Source of the DNA: Paracoccaceae bacterium
GTDB lineage: Bacteria; Pseudomonadota; Alphaproteobacteria; Rhodobacterales; Rhodobacteraceae
Length of the DNA stretch: 64,000 nucleotides
Direction: 5' to 3'
Assembly: GCA_027486345.1 (NCBI GenBank)
Contig: JAIXPH010000048.1
Coordinates: 186,001-250,000, forward strand
Part shown: positions 1 through 64,000 of the stretch, piece by piece
Layout: each line of letters starts with the position of its first letter
How positions within the stretch are numbered: the stretch's first letter is position 1
Made by a program: the position numbers and the translations under genes
Notes under the pieces: model-generated
Database searches by the model: none
What the model saw: only the letters and a program-made list of their open reading frames with translations
What the model was told of the DNA's origin: nothing

Positions 1-280
1 GTCGGCCCCGGCGGTGATCGTCGCGCCGATGCAGTATTCGCAAATCATCTGGGCCATCTTCTACGGCTGGCTGTTCTTCAATGAAAGTCTGGACCTGAAC
101 ACCGGGATCGGCACCGCGGTCATCATCGCCTCGGGTATCTACATCGTGCTGCGCGAAGGCACGCCGGCCGTTTCGTCGAATCGGCCAGTGCTGGAAAACC
201 GCTCGCGCTTTGAGACGGGCATCCTGCCGCGCACCAGCCTGTGGACCCGCGTGATTGATCGCAATACGTCGCAGGATTGA
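1..280 (+). CDS. DMT (EamA) family transporter, 3' end only
   Basis: The reading frame is open from the left edge of the window, so the 5' part of the gene lies outside. The visible ~92 residues begin with the end of a hydrophobic segment (motif APMQYSQIIWAIFYGWLFF), continue with FNESLDLNTGIGTAVIIASG and one more membrane helix, and end in a polar ~35-residue cytoplasmic tail. This is the last repeat of an EamA/DMT drug-metabolite exporter: the 'P.QY....WA...GWL.F.E' pattern is typical of its final helices. Substrate cannot be told. It is followed directly by tRNA-Pro. Confidence 0.8.
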   Translation, partial: SAPAVIVAPMQYSQIIWAIFYGWLFFNESLDLNTGIGTAVIIASGIYIVLREGTPAVSSNRPVLENRSRFETGILPRTSLWTRVIDRNTSQD

Positions 281-333
281 GCGCCGACCCCCTTGCAAAT
301 GCCGCGGCGAGGGTTTAACCCCCTGCCCACGGT

Positions 334-410
334 CGGAGCGTAGCGCAGCCTGGTAGCGCACCTGCTTCGGGAGCAGGGGGTCGGAGGTTCGAATCCTCTC
401 GCTCCGACCA
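334..410 (+). tRNA. tRNA-Pro (anticodon CGG)
   Basis: A 77-nt cloverleaf. The acceptor stem CGGAGCG (334-340) pairs with CGCTCCG (400-406), followed by discriminator A407 and an encoded CCA (408-410). The anticodon arm is CCTGC-TTCGGGA-GCAGG, giving anticodon CGG, which reads proline codon CCG. The T arm contains GGTTCGAATCC. CCG is an expected frequent codon in a GC-rich genome. I saw no second copy of the tRNA 3' end downstream, so there is no sign that it served as an integration site here. Confidence 0.97.
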
Positions 411-505
411 TTTCCCGAAAATCATCTGAAGACAGCGTGTTGCGGGTTCCCATGGCGGGAATTCCATGCTTTTTGGGCTGCAGGTTTTGTCCGAAGGTGT
501 GTGCC

Positions 506-1387
506 GTGCTGCGTTCTTTTGCTGTTTTGGTCGGTCTGACCTGCGCCCCTGTTCCCGCCACCGCCGTGGTCATCCTCGACTCGACATGGGAGGCGAATGG
601 CGGGGCCGAAGGGGCCGAGGCGCAAGGGTTCGGCGTGCATGAGGCGCTGGCGATGCAGCCGCAATTTGCCGCCATCTTCGGGTTGTGGGACGGGTCGGAT
701 TACCTTGGGTCCGGCACATGGATCGGCAATGACGACGCGGGCCATGGCTATATCCTGACTGCCGCGCATAACTTTGACGGCGGCACCAAGGTCGGGGACT
801 GGGAATACCATTCGCGCGCGGGAACGGCCTATCAGGGGCTAAAGGTGCACATCCACCCCGGATACGACGAATCCATGCAGGATCAGGAAACCTCGGGCTA
901 CGACATGGCCATCGTCGTGCTGGACAGCCCGGTGACCGATGCGGGTGATCCGCCGATGCTCTATGGCGGCCGCGATGAGTTGGGCAGGACACTGGTCATC
1001 ACCGGCTTCGGCTCGCGCGGGATCGGGTCGTCGGGGGAACAGGACGCCTATTACAACTATGACGCCCTCGGCCCCGCCGCCGCCACCAATGTCATCGACG
1101 AGGTGGACGGCGACATGGAAAACAACCTGATCGTCGATTTCGACAGCGAGGCCGGGGATGCCAGCGTGACGGGCAAGGCCAAGCCGGTAGACAGGATGGA
1201 GGGCATCCTTGGCAGCGGCGACAGTGGCGGCGCGGCATGGATCAAGACAGCCGACGGTTGGGCCATCGCCGGGACCAACACATGGGGCGACGAGTCGGTC
1301 TATGGCGCTGTGTCGGGGTTCAGCCGCGTTTCCACCCAGTTGGACTGGATCGCCAGCATCTACCCCGATTTCTACACCGTCGAGTGA
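506..1387 (+). CDS. Secreted trypsin-like serine protease (S1 family)
   Basis: About 293 residues from a GTG at 506. A signal peptide is visible (LRSFAVLVGLTCAPVPATA), so the protein is probably exported. The chymotrypsin-fold triad is intact: His in LTAAHNF (about residue 88), Asp in GYDMAIVVLD (about 133) and Ser in GSGDSGGAAW (about 240). The start is uncertain: an in-frame GTG at 437 and an ATG at 452 would give a longer basic N-terminus, but 506 puts the signal peptide in the normal place. The gene stands alone between tRNA-Pro and a convergent gene only 1 bp away. Substrate is unknown; a digestive or matrix role is inference. Confidence 0.85.
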   Translation: MLRSFAVLVGLTCAPVPATAVVILDSTWEANGGAEGAEAQGFGVHEALAMQPQFAAIFGLWDGSDYLGSGTWIGNDDAGHGYILTAAHNFDGGTKVGDWEYHSRAGTAYQGLKVHIHPGYDESMQDQETSGYDMAIVVLDSPVTDAGDPPMLYGGRDELGRTLVITGFGSRGIGSSGEQDAYYNYDALGPAAATNVIDEVDGDMENNLIVDFDSEAGDASVTGKAKPVDRMEGILGSGDSGGAAWIKTADGWAIAGTNTWGDESVYGAVSGFSRVSTQLDWIASIYPDFYTVE

Positions 1388-1388
1388 C

Positions 1389-2306
1389 TTACCGGGCGCG
1401 CCAGACCCGCTGGATATAGGCTGCCGTCATCAGGTCCAGATGCGCGCCGCCGCCGTTCTTGCAGAGGGTGATCTCATCGTCAGACCGGCGGGCGAAACTG
1501 CCCTTCGCCAGATCGTAGTAATCGGCGATGATATCGGCCTCGGTGATCGCGCCTGAAGCGATGGGGTCGCGCAATTCCCCAATGTGATGGATGGTGGTCG
1601 CCCGGCTGTCCACGAACAGGCGGGCGCGGGACATTGCCTCGTCGTCCACTTCGCGCATATGGGGGTTATAGGCGCCGATCAGGTCAAGGTGCTGGCCCGG
1701 TTGCAGCCACGCGCCCTTGATGACCGGGGTCTTGGACATGGTGGCGGTGCAGATGATGTCGGCCTGTTTCACCGCCGCCTCAAGGTCGGGGGCGATGGCA
1801 AGGCCGGGGATGTCAGCCGCCATCGCCTCTGCCCCTGCCGGGCTGCGGTTCCAGACGGTGAAGCGGGCATCGGGGAACTGGCTGGAATAGGCCTGAACCA
1901 TCGACCGCGCCACAGTGCCCGCGCCCACCAGCAGGATGTTCCGGCTGTCCTTGCGCGCCAGACGGCTGGCCGCCAGCAGCGAGTCCCCCGCAGTTTTCCA
2001 TTTTGTCACCAGATGGAAATCCACCAGCGCCGAAAGGACCCCGGTCTTGTCGTCAAACAGGTTCACGACCCCGTTGATCGTGGGCAAGCCCCGCGCGGGA
2101 TTGTCGGGCATCACCAGCGCCACCTTGACCAGTTGCGCCAGCCCGTCGATCCATGCGGCGCGGTTCAAGAGCGTGTCCTTGCCGCGATAGAGGAAGAGGT
2201 CGTTGATCTCGGCCCGTGGCAACTGATGCCCGGCCTCGAAAGCGGCCATCAGGCCCGCCCAATCCATCAGCGCCTCGGCCTCGCGCCCGATCATTTCCAC
2301 GGTCAA
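1389..2306 (-). CDS. Ornithine cyclodeaminase / mu-crystallin family protein
   Basis: About 305 residues. The Rossmann nucleotide-binding motif VGAGTVARSM and the C-terminal KNGGGAHLDLMTAAYI are typical of the ornithine cyclodeaminase/mu-crystallin family, NAD(P)H-dependent enzymes acting on imino or amino acids (ornithine to proline, ketimine reduction, opine-type substrates). I chose the TTG at 2306: a GGAGG lies 7 nt upstream and it overlaps the upstream HAD gene's stop as TTGA, suggesting translational coupling. GTG at 2300 and ATG at 2294 are alternatives. The last gene of a three-gene minus-strand cluster with the HAD phosphatase and EamA exporter. The exact substrate is not predictable. 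Confidence 0.88.
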   Translation of the reverse strand: MTVEMIGREAEALMDWAGLMAAFEAGHQLPRAEINDLFLYRGKDTLLNRAAWIDGLAQLVKVALVMPDNPARGLPTINGVVNLFDDKTGVLSALVDFHLVTKWKTAGDSLLAASRLARKDSRNILLVGAGTVARSMVQAYSSQFPDARFTVWNRSPAGAEAMAADIPGLAIAPDLEAAVKQADIICTATMSKTPVIKGAWLQPGQHLDLIGAYNPHMREVDDEAMSRARLFVDSRATTIHHIGELRDPIASGAITEADIIADYYDLAKGSFARRSDDEITLCKNGGGAHLDLMTAAYIQRVWRAR

Positions 2307-2926
2307 AGCCCCGCCTCCTGTTCTGTGAGCAGGCCTTCGGCCACCAGACGGCGCGCCCATCCCTGCCATGTTTCGAATTGATGTGTGCGCCAACCCCGGC
2401 GGGCGGCGGCGGTGATGTTGTCGGCGCGGTCATCGGTGAAGAGCAGCCGATCCGGCGCGATGCCGCAATCCTGTTCCACCATCTCGTAAATCCGCGGATC
2501 AGGCTTGATCACCCCCATCTCGCCCGAGACATAGCGCCGGTCGAAATCCTGCAGGAAATCCATCTTCGGCAGGGCTTCCTGAAAGCTGTAGCGCCCGAAA
2601 TTGGTCAGCGCGAAGACCGGCACACCCTTGGCCCTGAGGGCGCGTTGCAGGCGGATCGACCCGTCGATCCGGGGTGAGGCGAGTTCGATCCAGCGGTCAT
2701 ACCACATGCGGATTTCCGCGCGCCATTCGGGGTGGCGATCCGCCCAGTCGTAGATGGTTTCGCGAAACAGCGCGCCGGTGTCGACCAGATCATTCATGTG
2801 GTGCAGGTCCACGGCGGCGAACAGGGCGCGGCGGCGGTCCTCGCCGATCACGCGGTCGTAAAAGGCTTCGGGCTGCCAGCGGGTCAGCACATTGCCGATG
2901 TCAAAGATCACTGCCTCGGGGGTCAC
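2303..2926 (-). CDS. HAD-family hydrolase (YihX-like phosphatase)
   Basis: 207 residues from a GTG with an AGGA upstream. HAD motifs are in order: motif I FDIGNVLTRW near the N-terminus (nucleophile Asp; the +2 position is Gly, as in the YihX-type subgroup with D-x-G-N), motif II Thr in ALTNFG, motif III Lys in GVIKPDPRIYE, and motif IV FTDDRADN. A helical cap sits between motifs I and II. It probably dephosphorylates a small phosphorylated metabolite (YihX acts on glucose-1-phosphate), but substrate is inference. It overlaps the end of the upstream transporter gene by 26 bp and the downstream gene by 4 bp. Confidence 0.88.
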   Translation of the reverse strand: MTPEAVIFDIGNVLTRWQPEAFYDRVIGEDRRRALFAAVDLHHMNDLVDTGALFRETIYDWADRHPEWRAEIRMWYDRWIELASPRIDGSIRLQRALRAKGVPVFALTNFGRYSFQEALPKMDFLQDFDRRYVSGEMGVIKPDPRIYEMVEQDCGIAPDRLLFTDDRADNITAAARRGWRTHQFETWQGWARRLVAEGLLTEQEAGL

Positions 2927-3875
2927 CGGTCACTTCCTTCTTCCGCCGCGTCTCGCGCCACAATGTATAGAGCCCGGCCCCGATGATGAGCGCAATCCCC
3001 AGCCATGCGGTGCGGTCGGGGAAGGTGCCAAAGATCACGACGCCCCAGATCACGGCCAAGGGCATCGACGCATATTCAAACGGTGCGACCAAGGCAGCCT
3101 CCAGCATCCGGTAGGCTTGGCTGACCATCAACCCGCCGATGGCGACCGCCAAGCCGGTGGCAAGGAACACCGGCCAATCCGCCACCGGGGGCCATGTCCA
3201 TTCCCGCAGCAGAAAGGCGACCGACGGGTCGGATGATCCGGCCAGATGCCCATCGCCCACGCTCAGCCCCATGGTGGAGGAGACGACGATGAAGCCGCAT
3301 TGAACGTAGAACGACAGAGTGACCGCGCTTTCGGTATCCTTCATCTTCCGCGTCATCATGTGGCTGGAGGCATAGCAAAAGGCCGAGATCAGCACGAGGA
3401 AGGCCGCGGGCTGCACCTGCCCCTGAAACGGGCGCACCAGCACCAGAACGCCCAGCATGCCGACCACCACGGCAGCCCAGCGCCTTGGCCCCACCGTCTC
3501 GCCCAGCACCACCACCGACAGCGCCGTGACGATCAGCGGCGAGACGAAAGCGATGGCCACGGCATCCGCCAAGGGCAGCGCGGCAAGGCCAAGGAAATAG
3601 GTCAGGTTCGACACCATGACGAAGGACACCCGGATCAGGTGATCCTTTCGCCTGCGTGTGAGGAATTGCCGAAAGGAACCGCCGGAGAACCAGACAAAGC
3701 CGATCAGGAACAGCATCCCGATGCTGGCGCGGATCAGGATGACCTGATGCAGCGGATAGGCCCCCGACAGCGCTTTGATCGCCACGTCGTTGATCGACAG
3801 CGTGGCCGATCCGCCAAGGGCAAGCAGCAGACCGGCAAGGGTTGAAGACGGGGCGTGTCGGGTGGTCGGGCGCAT
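2901..3875 (-). CDS. DMT (EamA) family transporter
   Basis: About 324 residues with ten hydrophobic segments arranged as two EamA repeats, an inner-membrane exporter fold. Motifs typical of each repeat are visible: LADAVAIAFVSPLIVTALS and ALVAPFEYASMPLAVIWGVV, both in the 'A......P....L' helix of the family. The chosen ATG at 3875 gives a short cytoplasmic N-terminus; the frame stays open to 3905. First gene of a minus-strand cluster with the HAD hydrolase and cyclodeaminase-family gene. Substrate unknown; metabolite or amino-acid export is usual for the family. Confidence 0.87.
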   Translation of the reverse strand: MRPTTRHAPSSTLAGLLLALGGSATLSINDVAIKALSGAYPLHQVILIRASIGMLFLIGFVWFSGGSFRQFLTRRRKDHLIRVSFVMVSNLTYFLGLAALPLADAVAIAFVSPLIVTALSVVVLGETVGPRRWAAVVVGMLGVLVLVRPFQGQVQPAAFLVLISAFCYASSHMMTRKMKDTESAVTLSFYVQCGFIVVSSTMGLSVGDGHLAGSSDPSVAFLLREWTWPPVADWPVFLATGLAVAIGGLMVSQAYRMLEAALVAPFEYASMPLAVIWGVVIFGTFPDRTAWLGIALIIGAGLYTLWRETRRKKEVTGDPRGSDL

Positions 3876-4018
3876 GATCCCCGCAGCATCGGGCGGCGGC
3901 GGCAACAGGTCTGTCCTTTGCGCGACATTCCGGGGTTTGAAACCCGCCTTATGCTTGCCGCAGCCGCCCGCCTGCCGCTAGAAGCGAAGCCAAGACCAGA
4001 CCGCGAAAGGCCGCATCC

Positions 4019-5536
4019 ATGTCCGCACCGAAACCCGTCGTCCTGTGCATCCTCGATGGCTGGGGATTGTCGGAAACGCGCGAGTATAACGCGCCCGCCT
4101 TGGCGCATGTGCCGACCTTCAATCGGCTGTGGGCCAATTGCCCGCATGCGACGCTGGTGACCCATGGGCCGGATGTGGGCCTGCCCACCGGACAGATGGG
4201 GAATTCCGAAGTCGGGCACACCAACATCGGCGCGGGCCGCGTGGTGGCGATGGATCTGGGCGCGATCGATCTGGCGGTGGAGGATGGCTCCTTTGCCGTC
4301 AACCCGGCGTTGGTAGAGTTTTCCACGCGGGTCAAGGCGGCAGGGGGCGTGGCGCATCTGATGGGCGTGGTGTCCAATGGCGGCGTGCATGGCCATATCA
4401 GCCACGTCATCGCCGCCTGCCGCGCCATCACCGCGCTGGGGGTTCCCGTGGCGCTGCACGCCATCACCGATGGTCGGGATGTGGCCCCCTCCTCGGCGGC
4501 GGGGTTCATGGCCGATCTGGTGGCGGCTTTGCCCGCAGGGGCGCGGGTGGTCACGGTCACCGGGCGTTACTGGGCGATGGACCGCGATACACGCTGGGAC
4601 CGCGTCCACCGCGCCTTTGATGCCTTTGTGAATGCCAAGGGCGAGCATGCCCCAGACGCCAATGCCGCCGTGGCCGCGTCCTACGCCAAGGGCGAAACCG
4701 ATGAATTCCTCGCCCCCACCGTCATCGGGGAGTATCAGGGGGCCAAGGATGGCGACGGCTTCTTCTGCCTGAACTTCCGCGCGGATCGCGCGCGTGAAAT
4801 CCTGTCCATGCTGGCCGATCCCGCTTTTGACGCCCACGCCACCGGCCCGCGCCCGGCGTGGTCAGCGCTGCTGGGGATGGTGGAGTATTCCTCAGCCCAT
4901 AACGCCTTTATGGCGACGGCCTTCCCGAAACGATCGCTGGTGAACACCTTGGGCGAATGGGTCGCGGCGCAGGGCAAGACGCAATTCCGTCTGGCCGAGA
5001 CCGAGAAATACCCCCATGTCACCTTTTTCCTGAACGGCGGGCGCGAGGTGCCTTTTGCGGGCGAAGACCGCTACATGCCGCAATCGCCCAAGGTGGCGAC
5101 CTATGACCTGCAACCCGAAATGTCCGCGCCAGAGGTGGCCGATCAACTCGTCGGGGCCATTGAACGCGGATACGATCTGATCGTCGTCAACTTCGCCAAT
5201 CCGGATATGGTCGGACACACCGGCATCCTTGACGCCGCGATCAAGGCGGTCGAGGCGGTGGATCACGGCCTGTCCCGTGCGGTGGCCGCCTTGGAAAAGG
5301 TGGGCGGCGCGATGATCGTCACGGCGGACCATGGCAATTGCGAACAGATGTGGGACCCGGTGACCAATGGCCCGCACACCGCCCATACGCTGAATCCGGT
5401 TCCGGTGATCCTTGTCGGCGGTCCGGCGGGGGCAACCCTGCGCCAAGGACGGCTGGCCGATCTGGCCCCCACGCTGCTGGCGCTGATGGGCCTGCCGCAA
5501 CCGGCAGAGATGACCGGGCAAAGCCTGCTGCAATGA
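4019..5536 (+). CDS. gpmI: 2,3-bisphosphoglycerate-independent phosphoglycerate mutase
   Basis: 505 residues, normal for the family. It interconverts 3- and 2-phosphoglycerate in glycolysis and gluconeogenesis through a phosphoserine intermediate with two Mn2+ ions. Metal-binding Asp13 in CILDGWG, catalytic Ser63 in GQMGNSEVGHTNIG, and the C-terminal metal site TADHGNCEQM followed by HTAHTLNPVP are all present. A single ATG start follows about 140 bp of non-coding sequence from the divergent EamA gene. The stop overlaps the next gene as ATGA, so envC and ctpA are probably co-transcribed and coupled. This order is conserved in many alphaproteobacteria. Confidence 0.97.
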   Translation: MSAPKPVVLCILDGWGLSETREYNAPALAHVPTFNRLWANCPHATLVTHGPDVGLPTGQMGNSEVGHTNIGAGRVVAMDLGAIDLAVEDGSFAVNPALVEFSTRVKAAGGVAHLMGVVSNGGVHGHISHVIAACRAITALGVPVALHAITDGRDVAPSSAAGFMADLVAALPAGARVVTVTGRYWAMDRDTRWDRVHRAFDAFVNAKGEHAPDANAAVAASYAKGETDEFLAPTVIGEYQGAKDGDGFFCLNFRADRAREILSMLADPAFDAHATGPRPAWSALLGMVEYSSAHNAFMATAFPKRSLVNTLGEWVAAQGKTQFRLAETEKYPHVTFFLNGGREVPFAGEDRYMPQSPKVATYDLQPEMSAPEVADQLVGAIERGYDLIVVNFANPDMVGHTGILDAAIKAVEAVDHGLSRAVAALEKVGGAMIVTADHGNCEQMWDPVTNGPHTAHTLNPVPVILVGGPAGATLRQGRLADLAPTLLALMGLPQPAEMTGQSLLQ

Positions 5537-6642
5537 TCCTGCGCGGCGCCACTATCCTGTGCTGCCTTGCCCTGCCCCTGCGGGCGGAAACGGTGGCCGA
5601 TCAGGCGGCGCGGGCGTCGGTCGCGCTCAATCAGGCGGTGGAGGCTTTGCAGCAGGCGGAAACCGCCAAGAACCGCGTGGCGGCGCTGACCACAACCATC
5701 CGCGCCTATGAGGATGGCCTTGCCGCCCTGCGTGAGGCGCTGCGTCAGGCCGCGCTGCGCGAGGCCGAACTGACCCTGCGCTTTGACGCCGAACGCGACC
5801 GCATCGCGCAACTGACGGGCGTCCTCAGTCAGCTAGAGGCGGCCCCCGGCCCGATGCTGCTCTTGCATCCCTCCGGCCCCTTGGGCACGGTCCGCTCGGG
5901 GATGATCCTTGCCGATGTCACCCCGTCCTTGCAGGCCGAGGCGGAACAGTTGCGCGGGGAATTGGCCGAACTGAAGGCGCTGCAAGACCTGCAAATCTCG
6001 GCCGGAGGCACGCTCAGCCGGGGGCTATCGGCGGCGCAGGCGGCGCGCACGGCGCTGTCGCAGGCGATCTCGGACCGGACCGAACTGCCCCGGCAATTTA
6101 CCGAAGACCCAGAGGCGCTGAAGAACCTGTTGGAAAGCGCCGATACGCTGGATGCCTTTGCCGCAGGACTTGCCCCCACCGCCAATGACACCGAAGACTT
6201 CGCGGCGGCCAAGGGTCGCCTGCCCCTGCCCGTCATGGGCACCCTGCTGCGCGCCAGCGACGAGGCCGATGCCACAGGCGTCGCGCGCCCCGGCCTGACC
6301 TTCGCCACCCGCCCGCGCGCCTTGGTCACAGCACCATGGCCCGCCACGATCCGGTATCGCGGGCCGCTTCTCGACTACGGAAACGTGATGATCCTTGAAC
6401 CCGGCGGGGACTATCTTCTGGTTCTGGCCGGACTGGATACGGTTTATGGCGAGGTGGGAGAGGTGGTCGCTGCGGGCGCGCCGCTGGGTCTGATGGGGGG
6501 GGATGATCCTGCGGCGGCGGATCTTCTCGCCTCGGCCCAAGAAGGTGGTGGCGCGCGCGAGACGGAAACGCTTTACTTGGAACTCAGGCACGGCGCGGAC
6601 CCGGTTGATCCGGCGGAATGGTTCGCGATCAGGAAGGAATAG
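5533..6642 (+). CDS. envC: Murein hydrolase activator EnvC-like (degenerate LytM/M23)
   Basis: 369 residues, starting at the ATG that overlaps the gpmI stop (ATGA). It has a signal peptide (MILRGATILCCLALPLRAE), then ~200 residues of alanine/leucine/glutamate-rich coiled coil, then a C-terminal M23/LytM domain beginning near LPLPVMGTLL. In an active M23 peptidase the core reads GNVVxxxHG and YAHL; here it is GNVMILEPGG and VLAGL, so the zinc-binding histidines are missing. That fits EnvC-type activators, which do not cut murein but switch on amidases at the division site. Acts in the periplasm. It precedes ctpA by 7 bp. Confidence 0.88.
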   Translation: MILRGATILCCLALPLRAETVADQAARASVALNQAVEALQQAETAKNRVAALTTTIRAYEDGLAALREALRQAALREAELTLRFDAERDRIAQLTGVLSQLEAAPGPMLLLHPSGPLGTVRSGMILADVTPSLQAEAEQLRGELAELKALQDLQISAGGTLSRGLSAAQAARTALSQAISDRTELPRQFTEDPEALKNLLESADTLDAFAAGLAPTANDTEDFAAAKGRLPLPVMGTLLRASDEADATGVARPGLTFATRPRALVTAPWPATIRYRGPLLDYGNVMILEPGGDYLLVLAGLDTVYGEVGEVVAAGAPLGLMGGDDPAAADLLASAQEGGGARETETLYLELRHGADPVDPAEWFAIRKE

Positions 6643-6649
6643 ATCGGGA

Positions 6650-8002
6650 ATGAGAAAGTTCGTCATCGCCGCATTGTGTGGCAGTGTCGCAGGGGCGCTT
6701 GTGGCGACCCAGCTTGCCGGGCCGCTGCTGGCCGAAGAGGCGAAGCCCGAAACGACGGTCTATGAGCAGCTTGACCTGTTCGGCGACATCTTCTCCCGCA
6801 TCCGCGCGCAATATGTCGAGGAGGTGGACAGCCAAAAGCTGATCGAGGCCGCGATCAACGGCATGCTCACCTCGCTTGACCCGCATTCCAGCTACATGCC
6901 GCCCGAAGATTTCAGCGACATGCAGGTGCAGACCCGCGGCGAATTCGGCGGTCTGGGGATCGAGGTCACGCAGGAAGACGGCTTCGTCAAGGTCGTGGCC
7001 CCGATGGATGGCACCCCCGCCGACAAGGCCGGGATCGAAGCGGGCGATTTCATCACCCATGTGAACGGCGAAAGCGTCCAAGGCCTGATGCTGGACGAAG
7101 CCGTGGACATGATGCGCGGTGAGGTCGGGTCGGAAATCATCGTCACCGTGGTGCGCGAAGGCGTGGACGAACCCTTTGACGTGTCGATCATCCGCGACAC
7201 CATCAAGGTCACCGCCGTGCGGTCGCGCGTGGTGGGCAAGACGGTGGTGCTGAAGATCAATACCTTCAACGACCAGACCACCCCCGGCCTGAAAGAAGGG
7301 ATGGAGAAATCCATCAAGGAACTGGGCGGCATGGAAAACGTCGATGGCTTCGTCGTCGATCTGCGCAACAACCCCGGCGGCCTGCTGACCGAGGCGATCA
7401 GCGTCGCCGATGCCTTCCTCGACAAGGGCGAAATCGTCTCGACCCGTGGCCGCGATGCGGCGGATGGCGAACGCTTCAACGCCACCGCGGGCGATGATGC
7501 CAAGGGCAAGCCCATCGTCGTGCTGATCAACGGCGGGTCGGCCTCTGCATCCGAAATCGTGTCGGGCGCGCTGCAAGACCATCGCCGCGCCATTGTCGTG
7601 GGGACGAAATCCTTCGGCAAAGGCTCGGTCCAGACCGTGGTGCCGCTGCGGGGCGAGGGCGCGATGCGCTTGACCACGGCGCGCTATTACACGCCCTCTG
7701 GCCGGTCGATCCAATCGCTGGGCGTCATGCCCGACATCGTGGTGAACCAGCCGCCGCCAAAGACCCCCGAGGAATTGGAAGCCGAGGCGAAACTGGCCGA
7801 GGAAGAATCCCGCATGCGGACCGAGGCTGACCTGCGTGGCGCGATCAGCAACGATTCCATGACCGAGGATGAAAAGCGTCTTCTGGAAGAAGAACGCACC
7901 AAGGTCGAGGAAACCGCCAAGCTGCGGGACGAGGATTACCAACTCGCCTATGCAGTGGACATCATCAAGGGGCTGGCCATCGGCGCCATGCCCGCACCGT
8001 AA
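6650..8002 (+). CDS. ctpA: Carboxy-terminal processing protease, S41 family
   Basis: 450 residues from the ATG 7 bp after envC. An N-terminal signal sequence or anchor ([20 protein letters not shown]) is followed by a PDZ domain ([15 protein letters not shown] to about residue 180) and the S41 catalytic core. By alignment with Tsp, the nucleophile is Ser299 in [10 protein letters not shown] and the general base is Lys324 in [10 protein letters not shown] charged glutamate/lysine-rich coiled tail of ~90 residues follows. It is a periplasmic serine protease trimming C-termini of envelope proteins; grouping with envC suggests a role in cell-wall remodelling. The frame stays open 147 bp upstream, inside envC, but that is not the start. 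Confidence 0.95.
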
Positions 8003-8014
8003 CCGACAAAGGAC

Positions 8015-8034
8015 GGGGGGCCTACGTGCCCCCC
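8015..8034 (+). other. GC hairpin between ctpA and rppH
   Basis: Inverted repeat GGGGGGC (8015-8021) / GCCCCCC (8028-8034) with a 6-nt loop in the 40-bp gap between ctpA and rppH. There is no T tract after it, so it is unlikely to be an efficient intrinsic terminator. It may attenuate or stabilise the transcript. It ends 8 nt before the rppH start, so it could hide the ribosome site. Confidence 0.4.
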
Positions 8035-8042
8035 GGATTGCC

Positions 8043-8528
8043 ATGACCATTGACCCCGCAACCCTGCCCTACCGCCCCTGCGTCGGGATAACCCTGATTA
8101 ATGCCAAGGGCGAGATCTTCGCTGGCCAGCGCTTGGATGCCACGGTCGCCGCTTGGCAAATGCCCCAAGGCGGCATTGATGACGGCGAAAAACCGCGTGA
8201 GGCCGCCTATCGCGAGCTGTGGGAAGAAACCGGCGTCACGGCGGACAAGGTGGAGTTCCTGTCCAAGACCGCCGATTGGGTAACCTATGACCTGCCGCCC
8301 GAGTTGTTGGGCAAGGTCTGGGGCGGCAAGTATCGCGGCCAGAAACAGAAATGGTTCCTGTTTCGCTTCACCGGCAGCGATGCCGATATCCGCATCGACA
8401 GTGAACACCCGGAATTCGCGCGCTGGCGCTGGATTGGCGCGGCGGAAATGGTCGCCTCGATCGTGCCGTTCAAGCGCGCGGTCTATCAGGCGGTGGTGGC
8501 AGAATTCCGCCCCCACCTTGCGCCCTAA
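8043..8528 (+). CDS. rppH: RNA pyrophosphohydrolase (Nudix)
   Basis: 161 residues, the family's usual size. It removes pyrophosphate from 5'-triphosphorylated RNA, which starts RNase E-dependent decay, and may also hydrolyse dinucleoside polyphosphates. The Nudix box [20 protein letters not shown] fits GX5EX7REUXEE. The RppH hallmarks [11 protein letters not shown] at the start and [11 protein letters not shown] after the Nudix box are present. Start at the ATG 8043; the frame is open further upstream but runs back into ctpA. Last gene of the gpmI-envC-ctpA-rppH run and convergent, with a 2-bp gap, to the flavin oxidoreductase gene. Confidence 0.95.
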
Positions 8529-8530
8529 GG

Positions 8531-9574
8531 TTACTGCGCGGCGACCTTTGCCCCTGCAACCATGTCTTGCACCATCGGGATGACCTGTTCGCCGTACAGA
8601 CGGATACCCTCCATCAGCGTCTCATGCGGCATCGGGCCAGTGGCATATTTCATGTCAAACCGCGTGACCCCCAGCGCCGTCACCGCACCGGCGATCTTTT
8701 TCGCCACGGTTTCCGGGCTGCCCACGTAGAGCGAGCCGTGCTGGATTTCCGCCATGAAGCGTTCCGCCGTTGTGGGGGGCCAACCACGCTCCCGCCCGAT
8801 GCGGTCATACATCGCGCGGTAATGCGGCCAAAGCTGCTCTGCCGCCAACTCGTCCGTCGCAGCGACATGGCCGGGGGAGTGGATGCCGATCGGCTTCACC
8901 TCGCGCCCCATCTGCGCGCAGGCGCGGTGATAGAGGTCAACGTAAGGTTTGAACCGGCGCGGATCGCCGCCAATAATGGCAAGCATCAGTTGCAAGTCCT
9001 GCCGCACCACGCGCACCACCGATTCCGGGCTGCCGCCCACACCGACCCAGACGGGCAAAGGCGAAGACAGCGTCGGAAACACGCGCTGGCGGGTCAAGGC
9101 GGGGCGGATTTGGCCTTGCCAGGTCACCTCAGGCTCACGCACCAACCGGGCGAAGAGGTCCAGCTTTTCCTCGAACAGCACCTCGTAATCTTCCAAGGCA
9201 TGACCAAACAGCGGGAAGCTTTCGGTGAAAGACCCCCGGCCCACGATCACCTCTGCCCGGCCATTGGACAGGGCGTGCAGGGTGGAAAAGCGCTGGAACA
9301 CCCGGATCGGATCATCCGACGACAACACGGTGACCGCTGACCCCAGCTTGATCCGGCTGGTGCGCGCGGCGATGGCGGCAAGGACCACCTCGGGCGCGGA
9401 AACGGTGAAATCCTCGCGGTGATGTTCGCCGATGCCGATGAAGTGGATGCCGACCTGATCGGCCAGCACGGCCTGATCGACCACGTCGCGCAAGACCGCA
9501 TCCTGCGGCTTCATCACCCCATCCGCGCCCAGCGCGGTGTCGCCAAAGGTATCAAGGCCCAGTTCGATCTGCAT
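8531..9574 (-). CDS. LLM class flavin-dependent oxidoreductase (luciferase-like)
   Basis: 347 residues from the ATG at 9574 (MQIELGLDTFGD). The bacterial-luciferase TIM-barrel pattern is clear: an N-terminal strand ending GLDTFG, GIHFIGIGEHHREDF, LGSAVTVLSSDDPIRVFQ, EVIVGRGSFTESFPLFG, and the flavin/phosphate-loop region VGVGGSPESVVR. Such proteins are FMNH2- or F420-dependent monooxygenases; in proteobacteria FMNH2 is the expected cofactor. The natural substrate cannot be assigned. It stands between rppH (convergent) and the NYN gene (same strand, about 90 bp upstream). Confidence 0.88.
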   Translation of the reverse strand: MQIELGLDTFGDTALGADGVMKPQDAVLRDVVDQAVLADQVGIHFIGIGEHHREDFTVSAPEVVLAAIAARTSRIKLGSAVTVLSSDDPIRVFQRFSTLHALSNGRAEVIVGRGSFTESFPLFGHALEDYEVLFEEKLDLFARLVREPEVTWQGQIRPALTRQRVFPTLSSPLPVWVGVGGSPESVVRVVRQDLQLMLAIIGGDPRRFKPYVDLYHRACAQMGREVKPIGIHSPGHVAATDELAAEQLWPHYRAMYDRIGRERGWPPTTAERFMAEIQHGSLYVGSPETVAKKIAGAVTALGVTRFDMKYATGPMPHETLMEGIRLYGEQVIPMVQDMVAGAKVAAQ

Positions 9575-9667
9575 GGCAAAGCCCTTTCCTGTTGACCCCA
9601 AGATAGGCCGCCAGCCCCGCGCCCGAAACCCCCAGCCGCGCAGAGAGAAGGTTTACCCCTGCACAGC

Positions 9668-10426
9668 TTACGCCACATCCCGCGCCAGCAATTGCCCGGC
9701 GGGGCCGCCCATCACCTCAAACCGGCTGATCTTGCGGACAAGGTCCGAGAGCTTGGCGCTGCCATAGGTGCGGGTGTCGAAATCCGGGTTGGCCTGGGTG
9801 ATGTATTGCCCGACCTGCCCCAGCGAATACCATTCGCCTTCGGGGTCAATTGCGCGCATCGCAGCGATGATCAGCGGGATCGCCTTTTGCGGCGGCTCTT
9901 TCGCGGGGCGGCCCTGCGGTTTGGGTTCCGGCTTGGCCGACACCTCGCCCGCCACGGTCACCACGGGCTCTTCCGGCAAGTCATAGCTGCCAAGGTTTTC
10001 AACATAGATGAAGCGCTTGCAGGCCATGCGGAAGGCCTCGGGCGTTTTCTTCTCGCCGATGCCATACACGTCCAGCCCCTGCTCGCGGATACGCGCGGCC
10101 AGACGGGTGAAATCGCTGTCGGAACTGACCAGCACAAAGCCGTCAAACAGACCCGAATGCAGGAAATCCATCGCCGCGATCACAAGGCCGATGTCGCTGG
10201 CATTCTTGCCCTTGGTGTTGGAAAACTGCTGGTCGGCGACAAGGCCAAGTGAGGCCACCTTCTTCGCCCAACCCGCCAGCCGCTGCGCGGACCAGTCGCC
10301 ATAGATGCGACGCACCGAGGCCTCGCCCAAGGAGGCGATCTCTTCGAAAATCGCCTCGGCATGGCTGGAGGGCACGTTGTCAGCGTCGATCAGAACGGCA
10401 AGACGGGGGGCGCGAGGGTCGGGCAT
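9668..10426 (-). CDS. NYN domain protein with C-terminal OST-HTH/LOTUS domain
   Basis: 252 residues. The N-terminal ~150 residues form a NYN (PIN-like, LabA-type) nuclease domain: LAVLIDADNVPSSHAEAIFE supplies the first acidic cluster, KGKNASDIGLVIAAMDFLH the second, and VLVSSDSDFTRLAARIRE the third. After a proline/lysine-rich linker (KPEPKPQGRPAKEPPQ) comes an OST-HTH/LOTUS winged helix (GEWYSLGQVGQYITQANPDF to SRFEVM), a module known to bind RNA. It probably acts on RNA in the cytoplasm, but neither target nor activity is known. The frame is open 33 bp upstream; the ATG at 10426 is preferred because MPDPRAPRLAV leads straight into the first strand. Confidence 0.85.
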   Translation of the reverse strand: MPDPRAPRLAVLIDADNVPSSHAEAIFEEIASLGEASVRRIYGDWSAQRLAGWAKKVASLGLVADQQFSNTKGKNASDIGLVIAAMDFLHSGLFDGFVLVSSDSDFTRLAARIREQGLDVYGIGEKKTPEAFRMACKRFIYVENLGSYDLPEEPVVTVAGEVSAKPEPKPQGRPAKEPPQKAIPLIIAAMRAIDPEGEWYSLGQVGQYITQANPDFDTRTYGSAKLSDLVRKISRFEVMGGPAGQLLARDVA

Positions 10427-10489
10427 GGAAACTCCTGTGTCCCCACCGTCATGCCGCAAAGCGGGGGCTGCGGAAAGGCAATTCGGCGC

Positions 10490-10960
10490 TCAGGCCACCA
10501 GTGCCACTGCCTGCGCCCCCAGCACCGCCAGCCCCTCCGCCGGCGCGATGCCCAGCAAAAGCCCGCGCTGGCCGGCATTGATCCAGACTTTGGGCGCGGC
10601 ACAGGCCGCCACCTCTACCGCTGTCGGCACCACGCGCTTCTGCCCAAAGGGACTGATCCCGCCCACCTTGTAGCCGGTCAGCTTTTCCGCCTTGGCAGGT
10701 GGCATCATCGCCGCCGCCTTGCCCCCAAAGGCCGCCGCCACCCGTTTCATCGACAACTGCCGGTCCGAGGGAATGACACAGCAGGCAGGCCTGCCATCCA
10801 CCTCAACCATCAAGGTCTTCAGCATCAGCGCCGGGTCAATCCCCAAGGCCGCTGCGGCGGCCAGCCCGACAGCCTCGGCGTTCGGATCATAGTCATAGGG
10901 GTGCAGCGTCACCGCCACCCCTTTGGCCTCAAGCATCTTCAAACCTTGGGTCGAAGCCAT
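10490..10960 (-). CDS. ybaK: Cys-tRNA(Pro)/Cys-tRNA(Cys) deacylase YbaK
   Basis: 156 residues. It hydrolyses cysteine mischarged onto tRNA-Pro by prolyl-tRNA synthetase (editing in trans). The YbaK/EbsC fold is recognised from VTLHPYDYDPNAEAVGLAAA, LKTLMVEVDGRPACCVIPSD (contains the conserved substrate-pocket Lys after Leu), and the signature GGISPFGQKR. It is read in the same direction as the NYN gene, 63 bp away. Upstream is a palindromic repeat (10968-11057). Confidence 0.95.
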   Translation of the reverse strand: MASTQGLKMLEAKGVAVTLHPYDYDPNAEAVGLAAAAALGIDPALMLKTLMVEVDGRPACCVIPSDRQLSMKRVAAAFGGKAAAMMPPAKAEKLTGYKVGGISPFGQKRVVPTAVEVAACAAPKVWINAGQRGLLLGIAPAEGLAVLGAQAVALVA

Positions 10961-10967
10961 TGCCCTG

Positions 10968-11057
10968 CCCCCTTCCCCGTTGCTTAAATATCCCAGGGGG
11001 TGCGGGGGACTGGTCCCCCGCTGTTTTCGCGTGGGGCGGGGGACCAGTCCCCCGCGC
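10968..11057. repeat. AAATATCC-core palindromic repeat, copy 1
   Basis: Fills the gap between ybaK (start 10960) and the adh gene (end 11063). It contains CCTTCCCCGTTGC, then TTAAATATCCCAGGGGGTGC, then two nearly identical hairpins: GCGGGGGAC-TG-GTCCCCCGC (11002-11021) and GCGGGGGAC-CA-GTCCCCCGC (11036-11055), 9-bp stems each. The first ~54 bp match the copy at 32923-32976 (inverted) with only a few differences, and the core matches the copy at 35915. The double hairpin may also serve as a bidirectional terminator-like structure. Confidence 0.85.
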
Positions 11058-11062
11058 TTTGG

Positions 11063-12199
<1,137 letters not shown>

Positions 12200-12346
12200 G
12201 TCTCACTCCCATCTCAACGGTTTGGCGCAAGCTGCGGGAAAGTGCCGGAAATTGCAATCTTTGCCATAGTAAGTCCACGGGTCGCGGCTGCGGAATTTCA
12301 GCCTATGCGGGTGCACCCTTGCCCGATCCACAGCCGGAGGGTAGCC

Positions 12347-12721
12347 TTGACGCAATTATGCCCGAGGTTTTGCAGAGTGCCTTTTCTTGTGCCCGCCCTT
12401 CCGACCGCGCATGGCCAGCGGTCCGGCCTGCTCGTCGCGCTCGCCTTGGTGGTGGTGGTTCCGGCCTGCATGCGGTCCGTCCCCGTTCCATCGGTTCCGA
12501 TGCCAAGGGCACCGGCCCTGCCACCGCCCGCCGCAGACTGCGGGGCGGAGCGGTTGTCGCAGATGACAGGTCAGCATTTCAGTGCCCTCGACGGGGTTGC
12601 CCTGTCGGGCCCCTTGCGCGTGCTGCATCCGATGCAGGCGATCACGACGGAGTTCAGCCCGCGACGCCTGAACGTTCGGGTGGATGACGCTGGGCGAATT
12701 CGCGCCCTGACCTGTGGCTGA
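12347..12721 (+). CDS. I78-family peptidase inhibitor-like lipoprotein
   Basis: About 124 residues from a TTG at 12347 preceded by GGAGGG at 12337-12342. The N-terminal half has a hydrophobic export helix ending in a lipobox (LVALALVVVVPAC), followed by a proline-rich linker. The C-terminal ~60 residues carry the I78 inhibitor signature: CGAERLSQMTGQHFSAL, then PLRVLHPMQAITTEF, and the closing RRLNVRVDDAGRIRALTCG, with two cysteines that can form a disulphide. I78 proteins inhibit serine proteases. The protein probably sits in the outer membrane facing the periplasm. An in-frame ATG at 12305 is a possible alternative start. Confidence 0.72.
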   Translation: MTQLCPRFCRVPFLVPALPTAHGQRSGLLVALALVVVVPACMRSVPVPSVPMPRAPALPPPAADCGAERLSQMTGQHFSALDGVALSGPLRVLHPMQAITTEFSPRRLNVRVDDAGRIRALTCG

Positions 12722-12733
12722 CCCCAAGGAATA

Positions 12734-12763
12734 GACGGCCCACCCGAGGGAGAGCGGGCCGTC
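12734..12763. terminator. Hairpin between convergent genes
   Basis: GACGGCCC (12734-12741) pairs with GGGCCGTC (12756-12763) around a 14-nt loop. It sits in the 48-bp gap between the convergent I78 lipoprotein and cytochrome c' genes, the position of a bidirectional terminator. There is no good T tract on either side, so termination is likely only partial. Confidence 0.45.
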
Positions 12764-12769
12764 ACGCCA

Positions 12770-13204
12770 TCAGGAGGCGCGGTACGCCGTGTGGCAGGCC
12801 TTGCAGGCCCCGCCTACTGCGCCCATTCCGGCACCGATGGTTTCAGGCGAGCTGACGTCCCATGCCCCGGCGGCATCGACCAAGGCTTTGTCCTTGGCAA
12901 GGAAATCGTCCCAGTTGGTCCAGATTTCCGCCTTGGCTTCGCTTTCCGGGTCGGTCGCCTGCGGTTCGAACTTCGCGGCGGCTTCGCTGGCAGCGGCGAC
13001 GATGGCCGCCTTGGCGGCTTCGGCGGCGGCGGCGTCATAGGCCGTTTTTGCCCCCGCCATGTCGCCCAGAATCTTCATGTTCTTGCCCAAGGTTTCCATC
13101 ACTTCCTGACGGGCCTTGACCTGGGGATCCGTGGCCTCACCGGCGATGGCAATGCCACCCGCGAAGATCAGGCCAACACCGAGCAGTTTCGTCACGAGTT
13201 TCAT
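12770..13204 (-). CDS. Cytochrome c' (class II c-type cytochrome)
   Basis: 144 residues with a signal peptide (KLVTKLLGVGLIFAGGIAIA) and a four-helix-bundle composition rich in alanine. The heme-binding CKACH is at the extreme C-terminus (GGACKACHTAYRAS), which is diagnostic for class II cytochromes c and cytochrome c'. Periplasmic; members bind NO or CO or take part in electron transfer. ATG start at 13204. Upstream and divergent is the SOS gene imuB, with the two starts 152 bp apart. Confidence 0.9.
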   Translation of the reverse strand: MKLVTKLLGVGLIFAGGIAIAGEATDPQVKARQEVMETLGKNMKILGDMAGAKTAYDAAAAEAAKAAIVAAASEAAAKFEPQATDPESEAKAEIWTNWDDFLAKDKALVDAAGAWDVSSPETIGAGMGAVGGACKACHTAYRAS

Positions 13205-13308
13205 TCATTGCTCCCTGCGAGAAAGACGATGCGAAAGTATAGGCACGCGCCTTTGTCATGAAAGCAACAACCTTTTGGTTCGGCCCGGACTTCACGGCTT
13301 TGTGCGGC

Positions 13309-13352
13309 TGGACTCTTGGGGGATCTGCCCCATAATGGAACGAAAGGAGAAC
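13309..13352 (+). promoter_or_regulatory. imuB promoter with LexA (SOS) box
   Basis: The alphaproteobacterial SOS box GAAC-N7-GAAC is present at 13338-13352 (GAACGAAAGGAGAAC). Just upstream are a plausible -35 (TGGACT, 13309-13314) and -10 (CATAAT, 13331-13336) with a 16-bp spacer. LexA bound here would cover the start site and the ribosome-binding AAAGGAGA, which itself lies inside the box. The predicted leader is only about 12-14 nt. The box matches the known consensus exactly; the -35/-10 assignment is inference. Confidence 0.8.
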
Positions 13353-13355
13353 AAA

Positions 13356-15002
13356 ATGGCCGACCGGCGCATCCTCTCGCTCTGGTTTCCGCGTCTTGGG
13401 GCGGAACGCGCGCTGCGGCGGCGGCGTGAGGCGCTGGAGGTGCCCTTGGCCGTGGTGGGCGACCGCAACGGCGCGCAGGTTCTGACCTCGCTGGATGCCT
13501 TGGCCGAGGCGCGGGGCCTGCATCGCGGCCAGCCCCTGCGCGATGCGATGGCGATCTGTCCCGCGCTGGTGACGGTGACGCAGGAGGGCAAGGCCGAAAG
13601 CGCCTTTCTGGATGTGCTCTTGCGTTGGGCGGGCAAATTCTCGCCCTGGGTCGCCACCGAAGCGCCCGATGCGCTGGTGGTGGACCTGACGGGATGCGCG
13701 CATCTCTTTGGCGGTGAGGCAATGCTGCTGGAACAGGTGGCGCAGGATTGCGCGGCACTGGGCCTGACGGTGCGGGCGGGCATCGCCGATACGCTGGGGG
13801 CGGCCTGGGCCTTGGCGCGCTATGGCGGCGCGGGACAGGCGGCGGCCTCCATACGCAGTGGCGATGACATCGCGCAAGAGGCGCATGCCACCCGATCCCG
13901 CGCCGCCCCCACCCGCCGCGCGCCAGCGGTGCAGACCGCCGCGTCGGTGGGCCTGATCGCCCCGCCGGGGCGGTTGCGCCCGGTGATCGGGCCGCTGCCC
14001 CTTGCGGCGCTGCGGCTGGATCCGGCCGCCATCGAAGGCTTGGCCCAGTTGGGCCTGCGCCGCATCGACGACATCGCCGTGCTGCCGCGCGCGGCGCTGG
14101 CCCGCCGCTTTGGCGCGCCGGTGCTGCGGCGGCTGGATCAGGCGCTGGGGCTGGAACCCGAACCCGTCACCCCTGCCGGGGCACCGCTGCATTTCGCCGC
14201 CCGGATCAGCTTTCCCGATCCCATCGGTCTGGCCGAGGATCTGGCGGCGGGGGTGGACCGCCTGCTGGACGCGCTGGTGCTGCGGCTGCAAGCGCGCGGA
14301 CAGGGCGCGCGGCGGGTCCGGCTGCAAGCCTTTCGCACCGATGGCAGCGCGCAGGCCATCGAGGTGGGCCTTGCCTGCGCCAGCGACCGGGCCGACCGCA
14401 TCCGCCCCCTTCTGGCGCTGAAACTGTCCGAGGTGGAGGCGGGCTTCGGCATCGACGCGCTGCGCCTGTCGGCGGTGCAGACCGAACCGCTGACCCCCGT
14501 GCAGCATCGCGGCCATCTGGAGGCAGGAACGGCGGTGGCCACCCGCGCCGCGCAGGACATGGCGCTGGAGGATCTGGTGGGCCGCCTTGGCGCGCGGCTG
14601 GGGCCGGAGTCGGTGACGCGCCTGCATCCGGGCCAAAGCCATGCGCCGGAAAAGGCGGCGGTGATCTTGCAGGCGGCATGGTCCGACGCGCATCCCGCGC
14701 CTTGGCCCCGCCCCCGCGCGCCACGCCCCGTGATCCTGTTCCACCCCGAACCCGTCACCGCGCCCGAGGATGACCCCACCCCCCCCGCCCGGTTCCGCTG
14801 GCGCAGGCGCGATCTGGCCTTGCGGGTGGCGGCAGGTCCGGAACGCATCGCGCCGGAATGGTGGCTGGACGATCCCGACTGGCGATCGGGCCCGCGCGAT
14901 TATTGGCGGGTGGAAACGGACGGGGGAGAGCGGTTGTGGCTGTTCTATGCCCATGGCGCCGAGATGTCGGGGGGATGGTTCTGCCACGGGCAATTTGCGT
15001 GA
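13356..15002 (+). CDS. imuB: ImuB, catalytically inactive Y-family polymerase-like protein
   Basis: About 548 residues from the ATG at 13356 (AGGAGA 6-7 nt upstream). It acts with DnaE2 in SOS-induced translesion mutagenesis as the adaptor that links the polymerase to the beta clamp. The start ILSLWFPRLGAERALRRR lacks the Asp residues of the active Y-family motif I (normally DxD), as expected for ImuB. The palm/little-finger region follows and the C-terminal end (GGWFCHGQFA) is the usual one for the family, so the protein looks complete. Unusually, no imuA lies upstream and dnaE2 is on the other strand, convergent, 79 bp away. Confidence 0.9.
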   Translation: MADRRILSLWFPRLGAERALRRRREALEVPLAVVGDRNGAQVLTSLDALAEARGLHRGQPLRDAMAICPALVTVTQEGKAESAFLDVLLRWAGKFSPWVATEAPDALVVDLTGCAHLFGGEAMLLEQVAQDCAALGLTVRAGIADTLGAAWALARYGGAGQAAASIRSGDDIAQEAHATRSRAAPTRRAPAVQTAASVGLIAPPGRLRPVIGPLPLAALRLDPAAIEGLAQLGLRRIDDIAVLPRAALARRFGAPVLRRLDQALGLEPEPVTPAGAPLHFAARISFPDPIGLAEDLAAGVDRLLDALVLRLQARGQGARRVRLQAFRTDGSAQAIEVGLACASDRADRIRPLLALKLSEVEAGFGIDALRLSAVQTEPLTPVQHRGHLEAGTAVATRAAQDMALEDLVGRLGARLGPESVTRLHPGQSHAPEKAAVILQAAWSDAHPAPWPRPRAPRPVILFHPEPVTAPEDDPTPPARFRWRRRDLALRVAAGPERIAPEWWLDDPDWRSGPRDYWRVETDGGERLWLFYAHGAEMSGGWFCHGQFA

Positions 15003-15005
15003 CCA

Positions 15006-15075
15006 CGATGTCTTTCAAAAGAAATCGTAACGAAACCTGTGTGCAGGTTTCGGCGCGGAATTTGGGCAAATTCCG
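15006..15075. repeat. Tandem-palindrome repeat, copy 1 (three hairpins)
   Basis: Three successive inverted repeats fill the gap between the convergent imuB and dnaE2 stops: an imperfect one built on CGAT..TCTTTC / GAAATCG (15006-15027), a perfect CGAAACCTG-TGTG-CAGGTTTCG (15031-15052), and a perfect CGGAATTTG-GG-CAAATTCCG (15056-15075). The third has the same arms as a hairpin at 41877-41898, and the first is a variant of the one at 41852-41873. Function unknown; could terminate both genes. Confidence 0.85.
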
Positions 15076-15081
15076 TCGTCC

Positions 15082-17874
15082 TTACGGTGTCAGCAGATGC
15101 CGCAGCAGCGCCACCGGGTGGGAACGCAGGGTCAGGCGCAGGGCGACGTAATCCTCGACCACCTGTTCGCCCTCACTCATCGCGGCCAGATGCACGGCGG
15201 GTTCCACAATCGCCTCGCCGTCGATATCGCCCGCAAACAGCGGCAAGGGGCGGTCGTCGGTCATCGCGCGGGCCTGCCACAGCGCCTCGCGCCGGGTCAG
15301 GTCAAGGGCGGCAAAGACATCCGCCTCGGCCAGACGGGCCAGCACGGCGGGGGGCGTGCCCGCGCGGCGCCAGACATCCTGCACGGCGTGGTAGCCATTG
15401 CCGCGAGCGCTGACGATCCATTGCGCCTCATCCTCGCGCAGGCCGGTGATCTGGCGGAACCCCAGCCGCAGCGCCAGCCCGCCCTGCCCGTCAGGCTCCA
15501 TGATATTGTCCCACAGGCTCGCGTTGATGCAGGGCGGGCGCACGATCACCCCATGTTCGCGCGCATCCCGCACGATCTGGGCAGGGGCATAGAACCCCAT
15601 CGGCTGGCTGTTCAGCAGCGCGCAGGCAAAGATGCCGGGATGGTGGCGTTTGACCCAGGCGCTGGCATAGACCAGCAGGGCAAAACTGGCGGCGTGGCTT
15701 TCGGGAAAGCCATAGCTGCCAAAGCCTTCGATCTGGGCAAAGCAGCGCTGCGCGAAATCCTCGTCATAGCCATTGGCGCGCATGCCTTGCAGGAAGCGGT
15801 CATGAAATTCGCTGACCGACCCGTGTTTCTTGAAGGTGGCGAGCGATCGGCGCAGACGGTCGGCCTCGGTCGGGGTAAAACCCGCGCCGATGATGGCGAT
15901 CTGCATTGCCTGTTCCTGAAACAGCGGCACGCCGAGCGTTTTGCCCAAGACCCGGCCCAGCGCGTCTGACGGGAAGCTCACCTGTTCCTCGCCATTCCGG
16001 CGGCGCAGATAGGGGTGGACCATGTCGCCCTGAATGGGTCCGGGACGAATGATGGCCACCTGAATCACAAGGTCATAGAACTTGCGCGGCCGCATCCGGG
16101 GCAGGAAGTTCATTTGTGCCCGGCTTTCCACCTGAAACACCCCCAGACTGTCGGCCCGGCACAGCATGTCATAGGTGGCAGGGTCCTCGGCGGGCAGGGT
16201 CGCCAGATCGTGGCGCACGTTGTGGTGCCGCTCCAACAGGTCAAAGGCGCGGCGGATGCAGGACAGCATCCCCAGCGCGAGGATATCCACCTTCAAGATG
16301 CCCAGACTGTCGATGTCGTCCTTGTCCCACGGGATGACGGTGCGGTCCTCCATCGTGGCGTTCTCAATGGGGCAGAGTTCGTCTAGGCGACCTTCGGTGA
16401 TGATGAAGCCGCCGACGTGCTGGGACAGGTGCCTTGGGAAGCCTTGGATTTCGTCGATCAGCGTCAGCGCCAACCGCAGGCGACGGTCGGCCGGATCAAG
16501 CCCGATTTCGCGCAACCGCTCATCCGTGATCTGCCCCGCCCCGCCCCAACCCCAGATTTGCGACGACATCGCGCCCAAAGTATCCTCGGACAGGCCCATG
16601 GCGCGGCCCACCTCACGCACCGCCCGCTTGCCGCGATAGTGGATCACCGTCGCGCAAAGGCCCGCGCGGTGGCGGCCATAGCGGGCGTAGATGTGCTGGA
16701 TCACCTCTTCCCGGCGTTCATGTTCGAAATCCACGTCGATGTCGGGCGGTTCGTTGCGTGCCTCAGAGACGAAGCGTTCAAAGACCATGGTGCCGATTTC
16801 CGGGGAAACCGAGGTCACGCCAAGGCAATAGCACACCACCGAATTCGCCGCCGACCCGCGCCCTTGGCAGAGGATGCCGCGTTGGCGGGCGAAATCAACG
16901 ATGTCATGCACGGTCAGGAAATAGGGCTCATAGCGCAGCTTGCTGATCAGGGTCAGCTCATGCGCCATCTGCTTTTGAACCCGCTCGGGCGCGCCTTGGG
17001 GGTAGCGCCACGCCAGCCCCGCATAGGCCAGACGCGACAGGCGCTGCGGCGCGGTTTCGTCCCCCAGCAATTCTGACGGATAATCATAGCGCAATTCCGC
17101 CAGACCGAATGCCGCGCGGGCGGCAATCTCGCCACTGCGATGCACGGCCGCCTCATGGCCCTTGAACAGTCGCAGCATCTCAGCTTCGGACCGCAGGCGC
17201 TGTTCGGCATGGGGAAGCGCGCGGCGGCCCAACTGGTCCACCGTGCAGCCCTCACGGATGGCGGTCAGCACATCGGCCATGCGACGGCGCGCGCCATGGT
17301 GCATCATCGGCAGGGCGGAGGCGACGGCGGGCAGGGCAAAAGCATCCGCCAGTCGCGACAGCCGGGCAAGGCGGGCGGCATCCTGCCCGTCATAGCGCGG
17401 TGCCATCAGCAGGCTGCATTGACCGGGGAAGGCGTCGGTCAAGCGGCGGGTGATCACCTCCCACGCCGGGCGCTGCCCGCGTCCGGGCGGGTGGATCAGC
17501 ATCTCCATCCCCTGCCCCCAATCGATCAGGTCTTGCGGGTGCAGCTCACATTCCCCCTTCGGCACACGCAGACGGCCGACGCTGAGAAGGCGGCTGAGCC
17601 GCGCCCAAGCCTGCCGGTCGCGCGGCAGGACGGTGGCCGTGTAGCCCGAGGCCAGCACGATCCGCGCCGCCGGGATCAGGCGGATCACCGGGCCACCATC
17701 GCGCGCCATCTCTTTCGCCCGCGTATGGGCGCGCACGATGCCCGCCACGGAGTTCACATCCGCCACAGCAAGGGCGGAAAGCCCCATCTCTGCCGCACGC
17801 TCCATCATCTCCTCGGGGTGCGAGGCCCCGGTAAGGAAGGTGAAGTTGGTGGTGGCAGAGAGTTCGACGAACAT
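15082..17874 (-). CDS. dnaE2: Error-prone DNA polymerase DnaE2 (ImuC), apparently lacking C-terminal OB domain
   Basis: 930 residues. The PHP domain opens with ELSATTNFTFLTGASHPEE, then the C-family polymerase palm with metal-binding aspartates in PPDIDVDFEHERREEVIQH and the GQGRGSAANSVVCYCLG loop. It synthesises across lesions in the SOS mutasome with ImuB. Family members I know are about 1,030-1,100 residues and continue after 'HPVxxLR' into an OB-fold domain; here the protein ends at LRSHPVALLRHLLTP and is followed within 7 bp by a palindrome cluster. The missing part cannot be in another frame because imuB occupies that DNA. No clear ribosome site precedes the ATG at 17874. Confidence 0.92.
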   Translation of the reverse strand: MFVELSATTNFTFLTGASHPEEMMERAAEMGLSALAVADVNSVAGIVRAHTRAKEMARDGGPVIRLIPAARIVLASGYTATVLPRDRQAWARLSRLLSVGRLRVPKGECELHPQDLIDWGQGMEMLIHPPGRGQRPAWEVITRRLTDAFPGQCSLLMAPRYDGQDAARLARLSRLADAFALPAVASALPMMHHGARRRMADVLTAIREGCTVDQLGRRALPHAEQRLRSEAEMLRLFKGHEAAVHRSGEIAARAAFGLAELRYDYPSELLGDETAPQRLSRLAYAGLAWRYPQGAPERVQKQMAHELTLISKLRYEPYFLTVHDIVDFARQRGILCQGRGSAANSVVCYCLGVTSVSPEIGTMVFERFVSEARNEPPDIDVDFEHERREEVIQHIYARYGRHRAGLCATVIHYRGKRAVREVGRAMGLSEDTLGAMSSQIWGWGGAGQITDERLREIGLDPADRRLRLALTLIDEIQGFPRHLSQHVGGFIITEGRLDELCPIENATMEDRTVIPWDKDDIDSLGILKVDILALGMLSCIRRAFDLLERHHNVRHDLATLPAEDPATYDMLCRADSLGVFQVESRAQMNFLPRMRPRKFYDLVIQVAIIRPGPIQGDMVHPYLRRRNGEEQVSFPSDALGRVLGKTLGVPLFQEQAMQIAIIGAGFTPTEADRLRRSLATFKKHGSVSEFHDRFLQGMRANGYDEDFAQRCFAQIEGFGSYGFPESHAASFALLVYASAWVKRHHPGIFACALLNSQPMGFYAPAQIVRDAREHGVIVRPPCINASLWDNIMEPDGQGGLALRLGFRQITGLREDEAQWIVSARGNGYHAVQDVWRRAGTPPAVLARLAEADVFAALDLTRREALWQARAMTDDRPLPLFAGDIDGEAIVEPAVHLAAMSEGEQVVEDYVALRLTLRSHPVALLRHLLTP

Positions 17875-17905
17875 GCGGGCCGGGGGGAGTCGGGAGAATA
17901 CATAA

Positions 17906-17920
17906 GAACATTATAGGAAC
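17906..17920 (-). promoter_or_regulatory. LexA (SOS) box of dnaE2
   Basis: GAAC-ATTATAG-GAAC on the plus strand; read towards dnaE2 it is GTTC-CTATAAT-GTTC, a perfect match to the alphaproteobacterial LexA consensus GTTC-N7-GTTC. The spacer contains a perfect -10 hexamer TATAAT (17915 to 17910), so LexA binding would directly block RNA polymerase. The leader to the ATG at 17874 would be about 30 nt. No strong -35 is seen. Confidence 0.85.
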
Positions 17921-18049
17921 ATTTAACGCAAAGGGAGTCCTCCGGGATGCGCCACCGGCAGACCCTTGCGCCGCGCCCAAAGCGCAAGGCCCCGCCAAAC
18001 CGTTGACGCCCCCCAGGCGGGCCCGGTCAAGACTGGTCTGCAGGATTGA

Positions 18050-19635
18050 ACGGATCGCCGTGACGGTGCGGGCGCGCACAACGCCTGTCCGACCTGCTTA
18101 CGGGAGGACATCGTGAGTTCCGGGCTTCAACCGGAATACTCGATGGGCCTGCGTGGACACTGGAGTGTTCCGCATGTTGCGACCTGCGTACGGCATGACC
18201 ACCCTCTGGTTTTCCTGTACCGTGATCCCCACGCAACCGCGCGATACGACAACGCGCAGCACCTTTCGTCGCTTAGCGCCTCCATCCTGAACCGGAACCT
18301 GGACAAGCCTCAGGAACATCCCACCTCCTTCGAAGATTGGCTGGACGAGAGGCTGTCAGACGGTCCTGGGTCAGACTGGCTGTCCGGCCATCCGCTGCAC
18401 GCCGCATCGGTCTTCTGTCGGCTTCTAGGGATCGCCCTCCTGCGGTTGGACGGCCTCAGGTTGGATCATATCGCCAAGGACTCGCGACATGCCTTGTATG
18501 CCCAGGGGTTTGAAGTCGCGCATGAGAGCGAGGAGGCTGTCCGGCGCGCACTCATGCGCCTTCAAAACCTGATTGAAACCCCACAGGACGGCCCGAAAAA
18601 GATCTTCCCGGCTCTGTATGACCGGTTATCGAATGATTACGCGGATAACCCGGACTACGCAGCATTCCGGCGCATCCTTCGGGATCACATGGCGTCCAGC
18701 TGGCCCCTCGGTCCAGGCGACGAATTGCTGGGGGAACCGGTTCACGAACGGCGCCTGCACTCTGTGACCACAGCGGCCCAAGAGACCGGCGTCGATCCCC
18801 GGCGGCTTAGGAAGCTTCTGCTCGCCTCAGGCCTTCTGGCCGCGGACTGCGAGCTGCCTGACTCTTGGGCGGTATTCGACGCCACGGAGGCCGCACCCGT
18901 CCTGCGCGACCTGACGGTGCGGGTTCCCGCCAAGGAGTTTCAGGAAATCATCGGCGCGACCCGGTCCCAGTTCGACCTGCTCGTCGCCGACGGGGTCCTC
19001 AGGCCGGCGCTCGAAACGTCGGAGACCACATCCGTGTGGATCCCCGGACCGGGGCCGCGTTCCTGAATGGGCTGTTGCGGGGCGCAGTTCAGCTCCGCCA
19101 GCCCCAGCACAGCTGGGAACACATCTCGAAATCCGCGCAGCGGCTCAAGATCGGCCCCGGCGTCATCATCCAAGCGATCATGGATGGGCGGTTGCACCGT
19201 GTCGGAAACCTGGAGGGCCAGACCGGTTACGCAGCCGTTTTCGTCGATCACGACGAAGTCGCCCGGCTATTCGGAAGTGCAGCGCCCCCGGGGCACAGCA
19301 TCGAGACCTTCGCGAGGTCTGTGGGTTCCGGTCCGCCAATCGGCCTACGCCGACTAATCCTCGACGGACACTCGCCCGCGACCCGGGCGGTCAACCCCCG
19401 GACGAAGGCCGAACAATTCTATATCACGCCGGCTGACGCGGAGGCGTTTCACGCAAAGTATTTCACGCCCCGCACGATGGCGAACGCCTATCGCAGGAGC
19501 TGGCAGAGCCGCCGGGTCGAACTGGAGAAGCAAGAGGTGACACCATTCACTCAAGATGATCGGAGATACGGTAGGGTATTTTTGAGAGTGTCAGTTCAAC
19601 GTTCTTTGGGTCATCCAACAGATAATCCGCCGTAA
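18050..19635 (+). pseudogene. TniQ-like transposition protein, truncated and frameshifted
   Basis: The frame opens after a TGA at 18047 with no proper start and soon shows a zinc-finger pattern, ACPTCLREDI followed about 30 residues later by TCVRHDHPLVF (CxxC...CxxH), as in TniQ-family proteins. The reading continues to a TGA at 19064-19066, but from about 19030 the homologous continuation (RTGAAFLNGLLRGAVQL to FHAKYFTPRTMANAY) is in a different frame and ends at 19635. So the gene has lost its N-terminal ~110 residues and carries a one-base indel. The family assignment is from memory of the domain layout. No transposase genes are adjacent; base and codon use differ from the neighbours, suggesting transfer. 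Confidence 0.65.
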
Positions 19636-19739
19636 GCTGCGTCACCGCTTTCCCCTGATACTCTTTCCAGTCGCCAGCCAGACCACTCCACAATCCGCAT
19701 TAAAGCCGTTGGATACTCAGAACACCTCTTGACGCACCT

Positions 19740-19767
19740 TGCGCAGGCTTATGGTTTCGCCTGCGCA
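19740..19767. other. Hairpin downstream of nrdJ
   Basis: TGCGCAGGC (19740-19748) pairs with GCCTGCGCA (19759-19767) around a 10-nt loop, in the 167-bp gap between the TniQ remnant and the end of nrdJ (19803). A short direct repeat, TTATGGTTT, occurs in the loop and again just after the stem, where it ends in TTTTT on the plus strand. It could be a terminator for either side. I see nothing else in this gap. Confidence 0.4.
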
Positions 19768-19802
19768 CAGTTATGGTTTTTCTCGGTCCCCCGGCTCCGC
19801 TC

Positions 19803-22088
19803 TCAGCCGCACTTGGAAAAGCCGCAGCTGGCGCAGGTCATGCAGCCTTCGACCATGCGCATCTCGAAGCTGCCGCAGCTGGAGCAGGATTTGCCCTTGG
19901 GGGTGGAAAGGACGACCACTTCGGCGTGCGGGTCGGATTTCAGGCCCAGACCCTCGCCCGCGATGAACCCGATCTCGATCAGATGGCGTTCGATCGTGCC
20001 GCCGATGGCCGCAAGGATGGACGGGATGTAGCGCCCTTCGATCCATGCGCCGCCGCGCGGGTCGAAGACGGCTTTCAGTTCCTCGACCACGAAGGAGATA
20101 TCCCCGCCCCGACGGAACACGGCGGAAATCATCCGCGTCAGCGCGACGGTCCAGGCAAAATGCTCCATGTTCTTGGAGTTGATGAAGACCTCGAACGGGC
20201 GGCGGTGGCCGGCGATGACGATGTCATTGACGGTGATATAGAGCGCGTGTTCCGACCCCGGCCATTTCAGCTTGTAGGTCGCGCCCTCCAATGCGGCGGG
20301 ACGGTCCAGCGGGTCCGAGAGATAAACCACCTCGGCCCCATCGCTGCTGGCTTTCACCTGTGCGGGGGCCTCAGAGGGGGTTTTGTCCGACGCTTCGGAC
20401 ACGGTCAGCACCGATCCGGTCACATCATTCGGGCGATAGGTGGTGCAGCCTTTGCAGCCCTGATCCCAGGCGGCCATATAAACCTCTTTGAAGTCATCAA
20501 AGCTGATGTCTTCCGGGCAGTTGATGGTCTTGGAAATCGACGAGTCGATCCATTTCTGCGCCGCCGCCTGCATCCGCACATGGTCCAAGGGCGGCAGGGT
20601 TTGCGCGTTCACAAAGTAATCCGGCAGCGCCGTATCGCCCATCTTTTCGCGCCACAGGCGGACGGCGTAATCGACCACCTCTTCCTCGGTCCGCGACCCG
20701 TCCTTTTGCAAAACCTTGCGCTTGTAGGCATAGGCAAAGACCGGCTCGATCCCCGAGGACACATTGCCCGCATAGAGGCTGATCGTCCCGGTCGGCGCGA
20801 TGGAGGTCAGCAGGGCGTTGCGGATGCCATGCGTGCGGATCGCGTCGCGCACATCGGCGTCCATTTCGCGCAACGAACCGGAGGCAAGGTATTTCTCGGC
20901 ATCAAAAAGCGGGAAAGCGCCCTTTTCCCGCGCCAGATCGACCGACGCCAGATAGGACGACCGCGCAATCGCCTTCATCCATGCCTCGGTCTGCTCCGCC
21001 GCCTCAACCGATCCATAGCGCAGACCCAGCATCAGCAGCGCATCGGCCAGACCCGTCACACCCAGACCGATGCGGCGCTTGTTGCGGGCCTCTTCGGCCT
21101 GCTGCGGCAGGGGGAAGCGGCTGGCATCCACAACATTGTCCATCATCCGCACGGCGGTGCGCACCAGATCATCCAGCGCCGCCTGATCCAACCGCGCCTC
21201 TGTGGTAAAGGCATCGGCCACCAGCGTGGCCATGTTGATCGACCCCAGCAAGCACGCGCCATAGGGCGGCAAGGGTTGTTCACCGCAGGGGTTGGTCGCG
21301 GCGATGGTTTCGCAATAGGCAAGGTTGTTCATCGCATTGATGCGGTCGATGAAAATCACACCGGGTTCCGCGAAATCATAGGTGTTGCGCATGATCTTGT
21401 TCCACAGATCGCGCGCCTGCACGGTCTTGTAGACCTTGCCGCCAAAGACCAACTCCCACGGCCCATCCGCCTTGACCGCCGCCATGAAGGGATCGGTGAT
21501 CAGCACCGACAGGTTGAACATCCGCAGACGGGCGGGGTCTTTCTTGGCCTCGATGAAGGCCTCAACATCCGGGTGGTCGCAGCGCATCGTGGCCATCATC
21601 GCGCCCCGGCGGCTGCCTGCCGACATGATGGTGCGGCACATCGCGTCCCAGACATCCATGAAGGACAAGGGGCCAGAGGCATCGGCGGCCACGCCTTTCA
21701 CCTCGGCCCCGCGGGGGCGGATGGTGCTGAAATCATAGCCGATGCCGCCACCCTGCTGCATGGTCAGCGCGGCCTCTTTCAGCCCGTCAAAGATGCCGCC
21801 CATGTTGTCGGGGACCGTGCCCATGACAAAGCAGTTGAACAGGGTGACCGACCGGCCCGTGCCCGCGCCGGCGGTGATCCGGCCTGCGGGAAGGTATTTG
21901 AACCCTTCCAGCGCATCATAGAATTTCGCTTCCCACGTGGCGGGGTCTTTTTCGACCTGCGCCAAGGCACGGGCGATCCGGCGCCATGTATCCTCGACCG
22001 TGCCATCGACGGGCGTGCCGTCGGCATCCTTCAGGCGATACTTCATGTCCCAGATCTGCTCGGCGATAGGGGCAGCGAATCGAGACAT
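19803..22088 (-). CDS. nrdJ: Adenosylcobalamin-dependent (class II) ribonucleotide reductase
   Basis: 761 residues. It reduces ribonucleotides to deoxyribonucleotides using a B12-generated thiyl radical and works with or without oxygen. Signature stretches: AGRITAGAGTGRSVTLFNCF near the N-terminus, TMQQGGGIGYDFSTIRP, the active-site NPCGEQPLPPYGACLLGSIN, and the C-terminal zinc-ribbon type SCSSCGSFEMR...CMTCASCGFSKCG. A ~100-residue domain before the zinc ribbon (TYKLKWPGSEHALYITVND) is typical of this NrdJ subgroup. I looked for a cobalamin riboswitch upstream and did not find one; a weak NrdR-box-like palindrome is present. Confidence 0.96.
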   Translation of the reverse strand: MSRFAAPIAEQIWDMKYRLKDADGTPVDGTVEDTWRRIARALAQVEKDPATWEAKFYDALEGFKYLPAGRITAGAGTGRSVTLFNCFVMGTVPDNMGGIFDGLKEAALTMQQGGGIGYDFSTIRPRGAEVKGVAADASGPLSFMDVWDAMCRTIMSAGSRRGAMMATMRCDHPDVEAFIEAKKDPARLRMFNLSVLITDPFMAAVKADGPWELVFGGKVYKTVQARDLWNKIMRNTYDFAEPGVIFIDRINAMNNLAYCETIAATNPCGEQPLPPYGACLLGSINMATLVADAFTTEARLDQAALDDLVRTAVRMMDNVVDASRFPLPQQAEEARNKRRIGLGVTGLADALLMLGLRYGSVEAAEQTEAWMKAIARSSYLASVDLAREKGAFPLFDAEKYLASGSLREMDADVRDAIRTHGIRNALLTSIAPTGTISLYAGNVSSGIEPVFAYAYKRKVLQKDGSRTEEEVVDYAVRLWREKMGDTALPDYFVNAQTLPPLDHVRMQAAAQKWIDSSISKTINCPEDISFDDFKEVYMAAWDQGCKGCTTYRPNDVTGSVLTVSEASDKTPSEAPAQVKASSDGAEVVYLSDPLDRPAALEGATYKLKWPGSEHALYITVNDIVIAGHRRPFEVFINSKNMEHFAWTVALTRMISAVFRRGGDISFVVEELKAVFDPRGGAWIEGRYIPSILAAIGGTIERHLIEIGFIAGEGLGLKSDPHAEVVVLSTPKGKSCSSCGSFEMRMVEGCMTCASCGFSKCG

Positions 22089-22126
22089 GGGATTTTCCTT
22101 CAGTTTGTGGGTCTGTCACGGGAACC

Positions 22127-22142
22127 ACACCAGATAGTGCGT
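22127..22142 (-). promoter_or_regulatory. Possible NrdR box upstream of nrdJ
   Basis: ACACCAGATAGTGCGT lies 39-54 bp upstream of the nrdJ start and agrees with the NrdR consensus (acaCwAtATaTwGtgt) at about 12 of 16 positions. NrdR boxes normally come in pairs about 31 bp apart; I could not find a convincing second one, so this is weak. Confidence 0.25.
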
Positions 22143-22225
22143 GCCATCATGGCCGTCAAACGCGGAGTGGGCCTTGAACAGGGTAGCATGACGATTAGTA
22201 TAAGGCTCCCCTCGGAGCGCGCCAA

Positions 22226-22657
22226 ATGACCGGATTCGTCAATCTCATGAAACTTTGCGTCGGTGCGGACAGCGTCGAGGATCTGGCGGATTGGCAGACG
22301 CAGAACGCGCATCGCTGGCCCGAAGGCTGCGCGGTGCATGTCACCCGCATGTGGCCCAAGCGCGAGGCCGAGATTGTGGCGGGCGGGTCGCTTTACTGGG
22401 TGATCAAGGGCGCGGTTCTGGCGCGGCAACGCATCGTCGGGCTGGAACGCGTGCAAGGCGGCGACGGCATCGAACGCTGCGCCATCGTGCTGGACCGCGA
22501 GATCATCCGCACCGATGGCACCCCCCGCCGCCCCTTCCAGGGCTGGCGCTACCTTGACCCCGCCGACAGCCCGCGTGACCTGCCCAAGGGCCGCGCGCGG
22601 GAAGACGCCCTGCCCCCTGAACTGGCGCAGGCCTTGGCGGAAATCGGTCTGCGGTAA
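22226..22657 (+). CDS. DUF1489 family protein
   Basis: 143 residues, soluble. It is recognised from NLMKLCVGADSVEDLADWQ, the middle block AGGSLYWVIKGAVLARQRIV and the C-terminal RRPFQGWRYLDPADSPRDL, which together define the alphaproteobacterial DUF1489 family. No function is established. It is divergent from nrdJ with 137 bp between the starts. Confidence 0.88.
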   Translation: MTGFVNLMKLCVGADSVEDLADWQTQNAHRWPEGCAVHVTRMWPKREAEIVAGGSLYWVIKGAVLARQRIVGLERVQGGDGIERCAIVLDREIIRTDGTPRRPFQGWRYLDPADSPRDLPKGRAREDALPPELAQALAEIGLR

Positions 22658-22796
22658 CGCGCCCCTCCACCACAGCATTGGCGGCGCAGCCTGTGGCCAA
22701 TGGGCACCGGTTTCGCCCTGCGCGCCTGTCATGCGCTAACAGTTATACCCGTCTGCGCCGTTACCCTCTCAGTCTGACCGACTGATCGAGTGAGCC

Positions 22797-23096
22797 ATGA
22801 GAAGGCTGCCCGCCTCTGTGCTGGTCGTGGTCGGGGTGGCGGGGCTGTTTTCGGCGGGGGTTGCCTCGTTCGTCACGGCGCTGCCCGCCCCCGAAGGCGA
22901 CCTGCTGCTTGCGCTCGTGCCGCCATGGCACGCGGCGGAGTCGGTCGTGGCCACCGCGGGCGGACAGATCGCGGCCCCGTTCAGCGCCCCTTTGGCGGTG
23001 CTGGTGACGGGAACGACCGCAGCGCGCCTGCAAGATGCCGGGGCGGTTTGGGTGGCGGATGGCCGATTGGCGGCCAGACTTTGTGGCTTGGAGTAA
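22797..23096 (+). CDS. Small single-pass membrane protein of unknown function
   Basis: 99 residues with one N-terminal hydrophobic helix ([20 protein letters not shown]), either a signal anchor or an uncleaved signal peptide, then ~70 mostly apolar residues with no recognised domain ([35 protein letters not shown]). The start follows GAGTGAGCC. It precedes the chemotaxis receptor by about 10 bp, so the two are probably one transcript, and the small protein might be a partner of the receptor. That link rests on position only. Confidence 0.6.
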
Positions 23097-23106
23097 GGGG
23101 CACGCA

Positions 23107-24354
23107 GTGCGCGCAGGACGACACATGGACTTGGACGGGCTGACCATCAACCGGATCGTCGGCATGGCGCTGACGCCCCTTGCCCCCGTCACGGCCTATT
23201 TCGCCGGAACGGCGATCTGGGTGCCGCTTGTCACGGCGCTTTTGTTCGGTGCCATCGCCTTTGCGGCGGGGCGGGTGGCGGAAACCCAGCGTCCGCTGGT
23301 GCTGTCGCTGGCCATGATCGGGCAATGCATCGCCTTCACCGGCGCTTTCGCCGGTCACGGCTGGCAATTGGACTCTCATATGTTGTTCTTCGCCGTGCTG
23401 GCGATCGTTGCCACCATGGGGTCCGTGCCCGCCGTGGTTCTGGCCGTGGCCCTCACCGCGGTGCATCATCTGGCCTTCGGCCTGCTGGCCCCGATGCTGG
23501 TCTATCCCGAAACCGGGGTCGCCGCTGTCCTGCTGCGTACGACGATGCATGCCGCCATCGTCCTCTTCGAGGCGGCAGTGCTGATCCTGTCCATCCTTCA
23601 GACCACGCGCGCCAAGGCCGCGATGCTGGCCGCGCGCGAAGACCTTGCCGAAGCCGCCCGCCGCGCCGAAGCCGCACAGGCCGAGGCCGAACGGACACGG
23701 GAACGCGCCATCGAAAACGCCCTGCGCACGCGCGAGCACGGCAAGCGGGCCGCCTTGGCGCTGGAGCAGATCGCCGCCACCGCCCGCGCCGCGACAGAGA
23801 GCGCGGCCCATGCCTCGGCCCTGGTCGCCCGCACGGGGCGTGAGGGCGAAAAGTCCAGCGCCGTCGTCACCTCCGCCACCAATGCGATGAACGCGATCGA
23901 GCAATCCTCGGTCCAGATTGGCCAGATCGTCACTGTGATCGACGAAATCGCCCGTCAGACCGATCTTCTGGCGTTGAACGCCGCCGTGGAATCCGCCCGC
24001 GCCGGGGATGCGGGACGGGGCTTCGCCGTCGTCGCCAATGAGGTGCGCAAACTCGCCCAACGCTCTGCCGATGCGGCGCTGCAAATCCGGTCGCTGGTCA
24101 AGGCCTCCAGCACACGGGTGGTCGAAGGCGTGGGTCTGGTCGATGAAACGGGCCGCGCCCTTGACCGGATCGTGGCGGCCATCGCGGAACTGGATGCTGT
24201 GATCGGTAGCATCGCCACAGGCGCAACCGAACAGTCCCGCGACCTGACGCAGGTGACGCAGGCGATCACGCGGCTGGATCAGATGGCCGTGGACGACGAT
24301 GACACCGAGATTCCGGAACGCCTGCCGCAACACACGCGGCGTCAGGCGGCCTGA
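23107..24354 (+). CDS. Methyl-accepting chemotaxis protein with multi-pass membrane sensor
   Basis: About 415 residues from a GTG at 23107 (AAGGGG upstream); an ATG at 23125 is nearly as good. The first ~170 residues are five or six transmembrane helices with short loops, containing [19 protein letters not shown], instead of the usual periplasmic ligand domain. A coiled coil follows, then the signalling hairpin whose tip [20 protein letters not shown] is the canonical CheA/CheW contact. It may sense membrane or redox state rather than a periplasmic ligand. There is no HAMP domain. The 3' end overlaps the convergent gap gene by 13 bp. Confidence 0.88.
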
Positions 24355-25325
24355 CCCATCCGCAGGGCGACATCCAGCATCCGGTTGGAAAAGCCCCATT
24401 CGTTGTCATACCAGCCAAAGACCCGCAGCATCCCCCCGGCGGTGACGCGCGTCTCTGGTGTGGCCATGACGATGCTTTCGGGGCGCGCGCGCAGGTCGGT
24501 GGACACCAGAGGCCGGTCCGTGGCGCCGATCACCCCGCCCGCCGCGCGCAGGGCCTGATTGACCTCTGCTGCGGTGGTTGGACGTTCCGTCATCACCGCA
24601 AGATCGACGGCCGAGACACTGGCCGTCGGCACCCGGACCGCCGATCCCTCGATCCGCCCGGCAATCTGCGGCAGGACCCGGTCCAACAAACGCTGCGCGC
24701 TGGTGGTGGTGGGCACCATCGACAAGGCTGCCGCCCGGCTGCGCGGATAGTCGGCGGCGGGCGCATCCACCGTGGGCTGCGACCCGGTGTAACAATGGAT
24801 CGTCGTCATCGACCCCGTCACCACCCCCCAGTGGTCATGGATCAGCCGGGCCAAGGGGGCGAGCGCATTGGTGGTGCAGGACGCATTCGACACGATCCGT
24901 TGCGCCGCCAATTCGCCGTCATTGGCCCCCAGCACAAGCGTCAGATCCGCCGCCGCGGACGGCCCGGACACCAGCACCCGCCCGGCCCCGGCCAGCAATC
25001 CCCGCTCTGCCACCTCGCGCTTGTCCGCGCGCCCGGTGCATTCCATCACCACATCCACGCCAGCCAGCGGCAGCGTCGCGATATCGGGTGTCCGGTGCAG
25101 CGGAAGGACGCGACCATCGACGACCAGCGCGCCATCTTCCAGCCCGACGGACCCGCGCCATGGGCCAAAGACCGAGTCATATTCGAACAGGTAAGCGCAC
25201 ATCTCGGGCGCGGCGATGTCGTTGATCCCCACCACCTCCAGCCCGGGCCAGCGCTGCGGTGCCTGTGCCCAGGCGCGCAGCACCGACCGCCCGATCCGCC
25301 CGAAGCCGTTGATGAACACCCGCAT
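24342..25325 (-). CDS. Glyceraldehyde-3-phosphate dehydrogenase, divergent paralogue
   Basis: 327 residues. The NAD-binding start [17 protein letters not shown], the catalytic block [15 protein letters not shown] (Cys150) and general base His177 in [10 protein letters not shown] are intact, and the end [16 protein letters not shown] is standard. It differs from housekeeping GAPDH in several places, for example [13 protein letters not shown] and [13 protein letters not shown] where HSYTNDQ is usual. It may work on a different phosphorylated aldehyde (such as erythrose 4-phosphate) or be a second glycolytic isozyme. Start: ATG at 25325; the frame is open upstream without homology. Next to galM, 91 bp away on the same strand. 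Confidence 0.88.
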
Positions 25326-25416
25326 TCCCGCCCTCCGCCACCACGCCTTTGCGCCAGACAGACCACCGAAGCCCGGGCGGATCAATGGGCAGAAATGGAA
25401 TTTGATCAGATTTCGA

Positions 25417-26397
25417 TCAGCCTTCGAACCGCCATTCGCTGTGGTGGGCATAGGTCTCACCGGGGCGCAGGGTGATCTGCGGGAAATGCGGATGCGAGGG
25501 CGCGTCGGGCCAGACCTGCGGCTCGATCGCAAGGCCCTCATACGCGCCATGCCCCGGACGGATCGCCGCGCGCCCGTCGTAGACCTGCATGCCCGGTTCG
25601 GTGGTGGCGATGGTCATCGCCACCCCGCGCGCGCCGGTCAGCCAGAGCACATCGCGCAGGCTTTCGCGGCCCGGCCCTAGGCACCAATTCGTGTCCATCG
25701 CCGGATTGCCCGGCCCGATGGTGCGCCCGGCCCGCATGTCAAGCGGCGTGCCCGACACCGACGGCGTCTCACCGGTCGGGATCAGGTCGGCATCCACCGC
25801 CGTCACCGCATCGGCGGCAATCTTCAGCCGGTGACCTTCCCAGGTCGGCGTGCCGTCAAGGTTCCAGTAGCTGTGGTTGCAGAAGTTCACGAGCGTTGGC
25901 GCATCGGTGGTCACTGTCACCTCAAGCCGCAGCGTGGCGGGACGCTCCACGCTCCAACGGGCCGAGACGCGGCGATTGCCGGGAAAGCCCCCCTCGCCAT
26001 CGGCCAGCATCAGGGTCAGGGTGCAGGCGGTATCGGTGACCTCGGCCAGACGCCAGACGCGGGCATGGGTGCCAAGCGCCCCGGAATGCAGCAGATGCTG
26101 ACCGTTCTGATTGGCGTCAAAGCGATGCTCGCGCCCGTCGATCACCGCCCGCGCGCCCTTGATCCGGTTCGCCACCGGGCCCACCAAGGCCCCGTGATAG
26201 TGCATCGGGCCTTCGTAATCCTCCAGCCGGTCCGATCCCAGCGTCAGGTCATGCCCGACGCCATCCAGCCGCACCGATTGCAGGATCGAGCCATAGGTCA
26301 GGATCGAGGCCGTCAACCGCCCGCTGCCCAGCGTGATCCTTGAAACTGCCGCCCCGGCCTCTGTCCGCCCGAACGGGGAAATCCCGATCTGTGCCAT
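25417..26397 (-). CDS. galM: Aldose 1-epimerase (mutarotase)
   Basis: 326 residues. It interconverts alpha and beta anomers of aldoses such as galactose and glucose. The GalM fold is shown by YGSILQSVRLDGVGHDLTLG, GPVANRIKGARAVIDG, the catalytic His in NFCNHSYWNLDG, and the catalytic Glu in GLAIEPQVWPDAPSHP. ATG start at 26397; an in-frame start 15 bp upstream is possible. Cytoplasmic. It precedes the GAPDH paralogue in the same direction, so the pair may serve sugar catabolism. Confidence 0.92.
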   Translation of the reverse strand: MAQIGISPFGRTEAGAAVSRITLGSGRLTASILTYGSILQSVRLDGVGHDLTLGSDRLEDYEGPMHYHGALVGPVANRIKGARAVIDGREHRFDANQNGQHLLHSGALGTHARVWRLAEVTDTACTLTLMLADGEGGFPGNRRVSARWSVERPATLRLEVTVTTDAPTLVNFCNHSYWNLDGTPTWEGHRLKIAADAVTAVDADLIPTGETPSVSGTPLDMRAGRTIGPGNPAMDTNWCLGPGRESLRDVLWLTGARGVAMTIATTEPGMQVYDGRAAIRPGHGAYEGLAIEPQVWPDAPSHPHFPQITLRPGETYAHHSEWRFEG

Positions 26398-26502
26398 GAA
26401 CCAACTCCCCACCAGCGCCGCACCCTTGTCCCCGGCGGCGCGCCATTGGTCGCGCGCCGCGCGGCGGGGGTCAAGGCGTCTTCTGGTCGGACCAGCACGG
26501 GA

Positions 26503-27447
26503 TCAAGGTGCCGCGCATGAGATCATCGCATCCGCCAATCCTGTCAGCAGCGCCGCATAAAGCCCCGGCCCCGGCTCCAGCGTCGATCCGTTCGGGTCCA
26601 GCGCCGGGCCAAGCCGTGCGCCGCTGCCCTCGGCCAGTTGTTCGGCCAGTTTCGGATCATGCTGCGCTTCGGGGAAGACGCACAGGACGGCACCGCCTGC
26701 CGTGGCGTCCCGCAACTCGGTCAGCCGCGCCGCACCGGGGGCCGTGGCATCACCCAGCGCGATGGAGCCAAAGATCGCCAGACCATAATGGTCGGCCAGA
26801 TAGCCATAGGCATCATGGAACACCACAACGGGCCGATCCTTCAGCGCCGCAAAGCGTTGGGTCAGGTCGGCATCCAACTGGTCAATCCCGGCCACCGCCG
26901 CTGTCGCATTGGCGGCATAGGTCGCGGCATTGTCGGGATCGATCCGCCCCAATTCCGCTGCGATGGCGCCGAGCCAGACCTTGGCATTCGCCGGGTCAAG
27001 CCAGGCGTGCGGATCAAGGCCGGAATGGTCGTGGCCTTCCTCTTCATGGCCGTGGTCATCATGTTCATGGGCGTGGTCATCATGGCCGTCCTCGGCCATA
27101 TGCGCCCCCTCTTCGGCATAGGCCCGCGTCAGCGTTCCCGGCACCGCCAGCAGCGGCAGTTGCGCGCCGTCGCCCACGCCGTCCAGCGCGCGGTCCAGCC
27201 AAGGCGTCAATTCCGGCCCGATCCACACCACCAGCCCCGCATCGGCCACGGCCGCCGCCTGACTGGGGCGCAGTTGGAAATCATGCTCGCTCGCCCCGCG
27301 TTCCAACAGCAGGTCCGGCGCGCCCAGATCGCCCATCACCTGCGACACAAGGGCATGGACCGGCGGGATATCCGTCATCACCTTCGGCACCTCCGCCCAA
27401 AGCGGAGAGGCAAGGCTGGCCAGCGCAAGCGATATGATATAACGCAT
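26503..27447 (-). CDS. znuA: Zinc ABC transporter substrate-binding protein
   Basis: 314 residues with a signal peptide (MRYIISLALASLASPLWAE). Periplasmic zinc-capture component of ZnuABC. Zinc ligands are recognisable: His55 in GASEHDFQLRPSQ, His in LDPHAWLDP, His in VFHDAYGYLADHYGL, and the C-terminal Asp region (GPALDPNG). A histidine/aspartate-rich loop at about residues 116-141 (HDDHAHEHDDHGHEE) is the typical zinc-chaperone insertion. Divergent from zur-znuCB; the shared promoter region holds a Zur box at 27488-27500. Start: ATG 27447. Confidence 0.96.
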   Translation of the reverse strand: MRYIISLALASLASPLWAEVPKVMTDIPPVHALVSQVMGDLGAPDLLLERGASEHDFQLRPSQAAAVADAGLVVWIGPELTPWLDRALDGVGDGAQLPLLAVPGTLTRAYAEEGAHMAEDGHDDHAHEHDDHGHEEEGHDHSGLDPHAWLDPANAKVWLGAIAAELGRIDPDNAATYAANATAAVAGIDQLDADLTQRFAALKDRPVVVFHDAYGYLADHYGLAIFGSIALGDATAPGAARLTELRDATAGGAVLCVFPEAQHDPKLAEQLAEGSGARLGPALDPNGSTLEPGPGLYAALLTGLADAMISCAAP

Positions 27448-27487
27448 CGAAACACCCTTTCCGGTCACGGTCCGGGGTGGTATCAGC

Positions 27488-27500
27488 GTTATATGATAAC
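27488..27500. promoter_or_regulatory. Zur operator between znuA and zur
   Basis: GTTATATGATAAC is a near-perfect palindrome (GTTAT-N3-ATAAC) in the 70-bp gap between the divergent znuA and zur starts, matching the GTTATA..TATAAC type of site described for alphaproteobacterial Zur. Zinc-loaded Zur bound here could shut off both transcription units at once, including its own gene. Confidence 0.85.
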
Positions 27501-27517
27501 ATGTCAAGGGGCCGAAA

Positions 27518-28033
27518 ATGCCACATGATCACGCTGCCGATTGTCCGGGTTGCGCCGCGCCCGACCTCGCCTTCGCGCGGCATGACCATGCCCATTGCGC
27601 GGGTGACGTGCTGACCCGCGCCACCGACATGGCCAAGGCCCAAGGCGCGCGGCTGACGCCCGTCCGCCGCCGTGTGCTGGAAATCCTGCTCGAAGGCCAT
27701 CGCGCCATGGGGGCCTATGACGTGCTGCAACGCCTTGCCGCCGAAGGTTTTGGCAATCAGCCCCCCGTCGCCTATCGCGCGCTGGAATTTCTGGTGGATC
27801 AAGGCCTTGCCCACCGTATCGCCCGGCTAAACGCCTTTGCCGCCTGCATGCACCCCGGCGAGGCGCACGCCCCCGCCTTCCTGATCTGCCGCGCCTGCAA
27901 CCATGTGGCCGAAGCCCCCGCCGCCCCGGTGCGCGACGCGCTGGACAGCGCCGCCGCCGCCATCGGCTTTACCATCGAACGCAGCACGGTCGAGGCCTTG
28001 GGCCTTTGCCCCGCCTGCGCGGAGGCCGCATGA
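27518..28033 (+). CDS. zur: Zinc uptake regulator Zur (Fur family)
   Basis: 171 residues. The winged helix (RLTPVRRRVLEILLEGHRAMGAY, then PPVAYRALEFLVDQGLAHRI) and the metal/dimer domain with CMHPGEAH, ICRACNH and LCPACAEAA (structural zinc cysteines) fit Zur; the PPVAYRALEFLV variant separates Zur from Fur. A His/Cys-rich N-terminus (HDHAADCPGCAAPD) may bind extra zinc. Zn-dependent repressor of the adjacent zinc-uptake genes. The stop overlaps the znuC start as ATGA. Confidence 0.94.
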   Translation: MPHDHAADCPGCAAPDLAFARHDHAHCAGDVLTRATDMAKAQGARLTPVRRRVLEILLEGHRAMGAYDVLQRLAAEGFGNQPPVAYRALEFLVDQGLAHRIARLNAFAACMHPGEAHAPAFLICRACNHVAEAPAAPVRDALDSAAAAIGFTIERSTVEALGLCPACAEAA

Positions 28034-28815
28034 CCACGCCCCTGATTACCGCCGACAACCTGACGATCCGCATGGACCGACAAGAGGTGCTGACCAAGGT
28101 CTCGCTGTCGATCCAGCGGGCGGAGATTGTCACGATCCTCGGCCCCAATGGGTCCGGCAAGTCCACGCTGCTGCGCGCACTGCTGGGCATTTTGCGCCCG
28201 GCCTCTGGGACAGTCACCCAACGCCCCGGTCTGGTGATCGGCTATGTGCCACAGAAACTCGCGGTTGACCGCACCCTGCCGATGACGGTGCGGCGGTTCC
28301 TGTCGCTGCCGGTGCGCGTGACGGATGCGGATGCCGAGGCCGCCTTGATCCGTGTCGGCCTGCCCGAGGTGGCCGGACGCCAGATGGCCGACCTGTCGGG
28401 TGGCCAGTTCCAGCGCGTCCTGCTGGCGCGCGCGCTGCTGACCCGGCCCGACCTGCTGATTCTGGACGAGCCCACCCAAGGGCTGGACCAACCCGGCGAG
28501 GCCGCGTTTTACCGCCTGATCGAGGAGGTGCGCCGCGAAACCGGCGTCGCCGTGCTGATGGTCAGTCATGACCTGCATGTGGTGATGGCGGCCTCGGATC
28601 GCGTGATCTGCCTGAACGGTCATGTCTGCTGCGAAGGCACCCCACGCGTGGTGTCAAACGCGCCCGAATACCGCGCGCTGTTCGGGCTGGGCACGCAAGG
28701 GGCCTTGGCGCTCTATCAGCACGTCCATGACCACAGCCACGATCATGGGCACGACCATTCCCATCATGGGCATGACCACGCGCACCACAACCACAAAGAC
28801 CACCACCATGCTTGA
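28030..28815 (+). CDS. znuC: Zinc ABC transporter ATP-binding protein
   Basis: 261 residues. Walker A LGPNGSGKSTLLRALLG, signature LSGGQFQRVLLARALL, Walker B LLILDEPTQGLD and switch His in VSHDLHVVM are all intact. Energises zinc import by ZnuABC. It ends in an unusual tail of about 30 residues that is largely His and Asp (HDHSHDHGHDHSHHGHDH and more), probably a cytoplasmic zinc-binding reservoir. The last 8 bp overlap the start of znuB. Translationally coupled to zur. Confidence 0.95.
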   Translation: MTTPLITADNLTIRMDRQEVLTKVSLSIQRAEIVTILGPNGSGKSTLLRALLGILRPASGTVTQRPGLVIGYVPQKLAVDRTLPMTVRRFLSLPVRVTDADAEAALIRVGLPEVAGRQMADLSGGQFQRVLLARALLTRPDLLILDEPTQGLDQPGEAAFYRLIEEVRRETGVAVLMVSHDLHVVMAASDRVICLNGHVCCEGTPRVVSNAPEYRALFGLGTQGALALYQHVHDHSHDHGHDHSHHGHDHAHHNHKDHHHA

Positions 28816-29599
28816 CGATTTCCTGATCCGTGCCGCGCTCGCCGGGGTGGGCCTTGCCTTGGCGACCGGGCCATTGGGGTCGTTCGTCGTCTGGCGCCGG
28901 ATGGCCTATTTCGGCGATGCCACCGCCCATGCCGCCATCCTTGGCGTGGCCATGGCCCTGGCGACTGACCTGCCCGTGGTCGCAGGCACCTTGACCGTGG
29001 CCTTGGCGATGGCTGTCACCGTCTCCACCCTCGCCGCGCGCGGATGGGCGATGGACACGACGCTGGGCGTGCTGGCCCATTCCGCACTGGCGCTGGGTTT
29101 GGTGGCCGTCAGTTTCGTTCCCGGCGCACGGACGGACCTTTCGGCCTGGCTGTTCGGCGACATCCTCGCCGTGTCGCGCGGCGATCTGCTGTTCATCTGG
29201 GGCGGGGCGGGTTTGGTGGTGGCCCTGATGCTGTGGCGCTGGCAGGCCCTGCTGACCGCCACGCTGAACGAAGACCTCGCCCATGCCAGCGGGTTGAACC
29301 CGGCGCGGGAACGTCTGGTGCTGACGCTGGCCTTGGCGGTGGTGGTGGCCGTGGCGATCAAGGTCGTCGGTGCGCTGCTGATCGCCGCGATGCTGATTAT
29401 CCCCGCCGCCGCCGCGCGCGGTCTTGCCCGCACCCCTGAAAGCATGGCGGTGTTGGCCAGCCTGATCGGCGCGGCCTCCACCCTCGGCGGGCTGCAACTG
29501 TCGCTCTGGCAAGACACCCCCGCCGGGCCGTCGATCATCACGGCGGCGGCGGTGATCTTTGCGCTGTCGGCCAGTTTGGGCCGGATGCGCCGCGGCTGA
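28808..29599 (+). CDS. znuB: Zinc ABC transporter permease
   Basis: 263 residues with about eight transmembrane helices. ABC-3 family pattern: ATGPLGSFVVWRRMAYFGD followed by ATAHAAILGVAMA, and LNEDLAHASGLNPARERL, typical of metal permeases of this class. Inner-membrane channel of ZnuABC. The ATG at 28808 lies inside the 3' end of znuC; the frame is open upstream only as the His-rich repeat read in another frame. Last gene of zur-znuC-znuB. Confidence 0.95.
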   Translation: MLDDFLIRAALAGVGLALATGPLGSFVVWRRMAYFGDATAHAAILGVAMALATDLPVVAGTLTVALAMAVTVSTLAARGWAMDTTLGVLAHSALALGLVAVSFVPGARTDLSAWLFGDILAVSRGDLLFIWGGAGLVVALMLWRWQALLTATLNEDLAHASGLNPARERLVLTLALAVVVAVAIKVVGALLIAAMLIIPAAAARGLARTPESMAVLASLIGAASTLGGLQLSLWQDTPAGPSIITAAAVIFALSASLGRMRRG

Positions 29600-29680
29600 C
29601 CTTCGCCGCATTCTGTCCCGAATGCTGCTCCATTTGGTCGGCATCATCGACCCGAGAGGATCGGTGATAGGGCTGTGGCG

Positions 29681-30055
29681 ATGCTGCGCATTCTGGTGTT
29701 CAAGGCCATGATCGTTGTGGGCCTGGCAGGGTTTGCCCTGACGGTCGACTTCAAGGAAAGCCGGAAACGCAATCCGGACCTGACCCTTGAAAACTACATC
29801 GAAGTCCGCTGGGCCCTTGCGAAACTGCTGATACAGGCCCAGTCCGCCGACGCAGAGAGGCGCGCGTCACACTCTGCCGAGGTGCGGCTGGACGGGGACG
29901 GCGCAGATCCCACCCCAGCCGCCGCGGACGCTGTCCCAAAGCCGGATGACACCGAAAAGGGGGACGACAGCCTTTTGCAAAAGCCGCTGTTTGGCGGATT
30001 TGGCACCTGCCGGATCGACGGTGGCCGCAAGACCTGTTCCATCAGCGACGGCTAA
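29681..30055 (+). CDS. Small hypothetical protein with N-terminal signal/anchor
   Basis: About 124 residues, not recognised. The N-terminus is one hydrophobic helix (LRILVFKAMIVVGLAGFAL), then a polar, acidic and proline/alanine-rich region, ending in GGFGTCRIDGGRKTCSIS with two cysteines that could form a disulphide. Start ATG 29681, or GTG at 29675; no strong ribosome site. Lies between znuB and the dimethylglycine dehydrogenase-like gene. Could be an exported anchored protein. Confidence 0.5.
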   Translation: MLRILVFKAMIVVGLAGFALTVDFKESRKRNPDLTLENYIEVRWALAKLLIQAQSADAERRASHSAEVRLDGDGADPTPAAADAVPKPDDTEKGDDSLLQKPLFGGFGTCRIDGGRKTCSISDG

Positions 30056-30204
30056 GCGCCTTGACCGAGGCAGCAGGTCAGGGCGAGGCTGTCGCCTTCG
30101 GTCGATAATGTCGTTTTCGTCTCACAAGGGTCGGCCCCACTTGCCCCTTTTCCCCCGGTTCGGGCAGATAGGGCACAACGCATCCCCACGCCCGGAGTCG
30201 GCCC

Positions 30205-32703
30205 ATGAAAACCCATGTCAAAGCCCTTGTCGTCGGCGGCGGTGCCGTCGGGAACGGCATCGCCTATCACCTCGCCAAGGCGGGATGGGACACGATGCTG
30301 GTCGAACGGGACGAGTTGACCGCAGGCTCCACCTGGCACGCGGCGGGGCTCTTGCCGCTGTTCAACATGAGCTATGCCACGACGCATATCCACAAATACT
30401 CGGTCGATTTCTACAAGGGGCTTGAGGCTGAGACAGGCCTGAACCCCGGTTTCTATGTCGTGGGCAACCTGCGGATGGCCCAGCGTCAGGAACGCATGGA
30501 CGAATACATGCTGTATTCGTCGGTCGCTGAAACCGCAGGTGTCTATCACGAGTTCCTGACGCCCAAGGACATGAAGGACCGCTGGCCCCTCTTGCGGACC
30601 GAAGACCTTGTCGGTGCGCTCTATCACCCGCAGGACGGCTACATTAACCCCGCCGACGTGACCCAAGCCATGGCCAAGGGTGCGCGGCAGTTGGGCGCCA
30701 CGATCGAGCGGAAGATTCAGGTCAACGGCTATCGCTGGACCGGATCGGAATGGATCGTCTCCGTCACGCGGATGGAGGACAAGGGCGGCAACCTGCAGCC
30801 GACAGAAGAGCATTACGAAATCCACGCCGAACATGTGGTGACCGCCACGGGCAACCACGCCCAACGCACGGCGCGTCTGCTGGGGATCAAGATCCCGGCG
30901 ATCCCGGTGGAACACCAATACATCGTCACCGAGCCTGATCCGGCACTGGTCGAATGGCGCAAGACCAACCCGCAGCACCCCGTCCTGCGCGATGCCGACG
31001 CCAAATGGTATGTCCGCGAAGAGCGTGGCGGCTGGATCCTAGGCCCCTATGAGCGCAACGCCCCGGCGCGCTTCCTCTATGACGTGCCCGCAGGCTTCCG
31101 CGCCGACCTCTTCCCGCTGGATCTGGAGCGGATCGAGGCGGAATACATGTCGATGATCCACCGCCTGCCCTCGTCCGAGACCGTGGGGTTGAAGGACGAT
31201 TACAACGGCCCGATCTGCTATACCCCCGACGGCAACCCGCTGGTCGGCCCGGTGCCGGGCCTACGCAACATGTGGATCGCCGAAGGCTTCAGCTTCGGCA
31301 TCACCGCCGCCGGTGGCACGGGCTATTACCTTGCCCAGTTGATGACGCAAGGCGAGGCGGAAATCGACATGGCCAGCCTTGACCCCAAGCGCTACGGCAA
31401 TTGGATGACCACCGAATATGCCGCCCGCAAGAATGAGGAATGCTATGAGCATGTCTTCATCCTGCACCACCCGGACGAAGAACGTGAAGCCTGCCGCCCC
31501 CTGCGCACCGCCCCCGCCTATGACCGCCAGAAAGAGATGGGCGCACAATTCGGCCAAGTGAACGGCTGGGAACGCCCCAACTACTATGGCCCGAAAGACG
31601 CGCCTGCATCCTTCGACCATGATGGCCGTTCGTTCCGCCGTGGCACATGGTGGCCCTATGCCGAAGCCGAGGCGAAAGCCGTCCGCAACACCGTGGGCAT
31701 CATTGACGCATCTGCCTTCAGCAAACATCTGGTGCGCGGCCCCGGTGCGACGGCCTTCCTTGACCACTTCACCTGCAACAAGCTGCCGAATGTGGGCCGG
31801 ATCAACCTGACCTATGCCCTGACCGACCACGGCACGACACGCACCGAATACACCATCGTGCGGCTGAAAGAGCATGAGTATTACCTGATCTCTGCCGGGG
31901 CTTGGACCGCCTATGACGCCGACTTCCTGATCAAGGCGGCCGAGGATTGGATGGCGCAGGGTGGCGGCTATATCGACATCCATGACATCACCACCCAATG
32001 GGGCGTCTATGCGCTGGCCGGTCCCAATGCCCGCGCTTTGCTGAAAGACCTCGTCAAGGACGCGAACCCCGACACAGTCCTGTCCAACAAGCGCTTCCCG
32101 TGGCTGTCCTACCGCGACATCGAATTGGGCATGTGCCCGGTCCGCGCCGTCCGCGTGGCCTATACCGGAGAGCTGGGTTGGGAACTGCACTACCCCATCG
32201 AATTCGGCCGCTACCTGTGGGATTTGCTGTGGTCCGTCGGCGAAAAGCACGGTCTGACCGGCGTCGGCGCCCGCGCGCAAAACTGGCTGCGGCAAGAGAA
32301 ATCCTACCGCGCCTTCGGCAACGAACTGGGCCGCGATGCGACCCCGCTTGAGGCCGCACTCGACCGCTTCGTGGACCTGACGAAGGACTTCCGCGGCAAG
32401 GCCAAGATGCTGGAAACCGGCATCCGCAGCAAATGCGTGACCGTGCTGATCGACGGACCGGCAGACGCTGACCCCTGGGGCAAAGAGGCGCTCTTGGTGG
32501 ATGGCGTCAAAGTCGGACGCCTGACCTCGGGCGGGTACTCGGTGGCTTTTGGCAAGCAGATTGGCATGGGCTACGTCCGCCCCGATCTGGCCGAGGTTGG
32601 CACCAAACTGAAGGTCAAGATGCTGCGTCAGGAATGGGATGCCGTGGTGGTCGAGGACAGCCCCTTTGACCCATCCAACGCCCGCATCCGGGTGGATGGC
32701 TGA
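30205..32703 (+). CDS. FAD-dependent dimethylglycine/sarcosine dehydrogenase-like protein
   Basis: 832 residues in three parts: an N-terminal DAO-type FAD domain (ALVVGGGAVGNGIAYHLAKA; GSTWHAAGLLPLFNM with the His that carries covalent FAD in dimethylglycine dehydrogenase), a central FAO_M region, and a C-terminal GCV_T-like tetrahydrofolate-binding domain (GRINLTYALTDHGTTRTEY, VAYTGELGWELHYP). Such enzymes oxidatively demethylate N-methylated glycines (dimethylglycine, sarcosine) and pass the one-carbon unit to tetrahydrofolate. The exact substrate is not fixed by sequence. A strong terminator follows, so it is monocistronic or the last gene. Confidence 0.9.
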   Translation: MKTHVKALVVGGGAVGNGIAYHLAKAGWDTMLVERDELTAGSTWHAAGLLPLFNMSYATTHIHKYSVDFYKGLEAETGLNPGFYVVGNLRMAQRQERMDEYMLYSSVAETAGVYHEFLTPKDMKDRWPLLRTEDLVGALYHPQDGYINPADVTQAMAKGARQLGATIERKIQVNGYRWTGSEWIVSVTRMEDKGGNLQPTEEHYEIHAEHVVTATGNHAQRTARLLGIKIPAIPVEHQYIVTEPDPALVEWRKTNPQHPVLRDADAKWYVREERGGWILGPYERNAPARFLYDVPAGFRADLFPLDLERIEAEYMSMIHRLPSSETVGLKDDYNGPICYTPDGNPLVGPVPGLRNMWIAEGFSFGITAAGGTGYYLAQLMTQGEAEIDMASLDPKRYGNWMTTEYAARKNEECYEHVFILHHPDEEREACRPLRTAPAYDRQKEMGAQFGQVNGWERPNYYGPKDAPASFDHDGRSFRRGTWWPYAEAEAKAVRNTVGIIDASAFSKHLVRGPGATAFLDHFTCNKLPNVGRINLTYALTDHGTTRTEYTIVRLKEHEYYLISAGAWTAYDADFLIKAAEDWMAQGGGYIDIHDITTQWGVYALAGPNARALLKDLVKDANPDTVLSNKRFPWLSYRDIELGMCPVRAVRVAYTGELGWELHYPIEFGRYLWDLLWSVGEKHGLTGVGARAQNWLRQEKSYRAFGNELGRDATPLEAALDRFVDLTKDFRGKAKMLETGIRSKCVTVLIDGPADADPWGKEALLVDGVKVGRLTSGGYSVAFGKQIGMGYVRPDLAEVGTKLKVKMLRQEWDAVVVEDSPFDPSNARIRVDG

Positions 32704-32727
32704 TCCATCCCCTTGGGATCGACCGTC

Positions 32728-32753
32728 AAAGGCCGCCTCCGGGCGGCCTTTTT
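32728..32753 (+). terminator. Intrinsic terminator after the dimethylglycine dehydrogenase-like gene
   Basis: AAAGGCCGCC (32728-32737) pairs with GGCGGCCTTT (32742-32751) around a 4-nt loop (TCCG), followed directly by a T tract (TTTTT at 32749-32753). It lies 25 bp after the stop codon. A textbook rho-independent terminator. Confidence 0.9.
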
Positions 32754-32812
32754 CATGCCGCCAGATGTGTCATGCAGGGCGCCAGCCAAGAGGGCCGTGC
32801 CCCGACCGGGGC

Positions 32813-32857
32813 AGACACGGGTATCCGCATCGTTCGGGAACGCGGATACGCAGTCTG
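32813..32857. other. Long nested hairpin of unknown function
   Basis: A stem of CAGAC (32813-32817) / GTCTG (32853-32857) encloses GTATCCG (32821-32827) / CGGATAC (32843-32849), with an inner CGTT / AACG. It sits in the 290-bp non-coding stretch 32704-32994, between the terminator and repeat copy 2. I see no gene in that stretch. It could be a small structured RNA or just another repeat remnant. Confidence 0.35.
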
Positions 32858-32922
32858 GCTCGACTCCGGCGACGGCCCTTCGGTTGCATGGTCAAACGGC
32901 ACCGAGGGTTGATCCATCAGAA

Positions 32923-32976
32923 GCGGGGGGCCAGCCCCCCGCACCCCCCGGGATATTTGAGCAACGGGGAAGGGGG
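32923..32976. repeat. AAATATCC-core palindromic repeat, copy 2 (inverted)
   Basis: Read on the minus strand it is CCTTCCCCGTTGC, then TCAAATATCCCGGGGGGTGC, then a GCGGGGGGC/GCCCCCCGC hairpin; this matches copy 1 (10968 on) over about 54 bp with few changes. It lies just downstream of the GH25 gene stop (32995, minus strand). The hairpin spans about 32923-32942. Confidence 0.85.
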
Positions 32977-32994
32977 GAAGTGACTCTGCCCCGC

Positions 32995-33789
32995 TCACGG
33001 CGCGTTGACCGCCAACCACGCCCGCCATGCGGCGGCCGAGCCTGCGAAGACGTTGATATCCACCTCTCCGTTGATCCCCGGAACAAGCCCGGTGGAGGTG
33101 TATTGCCAAAAGGTCCAGTGTCGCCCGTCATAAAGGTCATCCGGATGGGCCGCGACAGAGCGCAGCCAGAATGGATAGTCGCCCAGCCGCCACATCTGGT
33201 TGTCCGTCCAGAAATCCACCGTCGTGTAAATGATCGGGCGCTGGCCGTAATGGCTTTCCACGATCCGCAGGAAGGTGCGGGCCTCTTCCCGGATCGTGTC
33301 AGGATCACGGCGGGTGGCGCAGGTGGGAGAGAACGGCGTCCATTCCATGTCCAGCACCGGCGGCAGGGCCCTGGCACTGCGCGGCACATGGCGGATGAAC
33401 CAACGCGCCTGCTCTGCCGACGGGCGGCATTGGTAGAAGAAATGATAGGCCCCGCGCCGCACGCCGTGCCGGGCGGCCAGTTGCCAGTTGATGGCAAAGC
33501 CGGGATCAACCAGATCACCGCCCTCGGTTGCCTTGATGAAGGCGAAGTTGACCCCCGCCGCCCGCGCCGCCTGCCAATCGACATAGGTTTGCCAGCGCGA
33601 GATATCGACACCATGGACCGGATAGCGCTGGGGCGGGCGCCCCTTCCAAGGATGGGGATCGGCATCGCCGAAGTCGGGCGCGGTCACCGCATCCGGGGCC
33701 ACAGGCTGCGCCGGGGCCGTCACCCGATCAGGGCGCGCGCCGCAGCCGACAAGGATCAGGCACAGGAAAACGACCGGATGAAATCTCAT
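32995..33789 (-). CDS. GH25 lysozyme-type lipoprotein
   Basis: 264 residues from the ATG at 33789. A lipobox ends the signal peptide (VVFLCLILVGCGARP), so the protein is probably lipid-anchored in the envelope. The GH25 (Chalaropsis-type muramidase) fold is shown by GVDISRWQTYVDWQAARAAG with the first catalytic Asp, FAFIKATEGGDLVDPGFAIN, PPVLDMEWTPF with the catalytic Asp/Glu pair, and PIIYTTVDFWTD. It cleaves beta-1,4 bonds in peptidoglycan. Presumably used in cell-wall turnover; no phage genes are near, so an endolysin role is unlikely. Confidence 0.9.
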   Translation of the reverse strand: MRFHPVVFLCLILVGCGARPDRVTAPAQPVAPDAVTAPDFGDADPHPWKGRPPQRYPVHGVDISRWQTYVDWQAARAAGVNFAFIKATEGGDLVDPGFAINWQLAARHGVRRGAYHFFYQCRPSAEQARWFIRHVPRSARALPPVLDMEWTPFSPTCATRRDPDTIREEARTFLRIVESHYGQRPIIYTTVDFWTDNQMWRLGDYPFWLRSVAAHPDDLYDGRHWTFWQYTSTGLVPGINGEVDINVFAGSAAAWRAWLAVNAP

Positions 33790-33846
33790 CCCAGCATGGT
33801 GCCGCAACCTTTGCGTGCTGTCACGCCGCCTCTGATCACCAAGCCG

Positions 33847-34920
33847 TCAGCCAAACCGCGCCGGATTCAGCGCCGCCACAAGATCCGCACCGATCTCGGT
33901 CCCTCGTCCGCCGATCAGATCGGCGGCCAAGCGGCTGGCGGCGGGGCAGCTTTGGAACCCATACCCGCCCTGCCCCGCCAGCCAAAAGAACGACGGCTCG
34001 CGCAGATCCCGCCCGATCACCGGCACCCGGTCGGGCGCGAATGTCCGCAACCCCGCCCAGTTTGAAATCATCCGGGTCACGGGTTCGGTCACGAATTCCT
34101 CATACCGCGCCAGACCCTCGGCCAGCACCATGTCATCGGCCCAGGCGTCATGTGGCTCTGCCGGGTCTTCCTCGGCCGGTGAAACGATCAGCGCCCCGGC
34201 ATCGGGCTTGGCGTACCAGCTTTCGCCTGCGCCAAAGATCATCGGCCAGCGGCTGACATCCAGCCCCCCCGGCGCGGGCAGCCGGGCCATGGATCGGCGC
34301 AACGGCGTAAAGGCCAAGGGCTGCACCCCGGCCATGCGCGCGATCTGATCGACCCAGGCCCCGGCGGCATTGACCAGCATCCGCCCGGTGAAGTCCCCCG
34401 CCGCCGTCGTCACCACCCAGTCCCCACCGTCGCGGCGGATCGCCGTGACCCGCGCGCCCGTGACAATCGCCGCGCCCCGCCCCTTGGCCTCCCGCGCAAA
34501 GCCTTGCAGCAACAGGTCGGTGTCAATGTCCCAGGCATGATCGGCCACGGCGGCACGCGTCACCACGGCGGGGTTGAGGATCGGCACCACGGCGCGGGCC
34601 TCCTCCACCGTGCAATCCGTCATCTCGAAGTCATCGCGCTCGGCGGCAAAAGCCTCCGCCTGATCCGCCCGCCCGACCAGCATCAGGCCGCGTGGCGACA
34701 AGACCCCTGTCGCCGCACGGAAATGATCACCCGAGGCCAGTGAGAGTTCCACCACGGCCGGCGCGCCATAGCGCGGCTCATACAGCGCCGCCGACCGGCC
34801 CGAGGCGTGATGCGCCAAGGCGGCTTCCGCCTCCAGAACCGTGACAGATCCCAGCTCTGACAAACGGGCCGCAGCCGAAATCCCGGCAATGCCGCCGCCG
34901 ATGATCAGAAAATCACTCAT
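33847..34920 (-). CDS. FAD-dependent oxidoreductase (DAO family)
   Basis: 357 residues from the ATG at 34920. The dinucleotide-binding FLIIGGGIAGISAAARLSEL is at the very start, then EAEAALAHHASGRSAALYEP, the substrate region and the closing FAPDRVPVIGRDLREPSFFW and GQGGYGFQSCPAASRLAADL. D-amino-acid oxidase/glycine oxidase type, acting on an amine or amino acid. Its start codon overlaps the stop of the aldo/keto reductase gene (ATGA), so both are co-translated. Upstream frame is open but without homology. Confidence 0.9.
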   Translation of the reverse strand: MSDFLIIGGGIAGISAAARLSELGSVTVLEAEAALAHHASGRSAALYEPRYGAPAVVELSLASGDHFRAATGVLSPRGLMLVGRADQAEAFAAERDDFEMTDCTVEEARAVVPILNPAVVTRAAVADHAWDIDTDLLLQGFAREAKGRGAAIVTGARVTAIRRDGGDWVVTTAAGDFTGRMLVNAAGAWVDQIARMAGVQPLAFTPLRRSMARLPAPGGLDVSRWPMIFGAGESWYAKPDAGALIVSPAEEDPAEPHDAWADDMVLAEGLARYEEFVTEPVTRMISNWAGLRTFAPDRVPVIGRDLREPSFFWLAGQGGYGFQSCPAASRLAADLIGGRGTEIGADLVAALNPARFG

Positions 34921-35831
34921 GCTTCTTCCAGTCGATCCGTGGCCGGGGGCGGCGCGGGGTAAAGCGCCGACAGCCGGGCATAAAGGGCAGGGTCCAGCGC
35001 CAAGTCCAGCGCGGCCAGCGACGGGGCCAGTTGTTCGGCACTGCGCGCCGACAGGATCGGATTGGGCCGCAGGGGATGCGCCCTCACCCAAGCCACCGCC
35101 AGCATCGCCGCAGGAATACCCACCTCCGCCGCCAGCGCAGCCAGACCCGTGGCCGCCGCATGCATCGCGGGCTGACCGTAACGTGTGGCGTAGCGGTCAT
35201 CCTCGGACAACCGCCCCACCTCCCCGGCGGCATATTTGCCCGACAGCAGGCCACCGCCAAGGGGAGAATAGGAGAACACAGCGATGCCCTGATCGGCAGC
35301 CATCGGCAAAAGCTCGACCTCCACCTGCCGCTTGACCAGATTGTGCATCGGCTGGATCGCGTTGATCCGCGTGCCCAACCGTGCCGCCACCGCCTGCGCC
35401 TTCATCACCTGCCAGGCGGCACAGTTCGACAGGCCGATCTGGCGGATCAGACCATCCGATTGCAGCCGGGCAAAGGTCTCCAGCGTTTCCTCCAGCGGGG
35501 CCGCTGGATCGAAGCGGTGCAGATACAGCAGATCGACCGCATCCATCCCCAACCGCTTGCGACTGCCATCGAACTGCGCCAACAGGTTCGACCGCCCGGC
35601 ACCGCCCTCATATCCCGCCTTGGTGGCGATGAACAAACGCTCGCGCAGCGGGCCGGCAAAACGGCCGAGCAAGGTTTCCGACGCCCCATCGGTATAGCCA
35701 TTGGCCGTGTCGAAATGCGTCACACCCGCCGCAAGGCAAGCATCAAACATCGCGCGAGAGGCGGTTTCATCCGCCCGCCCGCCCCATTGCATGCAGCCAA
35801 AGGCCGCGCCTCTTTCGGTTCCTGTCATCAT
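34917..35831 (-). CDS. Aldo/keto reductase
   Basis: About 304 residues (ATG at 35831, or at 35828). TIM-barrel NADPH-dependent reductase: THFDTANGYTDGASETLLG holds the catalytic Asp and Tyr, IATKAGYEGG the Lys, and YLHRFDPAAPLEETLETF the His. The end, ILSARSAEQLAPSLAALDL, is the usual nucleotide-binding region. Natural substrate unknown. Coupled to the downstream FAD oxidoreductase by a 4-bp overlap. No clear ribosome site. Confidence 0.88.
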   Translation of the reverse strand: MMTGTERGAAFGCMQWGGRADETASRAMFDACLAAGVTHFDTANGYTDGASETLLGRFAGPLRERLFIATKAGYEGGAGRSNLLAQFDGSRKRLGMDAVDLLYLHRFDPAAPLEETLETFARLQSDGLIRQIGLSNCAAWQVMKAQAVAARLGTRINAIQPMHNLVKRQVEVELLPMAADQGIAVFSYSPLGGGLLSGKYAAGEVGRLSEDDRYATRYGQPAMHAAATGLAALAAEVGIPAAMLAVAWVRAHPLRPNPILSARSAEQLAPSLAALDLALDPALYARLSALYPAPPPATDRLEEA

Positions 35832-35914
35832 GGACGGACCGTGCCAGAAGCGGATGGAAAGGGAAAGCATAAGGCCGACATGTCGCCATGCCGGACGCGA
35901 CAAAAGACCCCCGG

Positions 35915-36001
35915 CCCCTTCCCCGTTGCACAAATATCCTCAGGGGGTGAATGGCTTTGCCCGCAAAGCCAGAGGGGGCGCGAGCGCCCCCCGACCCCCC
36001 C
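35915..36001. repeat. AAATATCC-core palindromic repeat, copy 3
   Basis: CCTTCCCCGTTGC, then ACAAATATCCTCAGGGGGTG as in copies 1 and 2, followed by different hairpins: GGCTTTGC-CC-GCAAAGCC (35953-35970) and GGGGGCG-CGAG-CGCCCCC (35974-35991). So the core is constant while the hairpins change. Lies in the 302-bp gap between the aldo/keto reductase start and the bmp stop, which otherwise holds only the bmp terminator. Confidence 0.85.
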
Positions 36002-36079
36002 GTGACACGCCTTGGCGCGGCGCGGGGGAAAAGGTGTCCGCGCGGGCCTGCCCGCGCGGTCCATCAGATCACCGACCCC

Positions 36080-36113
36080 AAAAGGAAAAGGCCCGCCACC
36101 GGGGCGGGCCTTT
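36080..36113 (-). terminator. Intrinsic terminator after the bmp gene
   Basis: AAAGGCCCGCC / GGCGGGCCTTT (36087-36097 with 36103-36113, 5-nt loop), followed on the minus strand by a T-rich tract (TTCCTTTT). Located 21 bp after the bmp stop. It ends the xdh/BMP transporter run. Confidence 0.88.
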
Positions 36114-36133
36114 CCGTCACCTTCGCGCGAAGA

Positions 36134-37231
36134 TCAGGACGGGATGTCGCCCACGATGCCTTCGACGTAGAAGTTCATGCCGAGCAGGTCGCCATCGGGC
36201 GCGACAGCACCATCGGCCAACCAGACGGAACCGTCCTGCTTGTTGATCGGCCCGGTGAAGGGGTGATAGGTGCCCGCACCGATCGCGTCGCGCATCGCCT
36301 CGGCTTCCGCCTTGACGTCAGCCGGAACCGCGTCGGTGATCTCGCCGATCAGCACTTCGCCGCCCGCAATGCCTTCCCAGACGTCAACCTGTGCATAGGT
36401 GCCATCCAGCAGCGCGCCCACGCGCTTGATGTAATAGGGCGCCCAGTTGTCGATGATCGACGACACGCGCGGGCTGGGCTTGTATTCCGACATGTCCGAC
36501 GCCTGACCGAACCCGATCACCTTGCCGCCGGTCTTGGCCGCTTCGGCCAAAGGTGCGGTGGAGTCGGTGTGCGAGGCGATCACGTCCACGCCCTGATCGA
36601 TCAGCGCCTTGGCGGCATCGGCCTCTTTCGCCGGGTCGAACCAGGTGAAGGCCCAGACCACCGACAGTTCGACCGCTGGGTTCACCTTCTTGGCGTGCAG
36701 GTAGTAGCTGTTGATCCCCATGATGACTTCCGGGATCGGGAAGGAGCCGATGTAGCCGATCTTGTTCGACTTGGTCATCTTGCCCGCGATGTGGCCCTGC
36801 ACGGCGCGGCCTTCATAGAAGCGCGCGTTGTAGGTCGACACGTTGGCGCTGTCGCGCTTGTAGCCGGTCGCATGCTCGAACTTCACATCCGGGAACTTGG
36901 CGGCGACCGCATTGGTCGGGTCCATGTAGCCGAAGGAGGTGGTGAAGATGATGTTGCAGCCCGACAGCGCCATCTGGGTCAGCGCGCGTTCCGCATCGGC
37001 GCCTTCGGGCACGTTTTCCTGCCAAACGATCTCGACCTTGTCGCCAAACTGCTCCTGCACGGCCAGCGCGCCCTGATGATGCTGGAAGGTCCAGCCGCCG
37101 TCACCGATCGGACCAACGTAGATGAAGCCCGCCTTCACCTTTTCCAGCACTTGGGCCATGGCCAGTTTGCCGCCCATCATCGTGGCGAAGCCCAGTGCCG
37201 CACCGCCCTTGAGGATCGTTCTTCTTTGCAT
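36134..37231 (-). CDS. BMP-family ABC transporter substrate-binding protein
   Basis: 365 residues. Periplasmic binding protein of the PnrA/Med/BMP family that captures nucleosides or purines. It starts with a twin-arginine-like export signal (MQRRTILKGGAALGFATMMG) and has no lipobox Cys. Fold markers: GFIYVGPIGDGGWTFQHHQG, IIFTTSFGYMDPTNAVAAKF, GYIGSFPIPEVIMGINSYYL and GVDVIASHTDSTAPLAEAAK. It is the last gene of the run that begins with xdhA, 45 bp after the permease gene. With xanthine dehydrogenase in the same run, a purine base or nucleoside is the likely cargo (inference). Confidence 0.93.
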   Translation of the reverse strand: MQRRTILKGGAALGFATMMGGKLAMAQVLEKVKAGFIYVGPIGDGGWTFQHHQGALAVQEQFGDKVEIVWQENVPEGADAERALTQMALSGCNIIFTTSFGYMDPTNAVAAKFPDVKFEHATGYKRDSANVSTYNARFYEGRAVQGHIAGKMTKSNKIGYIGSFPIPEVIMGINSYYLHAKKVNPAVELSVVWAFTWFDPAKEADAAKALIDQGVDVIASHTDSTAPLAEAAKTGGKVIGFGQASDMSEYKPSPRVSSIIDNWAPYYIKRVGALLDGTYAQVDVWEGIAGGEVLIGEITDAVPADVKAEAEAMRDAIGAGTYHPFTGPINKQDGSVWLADGAVAPDGDLLGMNFYVEGIVGDIPS

Positions 37232-37276
37232 TCGTTTGCTCCCTGATGGGCCTTCACCGGCCCGGTTGTGACAGCC

Positions 37277-38209
37277 TCAGCGCGAGGCGTGGAAGTTCTG
37301 GCCCAGCGCCGCAGGCGCGTTCAGCGCCGCCTTGCCCCGGCCCGAGGACATGATGACCAACACGAGGATGGTTATCAGATAGGGGGACATGGACAAGTAC
37401 TCCACCGGGATAGCCGCCCCGGCCGCCTGCAGATTAAGCTGCAACACAGTGATTCCGCCAAAAAGATAGGCACCGATCAGCACACGCCACGGCCGCCAGC
37501 TGGCAAAGACCACGATGGCCAACGCGATCCACCCCGCGCCGGCGGTGATCCCGTCCGTCCATTGCGGCACGCGCACAAGGCTGACATAGGCCCCGCCCAG
37601 CCCGGCCATGGCCCCGCCGAACAGGATGGCGAAGATGCGGATGCGCACCACCTTGTAGCCCAGCGCATGGGCCGCATCATGGCTTTCGCCCACCGCCCGC
37701 AGGATCAGCCCGGTGCGGGTATATTTCAGCACCGCCCAGACGGCGGCGATGATCAGGATCGAGGTATAGACCATCCAGTCATGCCGGAACAGGATGGTGC
37801 CCAGAACCGGGATCTCCGCCAAGGGCCCCAGAGGCAGCGCCGTGGTGGCGGGCGGCTTGATCCCGTTGTAGCCCTGCCCGATCATCGAAGACAGCCCCTG
37901 CCCGAACAGAGTCAGCGCAAGGCCGGTGGCCACCTGATTGGTCAGCATGAACTGCGTCAGCAGCCCAAACACCAGCGACAGCACCGCCCCGCCCAGCGCC
38001 CCGCCGACAAAGCCCATAACCGCGCTGCCCGAATACACCGCGAGGACAAAGCCGCAGATGGCGCCGATGATCATCATCCCCTCGACACCAAGGTTCAGCA
38101 CACCCGCCTTTTCCACCACCAACTCGCCAATCGCGGCCAGCATGATCGGAACCGATGCCACCATCAGCGAGGCGATCAGGATGGCGGGATTGATGCCTCC
38201 GATATCCAT
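37277..38209 (-). CDS. BMP-type ABC transporter permease
   Basis: 310 residues with eight to nine membrane helices. Typical of the nucleoside/ribose-type permease pair: [40 protein letters not shown] (the coupling-loop motif), and [15 protein letters not shown]. The ATG at 38209 overlaps the preceding permease's stop by 1 nt (TGATG). The frame is open further upstream, inside the other permease, but those residues are not part of this protein. Confidence 0.93.
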
Positions 38210-39294
38210 CAGGCGATCTCCCTTTTCTTCAGGCGGATGCGGTAGTTGGTCAACAGGTCCACGGCCAGCAGGAAGAACAAGAGCATTCCCTGAAACGCCT
38301 GAATGGCCGCCGATGGCAGGGACAGCATGAAACTGGCCAATTCCCCGCCGATATAGGTCAGCGCCATCAACAGCCCCGCCAGCAGGATGCCGATGGGGTT
38401 CAACCGGCCAAGGAAGGCCACGATGATGGCGGTAAAGCCATAGCCCGTGTTGAAGTCGATGCTGATCTGCCCGGCCGGCCCCGTCACCTCGAACATCCCC
38501 GCCATCCCGGCCAAGGCGCCCGAAATCCCCATGCACAGCACCGTCAGCCGCGTCGGGTTCACCCCGGCAAAGCGCGCGGCACGGGGGGCCTGACCGGCCA
38601 GCTTGATGTGATAGCCAAGGATATGGCGTTGCAGCAGCACATAGGCCGCGATCACCACGACAAAGGCCGCAACCACCCCCCAATGCATCCCCGTGCCCGC
38701 GATCAGTTCGGGGTTCGCCATCGCCGGGATCTGGCTCAGGTTCCGGCTGCCCGGAAACCCGCCGCCCTCAGGGTTGCGCAGCAATCCCAAGGACATCGAG
38801 GCCAAGATGTTCTGCGCCACATAGACCAGCAGGAGAGAGACCAGAATCTCATTGGTGTTGAACCGCGTCTTCAGCACCGCCGGGATCATCGCCCAGAGCC
38901 AGCCACCAAAGATGCCCGCCACCACCATCAGCGGGAACACCCAGCGCGTCTCGACCGGGTAAAGCGCCAGCCCCACCCCGGCCGCGAAAATCGCGCCCAT
39001 GATGTACTGCCCCTCGGCCCCGATGTTCCAGATGCCCGCCCGGAAGCCCAGCGACAGCCCCACCGCGATCAGGATCAGCGGCCCCGCCTTCACCAGAAGC
39101 TGCGGGCGCGAATAGGAGGCGAATTGCGGATTGAACAGCGGGTCCCAAAAGATGGTCCGTATCGCCTCCACCGGGTCTTTGCCCAAGGCCGCAAACATGA
39201 TCCCGCCCGCGATCATCGTCAGCACCACCGCCAGCACGGGCGTCGCCCATGCCCAAGTCCGGCTGGGCGAGGGGCGTTTTTCCAGTCTCAGCAC
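38209..39294 (-). CDS. BMP-type ABC transporter permease
   Basis: About 361 residues from the GTG at 39294. Transmembrane protein with the family pattern GLSLGFRAGIWNIGAEGQYI, FNTNEILVSLLLVYVAQNIL, and GQAPRAARFAGVNPTRLTVL in the coupling loop. It pairs with the next permease to form the heteromeric channel. The frame is open to 39330 but that stretch runs into a palindromic repeat, so GTG 39294 is preferred. Confidence 0.93.
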   Translation of the reverse strand: MLRLEKRPSPSRTWAWATPVLAVVLTMIAGGIMFAALGKDPVEAIRTIFWDPLFNPQFASYSRPQLLVKAGPLILIAVGLSLGFRAGIWNIGAEGQYIMGAIFAAGVGLALYPVETRWVFPLMVVAGIFGGWLWAMIPAVLKTRFNTNEILVSLLLVYVAQNILASMSLGLLRNPEGGGFPGSRNLSQIPAMANPELIAGTGMHWGVVAAFVVVIAAYVLLQRHILGYHIKLAGQAPRAARFAGVNPTRLTVLCMGISGALAGMAGMFEVTGPAGQISIDFNTGYGFTAIIVAFLGRLNPIGILLAGLLMALTYIGGELASFMLSLPSAAIQAFQGMLLFFLLAVDLLTNYRIRLKKREIA

Positions 39295-39327
39295 CCTGCA
39301 CCCCCACCTGCGCCTGCAGTCAACAAA

Positions 39328-39372
39328 CAAATTCCTTCGAAGGAATTTGCAATTTTCTTCGAAGAAAATTGC
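39328..39372. repeat. Tandem-palindrome repeat, copy 2 (two perfect palindromes)
   Basis: CAAATTCCTTCGAAGGAATTTG (39328-39349) is a perfect 22-bp palindrome directly followed by a perfect 24-bp one, made of GCAATTTTCTTC and its reverse complement (39349-39372). They fill the gap between the ATPase stop (39376) and the permease start. Both would form strong hairpins inside the polycistronic mRNA. No T tract follows. Confidence 0.9.
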
Positions 39373-39375
39373 GCT

Positions 39376-40902
39376 TCACGCCCCATGATGCGCGACCTCC
39401 ATGCCATGCGCGCCGCCCATCATCAGGCCGATCTCGTCAATCGTCAGCCCCTGCACCGGGCGCGGGGCGGTCAGCCGCCCTTCGTTCAGCGCGGCGAAAT
39501 TGTCGGCGATTTCCAACAACTCGTCCAAGTCCTGCGAGATCACCACCACCGCCGCGCCCTCGGCCGCGCGGTCGAGGATGGCCTGACGGATCGCCGCCGC
39601 CGCTGCCGCATCGACGCCCCATGTCGGCTGGTTGATGACGATCACGCCGGGGGCTTGGCTCAATTCCCGCCCCACCACGAACTTTTGCAGGTTGCCCCCC
39701 GACAGCGCCCGCGCCGCGACATGGGTGCCGGGGGTGCGCACGTCGAAATCCTTGACGATCCCCGCCGCAAAAGCCGCCGTCTTGGCCCAGTCGATGAAAC
39801 CGCCGGACACCAGACCCTTGCGGACCGCGCCCGACAGCAGCGCATTTTCCACAAGGCTCATGTCCGGGGCCGCCGCATGGCCAAGGCGTTCCTCTGGCGC
39901 AGACACCAGCCCTGCCGCGCGCCGGTCATTCGGCCCCTTGTCGCCCATGCCCGCACCGTCGATCTTCACCGTGTCGCGTGCCGTCCGCACCTCGCCGGAC
40001 AGCGCCAGCAAGAGTTCGTCCTGCCCATTGCCCGCCACCCCGGCGATCCCCAAGACCTCACCCCGCGCCACGGAAAAGCCGATGTCCTTGAGGCTGGTCC
40101 CGAACGGGATGGGTGAGGCGACCGACAGCCCCGTCACCTGCAAGGCAACCGCGCCCTTGGCCTTGGCATTGCGCGCGGGCGGGGTCAGGGTCGCACCCAC
40201 CATCAACTCCGCCATTTCCCGCGCGGTGCGCTCGCGCGGCGTGCATGTGGCCACCACCTTGCCCCGGCGCAGGATCGTCGCCTCATCGCACAGCGTGCGG
40301 ATTTCTTCCAGCTTGTGGCTGATATAGAGGATCGCCGTCCCCTCTGACGCCAACTTTCGCAGCGTCTTGAACAGGATCTCCACCTCTTGCGGCGTCAGGA
40401 CCGAGGTGGGTTCATCCATGATCAGAAGCTTGGGATCTTGCAGCAGGCAGCGAATGATCTCCACCCTTTGCCGTTCGCCCGCCGACAGATCGCCCACCAT
40501 GCGACCGGGGTCCAGCGGCAGGCCATATTCTTGCGACACCGCCTTGATCCGGCTGGACAATTCGCGCATCGGCGGCGGGTTTTCCATGCCGAGGGCCACG
40601 TTTTCCGCGACATTCAGCGCCTCGAACAGGCTGAAATGCTGGAACACCATCGCCACGCCGGTCGCCCGCGCCTGACGAGGTTCGGTCGGCTGATAGCTTT
40701 GCCCGCGAAAGCGCATCGTTCCGGCATCGGGCTTGACCAGACCGTAGATCATCTTGACCAGGGTGGACTTGCCCGCGCCATTCTCGCCCAACAGCGCGTG
40801 GATCTCGCCCTCCGCGATCTGGAAGGACACATCACTGTTGGCCACCACGCCCGGATAGGCCTTGGTCACCCCGCTGATGGCCAGCAGTTCGGTCCCCGTC
40901 AT
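39376..40902 (-). CDS. BMP-type ABC transporter ATP-binding protein (two ABC domains)
   Basis: 508 residues, two fused ABC domains. The first has a full Walker A (LLGENGAGKSTLVKMIYG), signature LSAGERQRVEIIRCLL and Walker B (LLIMDEPTSVL). The second has a degenerate P-loop (IAGVAGNGQDELLLAL), signature LSGGNLQKFVVGREL and VIVINQPTWGVD in place of a normal Walker B; this asymmetry is normal for the RbsA/YufO group and not a sign of decay. It drives the importer made by the two downstream permeases. Its start overlaps the xdhC stop (ATGA). Confidence 0.95.
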   Translation of the reverse strand: MTGTELLAISGVTKAYPGVVANSDVSFQIAEGEIHALLGENGAGKSTLVKMIYGLVKPDAGTMRFRGQSYQPTEPRQARATGVAMVFQHFSLFEALNVAENVALGMENPPPMRELSSRIKAVSQEYGLPLDPGRMVGDLSAGERQRVEIIRCLLQDPKLLIMDEPTSVLTPQEVEILFKTLRKLASEGTAILYISHKLEEIRTLCDEATILRRGKVVATCTPRERTAREMAELMVGATLTPPARNAKAKGAVALQVTGLSVASPIPFGTSLKDIGFSVARGEVLGIAGVAGNGQDELLLALSGEVRTARDTVKIDGAGMGDKGPNDRRAAGLVSAPEERLGHAAAPDMSLVENALLSGAVRKGLVSGGFIDWAKTAAFAAGIVKDFDVRTPGTHVAARALSGGNLQKFVVGRELSQAPGVIVINQPTWGVDAAAAAAIRQAILDRAAEGAAVVVISQDLDELLEIADNFAALNEGRLTAPRPVQGLTIDEIGLMMGGAHGMEVAHHGA

Positions 40903-41837
40903 CCCGCGTTCTCCTGTCGTGACGCGTTGGTCTTGGTTCGGCGCAGGAAGGCCGTGGCGACGCCCACGGCAATGGCCTGCGGATGCTTTCCTAAGGAAGG
41001 ATCACCGATGGGGCAATCTATCCGGGCGATATCGGGGGCGGCATGGCCCAGCGCCGAAAGGCGGGACCGGAAACGCGCCCATTTCGTGGCCGAACCGATC
41101 AAACCGCAGGCGGCAAAACCATGGACAAGCAAGCGGTGGCAAAGGTCAAGGTCCAGCGCGTGGGAATAGGTCAGGATCAGATGCTCGGCCGAGGCGGGCG
41201 CATGGCTGACCAACAAGGCCGGGTCCGCCGCCCAAAGCGGGGTCACATTGGCCGGAACATCGGCGGGAAACCGATCCGCCCTGATATCCACCCAAGTGAT
41301 CGCCCCCCCCGGCAAGGGCGCCACCACCGCCACCAGCGCCCGGCCCACATGCCCCGCGCCCCAGACCCAAAGCTGCCGCGTCGGACGCGCCACCGGTTCC
41401 ACCATCCAGCCTTGCACCCATTGCGGCACGGGCAAGACCCCCTGCCCCCGCGCCCGGTCCAGCAGGCGCTTGACCGCCAAAGGCATCTCCCGCCCGTCGA
41501 TTGCCCGCGCGACGATATCATCCTGCGGCATGGGGAGGGTTGCAGCCTCGTAAACCTCGGTCAGCAGGGTCACCGCCCCGCCGCAGCATTGGCCCAGCTT
41601 CGGCCCCAAAGCCTCACGATCCAGACGCGCGCCACCCTGCGCCAGCATCGCGCGGGCGCGAAGGGTCGCCTCATGCTCCAAAGCGCCGCCGCCGATGGTG
41701 CCCGATTGGCCATCACGCCAGACCAGCATGGCCGCCCCCACCTCACGTGGGGAAGACCCATCATGGGCGGCAATCACCACACGGGCAACGCGCCGATGGA
41801 CGGCCACCGCCGCAGCGAGGGCGTCAAGGTCAAACAC
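40899..41837 (-). CDS. xdhC: Xanthine dehydrogenase accessory protein XdhC
   Basis: 312 residues. It binds and sulfurates molybdenum cofactor and inserts it into XdhB; not part of the mature enzyme. XdhC features: VIAAHDGSSPREVGAAMLVW, SGTIGGGALEHEATLRAR, LGQCCGGAVTLL with the cofactor-binding cysteines, and a Rossmann region (LWVWGAGHVGRALVAVVAPL). The stop overlaps the ABC ATPase start by 4 bp, tying enzyme maturation and transport in one transcript. A palindrome pair lies between it and xdhB. Confidence 0.94.
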   Translation of the reverse strand: MFDLDALAAAVAVHRRVARVVIAAHDGSSPREVGAAMLVWRDGQSGTIGGGALEHEATLRARAMLAQGGARLDREALGPKLGQCCGGAVTLLTEVYEAATLPMPQDDIVARAIDGREMPLAVKRLLDRARGQGVLPVPQWVQGWMVEPVARPTRQLWVWGAGHVGRALVAVVAPLPGGAITWVDIRADRFPADVPANVTPLWAADPALLVSHAPASAEHLILTYSHALDLDLCHRLLVHGFAACGLIGSATKWARFRSRLSALGHAAPDIARIDCPIGDPSLGKHPQAIAVGVATAFLRRTKTNASRQENAG

Positions 41838-41851
41838 CGCGACCTCCCCCC

Positions 41852-41898
41852 CGATTTCTGCGCGCAGAAATCGTGCCGGAATTTGCGCCCAAATTCCG
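41852..41898. repeat. Tandem-palindrome repeat, copy 3 (two hairpins)
   Basis: A perfect palindrome with arms CGATTTCTGCG / CGCAGAAATCG (41852-41873) and CGGAATTTG-CGCC-CAAATTCCG (41877-41898), in the 62-bp gap between xdhB and xdhC. The second hairpin has the same 9-bp arms as the one at 15056-15075. So two distant intergenic sites share the same stems while loops differ. Confidence 0.9.
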
Positions 41899-41899
41899 C

Positions 41900-44317
41900 T
41901 TACCCATGCCCGCGCACCCGATTGACCGCCGCCAACACCCGCTCTGCCGTGGCAGGGGCGTCCAGCGCGGGATAGGCCCCGTCGCCACAGGCCGCCACCG
42001 CATCCGACAACGCATAAAGCGCGGAAATCCCCAGCATGAAGGGCGGCTCACCCACGGCCTTGGATTTTCCGATGGAGTCCTCTCGGTTGGGACGATCCCA
42101 CAGCGCCACGTTGAACACGCGCGGACGGTCGGAACAGGCCGGGATCTTGTAGGTGCTGGGCGCATGGGTCGCCAAGCGCCCCTTGCCGTCCCACACCAAC
42201 TCCTCGGTCGTCAGCCAGCCTGCCCCCTGCACATAGGCGCCTTCGACCTGCCCGATATCCAGGATCGGGTTCAGGCTGGTCCCGGTGTCATGCAACAGGT
42301 CCGCCCGCAGGATGCGGTTTTCGCCCGTCAGGGTGTCAATCACCACCTCTGTCACCGCCGCACCATAGGCGAAGTAGAGGAACGGTCGCCCCTGCCCGCG
42401 CAGCCGATCCCAGGTGATCTTCGGCGTGGCATAAAATCCGGTCGAGGACAGCGACACCCGCGCCTGATAGGCCCAGGCGGCCACGCGGTCAAAGGCGTAT
42501 TCCTCGCCCGCGACCCGCACCATCCCGTCCTGAAAGCGCACCTTCTCCACCGGCACCTGATGCTTTTCGGCGATGAAGGCCGCCATCCGGTCCCGCACCG
42601 TCTCTGCCGCCGCCTTGGCCGCCATGCCGTTTAGGTCAGACCCGGAGGATGCCGCCGTGGCCGAGGTATTGGGCACTTTCGCCGTGTCCGTCGCCGTGAT
42701 CTTCACCGCTGCGGGATCGACGCCGAACACGCCCGCCACCACTTGCGCCACCTTCTTGAACAGACCCTGCCCCATCTCGGTCCCGCCGTGGTTCAAGAGG
42801 ATCGAGCCGTCCTGATAGACATGGACCAAAGCCCCGGCCTGGTTCAGGTGCGTCAGCGTGAAGGAAATCCCGAACTTCACCGGCGTCAGCGCAATCCCGC
42901 GCTTGAGCACCGGACTGCCCGCGTTCCACGCGGCAATCGCCGCCCGCCGCGCGCGATAGTCAGAGGTCCGCTCCAACTCCGCCGTCAGCTCATGCAGCAC
43001 GAAATCCTCAACCGGCATATGGAACGGCGTGGTCTGCACCGCCCCATCCGCCGCCAAAGCATGCGAGCCGACGGACATAGCCCGCCCGCGAGAAGTCAGG
43101 TCTCCTTCTCCTTGCCCTGTCTTCTCTGCGGAAATATCCTCGGGGTCCGGGGGTGAAGCCCCCGGGGCCTCCACCATTGCGCGGTAGAAATTCGCACGCC
43201 GCACGTCCAGCGGATCACGGCCAAGGGCATGGGCGATATGGTCCATCACCCGCTCAATCCCAATCACGCCCTGCGGGCCACCAAAACCACGAAAAGCGGT
43301 GGCAGAGGTAGTGTTGGTCTTCAGCCGGTGGCTTTCGATCCGCACCGAGGGCAGGTGATAGGCGTTGTCGGCGTGCAGCATGGCGCGGTCAGCCACGGGC
43401 AAGGACAGATCCATCGACCACCCGCAGCGGAAAAGATGGGTGAATTCGACCCCGGTCAGCTTGCCCTGATCGTCAAACCCCGCCCGATACAATATCCGGA
43501 GATCATGGCGCTTGCCGGTGATGACCATGTCATCGTCGCGGTCATAGCGCATCTTGCAGGGTCGCCCGGTGCGCGCTGCGGCCACCGCGCAGGCGATGGC
43601 CAGCCAGTTGCCTTGACTTTCCTTGCCACCGAAACCACCGCCCATGCGCCGCACTTCTACGCGTACCGCACTCATCGGCAGGTGCAGGGCATGGGCGACT
43701 TTGTGCTGAATCTCGGTCGGGTGCTGGGTGGATGACAGCACGACCATATCCCCACCATCCTGCGGCAGGCAGGCGGCGACTTGGCCTTCAAGGTAGAAAT
43801 GCTCTTGCCCACCGACCTCAAACCGTCCCTCGACCTGATGCGGGGCCTCTGCGATCGCTATGGCTGTGTCGCCCTTGGTCCAGATCACCGGGCCATTTTC
43901 AAACCGGCTGTTGGCGGCAAGGGCGTCGTCCACAGTCAACAGTGCTGGAAGTTCGCGATACTCCACCCGCCCAAGACGCGCGGCGCGGCGGGCGGCGTGG
44001 TGGCTTTCGGCGACGACGATAAAGATCGGCTGGCCGACAAAATGCACTTTGCCCGTGGCAACCAGCGGTTCATCGCCAAGCGAGGGCGAACAATCCGGCA
44101 CATGATCGAAATCCTCGGCCGCGTAGACCGCGACAACGCCGGGTGCTGCGCGGACGGCAGTCAAGTCCATCGACAGGATGTCCCCATGCGCGACGGTGGA
44201 CAGGCCAAAGGCCAGATGCAGCGCATTGCCCGGCAGGGGGATGTCATCGACATAGCGCGCTTGACCTGTGACATGCAGCGGGGCCGCGTCATGGGGAAGG
44301 GATTTGCCCATGCTCAT
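41900..44317 (-). CDS. xdhB: Xanthine dehydrogenase, molybdopterin-binding subunit
   Basis: 805 residues. With XdhA it oxidises hypoxanthine and xanthine to urate, passing electrons to NAD+. Motifs: [78 protein letters not shown] (conserved Arg), [19 protein letters not shown], and the active-site Glu in [19 protein letters not shown]. The Rhodobacter capsulatus subunit is about 777 residues; the extra length here is explained by a stretch at about residues 383-410 ([20 protein letters not shown] and on) that is translated from a palindromic repeat (43124-43166 region). Start overlaps the xdhA stop (ATGA). Confidence 0.95.
43124..43166. repeat. AAATATCC-core palindromic repeat, copy 4, inside xdhB
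   Basis: TCTGCGGAAATATCCTCGGG followed by the hairpin CCGGGGG-TGAAG-CCCCCGG (43147-43165). Same core and same hairpin side as the intergenic copies, but here within an intact reading frame; it encodes the [10 protein letters not shown] region of XdhB. Confidence 0.8.
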
Positions 44318-45822
44318 GGCTGCACCTCCAGCACCGAGACGGGAGTTCCGTTCAGGTCGTGGAAATAGCGTGTCAGCAGATTTTGCGCGGCGGTCAGGCG
44401 ATAGGCGGCACTGGCGCGCATGTCGGACAAGGGGGTGAAGTCATCGGCAAAGGCGGCGCGGGCGGTGGCGATGGTCGCATCGCTCCACACCTGACCGATC
44501 AAGGCGGCCTCGACCGCTGAGGCCCGTTTCGGGATACCTGCCATGCCGCCAAAGGCGATGCGGGCTTGGGTGACGATGCCATCCGTCACAGTCACGTTGA
44601 AACAGCCGCAGACGGCAGAGATATCCTGATCGAAGCGTTTGGAGAGTTTGTAGCACCGCAAAGCGGTCGCGTGTTCGGGGAAGGAGACCCCGGCCACGAA
44701 TTCCCCCGGCTGGCGGTCCTGCTTGCGATACTCAAGGAAGAAGGACTCAAGCGGGATCGACCGCATCACGTCGCCCCGGCGCAGGTGCAGCGTCGCCCCC
44801 AAGGCAATCAGCGCAGGCGGGCCATCGCCGATGGGCGAGCCGTTGGCGATATTGCCGCCAATGGTCGCGGCGTTGCGGACCTGCTCACTGGCATAGCGGC
44901 GCAGAAGTTCCCCGAGCGAGGGCAGCGTCGGGGCCACCGCCGCCCGCAAGGTGGCGATGGTGACGCCCGCGCCGACATGCAGCATGCCGCCCTGCCGTTC
45001 GATCTTTTGCAGGTCCGTGACCCCGTTCAGGAAGGCCACCTTCGGCAGGTCGCGCATCTGTTTGGTGACCCACAGCCCCACATCCGTGGCCCCGGCGATC
45101 AGCGTGGCGTCGGGGTTGGCCTGATACCATTCCGCCAGTTCGTCGCTGTTGCTTGGGCGGAAGCCGTGCAGGGGGGTCTCGGCCCCCCCTCGGCCTGCGG
45201 CCTCTCCCGGCCCGATGGCATGGCCATCGGGCGTTCGACGCTGACGACCTTCCACCGGAAGGTCGTCCGGGCGCGTCTCACCCCCCGAGGATATTTGACC
45301 AGAGACAACGGACGCAGACGTAAGCGCTTTTTGGTCTGCCGCCATCCAATCCGGCACGGGCGCTTTGGCAGCGGCCTCGGCGGCGCGGATGATCGGGGCG
45401 TAGCCCGTGCAGCGGCAAAGGTTGCCTGCCAGCACATCATCGTGGTCCCTGCGGCCCTGCATCTGACCCACCGCCATCGAGACGACAAAACCCGGGGTGC
45501 AGAACCCGCATTGCGATCCGTGGTGGTCCACCATCGCGGCCTGCACCGGGTGCATTTCGCCCTTGGGGCCAGAGAGGCCCTCAACCGTGCGAACCGCCTT
45601 GCCGTCAAGTTGCGGCAGGAACAGGATGCAGGCGTTCAGCGCGCGCGATCCGGCCGCATCAGTGACCATCACCGTGCAGGCGCCGCAATCGCCCTCATTG
45701 CAGCCCTCTTTCGTGCCGTTCAGGCCGCGCCCCTCGCGCAGCCAATCGAGAAGCGTGCGCGTCGGCGGCTGATCTGCCACGCGCACCGGCGTTCCGTTCA
45801 ACAGAAACGCGATCCCGGTCAT
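44314..45822 (-). CDS. xdhA: Xanthine dehydrogenase, small subunit (2Fe-2S and FAD)
   Basis: 502 residues. Two [2Fe-2S] clusters: [13 protein letters not shown] (Cys41, 46, 49) and [10 protein letters not shown] plus [11 protein letters not shown] (Cys105, 108, 136, 138). The FAD domain starts at [15 protein letters not shown] (about residue 241) and ends at [18 protein letters not shown]. Takes electrons from the molybdenum site to NAD+. Between the second cluster domain and the FAD domain is a polar, Gly/Arg-rich segment of about 45-50 residues (about 172-222) that corresponds exactly to a repeat element in the DNA (45171-45304); the R. capsulatus subunit is about 462 residues. First gene of the xdhABC-transporter run. 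Confidence 0.94.
45171..45304. repeat. AAATATCC-core palindromic repeat, copy 5, inside xdhA
   Basis: The core appears as CCCCCCGAGGATATTTG (45281-45297). Beside it are three hairpins: GGGGGG/CCCCCC (45171-45188), CCCGATGGC-ATG-GCCATCGGG (45211-45231) and ACGACCTTCC-ACC-GGAAGGTCGT (45244-45266, ten perfect base pairs). The whole element stays in the xdhA frame without a stop codon. Confidence 0.85.
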
Positions 45823-45860
45823 GTCTCAACCCGCCGCCTTCTCCCCGTTCGAGGCATTTT

Positions 45861-45896
45861 GCGTGGCCGCCCGATGCGGCGTAAAGCGGGCCACGC
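45861..45896. promoter_or_regulatory. Inverted repeat in the xdhA-dnaE divergent gap
   Basis: GCGTGGCC (45861-45868) and GGCCACGC (45889-45896) flank 20 bp, within the 236-bp gap between the divergent xdhA and dnaE starts. It lies 39 bp upstream of xdhA, where an operator or a leader hairpin could act. A second small hairpin, GCCTTG/CAAGGC, lies near 45950. No protein gene is seen in the gap. Confidence 0.35.
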
Positions 45897-46058
45897 GCCC
45901 CCGGTCTTTTTCTATGACCCTTTTTTCTTGTTTCAGAAAGCCCCGCGCCTTGCCACAAGGCAAGCAGAACCTTTCTGGCTGCGGGCGAAGCAGTTTCAGG
46001 GAATGCCGAAAGAAGCGGCACCCTTTCCCCCGTCCGGGCGGTTGGATAGGCTGCGCCC

Positions 46059-49000
46059 ATGTCAAAGCACGCCCCCCGATTCATCCATCTGCGCGTCCAT
46101 ACCGAACATTCGCTGCTGGAAGGCGCGGTGCCGGTCAAGAAACTGGTCAAGCTCTGCGTCGAGGGTGAGATGCCCGCCGTGGCCGTGACCGACACGAACA
46201 ACATGTTCGCCGCGTTGGAGTTTTCGGTGACCGCCCAAGGCGCGGGCGTGCAGCCCATCGTCGGCTGTCAGGTGTCGGTGGCGCATGACCCCGCCAATCC
46301 CGGCGAACGCCCGCGCCCGCCCGCGCCCGTCGTCCTGCTCGCGCAGGATGAGGCGGGGTATATGAACCTGATGAAGCTGTCCTCACGCCTGTTCGTCGAT
46401 GGCGCGATGGCACGCTCCGGCCAGCCGCAGGTGACGCTGGATGAGCTTGAGGCGCTGACCGGCGGTCTGATCTGCCTGACCGGCGGCTCGGACGGTCCGG
46501 TGGGGCGGTTCCTGCAAACCGGGCAAAGCACCAAGGCGCGGGCGTTGATGGAACGGCTGGCGGCTGCCTTTCCGGGGCGGCTTTATGTGGAACTGCAACG
46601 CCACCCCGGCGAAGGCGGAAAACTGCCGCCAGCCGAGGCGCTGACCGAACGCGGCTTTGTCGAGATGGCCTATGACATGGGCCTGCCCCTGGTGGCGACA
46701 AATGACGTCTATTTCCCCAAGTCGAGCATGTTCGAGGCGCATGACGCCCTGATCTGCATCGCCGAACGCGCCTATGTCGATCAAAGCCAGCCGCGCCGTC
46801 GCCTGACGCCGCAGCACTATTTCAAATCCGAAGCCGAGATGTGCGCCCTGTTCGCCGATCTGCCGGAGGCTTTGGAAAACACGGTGGAGATCGCCCGCCG
46901 CTGCGCCTTTGCCGCCTTCAAGCGCAAGCCGATCCTGCCGCGTTTCGCGGATGACGAGGTGCAGGAACTGCGCCGTCAGGCGAATGAAGGCTTGCAGGCG
47001 CGGCTGGCGGTGATCCCGCATTCCGCGACAGTGCAGGAATATCAAGAGCGGCTGGATTTCGAACTCGGCATCATCGAAAAGATGGGCTTTCCGGGGTATT
47101 TCCTGATCGTGGCCGATTTCATCAAATGGGCCAAGCAGCATGACATCCCGGTGGGGCCGGGGCGGGGCTCGGGCGCGGGGTCGCTCGTCGCCTATGCGCT
47201 GACGATCACGGACCTTGATCCCTTGCGCTATGCCTTGCTGTTCGAACGCTTCCTGAACCCGGAACGGGTGTCGATGCCCGACTTCGACATCGACTTCTGC
47301 ATGGACCGCCGCGAAGAGGTGATCCGCTATGTGCAGGAGCGTTATGGCCGCGAAAAGGTGGGGCAGATCATCACCTTCGGGGCGCTCTTGTCCAAGGCCG
47401 CCGTGCGCGACGTGGGCCGGGTGCTGCAACTCTCGTTCGGGCAGGTGGACCGACTGTCCAAGATGATCCCGGTCGAAGGGGTCAAGCCCGTCTCGATCAC
47501 CAAGGCCTTGGCCGATGAACCGCGCCTGCGGGAAGCGGCGAAGGAAGAGGTTGTCGGACGGCTGCTGAATTACGCCGAACAGATCGAGGGGCTGTATCGT
47601 AACGCCTCCACCCACGCCGCAGGGGTGGTGATCGGCGACCGGCCGCTGGATGAACTGGTGCCGCTCTATCGCGATCCGGCCTCTGACATGCCCGCGACCC
47701 AGTTCAACATGAAATGGGTCGAAGCGGCGGGGCTGGTGAAGTTCGACTTTCTGGGTCTGAAGACCCTGACCGTGATCCAGAACGCCATGCAGCAGATCCG
47801 CGCCAGCGGACGTGGCCTGCACCAGGCCCCGGACGGGCGGCAGCTTTATGAACCCAAGCCGGGGGTCGAGGATGACATCGGGCATATCCCGCTTGATGAT
47901 CCCGCGACCTATGAGCTTTACGCGGCAGCCAAGACCGTGGCGGTGTTTCAGGTCGAATCCTCGGGCATGATGGATGCGCTGCGGCGGATGAAGCCGACCT
48001 GCATCGAGGATATCGTGGCGCTTGTGGCGCTCTATCGTCCCGGTCCGATGGAGAACATCCCGGTCTATTGCGAGGTCAAGCACGGCATCCGCCCGCTGGA
48101 ATCCATCCACCCCACCATCGACCACATCCTGAAAGAGACCCAGGGCATCATCGTCTATCAGGAACAGGTGATGCAGATCGCGCAGGTCATGGGGGGCTAT
48201 TCGTTGGGAGGCGCGGACCTTCTGCGCCGAGCGATGGGGAAAAAGATCGCCGAAGAGATGGCCAAGGAACGGCCCAAGTTCATCGAGGGCTGCAAGAAGA
48301 CCCACGACATCGACGCCAAGAAATCGGGCGAGGTGTTCGACCTCTTGGAGAAATTCGCCAACTACGGCTTCAACAAATCCCACGCGGCGGCCTATGCCGT
48401 GGTCAGCTACCAGACGGCTTGGTTGAAGGCCAATCACCCGGTGGAATTCATGTCAGGGGTGATGAACTGCGACCTTCACCTCACCGACAAGCTGGCGGTC
48501 TACAAACGCGAGCTGGACAAGATGGGCGTCAAGGTCGTGGCGCCTTGCGTCAACGCCTCGGGCGCGGTGTTCAAGGTACGCGATCAGGCGGTGGTCTATG
48601 CGCTGGGGGCGCTGAAGAACGTCGGCGTCGATGCGATGCGCCTGATTGTGGAGGCGCGGGGGGACAAGCCCTTTGTGACCCTGTTCGACTTTGCCCGCCG
48701 GGTGGATCTGAAACGGGTGGGCAAGCGACCCTTGGAAATGCTCGCCCGTGCCGGGGCCTTTGACGCGCTGGATCGCAACCGGGCGCGCGTGTTTGACAGT
48801 CTGGACGCGCTGGTGGCCTACTCGGCCGCGATCCATGAGGCGAAGGCCTCAAATCAGGTATCCCTGTTCGGCGAGGCGGGGGCGGATATCCCCGAACCGC
48901 GCCTGCCTTTCCGCGATGACTGGCTGCCGGTGGAACGGCTGGCGCAGGAACATCAAGCCATCGGCTTTTATCTGTCGGGCCACCCCTTGGACGATTACAT

Positions 49001-49556
49001 GCCCGCGCTGAAACGCCAGTCGGTGATGACCTTGACAGAGTTGACCGCCAAGGCGGCGCGGGGGCCGGTGGTGGGGAAACTGGCCGGGTCCGTCTCCAGC
49101 CGTCAGGAAAAGAAATCCGCCAAGGGCAACCGCTTTGCCTTTGTGCAACTGTCCGACCCGACGGGGCTTTATGAGGTCACGGTCTTTTCCGACACGCTGG
49201 AACAGGCGCGCGACCATCTTGAACCGGGCAAGAATGTGGTGCTGACGGTTGAGGCGAACCTCGAGGGCGAGACGCTGAAACTTCTGGCCCGCAGCGCCAC
49301 GAGCATCGACACGGTTGCGGCAGAGGCAGGCGCATCGGCCCTGCGCATCCACCTGAACCGGGCCGAAGCAGCGGCCTCGGTCGCGGCGCTGTTCGCCAAG
49401 GTCGAAGGCCGCAACCGCGCCCAGATCACGATCACCATTCCCGACGATCAGGGAAGGGAGATCGATCTTGTCTTGCCGCAACCCTATCCGGTGACGCCCC
49501 AGATCAAGGGCGCGGTCAAGGCGATCAACGGCGTGGTGATGGTCGAAGAGGTCTGA
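46059..49556 (+). CDS. dnaE: DNA polymerase III alpha subunit
   Basis: 1,165 residues, the normal length for DnaE1. Replicative polymerase of the chromosome. N-terminal PHP domain (FIHLRVHTEHSLLEGAVPVK, AVTDTNNMFAALEF), palm with the metal-binding aspartates in MPDFDIDFCMDRREEVIRYV and GPGRGSGAGSLVAYALTITD, fingers (GLVKFDFLGLKTLTVIQNAM), and a C-terminal OB-fold (GPVVGKLAGSVSSRQEKKSA, LYEVTVFSDTLEQARDHLEP). The OB domain is complete here, in contrast to DnaE2. Single ATG start. Confidence 0.98.
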   Translation: MSKHAPRFIHLRVHTEHSLLEGAVPVKKLVKLCVEGEMPAVAVTDTNNMFAALEFSVTAQGAGVQPIVGCQVSVAHDPANPGERPRPPAPVVLLAQDEAGYMNLMKLSSRLFVDGAMARSGQPQVTLDELEALTGGLICLTGGSDGPVGRFLQTGQSTKARALMERLAAAFPGRLYVELQRHPGEGGKLPPAEALTERGFVEMAYDMGLPLVATNDVYFPKSSMFEAHDALICIAERAYVDQSQPRRRLTPQHYFKSEAEMCALFADLPEALENTVEIARRCAFAAFKRKPILPRFADDEVQELRRQANEGLQARLAVIPHSATVQEYQERLDFELGIIEKMGFPGYFLIVADFIKWAKQHDIPVGPGRGSGAGSLVAYALTITDLDPLRYALLFERFLNPERVSMPDFDIDFCMDRREEVIRYVQERYGREKVGQIITFGALLSKAAVRDVGRVLQLSFGQVDRLSKMIPVEGVKPVSITKALADEPRLREAAKEEVVGRLLNYAEQIEGLYRNASTHAAGVVIGDRPLDELVPLYRDPASDMPATQFNMKWVEAAGLVKFDFLGLKTLTVIQNAMQQIRASGRGLHQAPDGRQLYEPKPGVEDDIGHIPLDDPATYELYAAAKTVAVFQVESSGMMDALRRMKPTCIEDIVALVALYRPGPMENIPVYCEVKHGIRPLESIHPTIDHILKETQGIIVYQEQVMQIAQVMGGYSLGGADLLRRAMGKKIAEEMAKERPKFIEGCKKTHDIDAKKSGEVFDLLEKFANYGFNKSHAAAYAVVSYQTAWLKANHPVEFMSGVMNCDLHLTDKLAVYKRELDKMGVKVVAPCVNASGAVFKVRDQAVVYALGALKNVGVDAMRLIVEARGDKPFVTLFDFARRVDLKRVGKRPLEMLARAGAFDALDRNRARVFDSLDALVAYSAAIHEAKASNQVSLFGEAGADIPEPRLPFRDDWLPVERLAQEHQAIGFYLSGHPLDDYMPALKRQSVMTLTELTAKAARGPVVGKLAGSVSSRQEKKSAKGNRFAFVQLSDPTGLYEVTVFSDTLEQARDHLEPGKNVVLTVEANLEGETLKLLARSATSIDTVAAEAGASALRIHLNRAEAAASVAALFAKVEGRNRAQITITIPDDQGREIDLVLPQPYPVTPQIKGAVKAINGVVMVEEV

Positions 49557-49559
49557 CCC

Positions 49560-50639
49560 TCACCCTCGCCGCAGGTAGCGCATGCCCAACCGTGCGGCAA
49601 AGACGCTCAACACGATCCGCAGCACATGGTGCACGGTGACATAGACCACGCTCATGTTCAGGCTCAGCGCCACAAGGCTCATCTCGGCCAAGCCCCCCGG
49701 CGCGTAGGCAAGGAAGACCGCCGCCATGGGTTCGCCCACCCACGGCGCCAAGGCAGCGGCAAAGCCAAAGGTGACCACCAACGCCACGACGGCATTGACG
49801 CTGGCCAGACGGATGGCGCGCAACAGCAGCCGGTGATCCACCCCGGCAAAGCGTGCGCCCAGACCACAGCCCACCACCACCTGCGTCAGCCCCACCAGCC
49901 ACGCGGGCGGCACGCCATGCACCAGCCCCGCGCCATGGGCCACGGCGGAGAACAGGATCGGCCCGGTCATGATATAGGCGGGGAAACGCAGCAGCCGCCC
50001 GACACCCACCCCCAGTGCCCCGACGGCGATCAGAAACACCACCTCGACCGGCGTCAGCGCGACATGGGCCGCAGGCAGGGTCGCCCCGCTGGCCGATCCG
50101 ACGGCACCCCCCGTCAGCACGACAAAGATCAACGGCACGAAGAGGATGGTCAGGATCAGCCGCAGGAATTGCAGCACCGTCATCAGGCGGGCATCGCCGC
50201 CCGCCTCTTCGCCCATCTGCACGGTTTCGATCAGCCCGCCGGGGGCCGCGCCGAAATAGCTTTCGATCCGGGGCAACCCACCCCGGCGATAGATCAGATA
50301 GCCCACGGCGTGCAGCACCGGCAGGAACACGAACAGCGCCAGCAGCGATGGTCCCCAGTCCATCGCTTGCCCGGCGACATCTGGGGTAAAGGCCCCACCG
50401 ATGGACACACCGATCACCGGCACAAAGGCCGAGCGCAGCTTCATCGGCAACAGGATGCGCTGCCCCAAGGGCCGCCAATCCAGCGCCGCCGCCGTTCCGG
50501 TCGTCAGCAAGGCCCCCAGCAGCAAGGCCAATGGCAAGTGAAGCTGAAAGGCCGCAAGCCCACCCGCCGCGCCAAGGATCAGCGTGAAGATCAGCGACAG
50601 GCCGAACTGCACCGGATCACCAATGCGGCGGGCGGACAT
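49560..50639 (-). CDS. AbrB-family integral membrane protein (ammonia monooxygenase-like annotation)
   Basis: About 359 residues, ten or so membrane helices in two similar halves, each with a Gly-rich pattern (AAPGGLIETVQMGEEAGGDA in the first half and YAPGGLAEMSLVALSLNMSV in the second). This is the AbrB (TIGR03082-type) duplication family, sometimes mislabelled 'ammonia monooxygenase'; some members affect transport or regulation but no reaction is established. Start chosen at the ATG at 50639, which overlaps the end of slyX by 23 bp. Convergent to dnaE, 3 bp apart. Confidence 0.85.
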   Translation of the reverse strand: MSARRIGDPVQFGLSLIFTLILGAAGGLAAFQLHLPLALLLGALLTTGTAAALDWRPLGQRILLPMKLRSAFVPVIGVSIGGAFTPDVAGQAMDWGPSLLALFVFLPVLHAVGYLIYRRGGLPRIESYFGAAPGGLIETVQMGEEAGGDARLMTVLQFLRLILTILFVPLIFVVLTGGAVGSASGATLPAAHVALTPVEVVFLIAVGALGVGVGRLLRFPAYIMTGPILFSAVAHGAGLVHGVPPAWLVGLTQVVVGCGLGARFAGVDHRLLLRAIRLASVNAVVALVVTFGFAAALAPWVGEPMAAVFLAYAPGGLAEMSLVALSLNMSVVYVTVHHVLRIVLSVFAARLGMRYLRRG

Positions 50640-50814
50640 TGGCGGCGGGGCCTTCACCGGCCATCGCCTCGCGTTCAGCCTCGCGTTCCACCAGCATCTG
50701 CACAAGGCGGGTCAGGCGGTCGATCTCCTTGGCCTGACGCGCCACGACGTCCGACAGATCGTCCACGGCGCGGATCAGATGGGCGACACGCTCCTCAAGC
50801 ACCGGAATGTCCAT
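50617..50814 (-). CDS. slyX: SlyX family protein
   Basis: 65 residues from the ATG at 50814. A short coiled coil (DIPVLEERVAHLIRAVDDLS and DVVARQAKEIDRLTRLVQML) with the typical 'E.R.A.L...V..L...V..Q...I..L' heptads, then a short Pro-rich tail ending in RPPHW, which is the SlyX family ending. Function unknown. Divergent from hisS with 86 bp between starts. The frame is open far upstream without homology. Confidence 0.85.
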   Translation of the reverse strand: MDIPVLEERVAHLIRAVDDLSDVVARQAKEIDRLTRLVQMLVEREAEREAMAGEGPAANVRPPHW

Positions 50815-50900
50815 GCGATCCCCCTCTTTGCCGCCGTGCGCCTTGCCGCGCCTGCCCCCATCCGATACACGGGCGGCGACAAAAAGCGAAGGTCTGACCG

Positions 50901-52388
50901 ATGGCACAGGACAAGACACAACGCCGCCCCCGGGCCGAAACCCCCAAAGGTTTCCGCGACTACTTCGGGGCCGAGGTGACAGAGCGCAAGGCGATGCTCG
51001 ACAAGGTGGCGGAGGTTTATCACCGCTACGGCTTTGACCCATTGGAAACCAGCGCGGTTGAGACGGTCGAGGCTTTGGGAAAATTCCTGCCCGACGTGGA
51101 TCGCCCGAATGAAGGCGTGTTCGCCTGGCAAGATGAAGACGCCGATTGGCTGGCGCTGCGCTATGACCTCACCGCGCCTTTGGCGCGTGTGGCGGCGCAG
51201 TATCGCAATGACCTGCCCTCGCCTTACCGCCGCTACGCCATGGGTCCGGTCTGGCGCAACGAAAAGCCCGGTCCGGGGCGATTCCGCCAGTTTTATCAAT
51301 GCGATGCCGATACGGTGGGCGCGCCTTCGGTGGCAGCGGATGCCGAGATTTGCGCGATGCTGTCGGATGCGCTGGAGGTCGTCGGCATCCCGCGCGGCGA
51401 TTACATCGTGCGGGTGAATAACCGTAAGGTGCTGAATGGCGTGATGGAGGTTGCGGGCGTTCTGGACCCGTCCGACCCCGAGCGTTTCGCGGCAGAGCGC
51501 GGGATCGTTCTGCGCGCCATCGACAAGATCGACCGTTTGGGCGAAGGCGGTGTGCGGGCGTTGCTGGGCGAAGGTCGCAAGGATGAGTCCGGCGATTTCA
51601 CCAAAGGCGCGGGGCTGTCGGCGGAACAGGCTGAGGTGGTGATGGCCTTCATGGCCGCCCGCCGGGAGACGGGGGCCGAAACCGTGGGGGCTCTGCGCGA
51701 CTTGGTCGGCGGGTCTGTTGTCGGTGGCGAAGGTGTCACCGAGTTGGAAACCATCGCTGACCTGTTGGACCGTCAGGGCTATGGCCCCGACCGCATCGTG
51801 ATCGACCCCGGCGTGGTCCGTGGCCTTGGCTATTACACTGGCCCGGTGTTCGAGGCGGAATTGACCTTCGAAATCCTTGATGAAAAGGGGCGCAAGCGTC
51901 AGTTCGGCTCTGTCGCGGGCGGGGGGCGTTATGATGATCTGGTGAAACGCTTCACCGGGCAGTCGGTGCCTGCCACGGGGGTGTCCATCGGGGTGGATCG
52001 CCTGCTGGCGGCTTTGCGGGCAAAGGGGCGTGTGGGTGGCGATGCTGCGGGTCCGGTGGTTGTGACCGTGATGGATCGCGACCGCATGGCCGATTACATG
52101 GGCATGGTGGCTGAGTTGCGCAATGCCGGTATCAGGGCAGAGGTTTACCTCGGCAATCCCAAGAACTTTGGCAACCAGTTGAAATATGCCGACAAACGCG
52201 CCTCGCCCATTGCCGTGATCCAAGGCGGGAACGAGGCGGAACAGGGTAAGGTGATCCTGAAGGATTTGGTGCTGGGCGCGCAGATCGCCCAGAACGCCAC
52301 GCTTGAGGAATGGAAGGACCGCCCGGCACAGGTGGAGGTGGATCGGGGAGAACTGGTGGCGGCAGTACGGAAGATGCTGGGGAGATGA
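50901..52388 (+). CDS. hisS: Histidyl-tRNA synthetase
   Basis: 495 residues. Class II aminoacyl-tRNA synthetase charging tRNA-His. Motif 1 region [15 protein letters not shown], motif 2 around [20 protein letters not shown] and [12 protein letters not shown], motif 3 [19 protein letters not shown]-terminal anticodon domain ([20 protein letters not shown]). The sequence type ([15 protein letters not shown]) resembles the alphaproteobacterial HisRS group that no longer requires the G-1 base on tRNA-His; that trait is from memory and not testable here. Followed by hisZ and hisG after a 277-bp spacer full of hairpins. Confidence 0.96.
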
Positions 52389-52665
52389 CGCGACCCACGC
52401 CACAGTCGCGCGCGACCCGCGGCGCGCGCGTGTCGCGCCGGAAGGGTTCGCCCCGCCCGTGCTGCCCCAGCACGGGCCGCGCCCGCCCGCCCCTTGGCGG
52501 GCGCGATAAATCGCCCCCGCCCGGTCGTGCGCGCCCCGTGCGGAGGCTTGGCTTTGGCGGCACTCCCCTTGTGGCTTCGTTGCCTCAGCCACAATCGGAC
52601 CGGGAAAACGTCCACAGGACGTTTTCCAGCCGGTCCTCTGGTTCCCCCACGATGGGAGGCAGCAA
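52389..52665. repeat. Chain of hairpins in the hisS-hisZ spacer
   Basis: At least four hairpins lie in this 277-bp non-coding gap: GCCCGTGCT-GCCCC-AGCACGGGC (52455-52477), CGCGCCCGCC / GGCGGGCGCG (52478-52505), TTGTGGCT / AGCCACAA (52569-52594), and a long one with GGAAAACGTCC-ACA-GGACGTTTTCC (52603-52627) inside GGACCGG / CCGGTCC (52597-52636). The end of the gap supplies the hisZ ribosome site (GGGAGG at 52654-52659). The array could act as an RNA-processing or attenuation element. Confidence 0.75.
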
Positions 52666-53763
52666 TTGACCCCCAAATCCGCCATCCGCGCCCAAGCTGA
52701 AATCCTCTTCGTCGCCTTCCGCGCCGAAGGCGCTTTGCCGGTGGATGCTGACATCCTGCTGCCCGCCGAAACCCTGCTCGACCTTTATGGCGAGGATATC
52801 CGCGCCCGCGCCTATGTCACCTCTGACCCGCTGCGGGGAGAGATGATGCTGCGCCCGGATTTTACCGTGCCGGTGGTGCAGGCGCATATGGCCCATGGGG
52901 CCGACCCCGCGCGTTATTGCTATATGGGCGAGGTGTTCCGCAAACAGGATCACCTCGGCCCCCGCGCCAGCGAATACCTGCAAGTCGGGTTTGAGGTGTT
53001 TGATCGCGCCGCCCCGGAACAAGCCGACGCACAGGTGTTTGCGCTGTTTGCACGGTTGCTGAGCGACTTGAACCTGCGCCCCGCGACGGGCGATATCGGC
53101 ATCTTGATGGCCGCCGTACGCGGGCTTTCGACCACGGACCGCCGCAAGGCGGCACTCTTGCGCCACATCTGGCGGCCCAAGCGGTTCCGGGCGCTGCTGG
53201 ACCGTTTCGCAGGCCGAGCGCCCGTGCCAGAGGCGCGGACGAAACTGCTGGAACGTCTCGCGCAGGACACGCCGGAGGCGCTGATCGCGGCCGCTGGCAC
53301 CTTTACCGGCCTGCGCTCGGCCCAGGAAATCACCGCCCGCGCCGCCGCGTTGATCGAGGATGCGGCGACCGCACCGATCGCGGCACCAGAGGCGGCGTTG
53401 CTCTATGATCTGCTGTCGCTTGAGGCCCCGGCGCAGGCAGCGCTGACCCACCTGCGCGGGATCACCCCGCTTTTGCCCGCCATCGCCCCTGCCGTGGACC
53501 GTTTTGCGACGCGTTTGGATGCGCTCAAGGCCAGTGGTATCGATATCACGACGCTGCCGTTCCAAGCCAGCCACGGGCGCACCAGCCTCGAGTATTACGA
53601 CGGCTTCGTTTTCAGCTTCCACGCCGCAGACCCTGCCCTGCCCCCGGTCGCCAGCGGCGGGCGCTATGATGCGCTGACCGCTGTGCTGGGTCAGGGCCGG
53701 TCCATCCCCGCCGTGGGGGGCGTGATCCGCCCCGGCCTTGTCGCCGCGCTGAAGGGGGCCTGA
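52666..53763 (+). CDS. hisZ: ATP phosphoribosyltransferase regulatory subunit
   Basis: 365 residues. HisZ is a catalytically inactive HisRS paralogue that partners short-form HisG for the first step of histidine biosynthesis and gives histidine feedback. HisRS-like core with MLRPDFTVPVVQAHMAHG, CYMGEVFRKQDHLGPRASEY and GRTSLEYYDGFVFSFHA. Start is a TTG, supported by GGGAGG 6 nt upstream. It lies directly between hisS and hisG, 2 bp from hisG, so synthetase, its derived regulator and the enzyme are in one block. Confidence 0.93.
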   Translation: MTPKSAIRAQAEILFVAFRAEGALPVDADILLPAETLLDLYGEDIRARAYVTSDPLRGEMMLRPDFTVPVVQAHMAHGADPARYCYMGEVFRKQDHLGPRASEYLQVGFEVFDRAAPEQADAQVFALFARLLSDLNLRPATGDIGILMAAVRGLSTTDRRKAALLRHIWRPKRFRALLDRFAGRAPVPEARTKLLERLAQDTPEALIAAAGTFTGLRSAQEITARAAALIEDAATAPIAAPEAALLYDLLSLEAPAQAALTHLRGITPLLPAIAPAVDRFATRLDALKASGIDITTLPFQASHGRTSLEYYDGFVFSFHAADPALPPVASGGRYDALTAVLGQGRSIPAVGGVIRPGLVAALKGA

Positions 53764-53765
53764 GC

Positions 53766-54470
53766 ATGCTCAAGATCGGGGTGCCCTCCAAGGGGCGTTT
53801 GCAGGAACTGACCTTCCAGTGGTTCGGCAAACACAGCGTGACCATGCGCCAGACCGGCAATGACCGCGAATACTCCGGCGCGGTGGATGGCATCGACGGA
53901 GTCGAACTGGTGCTGCTGAGCGCGGGCGAAATCCCGCGCGAATTGTCCGCTGGTCGCATCCATCTGGGCGTGACCGGAACCGACCTGATCCGCGACAAGC
54001 TGGCGGATTGGGACCGGCAGGTGACCTCCCTCGCGCCCTTGGGCTTTGGCCATGCGGACCTGATCATCGCGGTGCCTGCAGTGTGGATCGATGTCGATAC
54101 CGTCGATGATCTGGACGCCGCCGCCAGCGCGTTCCGCGCGGCGCACGGGTTCCGCCTGCGGATCGCCACGAAATACCACCGTCTGGTGCGCGACTTCCTG
54201 ACGGCGCAGGGGGTGGCGGATTACCAATTGGTGGACAGCCAAGGGGCGACCGAGGGCACAATCCGCAACCTGACGGCAGAAGCGGTGGCCGACATCACCT
54301 CCAGCGGGGAAACGCTGCGGGCGAACCACCTGAAAATTCTGTCCGACGCGCTGATCCTGCAAAGTCAGGCGGAGCTTTTCCTGTCGCATCAGGCCGATTG
54401 GGACGCAGCGACTCGTGCGACCCTAAGCGATCTGCTTACGCGCCTGTCTCTGCCGGAGCCTGCGCTTTAG
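53766..54470 (+). CDS. hisG: ATP phosphoribosyltransferase, short form
   Basis: 234 residues, the short type without the C-terminal regulatory ACT-like domain, which is why HisZ is needed. It condenses ATP and PRPP to start histidine synthesis. Features: KIGVPSKGRLQELTFQWFGK, VELVLLSAGEIPRELSAGRI, HLGVTGTDLIRDK, and the PRPP-binding DSQGATEGTIRNLTAEAVAD. ATG start at 53766. The 3' end overlaps the convergent EamA gene by 35 bp. Confidence 0.96.
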   Translation: MLKIGVPSKGRLQELTFQWFGKHSVTMRQTGNDREYSGAVDGIDGVELVLLSAGEIPRELSAGRIHLGVTGTDLIRDKLADWDRQVTSLAPLGFGHADLIIAVPAVWIDVDTVDDLDAAASAFRAAHGFRLRIATKYHRLVRDFLTAQGVADYQLVDSQGATEGTIRNLTAEAVADITSSGETLRANHLKILSDALILQSQAELFLSHQADWDAATRATLSDLLTRLSLPEPAL

Positions 54471-55341
54471 GCTTGCGGCTGACAATCGCCACCCCTGCCC
54501 CGGCCAAGGCCATCCCGGCCCAAGCCAAAGGCGGCATCGCCTCGCCCAACAGGGGCCAAGCGAACAGCGCCGAAAAGGCGGGGACAAGGTAGAACAGGGC
54601 GGAGACGCGGCTGACCTCCCCCGCCCGGATCATCGCCAGCAAAAGCGACATCGCCAAGAGCGAATTGCCGATGACCAGATAGCCCAGCACGGCGATGAAC
54701 TCGCCGTTCCAAACCATGTGCATATCCTCGGTCAGCCACGCGATGGGCAGGGTAAAGGCGGCCCCCACGGCGTATTGGATCATGTTTGACGTGACCGGAT
54801 GATGGCTGACGCCGAAGCGTTTTTCATACAGCGTCCCGGCGGTGATGCCGAACAGGGCCCCCACCGTCAGCAACACGCCATAGGGGTTTTCCGCCTGCAC
54901 CTGCGCGCGGGACAGGATCACCACCACCGCCCCAGCCAGCCCAAGCGCAAGGCCGACCCACGCCATCCGGCCAACATTTTCACCCACGAAACGCGGCGCG
55001 ACCAACGCCACAAGGATCGGTTGCAGGCAGACGACAATCGCCACCCCTGCCGCAGAGACACCGGATTTGAAGGCGATGTAGCACAGGCCGAAATAGGCGA
55101 CCTGAATGAGGAACCCCACCACCGCGATATCGAACCAGCCGCGCAGAGTTTTCGGCACTGGCGGGCGCAGGATCAGCGCGAAAGGGGCCAGCACCCCCAA
55201 GACCAGCACATAGCGCAACGCCAGCAGCGTGATGGGTGCGGCATGTTGCAGGCCCAGTTTCGCCACGCCAAATCCCGCCGACCACAGCAGCAGGAACATC
55301 GCAGGTGCCGCGACCAGCCAAAGGGGGCGGGGATGTGTCAT
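54436..55341 (-). CDS. DMT (EamA) family transporter
   Basis: About 301 residues from the ATG at 55341. Ten hydrophobic helices in two EamA repeats, with LLLWSAGFGVAKLGLQHAAP and ITLLALRYVL at the start and RVSALFYLVPAFSALFAWPL / GEAMPPLAWAGMALAGAGVA near the end. An inner-membrane exporter of unknown substrate. The 3' end runs 35 bp into hisG on the other strand. Confidence 0.88.
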   Translation of the reverse strand: MTHPRPLWLVAAPAMFLLLWSAGFGVAKLGLQHAAPITLLALRYVLVLGVLAPFALILRPPVPKTLRGWFDIAVVGFLIQVAYFGLCYIAFKSGVSAAGVAIVVCLQPILVALVAPRFVGENVGRMAWVGLALGLAGAVVVILSRAQVQAENPYGVLLTVGALFGITAGTLYEKRFGVSHHPVTSNMIQYAVGAAFTLPIAWLTEDMHMVWNGEFIAVLGYLVIGNSLLAMSLLLAMIRAGEVSRVSALFYLVPAFSALFAWPLLGEAMPPLAWAGMALAGAGVAIVSRKPKAQAPAETGA

Positions 55342-55429
55342 CGCGCAACCTTGCCCGCTTTGCCCGTGCGGCGAAAGGCCCTGCCCGACGCTGGCCTGCG
55401 CCAAAGCGACAGGCTGGACCTATGCCGGA

Positions 55430-57418
55430 TCAGACGGCCACCCGTTCGCCCAACTCCACGACGCGATCGCGCGGCAGGTGGAAGTAATCGGACGGGTCAG
55501 CCGAAAAGCGCGACAGCACGGCGTAGATGTTGTCGAGCATCCGTTCCAGCCCGATGGGGCCGGTCACCACCGGGCGGCGGCGGCCAAGGAAGAAGCTGGA
55601 GGTCATCACGTTGAACTCCAGCCCTGCCTTTCGGGCATCGGCCATGGCGCGCGACACATTGGGCGTTTCCATGAAACCAAAGCGCAGCGTCACGCGGGCG
55701 AAACGGTCATTCAACTGCTCATAGCTCGCGCGTTCATCGCGGGCGGCAACGGGGATGCGCAAGGTCTCGACAGTCAGGATGACGTTCTGTTCGTGCAAAA
55801 CGCGGTTGTGCTTGAGGTTGTGCAGCAGCGCCGAGGGCACGACCGACGAATCCGGCGTCAGGAAGAACGCCGTGCCGGGGATCATGTGCACCGAGCTATG
55901 CGCCATCGACCGCGCAAACCCGTCCAGCCCGATAAGCTGCTTGTGGCTTTTGGCCAGAACGCTTTGCGTGCCGCGCCACCAAGCCCACATCGCCGTGCCA
56001 AGGGTCAACGCCAGCAACAGCGGCACATACCCGCCGTCGGTCACCTTGGCGAGGTTGGCCGTCAGGAATGCCAGTTCGATCAGCAGCAAGGGTGAGACGA
56101 GCAGCATGGCCAGCGGAGCGGGCAGGATGCCTGCGCGGGTGACATAGATCACCGCCAGCGTCGTGGTGATGACCATGGTCCCGGTCACGGCGATGCCGTA
56201 AGCGGCGGCCAAGGCCTCAGAGCTTTCGAAGGCCACGACCAGCCACAGGACACCAAACAGCAAGATCCAGTTGACCGTCCCGATATAGATCTGCCCGCTT
56301 TGCCCGTGCGAGGTGTGGCGGATCGTCATGCGCGGCAGCAGACCCAGTTGCATCGCGGCGCGGGTCATCGAATAGGCGCCGGAAATCACCGCCTGCGCCG
56401 CGATCACCGTGGCCACCGTGGCAAGGATCACCAAGGCGGGCAGCGCACTGGGCGGGCACAGACGGTAGAACGGATTGTCCAGTGCCGACGGATCGGCCAG
56501 CACCAGCGCGCCCTGCCCCAGATAGTTCAGCACCAGCGCCGGGAAGATCAGCGCGAACCAGGCAAGGATGATCGGCTTGCGGCCGAAATGGCCAAGATCG
56601 GCATACAGCGCCTCGGCCCCGGTCACCGCCAGAAAGACCGCCCCCAGCACGACAAAGGCGATGGCCTGATGCGTCAGCAGGAACGACAGGCCCCAGACAG
56701 GGTTGAAGGCCGCAAGGATGGACGGGTTCTGGATGATCTGCGCCAGACCCAGACCCGCCATGACCAGAAACCACAGGACCGTGATGGGGCCAAAGGCCAC
56801 CGCCATCGCCGAGGTGCCCTGACGCTGCACCAGAAACAGCGCCATCAGGATGACAAGGGTCAGCGGGACAACCCATTCCTCCATGCTGGGCAGGACCAGT
56901 TCCATCCCCTCGACGGCGGACAGGACCGAAATGGCGGGGGTGATGATGGCATCGCCATAGAACAGCGCGGCCCCGATGATCGCCAAGGCCAGCACCGGGA
57001 TCGACCGTCGCCCGATGGCCAGCCGCGCCAAGGTGTACAGCGCCAACACCCCGCCCTCGCCCCGGTTGTCCGCACGCAAAAGAAACAGGACGTATTTGAC
57101 GGTCACCACGATGACCAAAGTCCAGATCAGCAGCGACAGCACCCCCAGCACATCGGCGCGCGTGACACCGTCATGGGCGATGGGGCGCAGCGCCTCGCGG
57201 AAGGCGTAAAGCGGGGAGGTGCCGATGTCGCCGTAGACCACGCCCACGGCCCCGACGGCCAGCGCCAGAACCGATTGGCGCACCGGGTGATGCTCGGACT
57301 CATCGTTTTCACCGCGCAGATAGTCGGCGATGTCGAGTTCGGCTTCATCCATCATTTCGGATGACTTGGAGTCACGCGCTTTTGACGGACTTTCGCCCGA
57401 CCTGCTGTCATTTGTCAT
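55430..57418 (-). CDS. kup: Potassium uptake protein Kup
   Basis: 662 residues with about twelve membrane helices and a ~150-residue cytoplasmic C-terminus. K+ uptake by H+ symport at low potassium or under hyperosmotic stress. The signature GVVYGDIGTSPLYAFREAL is near the N-terminus, followed by ALFYGDAIITPAISVLSAVE and RGEGGVLALYTLA. The N-terminal tail is acidic and serine-rich (about 45 residues). ATG start at 57418. Confidence 0.95.
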   Translation of the reverse strand: MTNDSRSGESPSKARDSKSSEMMDEAELDIADYLRGENDESEHHPVRQSVLALAVGAVGVVYGDIGTSPLYAFREALRPIAHDGVTRADVLGVLSLLIWTLVIVVTVKYVLFLLRADNRGEGGVLALYTLARLAIGRRSIPVLALAIIGAALFYGDAIITPAISVLSAVEGMELVLPSMEEWVVPLTLVILMALFLVQRQGTSAMAVAFGPITVLWFLVMAGLGLAQIIQNPSILAAFNPVWGLSFLLTHQAIAFVVLGAVFLAVTGAEALYADLGHFGRKPIILAWFALIFPALVLNYLGQGALVLADPSALDNPFYRLCPPSALPALVILATVATVIAAQAVISGAYSMTRAAMQLGLLPRMTIRHTSHGQSGQIYIGTVNWILLFGVLWLVVAFESSEALAAAYGIAVTGTMVITTTLAVIYVTRAGILPAPLAMLLVSPLLLIELAFLTANLAKVTDGGYVPLLLALTLGTAMWAWWRGTQSVLAKSHKQLIGLDGFARSMAHSSVHMIPGTAFFLTPDSSVVPSALLHNLKHNRVLHEQNVILTVETLRIPVAARDERASYEQLNDRFARVTLRFGFMETPNVSRAMADARKAGLEFNVMTSSFFLGRRRPVVTGPIGLERMLDNIYAVLSRFSADPSDYFHLPRDRVVELGERVAV

Positions 57419-57615
57419 ATTGAACCGGGGGGAAGGCCGTTACAAAGCCCCGCAGCGGGGTGGTTCGTGCTGGCTGTTTCAGATCGGGCAGACCTGCTGA
57501 TGACTCCATGTCTGGCCTTGGCAGAGGCGACATCGAACAGGATACGCCTTGCCCCCCGTGGCGGCAAGGCGATTCTGCGTCGCGGCATGGCGGCGCGTTG
57601 CGTCGCAGCGTCTCG

Positions 57616-57948
57616 TCAATATTCGTAATAGTAATCCGACACTTCGCAGACATTGACCCCACCACGGGTCAGTTCCTGCCCGTCCTCGAACACGGCGCGG
57701 AAGTCAAAGACGCAGTAGCCATAGTTGTTGTCAAAGTTCAGAGTCATCGCGGCACCGGGGGCGAGCGTCGATGAACCCATCACATCCCCGCCCCAGTTCT
57801 CTGCCCCCGAATTGGTGGAATAGAACCGATAAAGCGTGATGTCGGTGTTGTTGTGAATCCGCACGCGCCGATCCTGCGCCACGGCAGGAAGGGCAAGGGT
57901 TGCTGTCAGGGCAAAGGCGGTCAGGGTGGTCAAAAACGAACGTGTCAT
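57616..57948 (-). CDS. Small secreted protein of unknown function
   Basis: About 110 residues with a clear signal peptide (RSFLTTLTAFALTATLALPA, then VAQ) and a mature part of about 85 residues starting RRVRIHNNTDITLYRFYSTN. It has two cysteines (YGYCVFDFR, GVNVCEVS) that could form a disulphide and ends in a tyrosine-rich DYYYEY. The beta-strand-like pattern suggests a small exported beta protein. No family recognised. An AT-rich stretch upstream (around 57998-58030) looks like its promoter. Confidence 0.6.
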   Translation of the reverse strand: MTRSFLTTLTAFALTATLALPAVAQDRRVRIHNNTDITLYRFYSTNSGAENWGGDVMGSSTLAPGAAMTLNFDNNYGYCVFDFRAVFEDGQELTRGGVNVCEVSDYYYEY

Positions 57949-58072
57949 AAGGGCCTCACGCAAAAACCGGCGAAAATGCGCCGTGGGGCAAGCATCGGCT
58001 GAAGATTATCAAATTTCAATATGTTTGAACGTGTCGCCTACGTCTTTCGGATAGGTTTTGTGCAGCGGATGT

Positions 58073-58549
58073 TCAACCTGCGATCACTGTCCACGGCGTT
58101 TGCATCCGAAATTCCTCAAGGTTCGGCGTCGTCCCGATGCGGTCCACCACGGCAAAACGTCCCGGCGCGTGCAGGGGGGTCAGAACCCCGTGCCACGTGC
58201 CACGGTGCAGGTTGATGCCTTGCGTCCCGTCGGTGACAAAGGCGCGGGGGGTGGCATCGGGGCCATCTGACACGATCACCAGAAACGGATGCTCGCTCAT
58301 CGGCAAAAAGGCCTGTGACCCGTCGGGGTGGCGTTCGATCAGGTCGAAGTCATAGGGCAGGCTGCGCGGGACGGCGTCAAAAATGGAAATCCCGGCGCGT
58401 CCGTCGGGGCCGAAATCCATTGCGGCCCGGTCATGGTGGCGGCGGCAAAGCCCGGCATTGATCAGGCGGAAATCGCCGATTGCGTCCAGCACATCGCCAT
58501 AGGGCGCAAAGGCCTCGGCGGTCAGGGGTTCGGTCGTGATCTGGCGCAT
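58073..58549 (-). CDS. allA: Ureidoglycolate lyase
   Basis: About 158 residues from the ATG at 58549. It splits (S)-ureidoglycolate to glyoxylate and urea, the last step of ureide breakdown. AllA cupin markers: EPLTAEAFAPYGDVLDAIGD, ERHPDGSQAFLPMSEHPFLV and INLHRGTWHGVLTPLHAPGR. Separated from the other ureide genes by the regulator and VOC gene. Divergent from the WYL regulator (84 bp between starts). Confidence 0.93.
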   Translation of the reverse strand: MRQITTEPLTAEAFAPYGDVLDAIGDFRLINAGLCRRHHDRAAMDFGPDGRAGISIFDAVPRSLPYDFDLIERHPDGSQAFLPMSEHPFLVIVSDGPDATPRAFVTDGTQGINLHRGTWHGVLTPLHAPGRFAVVDRIGTTPNLEEFRMQTPWTVIAG

Positions 58550-58633
58550 GGATTTTCCCGCTTTTCGCATTGGCGGCTTCATCTAAGCTGCGGGCGGGCG
58601 GGTTGTCACCGCCCGTTGTCGCGCAGGTGCCCT

Positions 58634-59338
58634 TTGTCCCGATCCCGCCGCCTTTTGGAACTGGTCCAGACCCTGCGCCGCCACCGCCACCCCGTCACAG
58701 CGGCGCAACTGGCAGAAATGCTGGGGGTATCGATCCGCACACTCTATCGCGACATCGACACTCTGCGCGCCGAAGGTGCACCGATCGAGGGTGAGGCGGG
58801 TTTGGGCTACATCCTTCGCCCCGGCTTTCTGCTGCCCCCGCTGATGTTTTCCGAGGATGAGATTGAATCGCTGGCGCTGGGTCTGCGCTGGGTGATCGAC
58901 CGCACCGATGGCGCGATGGCGCTGGCCGCCCGCGATGCCTTGGCCAAGATCGCCGCCGTTCTGCCGCAAGATATGCGCGCCGTGGCGGCGGGGTCAGGGC
59001 TGATCCTGCCGCCCGTGGCCCAGCCGTCGATGGCCGAGGCGCGGTTGCCCGATCTGCGCCGTGCGATCCGGTCAGAACGGCGGGTCCGCATCCGCTATGC
59101 CGATGGCGGCGGGGCAGAAAGCGCGCGGGTGATATGGCCTTTTGCGCTGGCGTTTTTCGAACAGGTGCGCGTCGTGGTGGCATGGTGCGAATTGCGCCAA
59201 GGCTACCGCCATTTCCGCGCCGACCGTATCGCGGCACTTGAGGTGCTGGAGGACCGCTATCCCCGCCGCCGCCATGCGCTGATGAAGGACTGGCAACAGG
59301 CGGAGAGGATCGCCGGGATTGCTACTGACGGAAACTGA
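58634..59338 (+). CDS. YafY-type HTH transcriptional regulator (WYL domain)
   Basis: About 234 residues from a TTG at 58634. An N-terminal winged helix (VTAAQLAEMLGVSIRTLYRD, then IDTLRAEGAPI) of the DeoR/YafY kind, then the WYL region (VRIRYADGGGAESARVIWPF, FEQVRVVVAWCELRQGYRHF), followed by a C-terminal extension. Probably a ligand-controlled regulator; it may control the divergent allA or the following VOC gene, inferred from position only. The TTG start has an AGG upstream; the open frame continues farther back but with no homology. Confidence 0.85.
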   Translation: MSRSRRLLELVQTLRRHRHPVTAAQLAEMLGVSIRTLYRDIDTLRAEGAPIEGEAGLGYILRPGFLLPPLMFSEDEIESLALGLRWVIDRTDGAMALAARDALAKIAAVLPQDMRAVAAGSGLILPPVAQPSMAEARLPDLRRAIRSERRVRIRYADGGGAESARVIWPFALAFFEQVRVVVAWCELRQGYRHFRADRIAALEVLEDRYPRRRHALMKDWQQAERIAGIATDGN

Positions 59339-59398
59339 CACTGCCCCCGGCTAGACCCTGCTCCAAGGCCAATCCCGGCCCAAGTGCAGGAGCATCCG

Positions 59399-59767
59399 AT
59401 GTCCACCACCGTTTTCGCCATCCTTTATGTCACCGAGGTCCGCCGCAGCGCGCAATTCTACGCCGACCACCTTGGCCTGCCGATCCTTGAGGAAAGCCCC
59501 GGTTTCGCCATGCTCGCCCTGCCCAGCGGCGCGATGTTGGGGCTGTGGATCAAGGGCGGGGTGCAGCCCGCCGTCACCGCCGCCCCTGGCGGGTCGGAAC
59601 TCGCCCTGACCCTGCCGGATGAGGCCACGCTGCACGCCCGCCATCAGGAATGGGCGGCTGCCGGGGTCACCATCCTGTCGGCACCGATGACCATGGATTT
59701 CGGCACCAGCTTTACCGCTGTCGATCCCGATGGCCACCGCCTGCGTCTGTTTGTGCCCGCGATGTGA
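59399..59767 (+). CDS. VOC (glyoxalase/bleomycin-resistance-like) family protein
   Basis: About 122 residues from the ATG at 59399 with CAGGAG 6 nt upstream. Two beta-alpha-beta-beta-beta units of the VOC fold: AILYVTEVRRSAQFYADHLG and FGTSFTAVDPDGHRLRLFVP at the end. Members include glyoxalases, dioxygenases and resistance proteins, so the activity is open. Follows the WYL regulator by about 60 bp and may be its target. Confidence 0.85.
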   Translation: MSTTVFAILYVTEVRRSAQFYADHLGLPILEESPGFAMLALPSGAMLGLWIKGGVQPAVTAAPGGSELALTLPDEATLHARHQEWAAAGVTILSAPMTMDFGTSFTAVDPDGHRLRLFVPAM

Positions 59768-59772
59768 ACGGC

Positions 59773-60615
59773 TTAGCGGGCTGGGCCGAAAGCGCCCGGC
59801 CCGCGCAGCCTGGCGTGGCGGTTGACGTCCTTGTAGAGCAGATAGCGGAACCGTCCCGGCCCGGCGGCATAGCAGGCTTGCGGGCAATAGGCGCGCAGCC
59901 ACATGAAATCGCCGGCCTCCACCTCGACCCAGTCGGTGTTCAGCTTATAGACGGCCTTGCCCTCCAGCACGAAAAGCCCGTGCTCCATGACATGGGTTTC
60001 CTCAAACGGGATCACGCCGCCGGGTTGGAAGGTGACGATGTTGACGTGCATGTCGTGGCGCAGGTCAGTGGGATCGACAAAGCGCGTGGTGGCCCAGACG
60101 CCATTGGTATCCGGCATGGCGATGGGGCTGAGGGTCTTTTCGTTGGTCACGAAAGCCGTAGGACGTGCGATGCCGGGGGCGGGTTCGTAGATCTTGCGCA
60201 CCCAGTGGAACCGCGCGGGTTCGCGCCCTTCGGCAAGGAAGGTCCATTTCGCCCCGGCGGGGATATAGGCATATCCCCCGGACTCCAGATCATATCCCTG
60301 CCCGTCGATGGTCAGCGTCGCCTCGCCATGGGTGATGAACAGGACATGTTCAGCGCCCTCTTCGGCATCGGGCGCGTCAGAGCCGCCGCCGGGGGCCACC
60401 TCCATCACATATTGCGAGAAGGTTTCGGAAAACCCGCTCATCGGGCGGGCGATCAGCCAGAGCTTGGTTTTCTCCCACCCCGGCAGATAGCTGGTGACGA
60501 TGTCGGAAAACACGCCCTTGGGCAGGAAGGCGTAGCTGTTGGTGAACACAGCCCGTCCCGTCATCAGTTGCGTTTGCGGCGGCAGGCCCCCGCGCGGGGC
60601 GTAATAGTCGGTCAC
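59773..60615 (-). CDS. allE: (S)-ureidoglycine aminohydrolase
   Basis: 280 residues, two cupin domains. It releases ammonia from (S)-ureidoglycine to give ureidoglycolate, the substrate of AllA. Markers: PPQTQLMTGRAVFTNSYAFL, VTSYLPGWEKTKLWLIARP, GGYAYIPAGAKWTFLAEG and FVDPTDLRHDMHVNIVTFQP followed by PFEETHVMEHGLFVLEGKAV with metal-binding residues. Overlaps the upstream puuE-uraD gene by 4 bp (ATGA). Convergent to the VOC gene. Confidence 0.93.
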   Translation of the reverse strand: MTDYYAPRGGLPPQTQLMTGRAVFTNSYAFLPKGVFSDIVTSYLPGWEKTKLWLIARPMSGFSETFSQYVMEVAPGGGSDAPDAEEGAEHVLFITHGEATLTIDGQGYDLESGGYAYIPAGAKWTFLAEGREPARFHWVRKIYEPAPGIARPTAFVTNEKTLSPIAMPDTNGVWATTRFVDPTDLRHDMHVNIVTFQPGGVIPFEETHVMEHGLFVLEGKAVYKLNTDWVEVEAGDFMWLRAYCPQACYAAGPGRFRYLLYKDVNRHARLRGPGAFGPAR

Positions 60616-62027
60616 GGCAGGATATCCTTTAGCCGGAGTTCGGCGATGCGTTCCACCTGTCGGCAGGCGGTGGCGAATTCGGTGTCGGTGTCATTGGCGA
60701 TCCGCGCATGGAAGGCGCGCAGGATGCTGTCCTTGGTGTTGTCACGGACCGCGATGATGAAGGGAAAGCCGTGCTTGGCAACGTATTCGGTGTTCAGCCG
60801 CTCAAACGTGGCACGTTCGTCATCGGTCAGCGCGTCCAAGGCGGCGCTGGCCTGTTCGGCGGTGGATTCGGGCGTCAGCCGCTTGGCCGCCGCAAGTTTC
60901 CCGGCAAGGTCGGGGTGGGCGCGCAAAACCGCCAGCCGTTCGGCAGGGGCGGCGCTGCGGAACAGGCGGGCGAGGGCATTGTGCAGGCCAATGGCCGAGT
61001 CATGGGCGGGGCCAAGCTCCAGCGCCCAAGCCCGTTCCGCGATCCATGCGGAATGTTCAAAGATGCCGCCGAAGCGTTCGACAAACCGCGCCAGTGTCAT
61101 CTGGCTGGGCCGTTCGATGCGCTGATGCGGATGCGCCTTGGCCCAATGGTCGGCAATGTCGATCCGGCGCGGGAACCAGACACCCTCATGGCTTGCCGCG
61201 TAGTCGAGGAATTTCTTCAGCCCCGCAAACTTGCCCGGCCGTCCGATCAGGCGGTTGTGCAACCCGATGGAGAACATCTTGGCCCGCCCCGCCTGCCCTT
61301 CGGCATAAAGTGTGTCGAAGCTGTCCTTGAGGTAGGAAAAGAACTGCTCGCCCGTGATATATCCCGGTGCTGTGGCAAAGCGCATGTCGTTGGCTTCCAG
61401 CGTGTAGGGGATCACCAACTGGTCATGGTCCCCAACCTCCATCCAATAGGGCAGGTCGTCGTCATAGGTGTCAGATATCCACGCCAGACGCTGCGTTTCG
61501 GCGGTCAGGCGGACGGTGTTCATCGAACAGCGGCCCGTGTACCAGCCCTGCGGCGGTTCCCCGACCACTTCGGTGTGCAGGCGGAAGGATTCGGCGATCT
61601 GGCGGGCTTCTTCTTCTGCAGGCATATCGCGGTGATCGACCCATTTCAGACCGTGGGAGGCAATCTCCCACCCCGCGGCCTTCATCGCGGCCACCTGTTC
61701 GGGGTTGCGGGCAAGGGCGGAGGTCACGCCGTAGATGGTGACGGGAATCCCCATGTCCGTGAACAGGCGGTGCAGCCGCCAGAACCCGGCCCGCGCGCCA
61801 TAGTCATAGATCGATTCCATGTTCCAATGGCGCATCCCCGGCCAAGGGGCGGCCCCGGCGATGTCAGACAGAAACGCCTCGGATTGGGCATCGCCATGCA
61901 GCAGGTTGTTTTCCCCGCCCTCTTCGTAGTTCAGCACGACCGAGACGGCGATCTTTGCCCCACCCGGCCAAGCGGCGTCAGGCGCATTCGGCCCGTGGCC
62001 CCGGAAATCGCGCGGATAGCGGTTCAC
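60612..62027 (-). CDS. PuuE allantoinase fused to UraD (OHCU decarboxylase)
   Basis: About 471 residues from a GTG at 62027 (AGGGG upstream). Residues 1 to about 305 are PuuE, a polysaccharide-deacetylase-type allantoinase: NYEEGGENNLLHGDAQSEAF, EIASHGLKWVDHRDMPAEEE, GWYTGRCSMNTVRL and AWISDTYDDDLPYWMEVGDH. The remaining ~165 residues are UraD, 2-oxo-4-hydroxy-4-carboxy-5-ureidoimidazoline decarboxylase: ALARLFRSAAPAERLAVLRA, HPDLAGKLAAAKRL, and the family's KHGFPFIIAVRDN. The fusion joins two consecutive steps from OHCU through allantoin to allantoate. Divergent from uraH with 149 bp between. Confidence 0.9.
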   Translation of the reverse strand: MNRYPRDFRGHGPNAPDAAWPGGAKIAVSVVLNYEEGGENNLLHGDAQSEAFLSDIAGAAPWPGMRHWNMESIYDYGARAGFWRLHRLFTDMGIPVTIYGVTSALARNPEQVAAMKAAGWEIASHGLKWVDHRDMPAEEEARQIAESFRLHTEVVGEPPQGWYTGRCSMNTVRLTAETQRLAWISDTYDDDLPYWMEVGDHDQLVIPYTLEANDMRFATAPGYITGEQFFSYLKDSFDTLYAEGQAGRAKMFSIGLHNRLIGRPGKFAGLKKFLDYAASHEGVWFPRRIDIADHWAKAHPHQRIERPSQMTLARFVERFGGIFEHSAWIAERAWALELGPAHDSAIGLHNALARLFRSAAPAERLAVLRAHPDLAGKLAAAKRLTPESTAEQASAALDALTDDERATFERLNTEYVAKHGFPFIIAVRDNTKDSILRAFHARIANDTDTEFATACRQVERIAELRLKDILP

Positions 62028-62176
62028 TGCTTCGTCCCCTTGCCTGTTGTCTGCGCAGCTTAGGCCCGCATTGCGGCGGGGTTTATCAAAAAATGCCGAA
62101 AGGTGCTGTTCGCCATCGCGGGACTGTCGCTTAGCCCCCGGATCGTGCCTATTCTGGTGGCAAAACGGAGGGTTCG

Positions 62177-62530
62177 ATGGGAAAGCTGACGACACATGTG
62201 CTGGACACCGCGCGCGGCAAGCCTGCGGCGGGGGTGAAAATCTGGCTCTACCGGGTGACTGGCAACTCGCACAAGAAAATCGCCGAGGTGGTCACCAATG
62301 ACGATGGCCGCGTCGATGGGCCGATCCTTGAGGGCAAAGCCTTTACCGAAGGGGGGTATGAGCTGGTGTTTCACGCAGGCGACTATCTGCGCGCCACGGG
62401 TCAGGCTGGCGAAGGGGAGTTGTTTCTCGATCAAATCCCGATCCGTTTTGGTGTGCCGGATGCGGGGCAGCATTACCATGTGCCGCTGTTGATTTCGCCC
62501 TTCGCCTATTCCACCTATCGCGGCAGCTGA
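62177..62530 (+). CDS. uraH: 5-hydroxyisourate hydrolase
   Basis: 117 residues, transthyretin-like. Hydrolyses 5-hydroxyisourate to OHCU, feeding UraD. Markers: LTTHVLDTARGKPAAGVKI at the start and the C-terminal YSTYRGS signature, with HYHVPLLISPFAYS before it. Start at the ATG 62177 after ACGGAGGGTTCG. Divergent from puuE-uraD, so the shared 149-bp gap probably holds both promoters. Its 3' end overlaps the convergent hydrolase gene by 16 bp. Confidence 0.95.
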   Translation: MGKLTTHVLDTARGKPAAGVKIWLYRVTGNSHKKIAEVVTNDDGRVDGPILEGKAFTEGGYELVFHAGDYLRATGQAGEGELFLDQIPIRFGVPDAGQHYHVPLLISPFAYSTYRGS

Positions 62531-63225
62531 CGCCTGCGCCCGCCCGCGCCGACCGCCAGCCGGATCAGACGGCGGCGGTCGCCCTTGGCGGCGGCATCGA
62601 CAAGGCCCCAGAGCAGGCCCACCGATTTCAGATGCGCCGTCAGGCCGGAATGGGTGTGGCCCGGAAAGATCAGGTGATCCACCCCGTCCCGCTGCGGAAA
62701 GTTCAGCGCGTGAATGGCGTCATCCTGCAACCCGTGGCACAGGATCACCCAGCCCTTGGGCAAGGGTGGCACGGGCCGCGTCTTTGGCTTGATCCGGTCG
62801 GTCCAGTCGCGCCAGCGTTTTTCCTGCGGGTCGTCGATGCGGTGTTGCGGCGAAAACGCCAGCGTTGCATCGGCGTTCAGGATCTCTCCCGCCACCAGCG
62901 CGGCAAATGCCCCCATCGATTTGCCCACCGTCACGATGCGGTTTATCGGCTGGCGCGCGCGCAGGGTGGTCAGCGATTGGTGCAGCACCTCAACAAAGCC
63001 CGGCGCATGGGTCCATGTGCGTTCGGCATCGGTGACAAACAGCGCAGGCCGCCCGCCCGCCGTGGCAGAGCCTGCGAATTCAGGCGAAGGCGCGCGGCTG
63101 GCGTCATGGCCGATGCTGGCAAAGGCGATAACCAGAGTATCGCCGGGTCCGGGCAGGTGGTCCACGGCATGGGGGCCAAACTCGGCCAGACGTTCAAAGG
63201 ATTTTACAGCCCCGGCGCTGTCCAT
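62515..63225 (-). CDS. Alpha/beta hydrolase-like protein
   Basis: About 236 residues from the ATG at 63225. The nucleophile elbow is VGKSMGAFAALVAG (Ser in GxSxG), and a late His region lies in IFPGHTHSGLTAHLKSVG. The first strands (DTLVIAFASIGHDASRAPSP) fit the fold. Ends in an unusual Arg-rich tail (RRRLIRLAVGAGGRRRQLPR). Probably an esterase/acyltransferase-like enzyme acting on an unknown substrate. It overlaps the upstream metallophosphoesterase gene by about 22 bp. Confidence 0.75.
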   Translation of the reverse strand: MDSAGAVKSFERLAEFGPHAVDHLPGPGDTLVIAFASIGHDASRAPSPEFAGSATAGGRPALFVTDAERTWTHAPGFVEVLHQSLTTLRARQPINRIVTVGKSMGAFAALVAGEILNADATLAFSPQHRIDDPQEKRWRDWTDRIKPKTRPVPPLPKGWVILCHGLQDDAIHALNFPQRDGVDHLIFPGHTHSGLTAHLKSVGLLWGLVDAAAKGDRRRLIRLAVGAGGRRRQLPR

Positions 63226-63989
63226 CGACCGCCCTCCTGCCGCAGGGTCCACTCGGCATCGGCGCGAAAGCTCTTGTCGGGTTGCGCGCGGATATGGGTC
63301 AGGGTCACGGCAGAGTCGCCAAGGTCCAGCATGGTAAAGGCATTGCCATCGCTGCGGGTCCGGGTTGAAACACAGGTGCCTGCCTGCACCGACAGCACAT
63401 CGGGCGCAAGGCTTAGAGGGGCGGCGTAAGTAAAATGCAGGTGACCGGAGAGGACAATCTCGACCCCCATCGCGGCGAAAGCAGCAGCAGCCTCGGTCGC
63501 GCCGGACAAGGAGCGCGGCTCTCCGGGCGGGCCTTCGACCGGGTGGTGCATGGCGACGATGCGGCGGCGGTCCGGGGCGGCGTCAAAGGTGCGGCGCAGG
63601 CGATCCAGTTGCGCGGGGGTGATGCGGCCATCCTTCCACACCAAGGGGTTGGCCGTATTCACCCCGACGATCCGCACGGTTCCGGCATCCACTATCGGCT
63701 CAAGCTCGGGCAAGATGGCATGATATCGATACCACGGGCGGAACAGGCGCAGGGCAAGATTGCCCAAGGGCGTGTCATGATTGCCAGGAATGGCCAGCAC
63801 GGGCGCGGGCAAGGCTGCGATAAACCGCGCGGCGGCGGCAAATTGCGCAGGCCGCGCGCGTTGGGTCAGATCGCCCGACAGCACCACGACATCGGGACGC
63901 GCGCCCGCCACCCATGCGCAGAGCGGTTGCAACAGCGCGGGATCTTCGGTGCCGAAATGCGGGTCGGACAGGTGGATGATCCGGGTCAC
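63204..63989 (-). CDS. Metallophosphoesterase (CpdA/GpdQ-like)
   Basis: 261 residues, GTG start. The calcineurin-like metal sites are visible: IIHLSDPHFGTEDP (Asp, His), VVLSGDLTQRARPAQF (Asp), AIPGNHDTPLGN (Asn, His), MHHPVEGPP and LSGHLHFTYAAPLS (His). It hydrolyses phosphodiesters; cAMP or glycerophosphodiesters are family possibilities. Its start overlaps the stop of another minus-strand gene (GTGA), of which only the last four codons are in the window. Confidence 0.88.
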   Translation of the reverse strand: MTRIIHLSDPHFGTEDPALLQPLCAWVAGARPDVVVLSGDLTQRARPAQFAAAARFIAALPAPVLAIPGNHDTPLGNLALRLFRPWYRYHAILPELEPIVDAGTVRIVGVNTANPLVWKDGRITPAQLDRLRRTFDAAPDRRRIVAMHHPVEGPPGEPRSLSGATEAAAAFAAMGVEIVLSGHLHFTYAAPLSLAPDVLSVQAGTCVSTRTRSDGNAFTMLDLGDSAVTLTHIRAQPDKSFRADAEWTLRQEGGRWTAPGL

Positions 63990-64000
63990 GAGGCGACCTT

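Follow-up and report, generated by a model that had tools for sequence, protein, structure and literature searches.

The segment at 45171-45312 (+ strand) of the 64,000-nucleotide stretch of DNA analysed here (the window) lies in frame in xdhA and antisense to the gene, and it is very likely a translated copy of a palindrome present in high copy number in Rhodobacteraceae, housed at a site that is old and whose content has been renewed from the genomic pool of copies. The host gene xdhA (44314..45822, - strand) encodes the 502-aa small subunit of xanthine dehydrogenase with 2Fe-2S and FAD domains, and its product matches NCBIfam TIGR02963 at 588.8 bits (cut-off 467) and chain A of 1JRO/2W3R. 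The window XdhA aligns with the 462-residue 2W3R/1JRO chain in two blocks, residues 3-174 and 218-501, which places the segment between the iron-sulphur and the FAD parts. Covariance model R1 matched 45171-45312 with 44.9 bits (E 3.7e-11), and translation of 45169-45312 in the xdhA frame gives 48 residues. An earlier sequence-only reading had described a palindromic repeat unit at 45171-45304, inserted in frame in an inter-domain linker; this range lies within the xdhA ORF with no stop codon in that frame, the three hairpins were found with stems of 6 bp (G/C-run), 10 bp (GCCCGATGGC/GCCATCGGGC) and 11 bp (GACGACCTTCC/GGAAGGTCGTC), and the copies in the family, together with the frame, support the description. 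The same reading gave about 45 residues and an excess of 40 over the 462-residue protein, which is approximately correct, but 462 residues are not an element-free length, because the solved XdhA has a short version of the element peptide. The element may be mobile, as we infer from comparing its copies. No Rfam family matched at E ≤ 1 in the window between 41800 and 46100, and a known Rfam RNA was rejected as the identity of the element.

The length of the xdhA copy in the window is due to a nested 74-bp palindromic module (45209..45282, + strand), which has two perfect hairpins of 10 and 11 bp, so that the copy consists of two elements, the common short one and the rarer module within it. The 3′ part of the short element (45283..45312, + strand) is made up of the end of the C-run, the core GAGGATATTT at 45287-45296 and the tail GACCAGAGACAACGGA. 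Near-full copies of the module number eleven and come from 7 of the 19 genomes of the genus; an eighth genome has a weaker copy of full length. In most of these 12 contexts, read by eye, the module is enclosed by or abuts a repeat of the family of the short element, and TCACC(C) flanks it in several copies. A reading by eye of the xdhA linkers of the genus, covering all but L145 and L147, revealed a short, element-free linker in L144, the short element in L141, L142, L143 and L146, the long element in the window and its 92% relative L132, and an apparently decayed version in L133-L140. The window XdhA therefore probably grew stepwise, from a linker to a linker with the short element and then to one with the nested module.

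A second in-frame copy, absent from the sequence-only reading, was found in the same operon, inside xdhB (41900..44317, - strand), which encodes the 805-aa molybdopterin-binding subunit of xanthine dehydrogenase (TIGR02965, 1214.4 bits). This copy (43116..43163, - strand; covariance match of 36.5 bits, E 1.0e-8) is sense to the gene and encodes a 15-residue peptide in a loop that is variable among relatives in the alignment and precedes a 12-residue stretch. Further copies in the window are located at 35916..35991 (- strand, 65.9 bits, E 2.9e-17), 32926..32974 (+ strand, 44.6 bits, E 4.8e-11) and 10970..11019 (- strand, 37.2 bits, E 6.7e-9).

The repeat unit is about 50-75 bp long and consists of a hairpin made by a G-run and a C-run, in many copies another hairpin, then a second C-run, the core GAGGATATTT and a tail that varies, GAGCAACGGGGAAG and GAACAGAGAAAAC being examples. 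The genome also contains subfamilies that have other cores, among them CCCCGGGATATTT and CCGTGGGATATTT, and several different tails (10970-11019, 32926-32974 and elsewhere in G000). In the 4.08-Mb genome of the window, CCNNNGGATATTT occurs 134 times against once for its reversed pattern, and CCNGAGGATATTT 53 times against none. A covariance model built from 38 copies of the same genome, all from outside xdh, gave at least 148 genome matches at E ≤ 0.1 (150 candidates scored). When the 134-bp segment itself was compared with the genome, one near-full second copy (86%, C63:48274-48409) was obtained between two ORFs, along with 43 more partial matches at E ≤ 1, two of which are the inverted arms of both near-full copies. 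The second C-run equals the first in length in 42 of 57 copies, against a mean of 26 in shuffles that ignore kinship; with equal lengths the G-run could pair with either, and RNAalifold gave the outer pairing.

Coding potential was assessed with a score trained on 30 window ORFs, the xdh genes possibly among them, and applied to the flanks of 139 of the 148 matches, the other nine having no match to the core pattern. For flanks in one open frame the xdhB copy ranked first (0.20) and the xdhA copy second (0.12), with the next at 0.06 (n=139); 16 of the 139 had no spanning open frame, and by this score the remaining copies look intergenic. Of 137 copies, 29 have convergent, 54 tandem and 3 divergent flanking genes, and for 51 the flank call is unclear on one side or both; these counts suggest that the repeats are located at the 3′ ends of genes. 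Sixteen close pairs were observed in the genome G002 among the first 100 of 109 places, all tail to tail and 15 of them spaced 52-62 bp apart. Few divergent flanks and tail-to-tail pairs are as expected of 3′-end elements or two-way terminators. Each of the six frames of the element is open in 65 to 132 of 137 copies.

The distribution of the element was analyzed at the level of genus, family and class. The pattern CCNGAGGATATTT was detected in all 19 genus genomes, with copy numbers ranging from 1 (G016) to 167 (G015). Among 142 genomes sampled from the class, it was present in 35, with 0-3 copies except in the genome of the window and none in the one other member of the family among the 142, so a wider reach over the class is not supported. 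Peptide profiles at E ≤ 0.01 detected the sense reading in 81 and the antisense reading in 83 of 149 family genomes, intergenic copies included, while plasmid searches with the element peptides returned 0 and 1 records, the one being unannotated. No such element was found in print for this order in the open-access literature.

The concentration of copies in the xdh genes is pronounced. Among 80 named Rhodobacteraceae loci (692 kb), 60 covariance matches were obtained at E ≤ 0.001, with 26 in xdhA, 29 in xdhB and 5 elsewhere. The copies occupy the XdhA linker (about residues 159-200) in 26 of the 80 loci and the XdhB loop (about residues 374-429) in 29 of the 76 loci that reach it, with both occupied in ten; no match was found in the rest of xdhA or xdhB, and the five others are spread over 402 kb (Fisher p 7e-16). 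Weaker matches (E 0.003 to 0.1) in xdhA or xdhB of further loci were left out of these counts. A core-motif matrix at threshold 14, scanned over all loci but L077, gave 21 matches in 8.8 kb of xdhA linker and none in the 101 kb of xdhA outside it, together with 5 xdhB matches beyond the loop limits, which could not be set in every locus. The aligned XdhA linker is strongly variable across the 80 loci and often carries ISSGG...RGADSPP, the peptide obtained when the element is translated antisense. Within the genus, an xdhA match at E ≤ 0.001 was present in 6 of 17 loci, that of the window included. An insertion unique to the lineage of the window, which the sequence-only reading had proposed to look for by aligning XdhA, is thus rejected, since the same element lies in the family and genus linkers just counted; its insertion claim itself is supported, given the variable linker of the relatives, those shared copies and the many copies in the genome.

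At the corresponding places, the structures 1JRO/2W3R, which we take to be the Rhodobacter capsulatus enzyme (listed as xanthine dehydrogenase), carry the peptides AFTLAQLSSGVRGQTAP in chain A and RGGLSAPPSPPEPIATKK in chain B. For the former, a match is AFILAQLSSGVRGQTAP in L072, where the encoding DNA scores as an element at E 1.3e-10; judged from its peptides, the crystallised enzyme, presumably an active one, very probably carries both element segments. Element peptides in frame were also observed in BchB and in CobN, each in two genomes (L356, L360, L363 and L372), and bchB and cobN are rarer hosts than xdhA and xdhB. The two bchB copies share one position, ahead of the C-terminal part, and TIGR01278 is passed by both proteins. 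The fragment in L372 has CobN as its best match, below the cut-offs as the sequence is incomplete, and the host in L363 is probably CobN as well, by its likeness to L372. Among 30 profile-matched loci, 10 overlap XdhB (with the peptide seen in the coding frame in 7) and 1 holds BchB, whilst 20 long-frame places comprise 9 in XdhB, 1 in BchB and 2 in CobN, the other 8 being judged shadow frames from their coding scores. Of 84 elements over the core threshold in loci L327-L446, 16 passed the coding test, 6 in xdhA and 10 in xdhB; the BchB and CobN cases fail it, which means that the test misses true cases.

The orientation of the in-gene copies is constant, with all 26 xdhA copies antisense and all 29 xdhB copies sense, and a single frame is used by 25 of the 26 xdhA copies and all 29 xdhB copies, the xdhA copy of L127 being different (tied core positions in L123 xdhA and L097 xdhB were re-read by eye, and both were set to the usual frame). 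By arithmetic from the open-frame counts, open frames alone would yield the usual frame in about 15% of cases for xdhA and 10% for xdhB. As the two sets are translated from opposite strands, there is no coding reason for their DNA to agree, and yet the tails of xdhA and xdhB copies score a mean of 13.5 within genomes against 10.75 between them (15 genomes, p = 5e-5, the permutation minimum). Five of the 15 genomes belong to the genus of the window, and leaving out four of these (11 genomes) did not alter p. Seven of the 15 genomes account for the agreement (scores 14-17); the scores of 10-12 obtained for the window and for its four relatives in the genus lie near the mean found between genomes. 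The two L102 copies, one in each gene, share 68 of 70 positions in spite of being read from opposite strands, and L061 has an intergenic copy with nearly the same tail as its xdhA copy. These comparisons of tails and copies indicate that the xdhA and xdhB segments are one element and not the product of convergent coding. Between the domain edge and the core lie 9 to 19 residues, depending on the copy (25 of 26 xdhA copies measured). The XdhA linkers of L088 and L120 contain, in frame, a different palindrome of the GTAG type, of which L120 has another copy upstream (L120:1707).

On a tree of XdhA and XdhB from which the insert columns were removed, the presence of the xdhA copy needs at least 14 changes, 12 of them forced by well-supported branches, against 22.9 in shuffles; the labels are therefore clustered, and some copies have been inherited. 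The xdhB copy needs 22 changes against a shuffle mean of 24.0, and 56 of 200 shuffles were as low (77 rows, with three loci short of the loop excluded; still 22 when these were scored as lacking it). We favour the reading in which the xdhA linker and the xdhB loop would be old landing sites, whose content may have been repeatedly lost and then renewed from the copy pool of the same genome, either by new insertion or by gene conversion, which are indistinguishable in these data. Both places would tolerate the element owing to their position between or outside folded domains; the element frequently lacks stops, lengths that keep the frame would be selected, and the translated element would form a polar, Gly/Pro-rich segment in the XdhA linker. 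The constant orientation and near-constant frame point to old residence and, with so many frames open, fit poorly with repeated random insertion, while the frame of L127, the agreeing tails, the varied spacing and the different palindrome in L088 and L120 point to renewal. The copies compared showed neither a transposition event nor a polymorphism between strains, nor any clear target-site duplication. A more far-reaching version, which we put forward tentatively and rate a little short of probable, is that the palindrome pool keeps rewriting these linkers, so that the xdhA and xdhB copies, which encode unrelated peptides from opposite strands, evolve in concert with the pool, and that a second palindrome can nest in the first and lengthen the protein.

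The strongest alternative, which is possible but which we consider rather doubtful, holds that each gene received one ancient insertion that was inherited vertically with many losses, the tails agreeing by gene conversion alone. It would account for the constant orientation, for a frame that differs once in 55 copies where open frames alone make the usual one infrequent, and for the spread of presence over the tree. However, the L127 copy in another frame, the variable distance between domain edge and core, the palindrome of a different family in the L088 and L120 linkers, the later arrival of the 74-bp module and the hardly clustered presence in xdhB all stand against it. That the in-gene copies were kept for a function, whether through hairpins formed by the RNA or DNA of the xdh operon or through a benefit of the linker itself, seems unlikely to us. 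Such a function would fit the concentration in xdhA and xdhB, where all 16 coding-test passes among the 84 elements above also fall, and the stems of at least 7 bp, which are present in 81% of the 26 copies in xdhA and in 90% of the 29 in xdhB, compared with about 7% of control windows taken from other parts of xdhA; but recent copies would be expected to have intact hairpins too, other host genes are under-sampled by peptide profiles built from xdh peptides, and 54 of 80 xdhA and 47 of 76 xdhB sequences have no match at E ≤ 0.001 (weaker matches exist in some), from which the element appears dispensable. A chance resemblance of a GC-rich linker to the intergenic repeats is scarcely credible and was rejected, since, in spite of the low complexity and common G/C runs of GC-rich gene linkers, the reversed patterns gave 0 or 1 occurrence, the core matrix and the covariance model gave nothing in the control sequence of xdhA and, for the latter, xdhB, and the opposite-strand copies of L102 are nearly identical.

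Protein-coding palindromic elements are, in the account of PMC2229807, known mainly from Rickettsia and Wolbachia, for which genome decay is, in our view, a ready explanation. Here the same phenomenon is met in a family of which many members are free-living, in a molybdenum enzyme of solved structure, at the same two places across many genera. The way in which selfish DNA turns into protein thereby becomes open to test, as does the question whether repeat turnover drives the evolution of linkers, and the element offers an explanation for the differences in XdhA and XdhB length among relatives.

Three groups of known elements were compared. Like REP sequences, the element forms high-copy palindromes with few copies at divergent gene starts and with inverted pairs in one genome; the REP trait of extragenic palindromes in inverted pairs was found in G002, though some copies lie in genes, and the GTAG-type palindrome in the XdhA linker of L088 and L120 recalls the GTAG-tagged REPs. 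Unlike REPs, it has copies that are coding in frame, and inspection of copies by eye showed neither a GTAG nor a CGTC tag at their ends. A Y1_Tnp (PF01797) RAYT gene exceeded the 23-bit cut-off in none of the 19 genus genomes (21.3 bits in G007; the search control was positive in 5 of 14), so a RAYT-mobilised REP is not supported. With MITEs (ERIC/RU-1, YPAL/RU-2, RU-3 and the Coxiella QMITEs) it shares the nature of a small, non-autonomous repeat, and in-frame fusions of MITEs have been reported (PMC2229807, PMC5896051). No terminal inverted repeats with target duplication were recognised by eye around the short element, and no parent transposase or mobilising enzyme was found, the systematic search being that for Y1_Tnp in the 19 genus genomes.

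The Rickettsia palindromic element (RPE) is 105-146 bp long and occurs in many unrelated genes (PMC2229807, PMC10969869); PMC2229807 names coding palindromes of Wolbachia beside it and describes a carrier protein, guanylate kinase, that can stay active. The present element differs in being about 50-75 bp long and GC-rich, in ending with GAGGATATTT and a tail, in its residence in Rhodobacteraceae and in having the in-gene copies found mostly at two places of one operon. Likened to the RPE by description and not by sequence, it was filed apart, also on account of its different host order and of that concentration at two places. It may nevertheless work like the RPE, whose short palindromic repeats occupy intergenic DNA and, in frame, genes for conserved proteins (PMC2229807), as do those described here, and the sequence-only reading was right to name that element as the closest parallel.
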